A stretch of 44,300 nucleotides of DNA, from contig JACAAZ010000017.1 in NCBI GenBank assembly GCA_013376995.1, positions 57,376 through 101,675 of the forward strand, written 5' to 3'. The notes under the pieces were generated by a model. That model saw only the letters and a list, made by a program, of their open reading frames with translations. It ran no database searches and was not told the DNA's origin. This DNA comes from Bacteroidota bacterium (GTDB lineage: Bacteria; Bacteroidota; Bacteroidia; Bacteroidales; UBA4417). Position numbers and translations under genes: made by a program. Each line of letters opens with the position of its first letter. Position 1 is the first letter of the stretch. This document shows, one piece after another, positions 1-44,300 of the stretch.

Positions 1-20
1 TGTGTGCTCTTAATCTTTTT

Positions 21-124
21 GAACACTGATGACACTGAAAGAAATGATTTTCACAGAAAAATAGCTTTTTACATACATAATAACCTTTCTGTGACAATCT
101 GTATTTTCTGTTTAATCTGTGTGC
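21..124. repeat. Left copy of ~110-bp direct repeat flanking the GxxExxY gene
   Basis: This segment aligns by eye with 723-837. Shared blocks in the same order are CACTGATGAC, GAAAGAAATGATT, TCACAGA, AACCTT and a final TTTAATCTGTGTGC-like end. The stop codon of the GxxExxY gene (112-114) lies inside it. The first bases of the window (TGTGTGC at 1-7) look like the tail of a further copy to the left. I see no transposase, so the mechanism of spread is unknown. Confidence 0.6.
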
Positions 125-510
125 AAGATTTTTCGGTCATTCGTAAAAATCTTTCTTCTTATTTGTGGTTTCTTACCAAAATTTAAAAGTAGCCCAATTT
201 CTTTTTCGGTTGCTCTTAGGTAATTGATCAATTGCATCTCATGCTCCTCAACGAGTCCTTCCGCAGCCTTTAATTCGAGAATTATTGAATCCTCAACAAT
301 CAGATCAGCGTAGTATTCTCCAACTTGAACTTTATCATAATAGACCTTAATTTGTTTCTGTTTTTCTACATGAAGTCCGGATCGTTCTAATTCGATCATA
401 AGTGCATTCGTATATACCTTTTCAAGAAAGCCAAACCCAAGCTTGTTGTATACCGTGTAAAAGCACTTGATCACTTTGTCGGATAATTCCAGGTAAGGGT
501 ATTCATTCAT
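112..510 (-). CDS. GxxExxY family protein (PD-(D/E)XK-like)
   Basis: A 132-residue protein of the small GxxExxY family. The naming motif is visible near residue 28 as GFLEKVY. A PD-(D/E)XK-like core follows: an acidic residue in YADLIVED, then the E-x-K of ILELKAAEG. The length is typical of the family and both ends look intact. Its function is not established; a nuclease-like fold is inferred from the D...ExK pattern. The gene stands alone and is bracketed by two direct repeat copies, the left one overlapping its last codons (ILHTD and stop). This suggests gene and repeats travel as a unit. The family is often present in many copies in Bacteroidota genomes, but only one copy is visible here. 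Confidence 0.85.
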   Translation of the reverse strand: MNEYPYLELSDKVIKCFYTVYNKLGFGFLEKVYTNALMIELERSGLHVEKQKQIKVYYDKVQVGEYYADLIVEDSIILELKAAEGLVEEHEMQLINYLRATEKEIGLLLNFGKKPQIRRKIFTNDRKILHTD

Positions 511-722
511 AATGATAATATTAAAAATTAATAGCCAGATGAATTTAAAATAGTTTTGGTAGTCAGTTTAGCATAAAATGAAGAGTAAGATATAATGTTC
601 CAGATATCTGTTATAATCTGTATTTTCAGTATGATTTGTGTTCTATATTTTTCCAATTTAGGTAAATATCATTCTTCTTTTTTCAATTCCTTATATGTTA
701 TATTAAACTTAATAGCGTTCTA

Positions 723-837
723 GCACACTGATGACTCAGAAAGAAATGATTATCACAGATAAATAACCTTCTTGCATGCTTAAGAACCTTGCTGTGTAAA
801 TCTTTCCGCCTGAGGCGGATCCGTTAAATCCGTGTGC
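723..837. repeat. Right copy of the ~110-bp repeat, with hairpin; remainder of gap 511-857
   Basis: Right-hand counterpart of 21-124. Its outer ends are inverted (GCACAC at 723-728, GTGTGC at 832-837). It contains a perfect small hairpin TCCGCCTGAGGCGGA at 805-819. A third, partial copy of the distal half (ATAATCTGTATTTTCAG and following) lies near 610-647. The rest of the 511-857 gap is AT-rich and shows no gene. Confidence 0.6.
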
Positions 838-857
838 TATTTTATCCTTTAAAAATC

Positions 858-2039
858 TTACCCGTTATTCACCGCAATCCACGCCATAAGCCCCATTCCA
901 ACCTCAATACTGCTTTCGTCAGCATCGAAGGTGGATGTATGAAGGTTGCGGACTTCTTTCCAGGAGGGATCCTTAACTCCCAGGCGATAGAAGCAGGCAG
1001 GAATAATGTGCGAATAATATGCAAAATCTTCGGCGGTCATCCGCTGATCCAGTTCCACAACATTCTCCCTGCCAAGGTACTGAATAGCCAATTCCCGTGT
1101 TTTAGCAGTAAGTTCATCATTATTCACAAGGAATGGATACCCCCTGTCGATAAATACTTCACAATTGCCTCCCATGCTTTCGGCAATACCCTGAGCAATC
1201 TCCGTTATCTTCCTGTGGGCCTTTGCCCTCCACTCCTCGCTGAATGTCCGGAATGTACCATCCATTTTCACTATATCAGGGATGATATTGGTCCTGCCTT
1301 CAGCAATAAACCGTCCAAATGACAGAACTGTCGGGATACCTGGAGGGGCAAAACGGCTTACTACCTGCTGAAGTGCAACGATGATCTGAGATGCTATCAA
1401 TACTGTATCAATATTCATATCCGGAGTGGCAGCGTGCCCGCCTTTTCCTTTAACTGTCAGGTAAACCTCATCGGTTGAAGCCATGTATTTCCCGGCTTTC
1501 ATCCCAACTTTCCCGGCTTCAAGCGTAGGCAAAACATGCTGCCCGAAAATAGCCGCCGGTTTTGGGTTTTCCAACACCCCATCCTCTATCATCGCCTTTG
1601 CACCTCCCGGGAACTTCTCCTCAGAAGGCTGGAATATCAGGCGGTATGTACCTTCAATTTCATTCTCAAGTTCTTTCAGTATGCGCACTGCGCCCAAAAG
1701 GCAGGTCATATGCACATCATGCCCGCAGGCATGCATCACGCCCGGATTGCATGACTTGTATTCAACATCATTCTGTTCAATAATTGGCAACGCATCCATA
1801 TCAGCACGAAGAGCAACAAGATTTTTCGCCGGGTTTTTGCCCCGGATCTCTGCTACAATTCCATTACCGCCAACACCTGATACATAAGAAACTCCCCATT
1901 CGTCAAGCTTAGCCTTGATAAATTCAGCTGTCTGAAATTCTTTCTCTGATAATTCAGGATTTTCGTGCAGATGCCTCCTGATCTTGATCATATCAGCAGC
2001 ATAGCGGGAAGCCAGTTCACGGATTTTTTCCTTTACCAT
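858..2039 (-). CDS. M20 family amidohydrolase / N-acyl amino acid deacylase
   Basis: A cytoplasmic M20D metallohydrolase of about 393 residues, the usual size for the hippurate hydrolase / N-acyl-L-amino-acid amidohydrolase group. Such enzymes remove acyl groups from amino acids or small peptides. The N-terminus carries the typical IRRHLHENPELS segment. Metal-site motifs are HACGHDVHMT and, further on, FQPSEE, followed by the KGKGGHAATP dimerisation-domain start. The frame stays open upstream to an ATG at 2090, but a TAnnTTTG box at 2062-2069 would fall inside that extension, so I place the start at the ATG at 2037-2039 (protein begins MVKEKIREL). It is transcribed away from the glycosyltransferase gene. 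The exact substrate cannot be read from sequence. Confidence 0.9.
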   Translation of the reverse strand: MVKEKIRELASRYAADMIKIRRHLHENPELSEKEFQTAEFIKAKLDEWGVSYVSGVGGNGIVAEIRGKNPAKNLVALRADMDALPIIEQNDVEYKSCNPGVMHACGHDVHMTCLLGAVRILKELENEIEGTYRLIFQPSEEKFPGGAKAMIEDGVLENPKPAAIFGQHVLPTLEAGKVGMKAGKYMASTDEVYLTVKGKGGHAATPDMNIDTVLIASQIIVALQQVVSRFAPPGIPTVLSFGRFIAEGRTNIIPDIVKMDGTFRTFSEEWRAKAHRKITEIAQGIAESMGGNCEVFIDRGYPFLVNNDELTAKTRELAIQYLGRENVVELDQRMTAEDFAYYSHIIPACFYRLGVKDPSWKEVRNLHTSTFDADESSIEVGMGLMAWIAVNNG

Positions 2040-2061
2040 TTCCGGGAAATTTTGTTCTATG

Positions 2062-2069
2062 CAAATGTA
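2062..2069 (-). promoter_or_regulatory. Bacteroidota -7 promoter box TACATTTG for the M20 gene
   Basis: On the minus strand this reads TACATTTG, a match to TAnnTTTG, ending 22 bases before the chosen ATG. A TTG triplet about 22 bases further upstream could serve as the -33 element. It argues against the longer start at 2090. Confidence 0.5.
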
Positions 2070-2216
2070 ACAATCCTGCGGGCATCTCACGCAACTAAAA
2101 GCATTCTAAGCATATACCAATTTTTGTTTTAATTAGAGCCGGAAGTATATTGCTCAACCAGGTTGTACCCTAAGCAATTTGTTCTCATTTTTGCAGATCA
2201 GGAAGCAAAAAATCAA

Positions 2217-3095
2217 ATGCTCATGAAGGTCTGTGGATTTACCATTGTCAGGAATGCCGTCAAATATGATTACCCCGTTGTGGAATCCATTACCTCCATA
2301 CTTCCTGTGGTGGATGAATTCATTGTGCTGGTAGGCGATTCAGCGGACGGCACAAGAGAGTTGATCAGTGGAATAAATTCTCCTAAAATCCGGATTTACG
2401 ACAGCCTCTGGGATGATACTCTTAAGGAAGGCGGAAGGGTCCTTGCTGTTGAAACCAACAAAGCACTTGACCTCATCAGTCCGGACTTTGACTGGGCTTT
2501 TTATCTGCAGGCTGATGAAGTAGTGCACGAAAAATATCATGGCCCTATCCGGGATTCCATGAAACAATGGCTGGAAAAACCTGAGGTTGAGGGCCTTCTC
2601 TTCAACTACACTCACTTCTATGGCACTTACAACTATATCGGTGATTCAAGAACCTGGTACCGGAATGAAATCCGCATCATTCGGAATGATAAAAATATCC
2701 GTTCCTACCGCGATGCCCAGGGTTTCAGGAAGAATGACATGAAACTGAAAGTGAAGCCTATCCAGGCAAGTATCTACCACTACGGATGGGTGAAAAATCC
2801 CAGGACCATGAAAACCAAGGTGCTGGATTTCCATAAACTCTGGCATGATGAAGAATGGATACGCCAGCATGAGGGGATGGATGAAATTTTCGACTATTCT
2901 GCAATCGATTCACTTGGCAGGTTCACCGAAACTCATCCTGAAGTAATGAAAAAACGTATTGCTGAAGCTTTGTGGAATATCGAGATGGATACAAGCAGAA
3001 AAAAATTCGGCTTAAAGGACAGGCTCCTCCACTTCATTGAAAAAACCACCGGCTATCGCCTTTTTGAGTACAAAAATTACTCGATAAGACGATAA
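2217..3095 (+). CDS. Glycosyltransferase, family 2-like
   Basis: A glycosyltransferase of GT-A fold. The N-terminus begins with a beta strand (CGFTIVRNA) followed by ESITSILPVVDEFIVLVGDS, the usual nucleotide-sugar binding start. The YLQADEVVH segment is the equivalent of the metal-binding acidic motif. There are no membrane segments, so a cytoplasmic enzyme acting on a polysaccharide, lipid or protein acceptor is likely. The open frame extends upstream to 2163, but homologues normally start just before the first strand, so ATG 2217 (or 2223) is preferred. Only 12 bases separate its stop from the stop of the convergent ABC exporter gene. No donor or acceptor can be assigned. Confidence 0.82.
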   Translation: MLMKVCGFTIVRNAVKYDYPVVESITSILPVVDEFIVLVGDSADGTRELISGINSPKIRIYDSLWDDTLKEGGRVLAVETNKALDLISPDFDWAFYLQADEVVHEKYHGPIRDSMKQWLEKPEVEGLLFNYTHFYGTYNYIGDSRTWYRNEIRIIRNDKNIRSYRDAQGFRKNDMKLKVKPIQASIYHYGWVKNPRTMKTKVLDFHKLWHDEEWIRQHEGMDEIFDYSAIDSLGRFTETHPEVMKKRIAEALWNIEMDTSRKKFGLKDRLLHFIEKTTGYRLFEYKNYSIRR

Positions 3096-3107
3096 CAAAG
3101 AATCAGA

Positions 3108-4928
3108 TCAGGTGAAGGATTGCATTTCGCAGAGCCGGCTATAAATGCCATTGGCGGCAAGCAGAACATCGTGAGTGCCTCTTTCAGCTACTTTTCCCGA
3201 CTGAATAACAACAATTTCATCCGCATGCTGAATAGTAGATAACCGGTGGGCTATCACTATGGAAGTCCTGTTTTTCATAAGATTGATAAGTGCTTCCTGC
3301 ACAAGCCTTTCGCTTTCCGTATCCAATGCGGATGTTGCTTCATCTAGAATAAGGATAGGTGGATTTTTCAGAACAGCACGGGCAATGCTGATTCTTTGCC
3401 TCTGCCCGCCGGATAATTTTACACCCCGGTCGCCAATATTCGTGTCATATCCCAATTCAAGTTTGTCGACAAACTCATGGGCATTGGCCACTTTTGCAGC
3501 ATTGATAACCTGTTCGCGCGTGGCATCATTTTTCCCGAAAGCTATATTGTCAGCAATTGTCCCATTAAACAAAATGGTCTCCTGGTTAACGATACCCATC
3601 AATCCCCTGATGCCATCTATTTTAAGGTCCCGGAGATCCGTACCGTCAATCAGGATCCCTCCTTCCGTAACATCGTAAAACCTTGGCAACAAGTCCACCA
3701 TCGTAGACTTACCACCTCCCGACTGCCCGACCAATGCAATGGTTTTGCCTTTGGGAACAATCAGGTTGACGTTGCTCAGAACAAACTCTTTTTCATAGCG
3801 GAAATAGACATTTCTATATTCAATATTTTGGGTGAAGTTCTCAACAGGCTTGGCATCCGGTTTTTCTTCGATGATTTCCTTGGCATCCAGCACCTGGTTG
3901 ATCCTCTCGATGGAGGCAGCACCTTTCTCGATGTTGTAAAATGCTGTGGTTATGGCTTTAGCCGGGACAATGATCTGGGAAAAGATGCCGATATAAAGAA
4001 TGAATTTAGGTGCCGTTAAAAGGGCTTCCGAGGAAAGGATAAGCCTGCCGCCGTACCAGAGGATTACGGCTGTTACAGCAATACCCATGAATTCACTTAC
4101 CGGAGATGCGAGGTCGCGTTTGCGGAACAACCTGACCATCAATTTCATAAAACCCCGGTTGTTTTCATCAAATTTGCTGTAGGAATAGTCTATCGCGTTG
4201 AAGCCTTTAATGATCCGCAGTCCGGATATCGTTTCCTCTATCAGCGAAAGCAAATCCCCCATTTTTTTCTGGCCTTTTTGTGAGGTCCTTCTCAGGCTCC
4301 TTCCGATCCATCCGATGAGAAGCCCGGCCACGGGCAATACCAGCAGTACAAACAGAGTGAGCTGGGTACTGATGTTGAACATGGCGATCAGGTAGATAAT
4401 GATGGTTATAGGATCGCGGAACATCATTTCGAGGGATGACAGAATTGACCATTCCACCTCCTGCACATCATTGGTAATCCGGGCCATGATATCGCCTTTC
4501 CTTTGCTCTGAATAGTACGAAAGTGGCAGAATCAGAATCTTGTGATACAATGCATTGCGTATATCCTTCACTACTCCGTTCCTGAGTACGGCTACATAAA
4601 ACAAGGCCATATAACGGAACAGGTTTTTGAAAAGGAACAATACCACAATCCCGATACAGATCAGGAAAAGAGTATGGATCTCACCTTCTGAGCGAATCTC
4701 CTGGCTGATATAAAAGTTGATGTTATTGAATACATTCTTGGTATCCAGGGCCCAGGGCATAAGCGTATTGACTGGTTCAGACTGCTTGAAAAGGATGTTG
4801 AGCACCGGGATAAGCGAGGCCAGTGAAACAAGAGCGAAAAAAGCACCCAGTATATTAAAAATGATATTTAAAACAGCATACCACTTATATGGGTATGCAT
4901 AGCGCAATAATCCAGCTAATTTTTTCAC
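3108..4928 (-). CDS. ABC exporter, fused permease/ATPase (MsbA-like)
   Basis: A 606-residue half-transporter of type IV ABC exporter architecture. The N-terminal membrane domain (about residues 1-330) has six hydrophobic segments. The C-terminal ATPase carries Walker A GQSGGGKST near residue 401, signature LSGGQRQR near 503, Walker B ILILDEATSALD near 525 and the switch AHRLST. Length and order match MsbA-type lipid A or lipid flippases, but multidrug and peptide exporters share the same layout, so the cargo is open. The start follows a TAnnTTTG box at 4984-4991, leaving a leader of about 50 bases. It is divergent from rbfA. Confidence 0.93.
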   Translation of the reverse strand: MKKLAGLLRYAYPYKWYAVLNIIFNILGAFFALVSLASLIPVLNILFKQSEPVNTLMPWALDTKNVFNNINFYISQEIRSEGEIHTLFLICIGIVVLFLFKNLFRYMALFYVAVLRNGVVKDIRNALYHKILILPLSYYSEQRKGDIMARITNDVQEVEWSILSSLEMMFRDPITIIIYLIAMFNISTQLTLFVLLVLPVAGLLIGWIGRSLRRTSQKGQKKMGDLLSLIEETISGLRIIKGFNAIDYSYSKFDENNRGFMKLMVRLFRKRDLASPVSEFMGIAVTAVILWYGGRLILSSEALLTAPKFILYIGIFSQIIVPAKAITTAFYNIEKGAASIERINQVLDAKEIIEEKPDAKPVENFTQNIEYRNVYFRYEKEFVLSNVNLIVPKGKTIALVGQSGGGKSTMVDLLPRFYDVTEGGILIDGTDLRDLKIDGIRGLMGIVNQETILFNGTIADNIAFGKNDATREQVINAAKVANAHEFVDKLELGYDTNIGDRGVKLSGGQRQRISIARAVLKNPPILILDEATSALDTESERLVQEALINLMKNRTSIVIAHRLSTIQHADEIVVIQSGKVAERGTHDVLLAANGIYSRLCEMQSFT

Positions 4929-4983
4929 GATGGAAGGATAAATATTTTATTCCATAATCCAATATTTCATGGATTTGGAGGCA

Positions 4984-4991
4984 CAAAAATA
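4984..4991 (-). promoter_or_regulatory. Bacteroidota -7 box TATTTTTG for the ABC exporter
   Basis: The minus strand reads TATTTTTG, a TAnnTTTG match 55 bases before the ATG at 4928. No clear -33 TTG was found at standard spacing. Confidence 0.4.
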
Positions 4992-5077
4992 AAACAATAT
5001 AAGACGTGGACAGCATCCTGAAATTGACATGTGAAAGGGTCCGCGTGCAGTAAAACTCAAGGGTTTGAATATTATTG

Positions 5078-5085
5078 TAAATTTG
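5078..5085 (+). promoter_or_regulatory. Bacteroidota -7 box TAAATTTG immediately before rbfA
   Basis: TAAATTTG ends only four bases before the rbfA ATG at 5090. If used, the transcript would be leaderless or nearly so. Confidence 0.45.
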
Positions 5086-5089
5086 CAGC

Positions 5090-5428
5090 ATGGAAAATAC
5101 ACGGCAGCAAAAAGTAACCCGCCTGATCCAAAAGGATCTGGGAGAAATATTTCAAAGCCTCAGCAGGGATCTTTTCAGCGGGAACCTGATCACTGTCACG
5201 AAGGTCGTTGTGGCCCCGGACCTGACTTTGGCAAGGGTTCACCTGAGCCTTTTCGGGAAGACGGAAAAAGCAGATTTGTTAAAGGATATTTATACCCATA
5301 AAAAAGCAATCCGCCTTCAACTTGGTAACCGGATCCATAACCAGGTAAGGCAAATCCCAGACCTGGAGTTTTATATTGACGACTCGCTCGACTACATTGA
5401 AAATATTGAGAATCTGCTGAAAGGCTAA
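5090..5428 (+). CDS. rbfA: 30S ribosome-binding factor A
   Basis: A 112-residue single-domain KH-like protein that binds the 30S subunit during 16S rRNA 5'-end maturation and cold adaptation. The N-terminus (RQQKVTRLIQKDLGEIF) and the central strand-loop (VTKVVVAPDLTLARVHLS) are characteristic of RbfA. So is the C-terminal LGNRIHNQVRQIPDLEFYID segment. Length is normal for Bacteroidota. In related genomes rbfA is commonly followed directly by a LolC/E-like permease gene. Here that partner lies 1.2 kb downstream, separated by a tandem repeat and a methyltransferase gene. Confidence 0.95.
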   Translation: MENTRQQKVTRLIQKDLGEIFQSLSRDLFSGNLITVTKVVVAPDLTLARVHLSLFGKTEKADLLKDIYTHKKAIRLQLGNRIHNQVRQIPDLEFYIDDSLDYIENIENLLKG

Positions 5429-5445
5429 GCGGGCTGAGGCTAAAT

Positions 5446-5535
5446 GAAAATTCAAAATGCAAATTGCAAAATTCAAATTGCAAAATTCAAATTGCAAAAT
5501 TCAAATTGCAAAATTCAAATTGCAAAATTCAAAAG
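5446..5535. repeat. 14-bp tandem repeat; content of the 5429-5765 gap
   Basis: Four perfect head-to-tail copies of CAAAATTCAAATTG occupy 5467-5522, with degenerate or partial copies on both sides. The repeat starts about 20 bases after the rbfA stop. The rest of the 337-base gap is AT-rich, shows no convincing gene and gives no clear promoter for the methyltransferase. There are no spacers between units, so this is not a CRISPR. Confidence 0.9.
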
Positions 5536-5765
5536 CCTAAGGTTTAGCCAGATGAAAAGGCCTACATTAAAGCCTTGGAATAAAAGACCAGAAACTACAG
5601 TCCTATTACATTAACCAATTGAGCCATTAAGCACCTTCAAGGCATTTTGCCCTTTGCAATTTGATATAAATCTTAACCTTTGCCCTATGCGCTTCGCCTT
5701 TAGCCAAAGTTAAGAAACCTAATAACTGACCACCATCCACCACCCCATCCCCTAACCCGATCCGC

Positions 5766-6575
5766 ATGCAATATGACCCAATTAAACGTTCATTAGGCTC
5801 TGTATTTAACAGCACGCCTTTTTTGCGTAAAGTCTTCTATAAATTACTCGATATACTGCTCCTCCGCTCATGGCATGTTCGGAAAGAGCTAAAAGAATGG
5901 AACAAGGTTTCGCCTGCCGGCGCTATGATCCTGGATGCAGGTTCCGGCTTCGGGCAATACGATTTTTACCTTTCATCCTTAAATCCTTCCTGGAAAATAA
6001 AAGGTGTTGATGTAAAAGAAGAACAGATTGCTGACTGCAATGCATTTTTCAAATCGATAGGCCGCGAAAATGTAAAATTTGAATTTGCTGACCTGACCCG
6101 TTTTAATGAGGCCAGCACTTATGACCTCATTCTTTCCGTAGATGTTATGGAGCATATCCTGGAAGACGTGCTTGTTTTTGAGAATTTCCATAAAGCATTG
6201 AAACCCGGAGGAATGGCTCTGATTTCTACGCCTAGTGACCAGGGTGGCAGCGATGTTCATGATCATGACGAAGAAGACTCATTCATCGAAGAACACGTCC
6301 GCGATGGATATAACATCCAGGAGATCCAGGATAAGTTGAAAAAAGCAGGGTTTAGCCGCACTGAAGCCCGCTACCAATATGGAAAACCGGGACAGCGAGC
6401 ATGGAGGATCTCCATGAAATATCCCATCCTGATGCTTGGAAGATCAAAGCTCTTCTTTATCATCCTTCCATTCTATTACCTCTTTGTTCTGCCGGTCAGC
6501 ATGATACTGAACCGGAAAGATGTAAACACTCAGCACCTGAGCGGAACAGGCCTGGTAGTGAAAGCCTGGAAATAG
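5766..6575 (+). CDS. Class I SAM-dependent methyltransferase
   Basis: A 269-residue Rossmann-fold methyltransferase. The SAM-binding glycine motif is ILDAGSGFG near residue 55. The acidic ribose-binding end of strand 2 is KGVDVKEEQ, and the post-motif VDVMEHILED plus LKPGGMALISTPS complete the fold. A hydrophobic stretch near the C-terminus (FFIILPFYYLFVLPVSMIL) could anchor it to the membrane, as in methyltransferases acting on lipid or glycan intermediates. It sits between rbfA and the LolC-like gene, interrupting a pairing that is usually close, so it may be an insertion. No substrate can be named. Confidence 0.85.
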   Translation: MQYDPIKRSLGSVFNSTPFLRKVFYKLLDILLLRSWHVRKELKEWNKVSPAGAMILDAGSGFGQYDFYLSSLNPSWKIKGVDVKEEQIADCNAFFKSIGRENVKFEFADLTRFNEASTYDLILSVDVMEHILEDVLVFENFHKALKPGGMALISTPSDQGGSDVHDHDEEDSFIEEHVRDGYNIQEIQDKLKKAGFSRTEARYQYGKPGQRAWRISMKYPILMLGRSKLFFIILPFYYLFVLPVSMILNRKDVNTQHLSGTGLVVKAWK

Positions 6576-6639
6576 TACTTTACTTTTTATTCTGCTTTCT
6601 TTTGGCTTTTACCGGCAATCCCGGTAAGGGCTTATTAGC

Positions 6640-6647
6640 TATATTTG
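6640..6647 (+). promoter_or_regulatory. Bacteroidota -7 box TATATTTG before the LolC/E-like gene
   Basis: TATATTTG matches TAnnTTTG and ends 22 bases before the TTG start at 6670. A short perfect inverted repeat TACCGG-caatc-CCGGTA (6610-6626) lies just upstream. Confidence 0.45.
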
Positions 6648-6669
6648 TCTCTTATAAGCAAAAGCTGTC

Positions 6670-7899
6670 TTGAATTTCCCGTTTTACATAGCGCGCAGGT
6701 ACCTGGTCTCAAAAAAGACCCATAATATCATCAATATCATTTCCGGGATTTCGGTAATTGGTGTTATGGTAGGAACCATGGCCCTGATTGTTGTGCTAAG
6801 TGTGTTCAACGGATTCGAAAAGGCAGTTATTTCCATGTTCAACGTTTTCGATCCGGATCTGCAAATCTCTCTTGCCGAGGGTAAAACTTTCCACCAGTCT
6901 GAACTGCCCTCTGATAAAATAAGCCATTTACCGGGGGTGGTCAGGTATACGCAGGTACTTGAAGAAAACGGATTGCTCCGGTACAAGGACAAGCAATACC
7001 TTGCTGTAATAAAAGGGGTGAGTGCCGGTTATGAAAAAAACAGCCCGCTGGATACCCTGATTGTGGAAGGGAAAATGGTGCTGCAGGCAGATAGTTTTGA
7101 CTTTGCTATCCCCGGGTTTGGAATAGCATATTACCTGGGGGTGCAGTTGGATGACCCGGAAAACCTGATTTCCATTTATGTTCCTGACCGTACCAAACGC
7201 CTGAATGTCCTTTCTGAAAACACCCTGCGCTCAGAAACCATTATGCCTGCAGGTATATTTTCTGTCCAGCAGGATTTTGACAACAAATACATGTTCGTCC
7301 CCCTCAGGTTTGCAAGAAGGTTGTTGAACTATTCAGATGAAATCTCATCAGCAGAGATTTGGCTGGCGCCGGGAAGCAATGCAGAGGAGACGCAGCAAAC
7401 CATCGAGAAATGGGCAGGAAAGAAGTTTGTCGTAAAAAACCGGCTTCAGCAACAGGATATTCTCTACAAAACCATGAAGTCGGAGAAATGGGCTGTTTTC
7501 CTGATTCTGACATTTATCCTTATCATTGCCACCTTCAATGTTATTGGATCTATAACCATGCTGATCCTCGACAAGCGCAGGGATATCCATGTGCTGGGGA
7601 GTATGGGAGCCAGCCAGAAGCTGATCCGCCGGATCTTTTTCACTGAAGGAGCACTGATTATTATTAGCGGAGCTTTGTCTGGATCAGTCCTGGGTTTCAT
7701 TATTTGCTGGGTTCAGAAACATTTCGAACTGATTAAGCTTGGGAATGGAGGATCCTTTATATTGAATGCCTACCCTGTTGACATGAAAGTAACTGACTTT
7801 ATCATGGTTATAATTACGGTTACTTTTATCGGGCTCGCAGCGTGCTGGCTTCCTGTCAGGCGCATGAGCAGGCGGTTTGAAAAAACCAATTCGAAGTAA
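6670..7899 (+). CDS. LolC/LolE-like ABC transporter permease (FtsX/MacB fold)
   Basis: A 409-residue inner-membrane permease of the lipoprotein-releasing family, which moves outer-membrane lipoproteins from the inner membrane to a carrier using a separate ATPase. It has one N-terminal transmembrane segment (about 20-45), a large periplasmic domain (about 46-270) and three C-terminal segments. The cytoplasmic coupling motif LDKRRDIHVLGSMGAS precedes the third segment, as in LolC/E. The start is a TTG at 6670, giving MNFPFYIARRYL, the standard N-terminus of this family. The matching ATPase (LolD) is not in this window. The specific LolC versus LolE identity is not resolved. Confidence 0.88.
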   Translation: MNFPFYIARRYLVSKKTHNIINIISGISVIGVMVGTMALIVVLSVFNGFEKAVISMFNVFDPDLQISLAEGKTFHQSELPSDKISHLPGVVRYTQVLEENGLLRYKDKQYLAVIKGVSAGYEKNSPLDTLIVEGKMVLQADSFDFAIPGFGIAYYLGVQLDDPENLISIYVPDRTKRLNVLSENTLRSETIMPAGIFSVQQDFDNKYMFVPLRFARRLLNYSDEISSAEIWLAPGSNAEETQQTIEKWAGKKFVVKNRLQQQDILYKTMKSEKWAVFLILTFILIIATFNVIGSITMLILDKRRDIHVLGSMGASQKLIRRIFFTEGALIIISGALSGSVLGFIICWVQKHFELIKLGNGGSFILNAYPVDMKVTDFIMVIITVTFIGLAACWLPVRRMSRRFEKTNSK

Positions 7900-8071
7900 A
7901 CATCAATATTATTGCATCGCTCTTTCTGGATGGATATACTATCAAGTAATTAGCATATTAATTGCGCGGATAGTTCATTCCAGGGAAATATCTTTTTTAT
8001 GCATGCTTTTCTATTGGGTGGTTTTCTGAGCTGCAAAAGAAGCTTGAATCGATTATAATATAAAGCTACAA

Positions 8072-8746
8072 TCACCCTCCCTTTGAGCTGAATTTCGAAA
8101 TAATTATCCCTACCACAGCTACCATGTAAAATTGGCCGGCCATACCAAAAAAAGCAGTAATCAACCTCGACATATCCGTTATTGGATACATATCACCAAA
8201 TCCAATACTGGTAAGGGTTATAAAACTGAAATAAGAAAGTTCATTGTAAACCAGGGGTGGATTGCCTGTACTAATCCCGTGAAAAGAATGCGGAAAATTA
8301 TATTCAACGAAAATATAAGTGAAGAGTGCTATCATGCTCAGGAGCATGTAACCGCAGAATGAACCGATGATCACGTTCAGCCGGACCTCATTGGCCTTGG
8401 TGATCTGGAACATAACCTCTGCAAAGATGAAGCTGTAGTAAATGACAAAAAAAATTGTCAGTACCTGGATAAACCAATACTGTGTTGCCAGGAAAATGAA
8501 ACTGAATGGCATAGCTATACTGATGGAACTCAGCAGGTTCCTGACCTTTTTTACATTACGGTTATGCTCAATGAAAATCCCAAAACAAGCAACCGAAATA
8601 AGGATCATGTTTACAGGCCAAACAAATTTCAAATAGATATCATTGTTGGGAAAGAAAATCTTATCAAAAATCAGCAGTAACAATGCCACCAGCAAAAACT
8701 CATACCTGTAGAGGCTGGTCTTGACCTTAAAAGTTTCTTTATTCAT
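8072..8746 (-). CDS. Potassium channel family protein (two-pore-helix Ion_trans_2 type)
   Basis: A 224-residue membrane protein. Four or five hydrophobic segments precede a pore loop with the selectivity filter TSIGFGD (residues 179-185), and a final membrane helix follows (about 194-217). The GFG filter, in place of the commoner GYG, is found in many prokaryotic K+ channels. There is no RCK/TrkA-N cytosolic domain: the chain stops a few residues after the last helix. Gating by a ligand is therefore not evident. The gene is alone, transcribed opposite to the protease pair, and has no obvious operon partner. Confidence 0.85.
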   Translation of the reverse strand: MNKETFKVKTSLYRYEFLLVALLLLIFDKIFFPNNDIYLKFVWPVNMILISVACFGIFIEHNRNVKKVRNLLSSISIAMPFSFIFLATQYWFIQVLTIFFVIYYSFIFAEVMFQITKANEVRLNVIIGSFCGYMLLSMIALFTYIFVEYNFPHSFHGISTGNPPLVYNELSYFSFITLTSIGFGDMYPITDMSRLITAFFGMAGQFYMVAVVGIIISKFSSKGG

Positions 8747-8962
8747 TCCGGAGATGGGATTAAAAAATAAAAATAGTAATAAATGGCAGGAAATTTACCA
8801 GGAATAATTGAGATGAAAAACCATACAATTTTATTATTTAAAAACAGTATAAATTTTTTACATTAAACATTGATCTATAAGTTATTAGGATATTATTTCA
8901 ACCAAATTAACGTAATTGATAATCAAAAACAGGGAAATTAAATCCCATCAAATAAAAAAATA

Positions 8963-8970
8963 TAACTTTG
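8963..8970 (+). promoter_or_regulatory. Bacteroidota -7 box TAACTTTG before the protease pair
   Basis: TAACTTTG ends 36 bases before the ATG of the Kgp-type protease. It lies in a very AT-rich 260-base gap. No similar box is seen in the 30-base gap between the two protease genes, which suggests one transcript for both. Confidence 0.5.
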
Positions 8971-9006
8971 TCTTGATTAATCAGGTCAAATCATATCCGT
9001 AATATT

Positions 9007-12000
9007 ATGAAAATCACCAGCTTACTCCGTTCACAAGTACTACTTTCGATAATTGCATTAGCTGTTTCTTCACAGATCCATGCTATTGATTATGTTCAAC
9101 TTAAGCCAGGAGCTGAAAACAGGCTAGATGTTACTGAAAGCTCATACCTGCATCTGCAGGTTGCAAACACTTTCAGCACATTTGGCTACCTGAACCAGGA
9201 AACCACAAAAGGCTCTTTTGCACAAATCTATGCTAAAGGTTATTCAAAAAGCACTCAGGTTGGTGATCCTGAATTGCCGGTAATGAGCAGGTTGATAGAG
9301 GTCCCGGTTGATGCTGTTCCTGAAATAAGGATAGTGAGTTATACGATAACTGATTATGATCTCAGCAATTACGGTGTTACCGCCAAAATATTTCCTTTGC
9401 AGCCCCCGCATGCTAAAAATGCTTCTTCATCTTCTGAATTTGCCTATAACACAGCCTCCTACCAGCAGAATAAATTTTTAGGAGGAGAACTCGCTAAGGT
9501 TGAAATCCAGGGATTCCTTAGGGGAGTAAGGCTTGCTAACCTGATCATTTCACCTGTTCAATATAATCCTGTTACCAATACCCTCAGGGTTTATGAAAAC
9601 CTGGTGGTTGATGTCAGGTTTACCGGTGCAAATATTGCCAAAACCAGGGAAATGCGCTCAAAATTTGATTCGCCTTATTTCCACAGCATATTCAATAAGG
9701 TTATTAACCTTCAGCCTGTTGAAACCGATCGCGATACCATCATGAAAATGCCGGTAAAATATGTAATCGTTTCTCCTCCTATGTTTCATGATGCATTGCA
9801 GCCCCTGGTTCAATGGAAAACCCGCAAAGGATTCACCGTAGTTCAGGCATATACTGATAACCCTGCCGTCGGAACAACATTTAACTCGATCAAAGCCTAC
9901 CTGCAAGGACTCTATACAAACAGTACCGCCATGGACCCTGCTCCTTCATTCGTGCTTTTTGTTGGTGATGTTGACCAGGTTCCTTCCTACAATTGTGGCA
10001 GCCATGTGAGCGATCTCTATTATTGCGAATATTCAGGCGATTTCCTCCCGGAAGTATACTATGGCAGGTTTTCCGCAACCAATCTCACTGAATTGCAGCC
10101 GCAGATCAACAAAACGCTGGAGTATGAACAATACCAGATGCCGGATCCTTCGTACCTGAATGAATGTGTGATGGTTGCCGGTGCTGATGCAAGCTATGGC
10201 CCTGTTTGGGGAAATGGTCAGATCAATTATGGCACAAATTACTATTTCAATCCTGATCATGGCCTTACATCCCATACCTACCTGCAGCCTGAACCTGCCG
10301 GTGGCAATTATGCAACGAATATTCATACCAATGTTAGCAATGGGGTTTGCTATGCCAATTACACTGCTCACGGAAGTGAGGATGGTTGGGCAGATCCTTC
10401 CTTCACCATAGCTGACGTGGCCAATTTGCAAAATGCCCATAAATACCCCCTTATGGTTGGGAATTGCTGCCTGACCAACCGTTTCGATGTAAACTGTTTC
10501 GGCGAAGCTCTTCTCCGCGCCCAGGATAAAGGTGCCCTGGCATACATTGGCGGTACCAATGTTAGCTATTGGGATGAAGACTTTTACTGGGGCGTAGGTG
10601 TCGGGCCAATTGTTGTAACCCCGACCTATGAAGAGAACGGCCTTGGGGCATATGACCGCACATTCCACGATCATGGTGAACCCATGGAAGAATGGTACAG
10701 CACTACGGCACAGATGATATTTGCCGGAAACCTTGCAGTGCAGGAATCAACTTCAAGCATGAAACAGTATTATTGGGAAATTTATGCACTGATGGGCGAC
10801 CCTTCACTTATGGTTTACTTCTCGGTGCCACCCGCAATGACTGTCGATTATACTCCATTACTTCCTTTAGGCTCCCCCATTTTCAGCGTTCATACTGAAC
10901 CTTATGCCTATGTTGCAATTTCTAAAAACAACGTATTGCATGGTGCGGTTGAAGCTGACGCTACAGGCCTTGCCAATATCCAGCTGATGCCATTTACCGA
11001 ACCAGGTTATGCAACAGTAGTCATCACCAAACAGAACCGCCAGCCTTATATTGATTCCGTTATGGTCGCTTCACCTGACGGGCCTTACCTGGTGCTGGAC
11101 AACTACCTTATCAAAGACCAGGGCGGTAACAACAACCAGGTTCCTGAGTTTGGTGAACCGCTGACCATGGATCTCAGCATGAAGAACTTCGGGAATAGTG
11201 ATGCTATAAACACATTGTCAACTCTTTCAACCACCGATCCATATGTTTCCGTAACCGCTGCCACCCATACATGGCCTGTCATTACAAGCAATGGAAGCGC
11301 TTCAGCTACTGACGCCTTCATAATCCAGGCTCATGACTATGTCCCGGATCTACATACTGCCAATTTCACTTTGACTTCGGTTACCGACACCAATACTTTC
11401 TCTTCAGGTTTCAATATCCAGTTCCTGGCTCCTGCCCTCTCAGCAGGTATTTTCACCTTAGATGAAGCAACAGGTGGAAATGGGAACGGGCAGCTCGATC
11501 CGGGAGAAACTATTTATGTTACAATTCCAACAAGCAATACCGGGCATTGTACCTCTTCCGCACTCTCTGCACAGTTATTCGTGTTCGGTGATTACATTAC
11601 CATTAACACGCCGGCTCAGTCACTTCCTGCCCTGGCTCCGGGTGGTACCGTTGAATCTACTTTCAGTTTCACCATCAGCCCCGACGCTCCCCTTGGAACA
11701 GAATTTTCACTTTACTTCACGGTAACCGCAGGCCCATACAATGCTGTATCCAGCCTTTTCCCAACTGTTGGGCCCCAGATAGAAGACTATGAAACCAATA
11801 ATTTCAGCAGGTATAGCTGGAGGATGACAGGAAACCAGGGATGGAAAATCAGCCCGACCATCAAATCGCAGGGAAATTTTGGTTCACAATCCGGCACCCT
11901 CGGTAATTCACAACGCTCAGAAATGTACCTTGACGTAATTGTTCTCTCCTCAGATACCATCTCTTTCTACCGGAAGGTTTCTTCAGAATCTGGCTATGAC

Positions 12001-12930
12001 TACCTGAAGTTCTACCTCGATGGGGTTGAAATGGGTAAATGGTCAGGAACTATGGATTGGGCAAGGGTTAGTTACCCGGTACTGGCAGGACCACACCGTT
12101 TTAGCTGGGCTTACGAAACAGATGAGTCTACTTTGTCTGGACAAAATGCCGGGTGGATAGACTATATTGTTTTCCCTCCTTTCAGCGAAAATCCTACAGG
12201 TCCTCTTGCCATCAATATGCTTGCAATTCCCCCTGTTGTTTGCCCGGGTAGTTCCTCACAATTGTATGCTTTCGCAACGGGAGGGAGCGGCAACTATGCC
12301 TATAGCTGGTCGCCAGCTGCTACACTCAACAACGACAATACATTCAACCCGGTTGCTACTCCTGTTGAAAACACGTTCTACCATGTGATCATCACCTCCG
12401 GATTATTTACATCAAGCAGTGATATTGAAGTTACCTTGGGCGAAATTCCTTCCACACCAGTGGTAACCCTTAATGGTGACCATTTTGAATCATCGGCAGC
12501 AACCGGAAACCAATGGTATAACAGCCAGGGTATAATAGCAGGAGCTACAGATCAGATCTATAAGCCAGAGCACACGGATTCATATTACACCATTGTTACC
12601 AATCAGAATGGATGCTCATCCCAGCCTTCTGACCAAATTTACTATGGATTCGTTGGAGTCAAAGGTGAAAGCAACCAGGGATTTCACATCTATCCGAATC
12701 CTTTCGAAGATAAATTCTTCCTTGATTATACACTTAAAACAGCATCATCAGTGAAAATTGCCATCTATGATGCGATTGGAAACGAAGCCATGTCCATGAA
12801 CCTGGGCCAGAAAGCAGCAGGGACTTACAAGCTTAAAATCGACGGAAGCAAGCTAGCCACAGGTATTTACTACTGCAAACTATACACGGGTAACGAAGTC
12901 CTTGTGACCAAGGTGATCCGAAACAACTAA
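9007..12930 (+). CDS. Lysine-gingipain-like (Kgp-type) C25 cysteine protease with T9SS sorting domain
   Basis: A 1307-residue secreted protease. It has a signal peptide (about 1-26), an N-terminal propeptide (to about 245) and a C25 catalytic domain (about 250-620). The catalytic His is H455 in NYTAHGSE and the catalytic Cys is C488 in VGNCCLTNRF. Their 33-residue spacing equals that of gingipains. The segments VGNCC, CFGEALLRAQDKGA and SYWDEDFYW follow P. gingivalis Kgp closely as I recall it. T453 and D525 fall where Kgp has its lysine-pocket residues Thr442 and Asp516. An Ig-like domain (SYVAISKNNV-like stretch), Asn/Gly-rich beta domains, a MAM/jelly-roll-like domain (about 925-1065) and a PKD-like domain follow. 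The end (IYPNPFEDKFFLDY to KVIRNN) is a T9SS type A sorting domain. Lysine specificity is an inference. Confidence 0.9.
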   Translation: MKITSLLRSQVLLSIIALAVSSQIHAIDYVQLKPGAENRLDVTESSYLHLQVANTFSTFGYLNQETTKGSFAQIYAKGYSKSTQVGDPELPVMSRLIEVPVDAVPEIRIVSYTITDYDLSNYGVTAKIFPLQPPHAKNASSSSEFAYNTASYQQNKFLGGELAKVEIQGFLRGVRLANLIISPVQYNPVTNTLRVYENLVVDVRFTGANIAKTREMRSKFDSPYFHSIFNKVINLQPVETDRDTIMKMPVKYVIVSPPMFHDALQPLVQWKTRKGFTVVQAYTDNPAVGTTFNSIKAYLQGLYTNSTAMDPAPSFVLFVGDVDQVPSYNCGSHVSDLYYCEYSGDFLPEVYYGRFSATNLTELQPQINKTLEYEQYQMPDPSYLNECVMVAGADASYGPVWGNGQINYGTNYYFNPDHGLTSHTYLQPEPAGGNYATNIHTNVSNGVCYANYTAHGSEDGWADPSFTIADVANLQNAHKYPLMVGNCCLTNRFDVNCFGEALLRAQDKGALAYIGGTNVSYWDEDFYWGVGVGPIVVTPTYEENGLGAYDRTFHDHGEPMEEWYSTTAQMIFAGNLAVQESTSSMKQYYWEIYALMGDPSLMVYFSVPPAMTVDYTPLLPLGSPIFSVHTEPYAYVAISKNNVLHGAVEADATGLANIQLMPFTEPGYATVVITKQNRQPYIDSVMVASPDGPYLVLDNYLIKDQGGNNNQVPEFGEPLTMDLSMKNFGNSDAINTLSTLSTTDPYVSVTAATHTWPVITSNGSASATDAFIIQAHDYVPDLHTANFTLTSVTDTNTFSSGFNIQFLAPALSAGIFTLDEATGGNGNGQLDPGETIYVTIPTSNTGHCTSSALSAQLFVFGDYITINTPAQSLPALAPGGTVESTFSFTISPDAPLGTEFSLYFTVTAGPYNAVSSLFPTVGPQIEDYETNNFSRYSWRMTGNQGWKISPTIKSQGNFGSQSGTLGNSQRSEMYLDVIVLSSDTISFYRKVSSESGYDYLKFYLDGVEMGKWSGTMDWARVSYPVLAGPHRFSWAYETDESTLSGQNAGWIDYIVFPPFSENPTGPLAINMLAIPPVVCPGSSSQLYAFATGGSGNYAYSWSPAATLNNDNTFNPVATPVENTFYHVIITSGLFTSSSDIEVTLGEIPSTPVVTLNGDHFESSAATGNQWYNSQGIIAGATDQIYKPEHTDSYYTIVTNQNGCSSQPSDQIYYGFVGVKGESNQGFHIYPNPFEDKFFLDYTLKTASSVKIAIYDAIGNEAMSMNLGQKAAGTYKLKIDGSKLATGIYYCKLYTGNEVLVTKVIRNN

Positions 12931-12960
12931 TACCATCAAACCGATAAAACAAACCATTCA

Positions 12961-15900
12961 ATGAAGAAAAATCTGCTACTGATCCTGGCAATGATTGTCA
13001 TGACCAATCTGTTTGCCGGGCAATGGACATCCATACGTTCCCAGGTTCCAACCCAAGCCAGGACTGAACTGATCTCTTCCGACATCAGCACCTCCATTAT
13101 TCATTTTTCGCTGGATGGTTATTTCCTGAATCCTGTCAATACGCCACATGGCACGGAATACACTGTTTCTGTTGACAACAGCACTCATATCCTGCAGAAA
13201 GGTGCGCCGGATCTTCCCAAGCTTACAGCATCCGTTATTATCCCGGATATGGCTTTGATGAACCTGGAAGTGGTTTCTTCATCGTATACGGACTTTGAAA
13301 ATGTAAGTATTGCCCCTTCAAAGGGAAACCTTATGCGGGATATTGATCCTTCAACCATACCTTTTGAGTATGGCAGGGCCTATTCACAGGATGCATTCTT
13401 CCCAACCTCATCAGCAGAACTCCGTGATCCTTTTATTCTAAGGGATTACCGGGGACAGACTATCATAGCAAATCCATTTGTTTATAATCCTGTTACGAGG
13501 ATTCTAAGAGTTTACTCTGATATTACAGTCAGGGTATTCCAATCAGGTACAAGTCAATTCAATGCTTTCAACAGGTCATCGATGCCGGGAAGAATAGATC
13601 ATGATTTCGGACAAGTATATTCCCATCAGTTCCTCAATACGGTCCAGGCTGATTATACACCTGTGAATGATTATGGAAGAATGCTCATTATTTGTTACGG
13701 ACAGTTTATGCAGGCTATGCAACCCTTCGTAAACTGGAAAAATGCAATGGGTATTCAGACTGAGATCGTTGATGTAGCGACTGTCGGAAACAGTGCTGAT
13801 GCAATCAAGGCTTATGTAGCCAATTATTACAATACCCATGGCTTGACATTCCTGATGCTTATTGGTGATGCTCCACAAATACCTACAAATACTACCGGAA
13901 GCCTCGGAGGCCCTTCGGACAATGCCTATGGCTACCTTGTAGGAAATGATCATTATCCAGACATTTTCGTGGGCAGGTTTTCGGCCGAGACAGTTGACCA
14001 TGTGAACACCATGGTTCAACGAACTCTTGAATATGAGCAAAACCCGGTTTTGACGCCCAACTGGATGCCAAGTGGCATTGGAATAGGATCCGACCAGGGA
14101 CCAGGTGATGATAATGAATACGACTACCAGCATATCAGGAATATCAGGACCAAGCTGATGGGCTTTACCTATACTGATGTTGCTGAATTGTATGACGGTT
14201 CGCAAGGTGGGGAAGATGCCTCCGGGAATCCAACTCCTGCTATGGTTTCAGCCGAGATCAATGCAGGTGCATCCATTATTAACTATTGCGGACATGGAAG
14301 CCAGACCTCATGGGGGACTACAGGCTTTTCAAATTCCAATGTCAACCAGCTCAGCAACAATCACATGTGGCCCTTCATTTTAAGTGTGGCCTGTGTAAAT
14401 GGTGATTTTGTCTCCGGAACCTGCTTTGCAGAAGCCTGGCTCAGGGCTAAAAACGCTGAAGGCCCAACAGGCGCTGTTGCAACGGTAATGTCAACTATCA
14501 ATCAAAGCTGGGATCCACCTATGGATGGACAAGATGAAATGGACGACTTGCTGGTTGGCACCTATCCCGACAATATTAAACGCACTTTTGGCGGGCTGAC
14601 GATGAATGGCTGCTGCCAGATGAATGATGATTTTGGAACTGATGGAGCCAACATGACCGATACCTGGACCATATTTGGCGATCCATCCCTGTTAGTGAGA
14701 ACTGCCATGCCAACCGCAATGGTGGTTAGTCATGAAGCTCAAGTATTTCTTGGGACTTCAAGCTTCACAGTAAATGTTGATACAGAGGGAGCTCTTGTTG
14801 GTTTAACTGTGAACGGCCAATTTCTCGGATCTGCTTTTGTCATAAACGGAAGTGCAACTATTACCTTCCCTGCATTCCAGACACCGGATTCACTGCATAT
14901 TGTTGTAACAGCATTTAACAAGATCCCCTATCAAGCGGACATAGCCATTATCCCGAACAATGGCCCTTACCTGATCTATAATAACAACCTGATTCACGAT
15001 GCTGCCTATAACAATAACGGGCTTGCAGATTATGGAGAAACGGTAACTCTTGACCTGGCACTTACCAATATTGGAGTTCTTCCTGCAAATAATGTATCTG
15101 TAACAATCCAATCCGCTGATCCTTTCATTACGATCACTGATGCTACGGAAAATTACTCCGCAATTGCTGCAGGGGATACAACAGTTGTTACCGATGGATT
15201 TGCCTTCGAAATCTCAGCAGCAATTCCTGATCAGCATACGATCCCGTTCCAGTATTCAGCCACCAATGGCACAGATACCTGGACAGGTAGTTTTACTATT
15301 ACAGCACATGCCGGGGTACTTAAATATTCATCCTTTACCATTTCTGATCCTAACGGGAATAACAATGGCAAGGCTGATCCCGGCGAAACATTTGACCTGC
15401 TTGTCAAGATCACAAATAGCGGTACTGCAGATCTAACCAATGTAACCGGGCAGATCTCCTTCAATGATCCTTATGTTAGCCTTCTTTCCTCCCCGGCACA
15501 GGCTTATGACAATATTGCCCCTGGCATAACCGTGCAGCGCTCTTTTACCATAACAGCAGATCCTTTAACTCCAAGTGGTCATGTGGTTCCAGCTGCATTC
15601 CTGATGACCGCCGACCTGGGATTAAACCTCACCTCCGCATTGAACCTGGTAATTGGGCAAATACCGGTTGCAGTCATTGATCTTGATGGAAACCTGAATT
15701 CAGGGCCGTTAATGCTCAATGCGCTCAATGCCAACAATGTATTTGCTGAATATAAGAACGTATTGCCTGCAGATCTTTCAGGATACAAAACCTTGTTTGT
15801 ATGCCTGGGAACCAATGACAAAAAACATGTTTTAACCAATCCTGAAGGGCAACAACTAACTGATTTCCTGAATAACGGAGGTCGTTTGTACATGGAAGGT

Positions 15901-16782
15901 GGTGACACATGGTATTATGACCCTAAAACCCCTGTTCATCCTTTATTCAAAGCTAGTGGCGTTACCGATGGAGGCAATGACCTTTCCATTGAAAATGGTA
16001 TGCCTGGCACCTTTGCTGACAGTTTGTCCTTCGCTTTCACAGGTGATAATGAATATATTGATCATATTGTAGCCCTTACCCCTGCCTTCAGCCTTTTCAA
16101 AAATGCCACACCCGCATATTATTCAGCAGTAGCTTACGACCAGGGAACCTACAAAACCATCGCCTCTTCCTTTGAGTTTGGTGGACTGAGCAATGCTGCA
16201 TTCCCTTCTACAAGGAATGAATATATGAGAAGGATCATCGAATTCTTCGGAATCCTTTCTACACAATTAACCGCCAACTTCATGGGAAACCCTGTGAATA
16301 TATGTGATGGCGGTTCAGTAACATTCCAGGATTTCTCGACCGGTGGGGCTATTTCCTGGAACTGGACTTTCCCTGGTGGAGTACCCGGTTCGAGCAATGA
16401 GGCAGAACCTACTGTGGTTTATAACAATCCCGGCCTGTATGATGTTACACTGATCATTTCTAATGGCACCACGACAGATACACTCATCAAAACAGCCTAT
16501 GTCTGGGTTGAATACTGTACAGGAGTCAAAACTGAAAACGCAGGGAATTTAACAATTTACCCGAATCCTGCTTCCGCATCAGCAACCATCAACTTCGGCG
16601 CAATGAAAGGGATGGGAGTATTAACTGTCGCAGATGCAACCGGAAGGATTGTCTATACCGATAGGAGCGTTTCTCTTGAGTCTCCTTATGTAATGAAATT
16701 GAATGGCATCCCGGCAGGCATATATTTCCTGACAACATCCACTTCAACAGGAAGTTTTGTTGGCAAATTGGTTGTCAGGTAG
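12961..16782 (+). CDS. Arginine-gingipain-like (Rgp-type) C25 cysteine protease with PKD and T9SS sorting domains
   Basis: A 1273-residue secreted protease whose start lies 30 bases after the stop of the Kgp-type gene. It has a signal peptide (about 1-20), a propeptide to about 231, then a catalytic domain beginning YTPVNDYGRM, very close to the start of mature RgpB as I recall it. The catalytic pair is H445 (CGHGSQTSWGT) and C478 (VACVNGDF). D388 (NEYDYQH) and W517 (STINQSW) fall at the RgpB arginine-pocket positions Asp163 and Trp284. DTWTIFGDPSLLVRT closes the domain. Two GNNNG-DxGE-type beta domains, a further alpha/beta-looking segment (about 900-1090), a PKD domain (about 1105-1185) and a T9SS type A tail (IYPNPASAS to KLVVR) follow. 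Residue 231, just before the catalytic domain, is Asp, whereas RgpB has Arg. Confidence 0.92.
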   Translation: MKKNLLLILAMIVMTNLFAGQWTSIRSQVPTQARTELISSDISTSIIHFSLDGYFLNPVNTPHGTEYTVSVDNSTHILQKGAPDLPKLTASVIIPDMALMNLEVVSSSYTDFENVSIAPSKGNLMRDIDPSTIPFEYGRAYSQDAFFPTSSAELRDPFILRDYRGQTIIANPFVYNPVTRILRVYSDITVRVFQSGTSQFNAFNRSSMPGRIDHDFGQVYSHQFLNTVQADYTPVNDYGRMLIICYGQFMQAMQPFVNWKNAMGIQTEIVDVATVGNSADAIKAYVANYYNTHGLTFLMLIGDAPQIPTNTTGSLGGPSDNAYGYLVGNDHYPDIFVGRFSAETVDHVNTMVQRTLEYEQNPVLTPNWMPSGIGIGSDQGPGDDNEYDYQHIRNIRTKLMGFTYTDVAELYDGSQGGEDASGNPTPAMVSAEINAGASIINYCGHGSQTSWGTTGFSNSNVNQLSNNHMWPFILSVACVNGDFVSGTCFAEAWLRAKNAEGPTGAVATVMSTINQSWDPPMDGQDEMDDLLVGTYPDNIKRTFGGLTMNGCCQMNDDFGTDGANMTDTWTIFGDPSLLVRTAMPTAMVVSHEAQVFLGTSSFTVNVDTEGALVGLTVNGQFLGSAFVINGSATITFPAFQTPDSLHIVVTAFNKIPYQADIAIIPNNGPYLIYNNNLIHDAAYNNNGLADYGETVTLDLALTNIGVLPANNVSVTIQSADPFITITDATENYSAIAAGDTTVVTDGFAFEISAAIPDQHTIPFQYSATNGTDTWTGSFTITAHAGVLKYSSFTISDPNGNNNGKADPGETFDLLVKITNSGTADLTNVTGQISFNDPYVSLLSSPAQAYDNIAPGITVQRSFTITADPLTPSGHVVPAAFLMTADLGLNLTSALNLVIGQIPVAVIDLDGNLNSGPLMLNALNANNVFAEYKNVLPADLSGYKTLFVCLGTNDKKHVLTNPEGQQLTDFLNNGGRLYMEGGDTWYYDPKTPVHPLFKASGVTDGGNDLSIENGMPGTFADSLSFAFTGDNEYIDHIVALTPAFSLFKNATPAYYSAVAYDQGTYKTIASSFEFGGLSNAAFPSTRNEYMRRIIEFFGILSTQLTANFMGNPVNICDGGSVTFQDFSTGGAISWNWTFPGGVPGSSNEAEPTVVYNNPGLYDVTLIISNGTTTDTLIKTAYVWVEYCTGVKTENAGNLTIYPNPASASATINFGAMKGMGVLTVADATGRIVYTDRSVSLESPYVMKLNGIPAGIYFLTTSTSTGSFVGKLVVR

Positions 16783-16884
16783 TAAAATTCTGAACCTGAT
16801 CAAGGTATTGTAATGTTCGACTGATATTGGCAGGAAACCAGAGTCTGGATTTCGCGTCAGTATGACGATCACAACCCGCAATAT

Positions 16885-16921
16885 CCTTTGTGATTACTTT
16901 GTGACTTGGTGTCATTGTGGC
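16885..16921. repeat. Dispersed intergenic repeat, copy 1 (inverted relative to 43183-43218)
   Basis: This stretch matches the reverse complement of 43183-43218 in about 80% of positions by eye; both contain CCTT-GTGATT, GTGACTT, GTGTC and GTGGC in order. It lies between the convergent protease and TonB genes. It is too short to encode anything, and no target-site duplication was identified. Confidence 0.5.
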
Positions 16922-17011
16922 ATTTTACTTTTATCAACCCAGGCTTGTACCTGGAATCCAGCCAGAATTCATCAGCCAGTCAGTATTTCAATTCCGTTGG
17001 GAAAAAGCCCT

Positions 17012-17821
17012 CTATCTGATCGTGAAATCAACAGGCATGATCATCATGCAGGCTGTAGGTTTTCCTTTGTAGTAAGCCGGTTTCCATGAGGGCATTGCCC
17101 TGATTAGCCGGATTGCTTCCATATCGAGTTCTGGATCAACGCCTTTAACAACCCTGGCATTATCAATATTCCCATCTGGCTTCACCACAAAACTTACTAC
17201 TGTACTTCCATGAATTCCATGGATGAGGGCATTTTCCGGGTAATGCTGGTTCTTATAAAAGTAGGATTGAATTGCAAGATAGCCACCCGGGTACTCGGGC
17301 ACCTTTTCTAACATAATGATCAATGAATCACTCATTTCTGATTTGGCCCTGTTCACCTGGTTTTCATGTTTCTTCAGGAGATCATCCACAAGTCGTTTGT
17401 GAGTAGTATCCTCCGTTTCAGTCCGGACGGGCTTAAGTTCAATCACAGGGATTACCCTTTTCCTGGCTATTGCCTGTTCCTGATCTTCAACCGCATTTGG
17501 TTCAAGGGTAAGTCGTGGCGGAAGCGGCTCATCCGGCTGTATTTGAGATAGTTGGCTTAACAAGGTAACCATATCATGATCATAACTAAGGCTATCCATT
17601 TTTACCATATCAGACGGGCTAAACCTCTTGTTCCAGGGCTGAATCTCAATAAAAAAGACGGTAAGTATAAACACAACAAAACCTGTTAAAGCCCATAACA
17701 TGCTTACCATTAGCCTGCGGCGATGCGTTGAACGCAGGTTATAGCAACCATAATCCTTGTTCCTGGATTCAAAAACAAGGTCATCGAGGGTTCGTATCCT
17801 TTTTTCCTTAGGAGCGGGCAT
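17012..17821 (-). CDS. TonB family energy-transducing protein
   Basis: A 269-residue protein with a short cytoplasmic N-terminus and one transmembrane helix (about residues 38-60). A periplasmic linker follows, containing a Pro-rich patch (PDEPLPPRLT), and then a C-terminal TonB domain (about 180-269). The TonB domain is shown by YPENALIHGIHGSTVVSFVV, KPDGNIDNARVVKG and a MPSWKPAYYKGKP end. It would couple the inner-membrane proton gradient (through ExbB/ExbD, not present here) to outer-membrane receptors such as SusC-like transporters. The N-terminal RNKDYGCYNLR segment is common in Bacteroidota TonB proteins. A TAnnTTTG box lies at 17850-17857. It is convergent with the protease genes and probably monocistronic. 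Confidence 0.9.
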   Translation of the reverse strand: MPAPKEKRIRTLDDLVFESRNKDYGCYNLRSTHRRRLMVSMLWALTGFVVFILTVFFIEIQPWNKRFSPSDMVKMDSLSYDHDMVTLLSQLSQIQPDEPLPPRLTLEPNAVEDQEQAIARKRVIPVIELKPVRTETEDTTHKRLVDDLLKKHENQVNRAKSEMSDSLIIMLEKVPEYPGGYLAIQSYFYKNQHYPENALIHGIHGSTVVSFVVKPDGNIDNARVVKGVDPELDMEAIRLIRAMPSWKPAYYKGKPTACMMIMPVDFTIR

Positions 17822-17849
17822 TAGAACAAGTCAATGTGAAGATCTTCTA

Positions 17850-17857
17850 CAAAAATA
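17850..17857 (-). promoter_or_regulatory. Bacteroidota -7 box TATTTTTG for the tonB-family gene
   Basis: The minus strand reads TATTTTTG, 28 bases before the ATG at 17821, giving a leader of about 20 bases. Confidence 0.45.
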
Positions 17858-17953
17858 GGAACATTTAGGTGGCGAAGCCTTTTGCATTGACCGGCAAAAC
17901 AACTTCTGTTGAATAACGCAGGAAATGCCACCTTCATACATGATTATCCACAA

Positions 17954-18889
17954 TCAGCTGATATTTGTTGCCGGATTCATGAATTTGGCTAACCCTTTAT
18001 GAAGATAATAAAGCAAAGCAACTGAGAGAATCAGGCTGAGAGCAACAACAAGGTAAATATTCGAGAACCCGAATTGTTCTGAATTGATTGAAATTGTCCC
18101 TCTCCTGTAAAGGTATTCAATGATTATGGAAAGGAAATTATTGGTAAAATGAGCAAGCATAGGCAACCAAAGGCTTCCTGACCATACGAACAGGTAACCG
18201 AGAACTACACCTAACAGGAACCTTGGAAGAAACCCATAGAATTGTAAATGAATGGCGGCAAATATTAATGCTGAGATCAATACAGCCAGATGCTTGTTCC
18301 GGGTCCACTCCTGAAAAAGGCGGGTGAGCACTCCTCTGAAAACAAATTCTTCAGCAACAGCTGGCAATATGGCTATCATAAAAATATTCACCATAAGGCC
18401 ACCCAGGGAAATTGATGCCAGGAAAGCATCCGTAAGCAGCTGGGCTTGTTTTTCAGCGCCTTGCATCATCGATTCAAGCATTTTAAGTGATTCCGGGAGT
18501 TTCAAGCCTTCATTCAGATCATTGGTAAAGCTGATAAATGGTTGTACTATGATTAGCAATAAGGCTGAAATCAGGAAAAAATTCCATCCCGGAAATAATT
18601 TCCTCTTAATATATGGTATAGGTTCACCCTGAACAAGCCAATGATATAACATTGCAGGCAATAACAATCCTCCGGCCATATTAATGATCTGCATTCCTTT
18701 GAGCGAATTGACAAGGGTTTGATCAGAATAATCGGGTGTTACCAACTTTTGCATCACATCGGAGCCTAAAAAAGGGATCAGCAAGACATACCCAACTAGT
18801 GTGGAGAATAGTAGAAATGAGATAACAAGCAGTATAAAAATTGCCAGTTTACCTGCAGGAGTAAGATTTGACAAGGTTCCTTTTAGCAT
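17954..18889 (-). CDS. CPBP family intramembrane metalloprotease (CAAX-like)
   Basis: A multi-pass membrane protein of the CPBP (Abi/CAAX protease-like) family. The first catalytic motif EExxxR is visible as VAEEFVFRG, and later histidine-bearing motifs are FAAIHLQFYGF and LAHFTNN. Roughly eight hydrophobic segments span the chain. The open frame reaches back to 18964, but a TAnnTTTG box at 18909-18916 lies within that extension, so the start is placed at ATG 18889 (protein begins MLKGTLSNL, 311 residues). It is divergent from dusB. Family members process prenylated-like or peptide substrates, or act in bacteriocin immunity and signalling. No substrate is suggested by the neighbours. Confidence 0.87.
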   Translation of the reverse strand: MLKGTLSNLTPAGKLAIFILLVISFLLFSTLVGYVLLIPFLGSDVMQKLVTPDYSDQTLVNSLKGMQIINMAGGLLLPAMLYHWLVQGEPIPYIKRKLFPGWNFFLISALLLIIVQPFISFTNDLNEGLKLPESLKMLESMMQGAEKQAQLLTDAFLASISLGGLMVNIFMIAILPAVAEEFVFRGVLTRLFQEWTRNKHLAVLISALIFAAIHLQFYGFLPRFLLGVVLGYLFVWSGSLWLPMLAHFTNNFLSIIIEYLYRRGTISINSEQFGFSNIYLVVALSLILSVALLYYLHKGLAKFMNPATNIS

Positions 18890-18908
18890 GAGGCTGAATA
18901 TGAACTGG

Positions 18909-18916
18909 CAAAAATA
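18909..18916 (-). promoter_or_regulatory. Bacteroidota -7 box TATTTTTG for the CPBP protease gene
   Basis: The minus strand reads TATTTTTG, 20 bases before the ATG at 18889. It supports the shorter start, because transcription from here would exclude the ATG at 18964. Confidence 0.5.
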
Positions 18917-19005
18917 GCATATCCTGATAATACTATTGAGCAAGTTCCAATCTATATCATTCACAAACCTATTCAGCTGAAGTATAAAAGAAAGGCTTCA
19001 TGGAT

Positions 19006-19013
19006 TACTTTTG
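19006..19013 (+). promoter_or_regulatory. Bacteroidota -7 box TACTTTTG for dusB
   Basis: TACTTTTG matches TAnnTTTG and ends 25 bases before the dusB ATG. Confidence 0.45.
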
Positions 19014-19038
19014 TGGCAGATAAATCAATTCCTCTTAT

Positions 19039-20016
19039 ATGAAGATTGGAAATACCGACCTGGGTGAATTTCCCGTTATCCTTGCTCCACTTGAAGATAT
19101 AACAGATTCCGCATTCCGGGCGATTTGCAAAGCACATGGAGCTGACCTTGTGTATACAGAGTTTATTTCATCTGAAGCCCTTATACGCGATGCCAGGAAG
19201 AGCCACAACAAGCTTCAGTTCGGAGAAATTGAACGCCCGTTAGGAGTGCAGATTTTCGGAAGCGATATTTCCGCTATGCAAAAGGCCACCGAAATGGCAT
19301 CGGAAGTAAATCCCGAACTCATCGATATCAATTTTGGGTGCCCGGTCCGGAAAATCGCCATGAAAGGATCAGGAGCAGCTTTACTGAACGATGTTCCCAA
19401 AATGGTAAAAATCACTGAAGCCGTCGTTAAAGCCACACACCTGCCTGTTACAGTAAAGACCAGGCTTGGATGGGATGATAAAAACAAAAACATCGTAGAT
19501 ATAGCTGAACGCTTACAGGATGCAGGTATCCAGGCACTAACCATCCATGGGCGTACTCGGGCACAGATGTATACAGGGACAGCAGACTGGACACTTATTG
19601 GAGAAGTAAAGAATAATCCCAGGATGCATATCCCGATTATTGGCAATGGGGACGTCACCTGTCCGGAGATAGCATTGGACATGAAAAAAAGATTCGGTGT
19701 AGATGGAATTATGATAGGAAGGGGAGCCATTGGCAATCCCTGGATTTTTGAAGATATTAAATCCTTTATTCGACTTGGTGTTCCAATGCCGGTTCCCGCA
19801 TTGCCGGAACGGGTTGATGAATGCCTCAGGCATATAAGAACAGCAGTCTCTAAAAAGCCGGAAAGAACCGCCCTGCTTGAGATGCGTAAACATTATGCAG
19901 GCTATTTCCGCGGCATTCCCAATTTCAAACCCGTGAGAATGAAACTACTCACATTGACTGATTTGGCCGAAATTGAAGCTACCCTTCTGAACTTAAAAGC
20001 TTTTGGAACGTTCTGA
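19039..20016 (+). CDS. dusB: tRNA-dihydrouridine synthase B
   Basis: A 325-residue FMN-dependent TIM-barrel enzyme that reduces uridines in tRNA to dihydrouridine. The N-terminal VILAPLEDITDSAFR segment, the catalytic cysteine C101 in INFGCPVRK, and the flavin phosphate-binding stretches (IHGRTRAQMYTG, PIIGNGDV, MIGRGAIGNPW) are all present and ordered. The C-terminal helical domain (MRKHYAGYFRG) for tRNA binding is complete. The DusB-type rather than DusA/C assignment follows from overall sequence character and the usual presence of one DusB-like enzyme in Bacteroidota. The response-regulator gene follows on the same strand. Confidence 0.93.
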   Translation: MKIGNTDLGEFPVILAPLEDITDSAFRAICKAHGADLVYTEFISSEALIRDARKSHNKLQFGEIERPLGVQIFGSDISAMQKATEMASEVNPELIDINFGCPVRKIAMKGSGAALLNDVPKMVKITEAVVKATHLPVTVKTRLGWDDKNKNIVDIAERLQDAGIQALTIHGRTRAQMYTGTADWTLIGEVKNNPRMHIPIIGNGDVTCPEIALDMKKRFGVDGIMIGRGAIGNPWIFEDIKSFIRLGVPMPVPALPERVDECLRHIRTAVSKKPERTALLEMRKHYAGYFRGIPNFKPVRMKLLTLTDLAEIEATLLNLKAFGTF

Positions 20017-20128
20017 TCATAATGTTTCAATTTGGAATAGCTTGTCCGTTTTTGAGCATTTCACCTTTTTTATCATTATATTTATTACCTTTTCAGTTTT
20101 GGGAAATAAACAGATAAATGAAATAAGA

Positions 20129-21481
20129 GTGGAAGCATTCAGGATATTTATAGTTGAGGATGACCAGATGTATGCCAAGATATTGTCATACCATCTGTCA
20201 CAGAACCCCGATTATGAAGTCAATGTATTTTCGACAGGTAAAGAGTTGCTTGCAAATCTTTACAAGAACCCATCTGTAATTTCCCTGGACTTTAATCTAC
20301 CTGATATGAGCGGTTTCGACGTGCTCAAACGAATCAGGGAATTCGACCCGGAATTACCAGTAGTCATTGTATCAGGCCAGCAGGATATCTCCACGGCCGT
20401 TGAACTCCTTAAAAAGGGGGTTTATGATTATGTACTGAAGGACCCGGATACCAAGGAACGCTTATGGTCCGTTATGCGGAACATCAAGGGAAATTTCAAC
20501 CTGAAACAGCGCATCTCGCGACTTGAGGAAGAAATTGGCAAAAAATACCAGTATAACAACCTGATAAAGGGCGATAGCCCTGCCATTCATACGGTGTTCA
20601 ACCTGATTGAAAAAGCTACAAAGACCAACATTTCAGTTTCTATTACCGGCGATACCGGTACCGGAAAAGAACTTGTTGCCAAAGCGATACATTATAATTC
20701 AAAAAGGCACAATAAGCCCTTTGTTGCCGTTAATGTTACTGCAATCCCCCGCGAGCTTATAGAGAGCGAAATGTTCGGGCATGAAAAAGGGTCCTTTACA
20801 GGGGCTCATGCACAGCGTATCGGTAGATTTGAAGAAGCCAACCATGGAACTATTTTCCTGGATGAAATAGGCGACATGGACCTTAACATGCAGGCCAAGT
20901 TGTTGCGTGTTCTCCAGGAAGAAGAACTTAACCGTGTAGGTTCCAGCAAACCTGTCAAACTCGATGTCAGGGTTATTGTTGCCACTCATAAGAATTTACT
21001 GGATGAAGTCAAAAAAGGTAATTTCCGTGAAGACCTCTACTACAGGTTGCTCGGTTTGCCAATTTTGCTGCCTCCTCTTCGCGAGCGTGGCAATGACATC
21101 TTCATTCTTGCCCGCTATTTTGTCGATGAATTCTGTGCCAAGAATTCCCTGCCCAAGCTAACTATTTCGGCTGAAGCTCTTGAAAAACTGAGGAAATATC
21201 CTTTCCCGGGAAATGTAAGGGAGTTGAAAGCCATTATGGAACTGGCAACGGTTATGACCAACACCAATACCATACATGCTGATGACATCAAGCTTACCAA
21301 TACCGGCACGATGATCGATTTCCAGACTGGTGAAGCTACGCTTGACGACTATATTAAAATGATCATCAAACACTACCTGAGAAAGTACGACAATAAGGTA
21401 AGGCTCGTGGCTGACAAGCTAAATATCGGCAAGACCACGATTTACAGGATGATGAAGGATGAAGAAAGTGAATTAAACTAA
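20129..21481 (+). CDS. Sigma-54-dependent response regulator (NtrC family)
   Basis: A three-domain transcription activator. The receiver domain (1-120) begins FRIFIVEDD and its phosphoacceptor is D54 (SLDFNLPDMSG). The AAA+ domain has Walker A GDTGTGKE, a sigma-54 contact loop GSFTGA (a variant of GAFTGA), and Walker B GTIFLDEIGDM. A Fis-type helix-turn-helix closes the protein (VADKLNIGKTTIYRMM). The frame is open upstream to a TTG at 20003 overlapping dusB, but that adds a hydrophobic extension not expected in this family. I choose GTG 20129, five codons before the first receiver strand. No histidine kinase gene lies nearby, so its partner is unknown. Its stop overlaps the stop of the convergent HAD gene. 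Confidence 0.87.
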   Translation: MEAFRIFIVEDDQMYAKILSYHLSQNPDYEVNVFSTGKELLANLYKNPSVISLDFNLPDMSGFDVLKRIREFDPELPVVIVSGQQDISTAVELLKKGVYDYVLKDPDTKERLWSVMRNIKGNFNLKQRISRLEEEIGKKYQYNNLIKGDSPAIHTVFNLIEKATKTNISVSITGDTGTGKELVAKAIHYNSKRHNKPFVAVNVTAIPRELIESEMFGHEKGSFTGAHAQRIGRFEEANHGTIFLDEIGDMDLNMQAKLLRVLQEEELNRVGSSKPVKLDVRVIVATHKNLLDEVKKGNFREDLYYRLLGLPILLPPLRERGNDIFILARYFVDEFCAKNSLPKLTISAEALEKLRKYPFPGNVRELKAIMELATVMTNTNTIHADDIKLTNTGTMIDFQTGEATLDDYIKMIIKHYLRKYDNKVRLVADKLNIGKTTIYRMMKDEESELN

Positions 21482-22155
21482 CCCTTGTTTGCATTCGTAT
21501 CACTATAAAGAAACTCTGCTTCCGGGCGGAGTTTCCCATTTTTAAAGAAAGCTGTTACCTCCATCCCGGCTTTGAGGTGCAATGCAACAAGGCCGGTATT
21601 TACAGCTTCCGGCAGGTTGATCCCTGAATCGTCAATAAAAAGGGTTTCCTTAGGATTCAATTGGGCCAGCGAAATGACTTTCTCATAAATGATCTTGTCC
21701 GGCTTGTGACAGCCCAGCTCATAAGAAAGAAATAACCTATGAAAAAGTTCAGTCATTTCTTCGCCATAAACCCTTCTAAAGGATTCGGTATAAGATTCAA
21801 AATGGATACTGTTTGTATTTGATAAGAGGTAAACCTTGTAATTGGCTTTCAGATCGTGAAGCAGTTTTACCCTTTCAGCAGGGAAATCAAGCAATAAAGC
21901 ATTCCAGGCAGTGTCAACCTGGGCATCAATAAGAGGAATCCCGCAATGCTTCCGGATTTCTTCCCTGAACTCTGCAGGTGTAATTTGTCCTGAATCAAAT
22001 CGATAGTAAACCCTATCTGCCAGTAGTTGATCATTCACTATTCTCATATCCTTCACACCAAGATCAGCTAGCGCTTTCCCTGTAATTTCAGGATTGATAT
22101 TGAGTAATACACCTCCAAGATCAAAGATGATATTTCTGATCAGATCAACATTCAT
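21478..22155 (-). CDS. HAD family phosphatase (HAD-IA, YihX-like)
   Basis: A 225-residue haloacid dehalogenase superfamily hydrolase. Motif I is IIFDLGGVL (nucleophile Asp12), motif II is the VYLLSNTN segment, and motifs III/IV are a KPDKIIYE lysine and LFIDDSGINL. The DLGGVL form, with Gly at the usual general-acid position, is typical of the YihX / epoxide-hydrolase-like branch, many of which dephosphorylate sugar phosphates. It is cytoplasmic, with no signal or membrane segment. It overlaps the 3' end of the response-regulator gene by four bases tail-to-tail. The substrate is unassigned. Confidence 0.88.
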   Translation of the reverse strand: MNVDLIRNIIFDLGGVLLNINPEITGKALADLGVKDMRIVNDQLLADRVYYRFDSGQITPAEFREEIRKHCGIPLIDAQVDTAWNALLLDFPAERVKLLHDLKANYKVYLLSNTNSIHFESYTESFRRVYGEEMTELFHRLFLSYELGCHKPDKIIYEKVISLAQLNPKETLFIDDSGINLPEAVNTGLVALHLKAGMEVTAFFKNGKLRPEAEFLYSDTNANKG

Positions 22156-22292
22156 GTCGGTTTACGCATCATATTTGGCCTTAAATTTACAAAGACCTGT
22201 CAGGTTTAATACAACTTTATTTCAAATCAGCATCACAGAATGTAGGTCCGGTATATTTTATCATCCTGGTAAGAGGTTAATCAGCCAGCCTG

Positions 22293-23501
22293 TTATAGCT
22301 TTTTCCCCATAAGTTTAGAGATATCATCCCATTCGATCAGGCCTGCAAGCATCGAAAGAACAAGTACGGCAACCTCATTGAAAACCGGGAAAGTAAAGGG
22401 TATCTTGATCAGCATGATCCCGACTCCCCAATAAGCAAGCGAAACCAGGCATCCGAAAAGAGTCCCGTATGCAAGAGGCCTTAATTTTATCTTTTTCCTG
22501 CCTTTGAGTATACGGGCGAGAGAACCTAAAAAACCTCCCAAAACTGCACAGATGAGGAAGAATACCGGAACAATGGCATGAATCAGCAAGGGCGGCGATG
22601 TCCTGTAATTCGCGCTGACCGGCTTCACCTCGATATCGCCGGTTCCTTCTGACCGAAGGTTTACAACCTGGCTCTGGTCATTTACCAGTAAGATCGAAGC
22701 AGGACTTAAGGATCCATACGATGATTCAAATGAAACCTGGACTTGCCTTCCTGAACTAACCCCTTTTAGCGAAACGGTGAGGGGAATGGTCTGTACCCCA
22801 AATCCATTGATTGTTTGCCTGTTGGAATTCAGAATAATGGCGGGTTCGATGGGAAGTTTCTTCTGGTAACCCGTGGGATTATTGATAGTCAACACCTTCA
22901 CCGTTAATGAATCGACAGGGTCATTTGAAACAATATCGACATAAACCGGTGGCCAGTTCACCTGGGTCAGGGAAATGGGAATCTGCCTTGATTCAACAGA
23001 TACAAAGATTTGTTCCGGTTCTGAAAGGATTTTGGTAACAGCATTACCTGTTCCGGGGCTTTCCTCCCGCGCCAGGAAGGATATACTTCCTTCAAATTCC
23101 TTCTTTTCGAAGTTATAGCGCAAAGGGGCAGCATCAAGGAATAGAATCCTGTAGGAGATTTGTTCTTCAGAGCCTTTTATCCGGGCATAATAAACCTCCG
23201 GCAGCACAAACACCTTTGTGATTCCGCTATCGCCTTTAACAGCATTCTCAACTGGCTTATCAATCCTTTCCAGGGCCTTACCAATAATCACGCTGGCTTT
23301 CTTCTCTCCTGGTCCCAGGCGGAAACCAGAGGGCTTCTCAACCCTCGACAGAGTATCAGAAGCCTGGCTAACCACATGGTAAAGAGCCTGCCTGTCAACC
23401 TGCATCCGTGGCACCACCAGCCGCCGGAGTTCGGAATTTTGACCATAGGCAACTGACCCAATAATCAGCAGGAACAAGAAGCTTAACGTTGCTATTTTCA
23501 T
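22293..23501 (-). CDS. Unrecognised secreted/membrane protein with C-terminal membrane helices
   Basis: I do not recognise this 402-residue protein. It opens with a signal peptide (MKIATLSFLFLLIIGSVAYGQ), so I take ATG 23501 over the in-frame ATG at 23570. A long beta-rich, presumably periplasmic region follows (about 22-300), with LTVKVLTINNPTGYQ and SVSLKGVSSGRQVQVSFESS stretches resembling Ig-like strands. Three hydrophobic helices close the chain (about 306-330, 342-367, 372-391), separated by a basic loop (KGRKKIKLR). This would place the N-terminal part in the periplasm and anchor it from its C-terminus. It is isolated between HAD and beta-helix genes. Confidence 0.75.
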   Translation of the reverse strand: MKIATLSFLFLLIIGSVAYGQNSELRRLVVPRMQVDRQALYHVVSQASDTLSRVEKPSGFRLGPGEKKASVIIGKALERIDKPVENAVKGDSGITKVFVLPEVYYARIKGSEEQISYRILFLDAAPLRYNFEKKEFEGSISFLAREESPGTGNAVTKILSEPEQIFVSVESRQIPISLTQVNWPPVYVDIVSNDPVDSLTVKVLTINNPTGYQKKLPIEPAIILNSNRQTINGFGVQTIPLTVSLKGVSSGRQVQVSFESSYGSLSPASILLVNDQSQVVNLRSEGTGDIEVKPVSANYRTSPPLLIHAIVPVFFLICAVLGGFLGSLARILKGRKKIKLRPLAYGTLFGCLVSLAYWGVGIMLIKIPFTFPVFNEVAVLVLSMLAGLIEWDDISKLMGKKL

Positions 23502-23732
23502 ATTTACAGGTTTTAAATAATGAATGGAAGACAAAAACGACAGTAATAAGAAGCTAAGGGAGTTTAACAATCAAAAACAATAAATAGCAATTTCCTGATT
23601 AACAATATACTAAATTAAAACAAAAAATGCACAATTCAGTTTGGTCAAATCCAGTATTCAAATTAGTTTAAGACCACTGAACAAAAGGACTTTAATCTTC
23701 GTAGATTTATACACTATTTAATATTTATAGGT

Positions 23733-25319
23733 ATGAAGTATTTTATAATTCCATTCCTTTTGCTGATCGTTGCTTATTCTTCAGTCGCAAATGTGATAAT
23801 GGTCAGCCAAGCGCAAGGCAGTAAAACATCATCCATACAGGTTGCGATTAATAGTGCAAATACAGGTGATACTGTGCTGGTTTCCCCGGGAACCTATTAT
23901 GAGATTGTTGATTTCATCGGGAAAAATATCACTGTTGCAAGCAATTTTCTTATGACTGCCGACACCAATCAAATCAACCAAACGATCATTGATGGAAACT
24001 TTACAAACAGCGCCCTGGTAAGGTTTACCCACGGAGAATCCAGGAGTGCAAGATTTGTCGGCTTTACTGTAAGGCATGGTTATGCGGTTTACATTGATGG
24101 AACTGACAGGCTGATAGGCCTTGGAGTGCATATCGAGAATGCTTCTCCTACCATAGAAAGCAACAAAATCATTAATAATGCCTATGAAATTTTTGATATA
24201 AGCGGGAACATAGGTGGCGGTATCGGCATGAAAAACTCATCAGCCCTTGTTTTGAACAATAAAATCATGAATAACATCAACTCCCAGTTTGGAGGTGGGA
24301 TTGAGGTATGGGAAAGCAGTGGTGCGACTTTTACAGGTAATCTTATAGCTGAAAATTCGGTACTGGCAGGCTGGGGCGACGGAGTAGGTGCAGGAATCCA
24401 TCTTTACCTCTCTGACAATATCATCATTAAGAATAACATTATCGAGAAAAATCTTACTAATTACGGCAGCGGTGATGGCATTTTCTCTAGGGATTGTGAA
24501 AACCTGCTGATCATTAGTAATATAATAAGGAATGGGAACGGCGATGCCGGTGTCAATCTTCTTACCAGTAGCGGCAAGTTCATAAATAACCTTGTATATA
24601 ATGATGCTTATTTGGTAAACCAACTTGTTTACATTGATCAGAGTAATTTCTCTGTGATTAATTCAACCCTGGCAAACAACAATTCAACATCACTGCAAAT
24701 GTCATTTTCTATGGTTGAAGTTATCAACTCAATACTTTATGGGGAAGATGATGGGATAAGCAATAACCAGGTTGCCATGAACGGGGGATCAGCATCTTTC
24801 AAATTTTGTGATATAGAGGGCGGAACTGAATCCTTTAATATATTCAATGCTACTTATACTTCAACTCATACAATTACAAGCGATCCTTTATTTACAGGCG
24901 ATGAAAACAACCCATATTCTTTAGCATGGGATTCTCCCTGTTCCAATGAGGGTAATCCCGACACTACTGCCCTGTGGCTGCCGCAGAACGATCTTGCCGG
25001 CTATCCAAGGATCATTCAGTGGATAGTTGATATAGGAGCTTATGAAAACCAGTTGTATGATGGCTTTCCGACATTGAAGGATGAGTCCATCTTCACATTG
25101 TATCCTAACCCGGCAACTAATTACCTGGAAATATCGCTATCAAAATTATCATCTCAGAATAAGGAATTGAAGGTTTATTCTACCTGTGGATCGCTAATGT
25201 TGGAAAAACAATTCAGGAACACTGCCAGGATTGATGTAGGACAATTCCCTAAAGGGATTTATGTAGCATTAGTTTATTTTGAAGGAAAGACCTACAATCA
25301 ACAGTTCGTAGTAAATTAA
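23733..25319 (+). CDS. Right-handed beta-helix protein with T9SS sorting domain
   Basis: A 528-residue secreted protein. A signal peptide (1-19) leads into a parallel beta-helix built from Asn-rich turns, such as NNKIMNNINSQFGG and NNIIEKNLTNYGSGDG (about 30-400). The end of the helix carries the stretch DPLFTGDENNPYSLAWDSPC followed by DIGAYE, which is typical of choice-of-anchor Q proteins. The last 75 residues (LYPNPATNYLEISLS to QQFVVN) are a T9SS type A sorting domain. It would be exported across the outer membrane and attached to the surface or released. Beta-helix folds include pectate lyases and adhesins; no catalytic residues could be picked out. The gene is monocistronic. Confidence 0.88.
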   Translation: MKYFIIPFLLLIVAYSSVANVIMVSQAQGSKTSSIQVAINSANTGDTVLVSPGTYYEIVDFIGKNITVASNFLMTADTNQINQTIIDGNFTNSALVRFTHGESRSARFVGFTVRHGYAVYIDGTDRLIGLGVHIENASPTIESNKIINNAYEIFDISGNIGGGIGMKNSSALVLNNKIMNNINSQFGGGIEVWESSGATFTGNLIAENSVLAGWGDGVGAGIHLYLSDNIIIKNNIIEKNLTNYGSGDGIFSRDCENLLIISNIIRNGNGDAGVNLLTSSGKFINNLVYNDAYLVNQLVYIDQSNFSVINSTLANNNSTSLQMSFSMVEVINSILYGEDDGISNNQVAMNGGSASFKFCDIEGGTESFNIFNATYTSTHTITSDPLFTGDENNPYSLAWDSPCSNEGNPDTTALWLPQNDLAGYPRIIQWIVDIGAYENQLYDGFPTLKDESIFTLYPNPATNYLEISLSKLSSQNKELKVYSTCGSLMLEKQFRNTARIDVGQFPKGIYVALVYFEGKTYNQQFVVN

Positions 25320-25343
25320 CTGTCAGCAATTTTCATAGTCTTT

Positions 25344-25933
25344 CTACTTTCGCAATTTGTAAGTTCCCTTCAGGGCAAGTACAAGGTTGTGATCTTTCTC
25401 CACAGATGCCTTGTTGATATTGCTCAGTCCCTCAATCATTCGTATCCCCAGCTCAAAGCGATTGTTGAACTGGTATCCAAGACCAATGGGTATTCCGAAA
25501 TCAAAGGAATTCACCTGGCTTCTGTAATTATCATTATTCCCATTATATTTATCCCTGGCGCTGAGCAAAAAGCCAGGTTGAATGCCGGCCTCAGCATAAA
25601 TCCCATTTTTTGCCAGGTAGCGAATCGTCAGTGGCAAATTGGCATACCAAGGACAAGCCTTCCGTTAATAGCGCTTCCGGGTATCTCATCCGTGTATTTG
25701 GCTCCCTGCATTGAAGCATTTAGTTCTGTCATGAATTCTAAACTTTTACCAAGCTTCATCATCCGAAAGATGACCCCAGCCTGGAACCCAAGCGAATCCA
25801 CTTAACTATTGCTTTCCCCTGGAAATTTAGATTCCTGAACTGAAGCTGTAGCAAAAGATTTAGGTGCTTTTTCAACGGCCGGGGCGGGATTGTTGAATTC
25901 AGGTGCCGGTGGAGCTTCCTCTTCAACTTTCAT
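25344..25933 (-). pseudogene. Disrupted outer-membrane beta-barrel protein gene
   Basis: Read from 25933 leftwards, one frame gives MKVEEEAPPAPEF and runs 43 codons to a TAA at 25802-25804. The same frame continues past this stop as VDSLGFQAGVIFRMMKL and LEFMTELNASMQGAKY, which looks like the first strands of an OMP_b-brl_2-type barrel. Near 25640 the reading frame shifts, and the C-terminal half continues in another frame as LPLTIRYLAKNGIYAEAG through GLGYQFNNRFELGIR to the stop at 25344. So one in-frame stop and one frameshift separate parts that join into a plausible small barrel. No signal peptide is visible. A sequencing error could explain the frameshift but would have to coincide with the stop. 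Confidence 0.6.
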
Positions 25934-26119
25934 GATGATTTCACAGGTGAAAAACCAGTTGCAAAGAGAATTTCAACACCAAAAATAGTTGCTTATGTAG
26001 TCAGTTAAGTCATTCAAATTTAGACAGCTAAATAAATATAATCAATTATTTGGTTTTTTAGATCAGTATTGGAGGTAATTAGTGGCTAAGTGCAAATCGT
26101 AGCTTAACAACAAAACCAA

Positions 26120-26143
26120 CCCCGCTTAGAATTTAAGCCGGGG
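26120..26143 (-). terminator. Probable intrinsic terminator after the TPR/PD40 gene
   Basis: CCCCGCTTA and TAAGCCGGGG form a stem with one bulged base and a five-base loop. On the minus strand a T-rich run (TTGGTTTTGTTGTTA) follows. It lies about 80 bases past the stop at 26222. The surrounding 25934-26221 gap holds nothing else I can identify. Confidence 0.6.
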
Positions 26144-26221
26144 CTGGAGAATTCAGATATGGCGAGATAGAACTATGAAGATTACAAGAATTTCAGGCCA
26201 CTCAATTAAAGCGGAAAAATA

Positions 26222-27532
26222 TCACGGCTTACCTACTTCAACTTTATTGTTCACAAATTGATCCCCAAAATCAATCCTGCTAAAGGCGTAAATATCATTG
26301 CTTCCCATTCCGCCTGGCCTGTTTGAGGTAAAAAATCCGTTTGAACTGTTTGGAGCATAATTCATTGAGAAATCATCGTAGGAGCTATTAATGGGAGAAC
26401 CAAGATTTTCAGGTTTTATCCACCCATCATTCCCGGTTTTTGAACAGAAAATATCCAGGGATCCATAACCGGGGAGCCCATCGGAAGAGAACAAGAGAGA
26501 GCCGTCTGACTGCAGGGAAGGAAAAACTTCGTTTCCGGCAGTGTTGATTTCAGGGCCCAGGTTCACTGGCTGGCTCCATTTACCATTTTCCCAACGGCAA
26601 CAATACAGATCAGTTCCACCGTTTCCACCCGGCATATCTGAAGCAAATACCATTGTCAGGCCATCAGCGGATATTGTCGGGAAGCCAACTGAATACTTCT
26701 TCGTATTAAGAAAGAAAGGCTGCAAGGGACCCCATTTCCCTTCACTCATATCGGAATAGTAAATCTCCAGATGATTTGTAACATTACCACCCCGACCCGA
26801 TTTGTTGGTATATGTGCGGGTAAAGTACGCCCTGGACTCACCATCAAATACAACCGGGCCATCATGGTAGGATTTAACAAATTTCCCACTTACCAGTTTT
26901 GCGGATTTCATTTGATCACTGAATTTCAGAGGTTCCTTTGGATGGGTATTAAGGATATCAAAATACCCCCGTCCTTCCCAATTGCAAGAATTATCGTACA
27001 GGTTCAGGTTCCTGTCGGAAGCAAAAACCAATTCATCTTTGTAAAATACCGGGCTGAAATCACTTTGGCTGGAATTAATATTTTTTACTGCCTTTACCTG
27101 GTAAGCAGGTATTATCAGGTTTTTTGGATTAATTATAAAATCGCAGGATGCAATATTCATATTCCCCCTTGGATCATCGGGACGCAATTGAGTATACCTG
27201 ACGAACATTTCACGTGATTTTTTATAATCACCGGTTGTCCGGAGGACCTGTGCATAAGAATAAATCCATTCAGGAGTGGCACCCGGAAGACCAACAGCGA
27301 GAGCATACCATTTTTGTGCTTTTGCAGGCTGATCAAGCATCCTGTAGCATTCTGCCAGCAAAGGAATGACGTTATTCCTGTTTTCGGGGTTCAAAGCCTC
27401 TCTTTCAAGCATTTTAACTGCAGATGTATAATCACCCAACTTCATTCGTTTCTGTGCTCTTTTGGCTGGTTGGGCTGTTGTGATCGAAAAAACCACTAGC
27501 AGGGCATAGGTCAGGAGTAGGGAAGTTTTCAT
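26222..27532 (-). CDS. TPR and PD40 beta-propeller protein, PorE-like but without OmpA domain
   Basis: A 436-residue exported protein. It has a signal peptide ending near FSITTAQ, with no lipobox cysteine. TPR-like helices follow (about 25-130; KRMKLGDYTSAVKMLERE, EWIYSYAQVLRTTGDY). A PD40/WD40-like beta-propeller then extends to the end, with repeats such as FPTISADGLTMVFASDMPGG, FPSLQSDGSLLFSSDGLPG and FFTSNRPGGMGSNDIYAF. This order matches the front of PorE, a T9SS-associated protein that continues with a carboxypeptidase-regulatory-like and a peptidoglycan-binding OmpA domain. Those last two domains are absent here. The chain ends about 20 residues after the last propeller blade, with no remnant downstream. 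A role at the cell envelope is likely; a T9SS role is only a possibility. Confidence 0.82.
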   Translation of the reverse strand: MKTSLLLTYALLVVFSITTAQPAKRAQKRMKLGDYTSAVKMLEREALNPENRNNVIPLLAECYRMLDQPAKAQKWYALAVGLPGATPEWIYSYAQVLRTTGDYKKSREMFVRYTQLRPDDPRGNMNIASCDFIINPKNLIIPAYQVKAVKNINSSQSDFSPVFYKDELVFASDRNLNLYDNSCNWEGRGYFDILNTHPKEPLKFSDQMKSAKLVSGKFVKSYHDGPVVFDGESRAYFTRTYTNKSGRGGNVTNHLEIYYSDMSEGKWGPLQPFFLNTKKYSVGFPTISADGLTMVFASDMPGGNGGTDLYCCRWENGKWSQPVNLGPEINTAGNEVFPSLQSDGSLLFSSDGLPGYGSLDIFCSKTGNDGWIKPENLGSPINSSYDDFSMNYAPNSSNGFFTSNRPGGMGSNDIYAFSRIDFGDQFVNNKVEVGKP

Positions 27533-28163
27533 CTTAGTTGATTTTAGTTAATGTATAGATATTTCGAGCTATGATTCTTTTGGAATGGATAGGCGGGTAA
27601 TCGGCAAGCTATGAAAATGCGGAGAAATCAGGCTTTAATACCTGGTGTTGTACTGAATTTATCTAAATTGACTATAACACTTTGTTTATCTGTGTGTTAT
27701 GGCAATTTTGCTGAACACAATAAATTGAATTTGCCGGGAATTGGAAGTCCAATTCTGAGTCTCGGAAAGACAGAACTTTATTCGGAAATAAAAAAAAGGT
27801 AATACCGGCCTTACTTTTTCCTCACCAAAATCTGGGCAAATCTGCCTGAAGGAAAATTGTATAAAAATTGGAAATTGAAATTTTTAACACACTGTTGTAC
27901 TGATTCTTAAATAAAATAAAACTTTAAATAAGCCTTGACAACGAAGCAAATACCTGTTCTTTGACTAACAACTGTAACTCCTAGGCAGTCAATTCAAAAG
28001 AAAATATATGCAGAAATCTGCATATTTTTTTTCAATTTGCAATTTTAGGGGCTTTTTTTTGACCTGATTAATGCTATTTGATACGAAAACATTTTGCCCA
28101 GTCCAGGATATTTGCTGAATTATTCGACCCCTAACCGATTCTTTGATCTTTTCAACTTGAAAT
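27533..28163. other. Intergenic region of 631 bases
   Basis: AT-rich gap between two minus-strand genes. It includes the upstream region of the TPR/PD40 gene and a terminator-like hairpin at 28006-28032. A 63-codon plus-strand frame at 27611-27802 has one hydrophobic stretch, but I see no start signal and do not call it a gene. No clear TAnnTTTG box was found. Confidence 0.5.
28006..28032. terminator. Hairpin with T-run, probably bidirectional terminator
   Basis: ATATGCAG and CTGCATAT form a perfect 8-bp stem with loop AAAT, followed by eight T on the plus strand. The other side is A-rich, so it could also end the minus-strand GH53 transcript, whose stop lies about 130 bases away. Confidence 0.5.
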
Positions 28164-29441
28164 TTACCTTACGATTAATTTTCGGCAAGTAGTATTTCCC
28201 TTATTATTTAACTGGATTGCATATATACCTGGCTTCAGGCCCAAACTCAAAGGAATGGTTGAATTACTTTCAAATGAATTCTCAGCCAGTAGCATCCCGT
28301 TTACAGATAGCACACGAATTACGCAGAGCCCAGAGAGCTTTTTTAGATCCAGGTGTAAAAGTTTACCGTCACTTGGATTTGGATAAAAGAAATCCTCCTG
28401 TTCACTGTTTATAGTTTTTACCCCCAAAGGATTGAACAGAAATGCATTCAAAGCTGATGTTGGCTTTCCATCCGGTCCCCAACAATTCAAAGGATAGCCA
28501 CTCCAGGCTGCTTCACCCTCCGGCTCCCAGTACATCACACCAAGCCCTTTGCCATTAGGCACCTCTGCTGTCTTTTTCATAACGGCTTTCAGCATATCAT
28601 AGGTGTTTTGTGCAAGAAGATGATTGCCGCCTGTCTCAACTACCATTACCTCCTTATTGTAACGCTCTGAAATATCATCCATATTGCTCCCAAGGTCTCC
28701 CACAGACAGCGTATAATCCGTTCCCAGCCAATAGGGATAATAGGAAAGTCCAATGATATCATATTTTACATGATGGTTTTCAGCGCTGTCGAAAAAGGCC
28801 CTGAACCTGTAGTTATCATTCCCCTGGTCGAGATGTAGTACCACTTTTGTAGAACTGTCAACGGCCTTCACTGCCTCATACCCCTTATTTAGCAAAGCTC
28901 CCAGTTGGCTCCAGTTTGAAGTGCTGCCTTCCGGCCAAAGCATGCCTGAAGATATTTCGTTCCCGACCTGTGCCCATTCAGTCCTAACGCCCAGCAACTT
29001 CAAGGTGTCAAGTACCTGGAAAGTATGGAGATAAAGATGATCAAGCAATTGATTGAAGTTATCATTCACCCAGGCTGAAGGTATGGCCTGGTGGCCGGGA
29101 TCTGCCCATGTATCGCTGTAATGGAAATCCACCATAACCCGCATACCCATATTTTTAGCCCTCACAGCCAGGGCTGCAACTTCTTTCTTGCTGCAATGTC
29201 CATTTACCCTGTCATTCGAAGGCTCAACCCAAACCCTCAGGCGAAGCGTATTGATACCGTGATCCTTCAGGATTTCCAGGCAATCCCTTTGGGTACCAGT
29301 GCTGTCGTAAAATATATAACCTGATGCTTCCATTTGAGGAAGCCAGCCGATATCCGCTCCCTTGATAAATTGCGCCTTTGCAGCGTTCATAAAAAGAAAG
29401 CAAACTGCGGTAAGGAGAAGAGTATGAAGAAGTTTTTTCAA
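28164..29441 (-). CDS. GH53 arabinogalactan endo-beta-1,4-galactanase with T9SS sorting domain
   Basis: A secreted GH53 enzyme that cleaves beta-1,4-galactan side chains of pectin. The fold begins FIKGADIGWLPQMEASG and has the family's INTLRLRVWV and VDFHYSDTWADPG segments. The acid/base Glu162 lies in AQVGNEISSG and the nucleophile Glu269 in VMVVETGGN (numbering from the TTG start). About 75 C-terminal residues (FYPNPSDGKLLHLDLKK to CRKLIVR) form a T9SS type A sorting domain. An ATG at 29513 is also in frame, but TTG 29441 gives a clean signal peptide (MKKLLHTLLLTAVCFLFMNA). A near -7 box (TATCTTTA) overlaps the ATG 29513 region. The gene stands alone, with no SusC/SusD beside it. Confidence 0.9.
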   Translation of the reverse strand: MKKLLHTLLLTAVCFLFMNAAKAQFIKGADIGWLPQMEASGYIFYDSTGTQRDCLEILKDHGINTLRLRVWVEPSNDRVNGHCSKKEVAALAVRAKNMGMRVMVDFHYSDTWADPGHQAIPSAWVNDNFNQLLDHLYLHTFQVLDTLKLLGVRTEWAQVGNEISSGMLWPEGSTSNWSQLGALLNKGYEAVKAVDSSTKVVLHLDQGNDNYRFRAFFDSAENHHVKYDIIGLSYYPYWLGTDYTLSVGDLGSNMDDISERYNKEVMVVETGGNHLLAQNTYDMLKAVMKKTAEVPNGKGLGVMYWEPEGEAAWSGYPLNCWGPDGKPTSALNAFLFNPLGVKTINSEQEDFFYPNPSDGKLLHLDLKKLSGLCVIRVLSVNGMLLAENSFESNSTIPLSLGLKPGIYAIQLNNKGNTTCRKLIVR

Positions 29442-29746
29442 GGCATTATTAGATTGATCTGCAACAGGCACTTCCTGGTTTGCAAGTAAGATAACACAGT
29501 GTAAAGATACCATCTAACCGGTATAGAAACGGACCAGGATTCCGGGAATCTTCATACAATAGTTAAGACGGGATATACCAGGTTAAGGTATTATAGAAAA
29601 CAGGTCTGCAGCATTTGCTATTGCCCGAACAAATTTTTATCATACTGCCACTCTTTTGCAAAGCAAATAAGGCTATCGCATCGAATTGTACCTCGAAAAA
29701 AAGCCACAACCAAAGCAGAACCAAACTCCGAACCTGCAATCAGAAC

Positions 29747-30280
29747 TTATTGGCCCTGGATATTTTTAAACGAGCCAATGAATTTGTCAGCACTGGGCTT
29801 AATACCAGTTTCCGAGGTGAAAATTGAGATGATTGAATATTGGACTTTATTGATAATGTAGATCCGGTCTTTGCCAACGAAATTGCTACTCACAAAGGTA
29901 AATTCAATATAAGGATCCCCTGTTGTAACAGTAGCCAACGTTTTTACCTCTGTTGCATTCATCGAGGTCGTAGCGCCATCCCTGCTGTCCTCAAGTATTT
30001 GCTGGAGGGTCTTTCCTTCAGGGTAAATATTTTTCATATCTATCCACCCAGCCATGTATACTTCATTGTCAGATGCTTCAAACGAAGCAAAGTTGATCAG
30101 GAAAGGCACACCGGCTTCGGAAGTGTCCTGTTGGACCGAAATTTCCGGCTGGCCCGGAAATTCAATGGAGAAACCTCCCTCTTTTGAGGTGAATAGCTTC
30201 CAGTCTCCAACAGGTTTGAAAGCTGAAAAGGAAAGAATACAAACAAAAATGATAATTATTGTGAGCAGAGATTTCTTCAT
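29747..30280 (-). CDS. Hypothetical exported protein, PsbP-like character
   Basis: A 177-residue protein with a signal peptide (MKKSLLTIIIIFVCILSFSA). A small globular domain follows that begins WKLFTSKEGGFSIEFPGQPE, an opening often seen in PsbP-like or DUF1795-like periplasmic proteins. YIEFTFVSSNFVGKDRIYII and the C-terminal FIGSFKNI fit the same fold. There is no lipobox and no catalytic motif, and the function is unknown. It is monocistronic by position: upstream of the GH53 gene on the same strand, but with a 230-base gap. Confidence 0.75.
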   Translation of the reverse strand: MKKSLLTIIIIFVCILSFSAFKPVGDWKLFTSKEGGFSIEFPGQPEISVQQDTSEAGVPFLINFASFEASDNEVYMAGWIDMKNIYPEGKTLQQILEDSRDGATTSMNATEVKTLATVTTGDPYIEFTFVSSNFVGKDRIYIINKVQYSIISIFTSETGIKPSADKFIGSFKNIQGQ

Positions 30281-30693
30281 TTTTGCAAAATAGATTGGTT
30301 AGAAATTCAAAAATAATAGAAATATTAAGTTAAACAACGAACAAGTCAAGTTTTTTAGGTAAATTATTCGGGATGACAGGCTAATAAAGGATTTTATACC
30401 TGGAAGCATACTTGACTTTACAATCAAACATTTAACCTATTTCTAATTACAACAATCGATAATCACCTGCAACAGCTATATGAAACAGATTGGCCGGGGC
30501 AAGGTATGACGCCATCTGCCTGCAACAAGCCTGAATCTAGTCAATATCAGCCTGCGAAAGTAATATCACCTGCAATAATTCAGCAGGTTAAACTGGCAGA
30601 AGTCTTCTTAAACCTGAACTCGTTTGAAGAATTTACATTGCCGGCAACTATATGAAGACAATGCTTTACAACTGGCGGATCTTGAAACCAAAA
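30281..30693. other. Intergenic region of 413 bases
   Basis: No gene found. Short direct motifs recur: ATCACCTGCAA near 30464 and 30567, and GCAAC/GC-AACTATATGAA-like strings near 30470 and 30640. A small hairpin ACCTGC-9 bases-GCAGGT lies at 30568-30588. This could be the tail of the 30694 gene's transcript; no strong T-run accompanies it. Confidence 0.35.
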
Positions 30694-33006
30694 CTAGTTA
30701 AGCGGGGATTTAACGGTCACTACATGCGCTGAGTTATTATCGATGATAAGCATGTCTGTTCCGTCCACAATTCCATCACCATTAACATCTTCTGCAAAAT
30801 ATCCCTGATACAGCCAGGTACTGGCATTATCAATGGCTGCCATATCTGTTCCATCAACAATTCCATCCTGGTTGGCATCTCCACTGTAAATTGTCCAGGC
30901 ATTTCCCAATTTTAACATATTGGAGCCAAAGGCCTTCAGGGCAGCATCTGTGAAATCATAGAAACTATGGTCAATTGCCAGGGAAAGCGGTATTGAAGAC
31001 CAGGTTTCCATGCTATTCCGGTGTTTTATCACCAGGTAATAGGAGGAGACAGAACCGGAAGGAAGATCAAAGCTGGCGGTACCATCTTGTTGAAGGGGTA
31101 CCTGGGTTATTGAATGCTCGATGACATAAGGTGTATTTTGTTGGGCTAAAAGAACGGTTATCATATCAGTTGTGTCCCCCTGGAATTTAGCCCCGTTAAT
31201 ATCCTGTGCTTTTATCATCTGCCCGGTTGCCTCCCTGAAAAATCCCTGCAGAAAGACCTTGATGGACAGGGTTCTGCTCAGAACATTTACAACCGCTTCT
31301 GAAGAATGAACGGGGGGACAGTTACCATTCTGAACGATGGCGCGGTAATACCAGGTGCCTGAGGATCCGGGAATTTCCGTATAGGTTGGCGAAGCGGTTG
31401 AAATATCAACCCATTGACCTGTGTTATGTTTCTTTTGCCAATAAACGGCTGAACCCGTATTTCCGCTTAAATTCAGCGTAACAGGCGAAATCCCTTCATA
31501 AACCGTAGTCCCCCCGGATATGACACCACCTATTGAATTCGAATTTATTACAACCTGGGTTGAGGATTCATAAGTACAACCATTAGGGCTGATAACACTC
31601 AGGTTATAGGTGCCTGAGTGAGATAGGCCCGATACCGGGATTGAAGGGTTCTGCAAATTGGAAGTAAACCCGTTGGGACCTGTCCATAAGTAGGAAGTCA
31701 TTCCTGCCAGCCCACCATCCAGGTAAAGCGGATCACCATTACAAACAGGGCTGTTGCTTGATGCAGAGGCATTGATAAGCGGCTGGGGTGATAAGGCCGG
31801 TTCATTTAGAATACAATTAGTGCTATCAGTAAAAAATGCCCTGATATCATGAGCGGTTCCATCACAAGGAATATTCTGCAAAGTATAGTCAGTAGGACTT
31901 GTAAAAGGAGGTGTGAATATTTGGGTCACCTGGGTAGGAGATGTCTGGTCAACAACATGGAGAGTCCCGGTTGCGGGCGGATTTGTAAACTCCAATGTGC
32001 CGGAAACATTAAAGGTATTGGTAGACAGGGAACAACATGAGGGGGCAGATGAGAGGTATACCATTGAGCAATTGAGAACAATCTCACAATTTGTAAGACC
32101 GGCACCGGGTTGGCCATAATTGGATTGTGCGAATGTGACCTCGCAGGGCTGATTGGAAAAATTGGTGATCATTAGCAAATAGAACTCGCCTTGCTGTGCA
32201 TTGGGGATGGTGCAGGTTTCGGTCCAATTGGCAGAATAGCTGCAATCGACAATGGTAGATAAAGTCAGGCCCTGTGTACAAGCTCCGGTTGGTGAAGTAA
32301 AAGGCCCCCAGCAAATAAAATCTATATCCCTGTTAGGATTGCCCGACATATCAATAATAATCTCACCACTTAAGCCTACATTCATAAAATACCAGGCGGG
32401 ATTGGGAGTTGATCCCAGGCATCCATAGTTTGGGCCTGGCTGGGCATTGCCTGAATTAGTGCCTGCAGGGAATGAGTAGGCGTTGGATCCGCAAAACACA
32501 TCTGCTGTTTCACAACTGGAAGCAGTCGAAGGTGCTTTCGACACATTGCCTTTGCTAGCTTTGTTATCAAGCTGATTAAGGGTTTCTTTCTGCGCTGCCT
32601 TCATCAATTGTTTTACTGCACAACTATCAGAATTGGCGGTTGTGAACATTGCATTCCCACCAGATAGTTCATGCTTATCCATGCAATAAATTTGCTTTTC
32701 ATAAGCCAGGTTGTAAAACAGCATGATACCCTCCGCATTTCTCAGTTGGGAAAGATCAACAAGAAAGGAAAGTTGAGAGCCAGAGTAATGAAAGTCAGAT
32801 ACGAATTCCGGACCACCTATCCTTGAATGACTGGCAGGAACAGGTTTTTCACTGAATGCCTTTAAACCGGGAAATATCGTGAGGAGTAGAATTACCGAAA
32901 TTATCTTTACGAAATTGGCCTTCGCCCTGTAATACTGGTAATTAGGGATGAATGTATTAAATACAATTTCACCGATAGGTTTTCTTTTTATCATAAAAAT
33001 AAGCAT
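30694..33006 (-). CDS. Large secreted protein with Ig-like domains and C-terminal dockerin-like repeats
   Basis: A 770-residue exported protein. A basic N-terminus leads to a signal-type hydrophobic segment (VKIISVILLLTIFPGLKA), which suggests either an extended signal peptide or a start at a later codon. A beta-sandwich region (about 165-300) contains DFICWGPFTSPTGAC, a segment seen in PPC-like or CUB-like domains of Bacteroidota secreted proteins. Ig/PKD-like repeats follow (SYLWTGPNGFTS, VSGLSHSGTYNLSVISPNGC). The last ~60 residues hold two calcium-loop repeats, DANQDGIVDGTDM and DVNGDGIVDGTDM, the two-repeat layout of dockerin type I. There is no T9SS tail. Export to the surface is likely; binding partner and function are unknown. 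Confidence 0.8.
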   Translation of the reverse strand: MLIFMIKRKPIGEIVFNTFIPNYQYYRAKANFVKIISVILLLTIFPGLKAFSEKPVPASHSRIGGPEFVSDFHYSGSQLSFLVDLSQLRNAEGIMLFYNLAYEKQIYCMDKHELSGGNAMFTTANSDSCAVKQLMKAAQKETLNQLDNKASKGNVSKAPSTASSCETADVFCGSNAYSFPAGTNSGNAQPGPNYGCLGSTPNPAWYFMNVGLSGEIIIDMSGNPNRDIDFICWGPFTSPTGACTQGLTLSTIVDCSYSANWTETCTIPNAQQGEFYLLMITNFSNQPCEVTFAQSNYGQPGAGLTNCEIVLNCSMVYLSSAPSCCSLSTNTFNVSGTLEFTNPPATGTLHVVDQTSPTQVTQIFTPPFTSPTDYTLQNIPCDGTAHDIRAFFTDSTNCILNEPALSPQPLINASASSNSPVCNGDPLYLDGGLAGMTSYLWTGPNGFTSNLQNPSIPVSGLSHSGTYNLSVISPNGCTYESSTQVVINSNSIGGVISGGTTVYEGISPVTLNLSGNTGSAVYWQKKHNTGQWVDISTASPTYTEIPGSSGTWYYRAIVQNGNCPPVHSSEAVVNVLSRTLSIKVFLQGFFREATGQMIKAQDINGAKFQGDTTDMITVLLAQQNTPYVIEHSITQVPLQQDGTASFDLPSGSVSSYYLVIKHRNSMETWSSIPLSLAIDHSFYDFTDAALKAFGSNMLKLGNAWTIYSGDANQDGIVDGTDMAAIDNASTWLYQGYFAEDVNGDGIVDGTDMLIIDNNSAHVVTVKSPLN

Positions 33007-33203
33007 TAAACGATTCTGACTATCTGATTATGAGATCTGTAGAAAATTCCATTTAATAATTTATTCAGTTTAATACAAGCACTTTTAGGGTAGGAAATAT
33101 GAACAGAGATAAACTTGCAAGCTTCACTTACATGCAATAAAGAAACTTTCCCATTTCCTGAAGAATTATAAAATTACGATATCATTGGAATAATACAATA
33201 AAA

Positions 33204-33242
33204 AAAAGCCGGCACATACTATTCTTTATGCTGCCGGCTTTT
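33204..33242 (-). terminator. Strong intrinsic terminator of the His-rich lipoprotein gene
   Basis: AAAAGCCGGCA (33204-33214) and TGCCGGCTTTT (33232-33242) make a perfect 11-bp stem with a 17-base loop. On the minus strand the stem is followed by a run of T. It sits 15 bases beyond the stop at 33257. Confidence 0.85.
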
Positions 33243-33256
33243 CAATCAAACTATTA

Positions 33257-34054
33257 TTACCTTTCACATACCAGGCTGCCGGTATCACTTACAATAACAT
33301 TTTTCCGCATTCCCTCAAATGCCAGGAAGATGCTATACTGAAAACTACCATCAGCAAGGGTAAGTTTTTCCATTTTTCCCCTGGGTGTAAACCCGGAATA
33401 ACTGGCGGTAATAAAATCTTTAACCAATTGAGGGGCATCTGCGTACAAGGCTCTCTCAGCCTGGGCAAGGTAAATGCCTGAGACATCAAAGAAAAGCTTG
33501 AGATGTACCGTACTGGTTTGTTCAAGCATTACTTCATAAACACCACCGAACTGGCATAAGCTGTCTATTTCAGCATGCATAACTGTAAAACCTGAAAAAT
33601 TAGTAGAAATGTAAGTTGTGATGGCCCCAGGCAGAGAATCAACCGAAACGGAATTACCCGGTTCTCCATGATTCCCGTGACCGCCGTGTCCACCATGCCC
33701 ACCATGCCCACCGTGTCCACCATGGTGGCCGAGGCTATCCCCTTCGGGATGACCAAGGCTATCCCCTTCATGATGATGAAACTCCCTTCCATCACCTACA
33801 AAATCGCCATTATCATCAAAAGCAAGTTCTTCAAGCGTATTGAGTGAAACGACGAAAGTAGCAGAACTACTGCTGACTTTAAGAACAGAAATTATAGTTT
33901 CAGAAGGATAATTATTGGCTATGTAATTTGTAGCCTTGAGAGGAAGAGCGGTTACACTGACAGACTGTTCAGTGCTGGTAGAGCTAGTACTTTCCTTCTT
34001 GCATGCACTTAGCACAGCAACCAGGACAATCAACGATAAAATGATCTTTCGCAT
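33257..34054 (-). CDS. Lipoprotein with PepSY-like domains and His/Gly-rich central repeat
   Basis: A 265-residue lipoprotein. The signal peptide ends in the lipobox LSAC (acylated Cys18), followed by KKES. Two similar alpha/beta modules flank the middle: residues 35-90 (LPLKATNYIANNYPSETI) and 138-265 (LPGAITTYISTNFSGFTV, then VKDFITASYSGFTPRGK). Their LP-x-A-x-x-YI-x-x-NF pattern resembles PepSY-like (BLIP-like) domains of Bacteroidota. Between them, residues 93-129 hold an HHHEGDSLGH stretch and then six HGG-type units, giving well over ten histidines. This is a plausible Zn, Ni or Cu binding segment. It is monocistronic with a strong terminator. Function is unknown; metal handling in the envelope is inference. 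Confidence 0.82.
   Translation of the reverse strand: MRKIILSLIVLVAVLSACKKESTSSTSTEQSVSVTALPLKATNYIANNYPSETIISVLKVSSSSATFVVSLNTLEELAFDDNGDFVGDGREFHHHEGDSLGHPEGDSLGHHGGHGGHGGHGGHGGHGNHGEPGNSVSVDSLPGAITTYISTNFSGFTVMHAEIDSLCQFGGVYEVMLEQTSTVHLKLFFDVSGIYLAQAERALYADAPQLVKDFITASYSGFTPRGKMEKLTLADGSFQYSIFLAFEGMRKNVIVSDTGSLVCER
33668..33778 (-). repeat. Short in-gene tandem repeat encoding the His/Gly tract
   Basis: Nine-base units related to CACGGTGGA/CATGGTGGG (read on the minus strand) repeat five to six times between about 33675 and 33730. Two longer GAAGGGGATAGCC-type units precede them. Such arrays can change length by slippage in multiples of three codons. Confidence 0.65.
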
Positions 34055-34211
34055 AGTTGTGGATTTTTATAATTAAAACACCATGCGATTGAAAAGTTGC
34101 CCGCTGTATTTGAAAATTTTCTTAGAAATTCAACAAACAAGTGCCCGGCAAAACTGGAAACCATATCCGTTTTGCCCGTCAATTGCAGCTTGCACAATGA
34201 TTCAAAGATGA

Positions 34212-37200
34212 TTACTCAACCCTGATACTTGTAATTTCCCGGGGTTGTAATTTGACAGTGATCAGGTTCCCGGCCAGCTTAAAGACTTCCATCTTATCTT
34301 CTGTGGTTCCGCATCTCCAGGCTGAACTATAATGGCTTCCTGGTAATTCAAATCCGGCATCCTTCACCTGGTCTGTAAGATTAACAAGACGAATGATCTT
34401 TGCTGTATTATCCTCCGACTCTTTAACATAGGTTGCGCGGATTCCCGGAGTTTGGATATTTATAAACTGTCCTGATGCAGAGGAATTGGTTTCTGCAACA
34501 GGATGGACAATGACAGGACTGATTACCATCTGGGCCTCTTTTGAGACATCTACAGGATCAAAGCTGCCCTGTGGCCGGAAGGCATACCTCAGGCGGATCA
34601 AGCCAGGCTGGCTGCCGCGAAAATTGGTTTCCCAGTAATTATTAGTTGCCCACGCCAGCAACAAGGGGTTCTTGTCGCGGGGAATGACAGCCAGTTTCCT
34701 CCCGAAATTAAAGCCGCCAAACATTACCAGGGGAGCATCGGGGCAAAACAAGCTGGCCCCGTTTAGTTTATCATGGATACTGGCAAAAGAACTCACTGTT
34801 TCCCAGCCATGACAACTGCCTGCAAGCTGCTCATTATCCAGTTCAACGGGTACATCCCCGGTATCGAAATATCCCTTCCAGCCTGCTTCCAGAGCCAATG
34901 GAAACACGAAATAGATGCCCTCTGGCATTACATTCTCTGTCTTGACAAATTCTGTTTCCAGGTCTATCATTGGAGAATCGGCATGAAGAATGATCCTTTG
35001 TTCAATCCCGGTAGTGCTTTCAGCTTTCGCTTTGATCAGCAGAGTGGCGGTGAATGGAGTAGTTTCCACTTTACAAACAGCCTGGCTGATCGTACTATAG
35101 GCAGCTTTCCAACCGGTTTGCCATCCTGTCAATCCAATCCTTTCATTTTCCACGCTTCTGACATGGAATGCCCTGCGCAGAGAATCCACCGCCGGATCCG
35201 GCTTTTCATGGACAAACTGGAAGAATCCATAACTTGACGTCACATCCAGGATCTCCCGGTTTTTCTTCTTATCAAAAAGGGAAACGACCTTCCCGCTGCC
35301 AGGGTCAAACTTCAGCTTGTAATATGCAGTTTCAATAAAATCCATGCCTGAACTTATTGCAACATCAGGCCTGGCCTCCTTTAACTGGCTGAAGGGGATT
35401 TTCTTCCAGCTATAGGGTTCCAGTTTCACCGGGCTATAGAACTTCCCAAGTTTGGGGGCCCTTTCAAAGCGGTCGCCGCCCATGAGCCAGGTTTCTATCT
35501 GTTTCCCTGGTATAAACCATTCATCCGGGATCCGGGGATATACTGTAGTTTCGGCTGAAGTGGGATTCACTAGGAGAACACCTTTCAGCGTATCGTATGT
35601 CCTTGGATTCCCTGCAAGCTGCTGAAGGTACCTGATAATAGAGAATTTAGACAGCGCCATGCCATCATAGGCAGCATTGGCCTTCATATTCCATTGGGAA
35701 GTTGGAAAGGGATCGTGGATATCCAGCGGGTTCCATGCTCCCCAGGTATGCTCATCGTAAAAATTGAGGTCATACCAGATCTTTTTCCTGTATTGATCCA
35801 GCTGTTTATTGGATGTCCCGAATGCTGACAAAAGATCAATCACTCCCATATTGGAAGCTGTATTAAGTGAGATCTGGGTCTCTGTTGCAGAGCTTGCTGA
35901 CCCGAAATTCCAGTAATCCGTCCAATCCCCTTTTACAACAGGAATCTTATCATAAGGGATCTCCCTGATCCTTGCCAGCAGATCTTTAGGTGTAGCAAAC
36001 CTGAGGTGAGGCAGACGGCCCTCTTCGTTCCACTTCTTAACCACTGCAGGCAGGTCAAAATTGGGGGGAGAATTGTCGTAGGCGCTGGGGGCGCAGGTAG
36101 CCGTGAGGTAGATAAAATCATAGGGATAATCCAGAGTCGAGACATACGAAAGGTACCTGTCAAGCCCATCCTGTATGGTATCCAGGTTTTTATAATTATC
36201 GTTGGTCCACTGGTCGAACATGGAATAATGCTCTCCATTCATGACGAGCAACTCCCGACCACCGGGACTTTGCCAGCGATAAACGGCTGGCCTTGGTTTG
36301 GGGGTTCCGGAAAGGTGCAGGTTGATGGCAAAAGTCAGCAAGTCAACTCCCGCATCTTTAAGAATATCGACAATCGGCCTGGGAAGACCTGTAGCATCAT
36401 GCAGGTTGGCGGTATTGATCTTCACGCCGAATCGCTTTGAAATTTCGGCTGCATCATATACCTGCCGGGCAAGGCCTTCGGAACTTGCCAGGGGAGTTGT
36501 ATTATATTCCAGGGCTGAAATGCAGATACGACCTGCTTTCAGGTAATCCCCGAATTTCTGAATATCCTTGTCAGAAGCTGTTTCAAGCCATAGCACAACA
36601 GGCCTGGTAACCTCGCAGGTCCATTTCGGCCGGGATTCTTCCGGGTAATTAGCTGTATGGTCCAGCATATCCAGCGCCTGGTTGATATAATCCACCTGTA
36701 AGGCAAGAGCAACAGGCTGAAGATGCGTGAAACCGACATCCAGGTGGCTGTGCTGCATGATGAGCACCTCTTTGACAGCAGGTTTCACCCTGTCGGCAAA
36801 GAACTTCATTTGTGCCCCGATATTGGCCTTCCAGTAGGGGTAATTATGTCCGCCGGGACCCACGATAAATGTGGATTTTATTCCGAGAGCATCCATTTTT
36901 GCTTTGAGATCGGTATTGTTCTTATAAAACTGGTCTTCAGTACCACAACTGAAGATGATCTCTTTTCCTGTTGCAGCAATCTTTTCAATGTTGCCAATTA
37001 CAGAATAAGAAAGCAGTAATTTATCATCTTCACTCGTATTCTTCAGTCCGAATAGTCCCGGGATCTCATAATCATTCCTGCAACTCCTCAGGTCGACGGC
37101 ACCGCTGAGGCTTCCGGCATTTTTGAAAATTTGCGGCTTTTGCGAGAACAGGTATAACGCTCCATGTCCACCCATACTCAGCCCGGTGATAAATACATTC

Positions 37201-37586
37201 TGACGGTCGATACGAAAACCTTTTTCCATTGCCGGAACCAATTCTCTGAAGAAGAAATCTTTATACTGGCTCTTCCCTGTTACCGGGCTGTTCAGATACC
37301 AGGCATCATACAACCCGTCAGGACAAATAATGATAAACCCATACTGGTCTGCATATTTCTGGCAGTCCATGATATCATCCCATTGGTGATAATTCCCACT
37401 CCATCCATGCAGGAGGTAAACCACCGGGAAATTTGCAGCTGCCTGCTTTTCATAGCCCGATGGAGTGAAAATCCATGTAGTATCCGGCTTTTCAAGGTAA
37501 GAGGATTGAAAAACCTTCTGGTGACGGGCTGCATGGAGTGTTGAAATCCAAATGAATGCAAGGGCTATCAGGAAAAATCTTTTCAT
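34212..37586 (-). CDS. Fusion of carbohydrate esterase and GH38/DUF5054-like glycosidase
   Basis: A 1124-residue exported enzyme with two catalytic-looking halves. After a signal peptide (1-19), residues 22-265 form an alpha/beta-hydrolase of the esterase D / CE1 type: oxyanion region YLLHGWSGNYHQWDD, nucleophile Ser137 in GLSMGGHGA, and His247 in GPGGHNY. From about 272 the chain starts LIMQHSHLDVGFTHLQ, equivalent to the HxHxDxG metal-site start of GH38 alpha-mannosidases (H281, D283). It continues through GH38-like barrel and beta-sandwich regions to the end. The DUF5054 family shares the HLDVGFT form, so the second half could be that rather than true GH38. It is last in a four-gene minus-strand operon, 17 bases after the propeller gene. 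Confidence 0.8.
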   Translation of the reverse strand: MKRFFLIALAFIWISTLHAARHQKVFQSSYLEKPDTTWIFTPSGYEKQAAANFPVVYLLHGWSGNYHQWDDIMDCQKYADQYGFIIICPDGLYDAWYLNSPVTGKSQYKDFFFRELVPAMEKGFRIDRQNVFITGLSMGGHGALYLFSQKPQIFKNAGSLSGAVDLRSCRNDYEIPGLFGLKNTSEDDKLLLSYSVIGNIEKIAATGKEIIFSCGTEDQFYKNNTDLKAKMDALGIKSTFIVGPGGHNYPYWKANIGAQMKFFADRVKPAVKEVLIMQHSHLDVGFTHLQPVALALQVDYINQALDMLDHTANYPEESRPKWTCEVTRPVVLWLETASDKDIQKFGDYLKAGRICISALEYNTTPLASSEGLARQVYDAAEISKRFGVKINTANLHDATGLPRPIVDILKDAGVDLLTFAINLHLSGTPKPRPAVYRWQSPGGRELLVMNGEHYSMFDQWTNDNYKNLDTIQDGLDRYLSYVSTLDYPYDFIYLTATCAPSAYDNSPPNFDLPAVVKKWNEEGRLPHLRFATPKDLLARIREIPYDKIPVVKGDWTDYWNFGSASSATETQISLNTASNMGVIDLLSAFGTSNKQLDQYRKKIWYDLNFYDEHTWGAWNPLDIHDPFPTSQWNMKANAAYDGMALSKFSIIRYLQQLAGNPRTYDTLKGVLLVNPTSAETTVYPRIPDEWFIPGKQIETWLMGGDRFERAPKLGKFYSPVKLEPYSWKKIPFSQLKEARPDVAISSGMDFIETAYYKLKFDPGSGKVVSLFDKKKNREILDVTSSYGFFQFVHEKPDPAVDSLRRAFHVRSVENERIGLTGWQTGWKAAYSTISQAVCKVETTPFTATLLIKAKAESTTGIEQRIILHADSPMIDLETEFVKTENVMPEGIYFVFPLALEAGWKGYFDTGDVPVELDNEQLAGSCHGWETVSSFASIHDKLNGASLFCPDAPLVMFGGFNFGRKLAVIPRDKNPLLLAWATNNYWETNFRGSQPGLIRLRYAFRPQGSFDPVDVSKEAQMVISPVIVHPVAETNSSASGQFINIQTPGIRATYVKESEDNTAKIIRLVNLTDQVKDAGFELPGSHYSSAWRCGTTEDKMEVFKLAGNLITVKLQPREITSIRVE

Positions 37587-37603
37587 CTTTAAGAGCTAAA
37601 TAG

Positions 37604-38734
37604 TTATTCTTCAAAAATCGATTTAAGGGGGACTCTCTGGAAAACAGGACGATATTTGCTGGCATCCCTGAACACATCCTCCACAACGAAGCTGTTGATG
37701 CAGGAGGATATCAGCAATTCGCCGTTTTCAATGAACTGGGGATGTGCCAGGCTGTTGTAGGCAAAGAGATTTTTGGTTGATGTTACATCCTCCGGCAGTT
37801 TAGCATGACATACCACTTTCCGGTTTTTCCAGCCGGTATAGGGTAAGTCCGAAATATAGGTGCAGATATCAGTAGTCATGAAACCGCCTTCCTGGACCAG
37901 GAGTACATATTTTCCATTGTATTTGAATACGCTGAACTGCTCGGAACCTTGTATATCAAGGGAAGGCCTGGCTTCACGGGAATCTTTCACCCATTCCCTC
38001 CCATTGAAGAATTCCCAGGGTGCAAGGATGTTAGTTCTCGGAGCTCTTGCGACATAGACCTTTTTATTCCCGGCTCCATAGATGTAAGTGTAATCCTTGT
38101 CATCATCACAAACAGCATGACCCCAATGAACCTCAGCGTCATTGGGATAATTGAAATGATCAATTTTTTCAAGTTTAAGGTCAGGCAGGGAGAAAGTAGC
38201 AATATTGGCGCTCACCCATGCAAAGCCCCAGTCGCCGGGTTTTGCCTGGTAAAACGCAGTCATGAAAGCTTTAAGTTTCCCGTTTTCGATGAAGGCATCT
38301 CCCGGCCAGTACCAGAGTGAATCTTCCGAGAATTGCTTTCCTTTCGGAGCTCCCGGAGGGATAACCCAGGAAGACTCCCATCCGTTGATAACGTTGTAAA
38401 GTGATCGGAGCGTGTCCTTTTCCTGGACTGCCATAGCATTCCGGACAAACCAGGGAGTTCTTTTTTCCCGGGACCTGTCAGGTTTAACAGTCCCCAGGAA
38501 TGAATCCCCAAAGATCCAGACAGTCCGCCCATCGGGCAATAGAACTGAATAATCCCCGTCGGCACCTGTCACACCGCAGCAATCGCGGGCGAACATTTTA
38601 GTGAATTTCTGGTCGATCCTGCAATCCTGCACAGCTTTTACCTGCCTGGCGGATCCCTGTCCCAAGGCTGAAATCATGAAACCAATAACAGCTGGCACAA
38701 GGCAGGTGATCTTCAATGTGGTCCCTATATTCAT
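37604..38734 (-). CDS. Secreted DUF5005/GH43-like beta-propeller protein
   Basis: A protein of about 376 residues beginning with a signal peptide (MNIGTTLKITCLVPAVIG...ALGQG). The in-frame ATG at 38818 would overlap the upstream MFS gene by 50 bases and lacks a signal, so ATG 38734 is chosen. The core begins GADGDYSVLLPDGRTVWIFG, the start of the five-bladed propeller of DUF5005 proteins, distantly like GH43 and GH32/68 folds. Repeating blades (NDAEVHWGHAVCDDDKDYTY, EQFSVFKYNGKYVLLVQE) follow. Its location between a sugar transporter and an esterase/glycosidase fusion suggests a role in glycan binding or cleavage. I could not identify a convincing catalytic triad. Confidence 0.78.
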   Translation of the reverse strand: MNIGTTLKITCLVPAVIGFMISALGQGSARQVKAVQDCRIDQKFTKMFARDCCGVTGADGDYSVLLPDGRTVWIFGDSFLGTVKPDRSREKRTPWFVRNAMAVQEKDTLRSLYNVINGWESSWVIPPGAPKGKQFSEDSLWYWPGDAFIENGKLKAFMTAFYQAKPGDWGFAWVSANIATFSLPDLKLEKIDHFNYPNDAEVHWGHAVCDDDKDYTYIYGAGNKKVYVARAPRTNILAPWEFFNGREWVKDSREARPSLDIQGSEQFSVFKYNGKYVLLVQEGGFMTTDICTYISDLPYTGWKNRKVVCHAKLPEDVTSTKNLFAYNSLAHPQFIENGELLISSCINSFVVEDVFRDASKYRPVFQRVPLKSIFEE

Positions 38735-38768
38735 TTTAAAGGCTTTTAAGATATTGTTAAGTGCATCC

Positions 38769-39926
38769 CTATGCCTGGCTTCGCCTGATAGCTGCGAGCA
38801 ATAAGAGGTAAGCGGCACAGGCTACCAGCACCATCATCCCGGCAGTCAGGCTAATACTGTCCGTCAGGTAGCCGATTAATGGGGGAATTGCTGCACCACC
38901 TGATACTGCCATGATCATCAGGCCTGAAATTTCGTTGGCACGAAGGGGATATTTTTCAACTGTAAGGGAGAAAATCAGGGGGAAGATATTGGCTAGTCCC
39001 AGGCCAATGACAAAGATGATCCCCATGGCCGTCATTTGACTGGGAGCAAACAATAGGGCCAGCACGGAAATTAATCCCAGTACGGAAGTCCAAAAGAGGA
39101 ATTTCCTGGATGAAAGTTTAGTCAGCATGATGGCGCCTGCGAAGGTCCCAAGCATCTTTCCAAAGAAATAGATACTTCTTCCCTTTTCAGCGAATTCCTG
39201 GGTGATGCTGCCTTCAAACTTTTTCAGCAGGAACTGGCCGGAAACTGCATTAATGCCTACATCGATCCCCACCAGCAGGAAAATACCCAGCACCATCAGC
39301 GCAATGTATTTTGTTCCCAGCAGGCTAAGGGATGAACCAATCGTGGCCCTTACCTCGGTATTCTTTGTTTCTTCAATTTTTGTAAAACCCAGCCATAGGA
39401 CTGCTACCAGGGAAACAATACCGAAGGCAAGGAACATTAGTTTCCAGTCGCCATACTGGTTGGCAAAATAGGCAGCAACAAAAGGGGCAATCATCGATCC
39501 GACAGCCTTCACAAATTGCGAAAAACTTAGAAAACTGGATTTCCGGTCATCCGGTACAACATCGACCAGTAGTGGGTTTGCAGAAACCTGGACGATCGTG
39601 TTCCCTATTCCCAGCAAGGCAAATCCGAAGAATATGGAAGCCTTTGAGAACATGAAATAAGGCACCAGCATTCCAATGGCAGTAAGGATCATCCCAAGGT
39701 TCAGGATGGTTCGTTTCCCAAACCGATCCTGCAATACGCCAACCGGGACGGATAGGAAGAAGAACCAGATGAATACGGCGGAAGGGATGAGTTGTACCAT
39801 GGTGTTGCTGAGCCCAAATTCCAGTTTGATGCGGTCCACCCCGATACCTACCAGGTCGCAGAAACTCATGACGAAGAAGGACATGAGTACCGGTAATACG
39901 AAAGACAGGTTAATTTTTTTTGTCAT
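38769..39926 (-). CDS. MFS sugar transporter
   Basis: A 385-residue major facilitator with about twelve hydrophobic segments and no signal peptide. The family signature between helices 2 and 3 is PVGVLQDRFGKRT, and the second-half equivalent region is retained. Overall character (FCDLVGIGVDRIK start, VSANPLLVDVVPDD) is like Bacteroidota hexose permeases of the FucP/NagP type. It lies 19 bases from the ROK kinase gene and 34 bases from the propeller gene, so it is probably co-transcribed with both. It would import the monosaccharide that the ROK kinase then phosphorylates. Mannose is the likeliest sugar from context, not from the sequence itself. Confidence 0.88.
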   Translation of the reverse strand: MTKKINLSFVLPVLMSFFVMSFCDLVGIGVDRIKLEFGLSNTMVQLIPSAVFIWFFFLSVPVGVLQDRFGKRTILNLGMILTAIGMLVPYFMFSKASIFFGFALLGIGNTIVQVSANPLLVDVVPDDRKSSFLSFSQFVKAVGSMIAPFVAAYFANQYGDWKLMFLAFGIVSLVAVLWLGFTKIEETKNTEVRATIGSSLSLLGTKYIALMVLGIFLLVGIDVGINAVSGQFLLKKFEGSITQEFAEKGRSIYFFGKMLGTFAGAIMLTKLSSRKFLFWTSVLGLISVLALLFAPSQMTAMGIIFVIGLGLANIFPLIFSLTVEKYPLRANEISGLMIMAVSGGAAIPPLIGYLTDSISLTAGMMVLVACAAYLLLLAAIRRSQA

Positions 39927-39945
39927 ATGTTCAGGATATTAGGAT

Positions 39946-40884
39946 TTACATTTTTGCCAGCAGGTCTTTTACGTGAGGCCAGTAATCTTCAGCAATCAGG
40001 CGGGCACTGCCCATAACGGCTGCATCTTCTTTCAGGTCAGAGAGCAGCAATTGAACAGATAGATTGTGCTCAGCAATAGCCTTTGCAAGGAATTTCCCAA
40101 ACAGTTTGAAGGAACCGGTAATATTCCCTCCCATGACAATAACATTAGCATCAAATTTCTGAATCCAGGGTGCCAGGAAATGTCCCATATTTGAGCCATA
40201 TTCTTCGAAGAGTTCCATTGCAGCAGGCTCAACATTGATAGCATCAGCAATCTCCTTTACCCCATCAACCATCCTGCCTGTTTTTTCGAGGTAGTTCCTT
40301 GTAAACCATCGTGTAGAGAAGTAGTCATCTGCAATTCCATCCTTGAAAGGGATATGCCAGACGCAGCCCATTTCGGCAACCGTATCACCTTCTGTTACTG
40401 GGATTCCCATATTTAGAAATGCTGATCCGAAACCGGTTCCCAGGGTAAGGGCTATCATTTTATCGAAGTTCCCTGCTTTGCCTACCCAGGCTTCAGCAAT
40501 GGCAAAGGCTGTAGCATCATTGATATAGCGAAAGGGAACCGATTCTGCCAGTTGCATGCGCTTCCTCAATTCATTGCTGACATTGATCCCATAAAGGCTT
40601 TCAAATTTCTCAACCCTTTCAAACATGGCTATACCATTGGCATAATCGAAAGGGCCTGGCATGGCAAATCCGATCCCTGCCAGCCTTGACTTGTCTATTT
40701 CTGAGAGACTTCCTGACAAAGCTTTGCTCCATCCGTCAAGAATTTCGCCTGCTGCAGCTTTATTGTTGATTTTCTCCTCCCGGGCAGTTCCTGGAATGAT
40801 TTTATGTGTCGACAAGTCGATAGCAGCACAGTAGATATGGCTTCCGCCGATATCGGCTCCTATTGCAATTCCTGATTGAAGCAT
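39946..40884 (-). CDS. ROK family sugar kinase
   Basis: A 312-residue cytoplasmic kinase of the ROK family, which phosphorylates hexoses at C6. The ATP phosphate motif DIGGSH opens the chain, IGFAMPGPFDYANGI gives the sugar-site region, and the catalytic Asp region is FRYINDATAFAIAEA. GTGFGSAF is the second phosphate-binding loop. The usual zinc motif CGCGxxGCxE is not present: the corresponding segment reads EMGCVWHIPFKDG. This departs from classic ROK glucokinases and NagC-type repressors, and there is no HTH. It is first in the operon with the MFS transporter. Mannokinase or glucokinase activity are both possible. Confidence 0.87.
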   Translation of the reverse strand: MLQSGIAIGADIGGSHIYCAAIDLSTHKIIPGTAREEKINNKAAAGEILDGWSKALSGSLSEIDKSRLAGIGFAMPGPFDYANGIAMFERVEKFESLYGINVSNELRKRMQLAESVPFRYINDATAFAIAEAWVGKAGNFDKMIALTLGTGFGSAFLNMGIPVTEGDTVAEMGCVWHIPFKDGIADDYFSTRWFTRNYLEKTGRMVDGVKEIADAINVEPAAMELFEEYGSNMGHFLAPWIQKFDANVIVMGGNITGSFKLFGKFLAKAIAEHNLSVQLLLSDLKEDAAVMGSARLIAEDYWPHVKDLLAKM

Positions 40885-40930
40885 GGGTTGAAGGGGCTTA
40901 AAGGGTTAAAAAGGTTGGGCGTTTGAAGGG

Positions 40931-41202
40931 TTCGGTGTTTCAGGTTAAATTACTTTTATCTTTTCCCTTTTGTCTTTTATCTTTTCCTGTTAAAAGGGTT
41001 TGGCGTTTGAAGGGTTAAAAGGGTTAAAGGGTTCGGCGATGGTCGGCCTAAGGCGGAGAAGGGTTCGGCGTTTCTGGTCTAACTACTTTTGTCTTTTTCC
41101 TTTTGTCTTTTATCTTTTACTGTTAAAAGGGTTTGGCGTTTGAAGGATTGAAAGGTTATCTTTTAATAAACTTTTATCATTTTCCTTTTATCTTTTATCT
41201 TA
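40931..41202. repeat. Degenerate tandem repeat of ~133-bp period; content of gap 40885-41309
   Basis: Two long copies, 40931-41013 and 41064-41147, share TTCGG-GTTTC, ACTTTT-TCTTTT, CTTTTGTCTTTTATCTTT and CTGTTAAAAGGGTTTGGCG. A third partial copy of the pyrimidine tract is at 41165-41202. The intervening sequence contains AGGGTT repeats and a CCTAAGGCGGA piece like those at 805-819 and 43145-43159. The rest of the 425-base gap has no gene. Confidence 0.8.
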
Positions 41203-41225
41203 ACTACTGAATGACAATTGTTTGA

Positions 41226-41241
41226 TCCGTCAGCTGACGGA
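41226..41241. repeat. Perfect 16-bp palindrome
   Basis: TCCGTCAGCTGACGGA is identical to its reverse complement. It lies between the ROK and isomerase genes. It could be an operator or part of the local repeat; there is no T-run and no evidence of binding. Confidence 0.5.
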
Positions 41242-41309
41242 AATGACCATTGTATGACTAATTCCAAAGTCCCCTACTCTCCCTATCCCCTTGTCCCAAA
41301 GTCACCCAA

Positions 41310-43070
41310 TCACGCATTCACCCTTACAAATGCCTTCACAGTTGCACATTCCTTCCCGGCAGATGGTCCTGATGGCTTAATGGTGTAAGCACCTGCCGAA
41401 GCAGGAACAATGAATACCTCAGCATAATGGGCTACGAACGGCTCAAAGGCTCCGGCAGGGCTTTCAATTGTCACTTCATCGCCTTCAACAAGTGCAAGGA
41501 CATTTACACCATCATTCGTATGATGTTCTACTTTTTTTGTAAACCAATGCCGTCGAGTTTCGATGAACTCCCGCTCATGCAGGCCTGTGGTTTCTTCCCT
41601 CCACCCATCACCCTTTGCCAGTTCCGTTACCCGGTTGATAAGGTTTTGTTTAACCCAGGTTGTTGTCCGGTCCCATTGGATATTGCATAATCCCCGTTCA
41701 ATATTGATAGGCCGTGGTTTGCCATCGAGTCCCATCCTGCCCCAATCCCAAAGCTTGAATGTGAAGATGTAGGGCGTGGAACTAATTTCAAGAACCATGC
41801 AATCCTTACCGGAGCAATGCACAGTACCCCCCGGAATCAGGAAATGATCATGCTTCCTGGCAGGAAAGCTATTCACGAATTTAGAATCTTCAAACGTTTT
41901 ACCTGTCAGCTCAGATTCTTTTAATCCGTCAGCCATCTCCTCAGGATGAATATCGTCTTTGAGCCCTAGGTAAACCAGGGCTTCTTCACCTGCTTCCATC
42001 AGGTAATAACTTTCATCCTGGGTATAAGGGATGCCAAAATTCTGCTGTATGAATTCAGTGAGCGGGTGGACTTGTAAGCTTAGGTTCCCTCCACCCATGG
42101 TATCCAGGAAGTCGAACCGGATAGGAAATTCATCTCCGAAACGGGCATGAACCGGATCACCCAGTAAGGCCCGGGGTTGTGTAAATACAACATTAATGGA
42201 AGGCATTTCGAAACGGGTATCCCCGAAAAGGAGATACAGGCTATTCTCTTCCGGAACGCAATTGAAGCACCAGGCATAATTGTCCAGTTTGGGATCCAGG
42301 TTGAAGGTCTGCTTCATCCACTGCCCGCCCCAGGGACCGGCATCAAAATAGGGTACAACGCTGAAAGGCTGGTTCGCAGCTTGTTTCATGGCTTCATTGA
42401 AAGCCTGGCGAGTGATCATTTTAGGTTGACCGCTGACATTTGTATCCATAACAAAATCCCAACAATTCACCAGCTTTTTCTTCAGGCGGTCGCAAACCCT
42501 CCAGTCAACGAAATAGCCTCTTTTGTACTGGTTTTCAATATTTTCTGCGGCGTTAACCAGGCCAAGATTATGAACCTCATGCCTTCGCATGCGCAGCTGT
42601 ATCTCCCAGCGGGCCATGTCAGCATATACCAGGATAGTTGGATCCGGCTCCACAAGGGCCGCACCGGGACCATAAATTAATACCAGCGTATCCCCTGCTG
42701 CTTTAAGCTTCTCCCTCGCTTCTGTGACCTTAGCCGCATCCAGGAAATCCTCCATTTTAAGCCTGCTGAGAAAGCCAAAAATCCTGTCGGATGTAACATC
42801 GGGATAAGTCATCTTTTCAATTACATCCGCCGAATGCATGAGATCACAGGTATTAATCACCATCCCTGGCTCAAATCCAATCGACAATGCAGTTAAGATC
42901 TCAGCATCATCAACCCCCTGGTAGCACTCAACCACAATCACTTTCCGCGCTTCAGAAGATGTAACCAAAGCTGAATTCAGCCTGGAGGTAATTTCATCCC
43001 AGCCTGAAAAGCACTGATCATCTTGCCCCTTTATCCTGATCTCAGGGTATTTATTGTAATTACTTGTCAA
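41310..43070 (-). CDS. Class I mannose-6-phosphate isomerase with extended N-terminal domain
   Basis: A 586-residue protein, much longer than the ~320-400 residues of simple ManA enzymes. The C-terminal half (from about 240) is the cupin isomerase converting mannose-6-phosphate to fructose-6-phosphate. The zinc-site motifs are LSLQVHPLTE, a Glu in YTQDESYYLME, and PGGTVHCSGK. The N-terminal ~230 residues contain VIVVECYQGVDDAEI where a nucleotide kinase P-loop might be, plus VLIYGPGAAL and YFVDWRVCDRLKK, suggesting a degenerate P-loop kinase-like domain without a Walker A. Related Bacteroidota isomerases share this length. The start is a TTG at 43068-43070. It neighbours the ROK/MFS operon and SusD, fitting mannose catabolism. 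Confidence 0.85.
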   Translation of the reverse strand: MTSNYNKYPEIRIKGQDDQCFSGWDEITSRLNSALVTSSEARKVIVVECYQGVDDAEILTALSIGFEPGMVINTCDLMHSADVIEKMTYPDVTSDRIFGFLSRLKMEDFLDAAKVTEAREKLKAAGDTLVLIYGPGAALVEPDPTILVYADMARWEIQLRMRRHEVHNLGLVNAAENIENQYKRGYFVDWRVCDRLKKKLVNCWDFVMDTNVSGQPKMITRQAFNEAMKQAANQPFSVVPYFDAGPWGGQWMKQTFNLDPKLDNYAWCFNCVPEENSLYLLFGDTRFEMPSINVVFTQPRALLGDPVHARFGDEFPIRFDFLDTMGGGNLSLQVHPLTEFIQQNFGIPYTQDESYYLMEAGEEALVYLGLKDDIHPEEMADGLKESELTGKTFEDSKFVNSFPARKHDHFLIPGGTVHCSGKDCMVLEISSTPYIFTFKLWDWGRMGLDGKPRPINIERGLCNIQWDRTTTWVKQNLINRVTELAKGDGWREETTGLHEREFIETRRHWFTKKVEHHTNDGVNVLALVEGDEVTIESPAGAFEPFVAHYAEVFIVPASAGAYTIKPSGPSAGKECATVKAFVRVNA

Positions 43071-43105
43071 TGTATATCTTATTTAAAGAATATATTTTCA
43101 CTCTT

Positions 43106-43222
43106 TATGTGCCATAACACAGTATACTTTGTGCATTCTTCGTTTCCGCATAAGGCGGATGGCTTTGTGGCATAAAGGAATCGCCACCAAGACACTAAGT
43201 CACTAAGAATCACGAAGGATAA
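43106..43222. repeat. Dispersed intergenic repeat with inverted arms, copy 2
   Basis: The left arm (ATGTGCCATAACAC, CTTTGTGCATTCTTCGT and GGCTTTGTGGCAT) and the right arm (43183-43218, GCCACCAAGACACTAAG and on) are partly inverted copies of one another. They flank a TCCGCATAAGGCGGA hairpin (43145-43159). The right arm matches 16885-16921 on the opposite strand. It has no coding content and sits between susD and the isomerase gene. Confidence 0.55.
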
Positions 43223-43331
43223 CATTCATTGCATTTACTTTTTTTATACTGATCAAATCCTGTATTCCATCTTGTTTTGATAAAGATTTCGAGAACCATC
43301 CTGTTTATGGAACCGGGGTTTATATCGATTC

Positions 43332-44300
43332 TTAATATCCCTTATTTTGGGTCAGGTTCTTATTTATATCCAGTTCCCTCTGCGGAATCGGAAATACCGT
43401 ATTAAAATCTGAAGGATTGGCATTATCACCCTTGGCGCGTTTCACATATTCGATGAGTTTGCCGGTCCTTACCAGGTCGTACCAACGCTGTCCCTCATTT
43501 ACAAATTCATGCCTTCTTTCATCCAGAACAGCCTGCCTGAATTGTTCCTGGCTTAAACCGGCCAGGTCAGGCAACACGGTAGCATTCCCGTTTCTTGCCC
43601 TTGCTCTCACCTTATTAATGGCATTATATGCTTCCTGGGTGGGCCCGCCATTGGCTTCATTCAGCGCTTCTGCATAGATCAGCAACACTTCCGCATACCG
43701 CATCACCACGAAATCTGCACCCGACTGACTTGTATTCTGGGGTTTGTAAGCAACCTGGTCCCAATATTTCCAAATATGAGGGGCAAAAGTGTATGACCAG
43801 TAATTGTCAAAAAACGTTGCCTGCTTGCGGTAATCCCCTTCTTCGAAGCTATTGTAAAGATCATCAGTAGGTAACATCAGTTCAACCCCGGCGCTGAATA
43901 CCCCTGGCAACGAAGGCAGGCCCGAAATGACCATCTGGGAATTCTCAGCAGTTGAGTTTTTATAAAACTGAACCTCAAATACAGATTCCTTCCCGTTCTT
44001 ATTGGTTTCTTTCCAGTTGGCGGCAAAGTCTGAATTCAGGTCATACCCCCCCAAATCGATTACCCTTTGCGCGTTTGCATATGCACTATCCCATACTTTT
44101 TGGGTTAGGTAAACATTAGAAAGCAAACCCAGTGCGGCTCCTTTGGTCGCCCGGCCTTTATCGGCAGCATTGGGGTATTTTGCAGGCAGCCTGCTGACAG
44201 CGTTACCAAGGTCTTCGATCACCTGGCCATAGATATTACTTACCTTGGCTTTGAACGGATAAACCTCTTCATCACCCAGGTTGGAAGTTACAGGTTTGGT
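43332..44300 (-). CDS. SusD/RagB family nutrient-binding lipoprotein, C-terminal part (cut by window edge)
   Basis: The C-terminal ~322 residues of a SusD-like protein; its start lies beyond the window edge. A GTG near 44222 is internal, because the frame stays open to 44300 and encodes family-like sequence there (VTSNLGDEEVYPFKAKV). Typical features are KGRATKGAALGLLSNVYLTQ (TPR-like helices), VVMRYAEVLLIYAEALNEA, INKVRARAR, LDERRHEFVNEGQRWYDLVR and the ending IPQRELDINKNLTQNKGY. It would be an outer-membrane surface lipoprotein capturing oligosaccharides for a SusC-type TonB-dependent channel, presumably encoded just outside the window. It is oriented with the mannose-type locus, separated by 261 bases containing a repeat. 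Confidence 0.93.
   Translation of the reverse strand, partial: TKPVTSNLGDEEVYPFKAKVSNIYGQVIEDLGNAVSRLPAKYPNAADKGRATKGAALGLLSNVYLTQKVWDSAYANAQRVIDLGGYDLNSDFAANWKETNKNGKESVFEVQFYKNSTAENSQMVISGLPSLPGVFSAGVELMLPTDDLYNSFEEGDYRKQATFFDNYWSYTFAPHIWKYWDQVAYKPQNTSQSGADFVVMRYAEVLLIYAEALNEANGGPTQEAYNAINKVRARARNGNATVLPDLAGLSQEQFRQAVLDERRHEFVNEGQRWYDLVRTGKLIEYVKRAKGDNANPSDFNTVFPIPQRELDINKNLTQNKGY

What the first reader, a model, noticed from the sequence alone, without database searches (positions are those of the whole stretch)
9007..16782. Kgp-type and Rgp-type gingipain-like genes side by side
Two large C25 proteases with signal peptide, propeptide, catalytic domain, beta domains and T9SS tail lie 30 bases apart on one strand, with a promoter box only before the first. 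One resembles lysine gingipain and the other arginine gingipain. As far as I recall, kgp and rgp genes are unlinked in P. gingivalis. The rest of the window looks like an environmental glycan degrader, not an oral pathogen. This could be a paired trypsin-like secreted system acting on Lys and Arg bonds, possibly the ancestral arrangement.
Basis: partly seen in the sequence, partly recalled or inferred. Interest (0 to 1): 0.75.

Follow-up and report, generated by a model that had tools for sequence, protein, structure and literature searches.

The report
Paired Lys- and Arg-gingipain protease operon
An environmental bacterium carries, side by side and apparently as one transcription unit, relatives of the two secreted proteases (one cutting after lysine, one after arginine) best known from a gum-disease bacterium, and the same pair recurs in many of its uncultured relatives.

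Summary
Confirmed. Two complete T9SS-tailed C25 peptidases lie 30 bases apart. ORF1 is Kgp-type (42% identical to Kgp, 25% to RgpB), ORF2 Rgp-type (42% to RgpB, 23% to Kgp). P. gingivalis Kgp falls in ORF1's clade, RgpB in ORF2's, both 100/99. The Lys-binding Asp of Kgp is in 101 of 101 K and 0 of 65 R rows, the Arg-binding Asp of RgpB in 65 of 65 R and 0 of 101 K. The propeptide pseudosubstrate is Lys in 98 of 98 K and Arg in 60 of 63 R rows. Of 94 genomes of the order with both genes listed, 55 (31 families) have them adjacent: 59 pairs K first, 4 R first, none on opposite strands. A promoter box precedes K in 24 of 33 pairs (3.2 expected), R in 5 of 35 (2.4 expected). Best reading: a co-expressed Lys/Arg endoprotease pair for extracellular protein breakdown, probably the ancestral arrangement of which P. 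gingivalis gingipains are separated descendants. Activity, joint transcript and ancestral state are inferred. Ten searches of an open-access library listed no description of the pair.

The parts
8963..8970 (+). Bacteroidota -7 box TAACTTTG (TAnnTTTG), 36 bases before ORF1; no matching -33 box seen by eye
   Evidence: sequence; box before K genes in 24 of 33 pairs, 3.2 expected; consensus recalled
9007..12930 (+). ORF1, Kgp-type C25 peptidase precursor, 1307 aa
9007..9084 (+). ORF1 putative signal peptide, about 26 aa
   Evidence: by eye from the translation
9133..9630 (+). ORF1 Propeptide_C25 match
   Evidence: Pfam residues 43-208, 67.8 bits
9415..9417 (+). ORF1 Lys137, aligned with inhibitory-loop Lys110 of the Kgp propeptide
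   Evidence: alignment; Lys in 98 of 98 K rows; role of Lys110 from PMC3677877
9760..10815 (+). ORF1 C25 catalytic domain; D394, T453, H455, C488, W522, D525 = Kgp D388, T442, H444, C477, W513, D516
   Evidence: Pfam 208.6 bits; pocket from PMC6426963
10828..11061 (+). ORF1 Ig-like Peptidase_C25_C domain
12688..12918 (+). ORF1 T9SS type A sorting domain
   Evidence: Pfam 44.5 bits, NCBIfam TIGR04183 42.5 bits
12931..12960 (.). 30-base gap without promoter box or listed terminator
12961..16782 (+). ORF2, Rgp-type C25 peptidase precursor, 1273 aa
13069..13539 (+). ORF2 Propeptide_C25 match
   Evidence: Pfam residues 37-193, 115.4 bits
13336..13338 (+). ORF2 Arg126, aligned with inhibitory-loop Arg126 of proRgpB
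   Evidence: alignment; Arg in 60 of 63 R rows; role from PMC4357240
13681..14691 (+). ORF2 C25 catalytic domain; D388, H445, C478, Q515, W517 = RgpB D163, H211, C244, Q282, W284
   Evidence: Pfam 201.3 bits; pocket from PMC4357240
14710..14943 (+). ORF2 Ig-like Peptidase_C25_C domain
16306..16473 (+). ORF2 PKD domain
16555..16776 (+). ORF2 T9SS type A sorting domain
   Evidence: Pfam 35.4 bits, TIGR04183 34.3 bits
5090..5428 (+). rbfA, recurrent upstream neighbour of linked pairs
   Evidence: TIGR00082 52.7 bits, cut-off 51.15; upstream in 18 of 27 linked loci
5766..6575 (+). SAM methyltransferase, recurrent upstream neighbour
   Evidence: 13 of 27 linked loci
6670..7899 (+). LolC/E-like FtsX permease, recurrent upstream neighbour
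   Evidence: TIGR02212 228 bits, below its 362 cut-off; 18 of 27 linked loci

Best explanation
The locus encodes a two-enzyme extracellular trypsin substitute. Both proteases are very probably made from one transcript, cross the inner membrane as zymogens whose propeptide loop places a Lys (ORF1) or an Arg (ORF2) in the enzyme's own S1 pocket, leave by the type IX system, lose the propeptide, and then cut proteins after Lys (ORF1) or Arg (ORF2). Together they open detrital protein at both kinds of basic residue and feed an environmental Bacteroidales cell. The pair is inherited as a unit in much of the order, often downstream of rbfA-lolE, and the P. gingivalis gingipains are separated descendants of these two clades. 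Shown here by sequence: homology, pocket residues, pseudosubstrates, T9SS tails, linkage, order, promoter pattern. Inferred: activity, specificity, joint transcript, nutritional role, ancestral state.
For: Kgp and RgpB are the best solved relatives by a wide margin; predicted folds match Kgp (4rbm, 40% identity, TMt 0.91) and RgpB (1cvr, 41%, TMt 0.94). Clades with Kgp and with RgpB, 100/99 each (97 and 99 in the larger quick tree). S1 residues: in K, D516, N475, W513 and D388 101 of 101, T442 91 of 101 (Ser in 10); in R, D163, Q282 and G210 65 of 65; each clade lacks the other's Asp; of 13 other C25 rows none has D163 and one has D516. Pseudosubstrate Lys 98 of 98, Arg 60 of 63; each P. gingivalis propeptide inhibits its own enzyme and not the other (PMC3677877, passages). 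Linkage: of 58 K loci with 2.5 kb or more downstream, 37 have a C25 frame of the R class within 500 bases on the same strand, 35 of them strong and two (L094, L115) weak; among listed places less than 7 kb apart 59 pairs are K-then-R, 4 the reverse, 0 opposite, in 55 genomes and 31 families. Box before K 24 of 33, before R 5 of 35; median gap 38 bases in 35 pairs. K and R distances correlate, r 0.90 in 36 main-type pairs, 0 of 5000 permutations as high. PorU genes over cut-off in the same genome. C25 genes are 41-45% of signal-peptide-bearing peptidase genes in an estuary sediment (PMC6752024, passages).
Against: No assay and no RNA. The junction Arg of RgpB (Arg229; PMC4357240) has no counterpart in ORF2, which reads Asp-Tyr there, so final processing must differ; over 63 R rows a simple motif gives Arg 16, Asp 14, Lys 5, seven or eight others, no match 20. 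RgpB E152 is Gln in ORF2 and in 43 of 65 R rows. The loop Arg is not the only conserved Arg of the R propeptides: two other columns reach 61 and 60 of 63, and the K propeptides have one Arg column at 98 of 98. Thirty-nine of 94 genomes with both genes listed show no adjacent pair (some through contig breaks) and 32 of 134 K-positive genomes lack R at the cut-off. Over all 45 pairs r is only 0.26 (1 of 5000 permutations as high), since 9 pairs carry a divergent R type; a shared species tree alone also gives correlated distances. No adhesin modules of Kgp/RgpA appear in Pfam. The place of RgpB within its clade is unresolved and the composition of both P. gingivalis rows is odd.
Confidence: 0.77

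Rival explanations
1. Processing enzymes rather than digestive ones: the pair matures the cell's own surface proteins (pili, other T9SS cargo), as gingipains also do in P. gingivalis, by Lys/Arg cuts at defined sites.
For: Gingipains process pilin subunits (PMC10202324, passages); both proteins carry type A T9SS tails.
Against: No pilus or other obvious substrate gene was among the recurrent neighbours of 36 linked loci; those identified are rbfA, a methyltransferase, lolE and msbA, though several other recurrent clusters were not identified. Two complementary specificities suit bulk degradation.
Confidence: 0.2
2. The conserved Asp residues do not mean trypsin-like cleavage: one or both are dead, sortase-like or of other specificity (PorU is a C25 member with another job).
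For: RgpB E152 is not kept in ORF2; an own-genome Rgp-type paralog has lost the W284 lid.
Against: Catalytic Cys and His are kept in all 179 aligned rows; both ORFs score far below the PorU cut-off (48 and 53 bits against 420); pocket and pseudosubstrate change together by clade.
Confidence: 0.06
3. Neighbours by recent tandem duplication or chance, with no meaning for expression or ancestry.
For: C25 paralogs abound (7 matches in the own genome).
Against: ORF1 and ORF2 share only 27% identity and lie in separate deep clades that recur in the same order in 31 families.
Confidence: 0.02
4. The pair is a cassette spread sideways, so the arrangement is common but not ancestral.
For: K genes also on records named Chlorobiota, Cloacimonadota and Flavobacteriales; up to four K copies per genome; nine pairs with a divergent R.
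Against: 18 of 27 linked loci with enough upstream sequence have rbfA and lolE upstream, as in the window, against 3 of 25 other K loci; r 0.90 in main-type pairs.
Confidence: 0.2

Closest known systems
Lys-gingipain Kgp of Porphyromonas gingivalis (family C25; PDB 4RBM, 6I9A, 5MUN)
   Same: ORF1: propeptide, catalytic and Ig-like domains, T9SS tail, the Lys-pocket residues tested, propeptide pseudosubstrate Lys, predicted fold
   Different: 42% identity; no adhesin modules found by Pfam; linked to an Rgp-type gene, while kgp lies by hagA (PMC9328147)
Arg-gingipains RgpA/RgpB (PDB 1CVR, 4IEF)
   Same: ORF2: same domains, D163/Q282/W284 pocket, pseudosubstrate Arg126, predicted fold
   Different: 42% identity; E152 is Gln; junction Arg absent; second gene of a pair; PKD domain
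PorU, T9SS sortase (C25)
   Same: same catalytic family and secretion system
   Different: ORFs score 48 and 53 bits against a 420-bit cut-off; PorU genes are elsewhere in the genome
C25 'gingipain-like' peptidases of sediment metagenomes (PMC6752024)
   Same: probable ecological role; same family label
   Different: in the passages read, gingipains are taken as Arg-preferring and the substrates assigned to them end in Arg; Lys type and pairing are not mentioned there

Membership tests
Lys-gingipain (Kgp) type, ORF1 | Propeptide_C25 + Peptidase_C25 + Ig-like + T9SS tail | tested here: met
   all over cut-off
Lys-gingipain (Kgp) type, ORF1 | forms a clade with Kgp | tested here: met
   100/99
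Lys-gingipain (Kgp) type, ORF1 | C477/H444/D388 and S1 D516, T442, W513, N475 | tested here: met
Lys-gingipain (Kgp) type, ORF1 | propeptide loop Lys | tested here: met
Lys-gingipain (Kgp) type, ORF1 | haemagglutinin-adhesin modules | tested here: not met
   none in Pfam at E 0.001; a trait of P. gingivalis Kgp, not of the enzyme class, so ORF1 is filed as Kgp-type, not as Kgp
Lys-gingipain (Kgp) type, ORF1 | cleavage after Lys only | not testable with these tools
   needs enzyme
Arg-gingipain (Rgp) type, ORF2 | domain set as above | tested here: met
Arg-gingipain (Rgp) type, ORF2 | forms a clade with RgpB | tested here: met
   100/99
Arg-gingipain (Rgp) type, ORF2 | C244/H211 and S1 D163, Q282, W284, G210, G212 | tested here: met
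   (the paper prints the His as 221)
Arg-gingipain (Rgp) type, ORF2 | E152 near the active site (recalled as part of RgpB's active site) | tested here: not met
   Gln, as in 43 of 65 R rows; PMC4357240 describes a His/Cys dyad
Arg-gingipain (Rgp) type, ORF2 | propeptide loop Arg126 | tested here: met
Arg-gingipain (Rgp) type, ORF2 | Arg at the propeptide/catalytic junction (Arg229) | tested here: not met
   Asp before Tyr; Arg there in 16 of 63 R rows by a simple motif
Arg-gingipain (Rgp) type, ORF2 | cleavage after Arg only | not testable with these tools
   needs enzyme
Operon | short gap, same strand, promoter box only before the first gene | tested here: met
Operon | joint transcript | not testable with these tools
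   needs RNA
PorU sortase | score over NF033707 cut-off | tested here: not met
   48.2 and 53.4 of 420 bits

The most novel reading that the evidence does not exclude
A Lys/Arg gingipain operon at the rbfA-lolE site was present in the ancestor of much of the order as a digestive, trypsin-equivalent pair. The gingipains of P. gingivalis are relics of it that came apart, gained adhesins and were turned to virulence. Lys-specific gingipain activity is then a major, largely unassayed part of protein breakdown in anoxic sediments and waters.
Probability: 0.45. Interest if true: 0.75.

Novelty: new variant of a known kind. Interest (0 to 1): 0.62.

Why it matters
Gingipains are known mainly as virulence factors of one oral pathogen; a comparison of Porphyromonas genomes calls the genes unique to P. 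gingivalis and P. gulae within that genus and reports Kgp missing even from P. gulae (PMC4700951, passages). Here Kgp-type genes turn up in 134 of 247 genomes drawn evenly from the order, often beside an Rgp-type gene. That offers an origin for the two specificities, a natural series of 98 Lys and 60 Arg pseudosubstrate loops that track the pocket, and a testable prediction that protein degradation by such bacteria has a Lys-specific arm.

Tried and rejected
Recent tandem duplication, chance adjacency and PorU identity were rejected. Cross-activation (Rgp-type cutting proKgp-type, or the reverse) was looked for at the junctions and left open: of 99 K rows 18 have Arg-Asp, 41 another Arg and 40 none; 5 of 63 R rows have Lys-Tyr. 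K and R as sister clades: 90/59 only, unresolved. The ORF2 model is poor at the inhibitory loop (pLDDT under 50 at model residues 105-109), so no loop geometry is claimed. Other genes fixed to the pair: identified recurrent upstream neighbours are rbfA, a methyltransferase, lolE and msbA; some recurrent downstream clusters of 7-8 of 36 loci were not identified. The window's ion channel gene recurs in 0 of 52 loci.

Limits of the counts. The 79 named loci are the best 80 kept of 544 relatives (itself a capped scan) and lean towards window-like sequences. One search is the more even sample, but its match list stops at 150 rows, so the linkage rests on 112 of 134 K-positive genomes. Rows with a catalytic sequence identical to another were dropped. 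K and R classes were set by profile score, which is not wholly independent of the pocket columns. One search used 98 of 100 K and 63 of 64 R rows (references apart), those with enough sequence before the catalytic domain. One search used 82 rows picked by identity clustering from 179; one search used 41 of those 82, chosen by hand: 16 of 31 K, 18 of 38 R and 7 of 13 other rows, six long-branch rows among the others being left out. The expected box counts come from base shuffles of each upstream stretch. Pairs: 36 from the named loci and 9 from genome-search loci.
Full report
What is there. Two open frames on the + strand, 9007..12930 and 12961..16782, 30 bases apart. Each has a hydrophobic N-terminus (by eye), Propeptide_C25, Peptidase_C25, the C25 Ig-like domain and a T9SS type A sorting domain, all over Pfam cut-off; ORF2 also has a PKD domain. 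Against solved structures ORF1 finds Kgp first (329 bits; RgpB 95) and ORF2 RgpB first (350; Kgp 67). Catalytic identities: ORF1-Kgp 42.0%, ORF1-RgpB 24.7%, ORF2-RgpB 42.3%, ORF2-Kgp 22.5%, ORF1-ORF2 26.6%. Predicted models match Kgp and RgpB best.

The genome. The window lies in a 5.0 Mb assembly with seven C25 matches. Two, adjacent on another contig, are PorU genes over the curated cut-off, which fits a working T9SS. Another is an Rgp-type paralog on a third contig. Nearest named relatives are uncultured Bacteroidales, one labelled Lentimicrobiaceae.

Trees. With 82 rows (quick) and with 41 hand-chosen rows (careful), the ORF1 rows and Kgp form one clade and the ORF2 rows and RgpB another: 97 and 99 (SH-aLRT) in the first, 100/99 each in the second. 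Kgp is nested inside, next to two genes of genome G018 (100/99). RgpB is inside its clade but its place there is open. The program warns of long branches among the other C25 rows and of odd composition in the two P. gingivalis rows.

Specificity. From papers: in Kgp the P1 Lys is held by D516, T442, N475 and W513 (PMC6426963, passages); in RgpB the P1 Arg by D163, G210, G212, Q282 and W284 (PMC4357240, passages; the paper prints the catalytic His as 221, the residue aligned here is His211). On one alignment of 179 catalytic sequences, D516 is present in 101 of 101 K rows and in none of 65 R rows; D163 in 65 of 65 R rows and none of 101 K rows. Of 13 other C25 rows one has D516 and none D163. 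T442 is Thr in 91 and Ser in 10 K rows. W284 is Trp in 56 of 65 R rows; the nine exceptions lie on contigs other than that of the same genome's K gene, one of them in this genome. ORF1 and ORF2 keep all pocket residues tested. K and R counts include the two P. gingivalis references.

Zymogen. RgpB's propeptide puts Arg126 into the S1 pocket (PMC4357240); the Kgp propeptide is modelled to use Lys110, and each P. gingivalis propeptide inhibits its own enzyme and not the other (PMC3677877, passages). At the aligned loop position Lys occurs in 98 of 98 K rows, where the next Lys-richest column has 69 of 98; Arg occurs in 60 of 63 R rows, where two other columns are as rich in Arg (61 and 60). The three exceptions, L064, L065 and L067, lie on contigs other than the K gene's. 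Pocket and pseudosubstrate, two separate parts of the protein, thus point to the same specificity.

Linkage. Among the 79 named loci, 58 K genes have 2.5 kb or more downstream; 37 have an R-class C25 frame within 500 bases on the same strand, of which 35 are strong and two (L094, L115) weak; 4 of 61 have an R-class frame just upstream, two of them strong (L094, L145). In an even draw of 247 genomes of the order, 134 have a Kgp-type gene at E 1e-70 or less; 102 of these 134 have an Rgp-type gene at 1e-75 or less (50 of 66 and 52 of 68). From the listed places (150 K, 145 R), 59 K-then-R pairs lie in 55 genomes and 31 family codes; 4 are reversed and none is on opposite strands; 94 genomes have both genes among the listed places and 39 of them show no adjacent pair. 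Fragmented assemblies hide some pairs: 14 listed K genes on the - strand lie within 3.5 kb of a contig start.

One unit. In pairs with sequence enough, TAnnTTTG occurs within 150 bases before K in 24 of 33 (3.2 expected from base shuffles) and before R in 5 of 35 (2.4 expected); the median gap from K stop to first R ATG is 38 bases. The window fits: box at 8963-8970, none before ORF2. K and R pairwise distances correlate at r 0.90 over 36 pairs with the main R type (0 of 5000 permutations as high), and at 0.26 over all 45 pairs (1 of 5000), where 9 carry a divergent R type. Of 27 linked loci with enough upstream sequence 18 have rbfA and lolE relatives upstream, of 25 other K loci 3. The window has the order msbA (reverse), rbfA, methyltransferase, lolE, then an ion channel gene that the others lack, then the pair. 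Shared descent at one site explains this better than repeated assembly, but correlated distances alone would also follow from two vertically inherited genes, and the ancestral state was not reconstructed.

What it does. Most likely a secreted Lys/Arg endoprotease pair for protein breakdown; C25 genes make up 41-45% of signal-peptide-bearing peptidase genes in an estuary sediment, where Arg-ending substrates were among the fastest cut (PMC6752024, passages). The nutritional role is inferred. A processing role on own surface proteins is the main functional rival; sideways spread is the main evolutionary one.

What is known. Gingipains as enzymes are textbook knowledge. P. gingivalis kgp lies beside hagA (PMC9328147, passages). 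Gingipain genes were called unique to P. gingivalis and P. gulae within Porphyromonas (PMC4700951, passages). A dockerin-bearing C25 peptidase is reported in Cloacimonadota (PMC8542988, passage). Ten searches of the held open library listed no paper whose title or abstract start speaks of a linked kgp-rgp pair; some lists were capped (for example 12 of 140 papers), I read passages of few, and subscription papers are mostly not held. Annotation databases may well list such homologues. So the enzymes are of known kinds; the conserved pair, its reach and its bearing on gingipain origins look new.

Limits. No enzyme, RNA or reconciled species tree. No P. gingivalis genome was read. Signal peptides were judged by eye. 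The -7 box consensus, the role of E152 and the Kgp Arg228-Asp junction are recalled.

Noticed in passing
L157 1846-18143 (G018:C2): K-R-K-R tandem of four C25 genes in the genome whose K genes are nearest to P. gingivalis Kgp; all four carry dockerin I domains and three of four lack a T9SS tail match, beside a dockerin/CUB/T9SS-tail protein: a possible protease counterpart of a cellulosome.
   Followed up: partly
L004 (G000:C40:216957-217967) and 8 like rows: Rgp-type paralog group, on contigs other than the K gene's, with the W284 lid changed to Ser/Thr; L064 and L067 also lack the propeptide loop Arg: altered specificity possible.
   Followed up: partly
L001, L002 (G000:C18:39794-44728): Two adjacent PorU sortase genes in one genome, both over the curated cut-off.
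   Followed up: no
L078, L080, L085, L088, L091, L101, L107, L109, L023: Nine K genes are followed by a divergent Rgp-type gene instead of the main type.
   Followed up: partly
L084, L101, L114, L127, L134, L140, L142: Kgp-type genes on records named Chlorobiota, Cloacimonadota (or Cloacimonas, Tenebribacter) or Flavobacteriales: transfer or misbinning.
   Followed up: no
window 15763-16230, ORF2 residues about 935-1090: Stretch before the PKD domain with no Pfam match.
   Followed up: no
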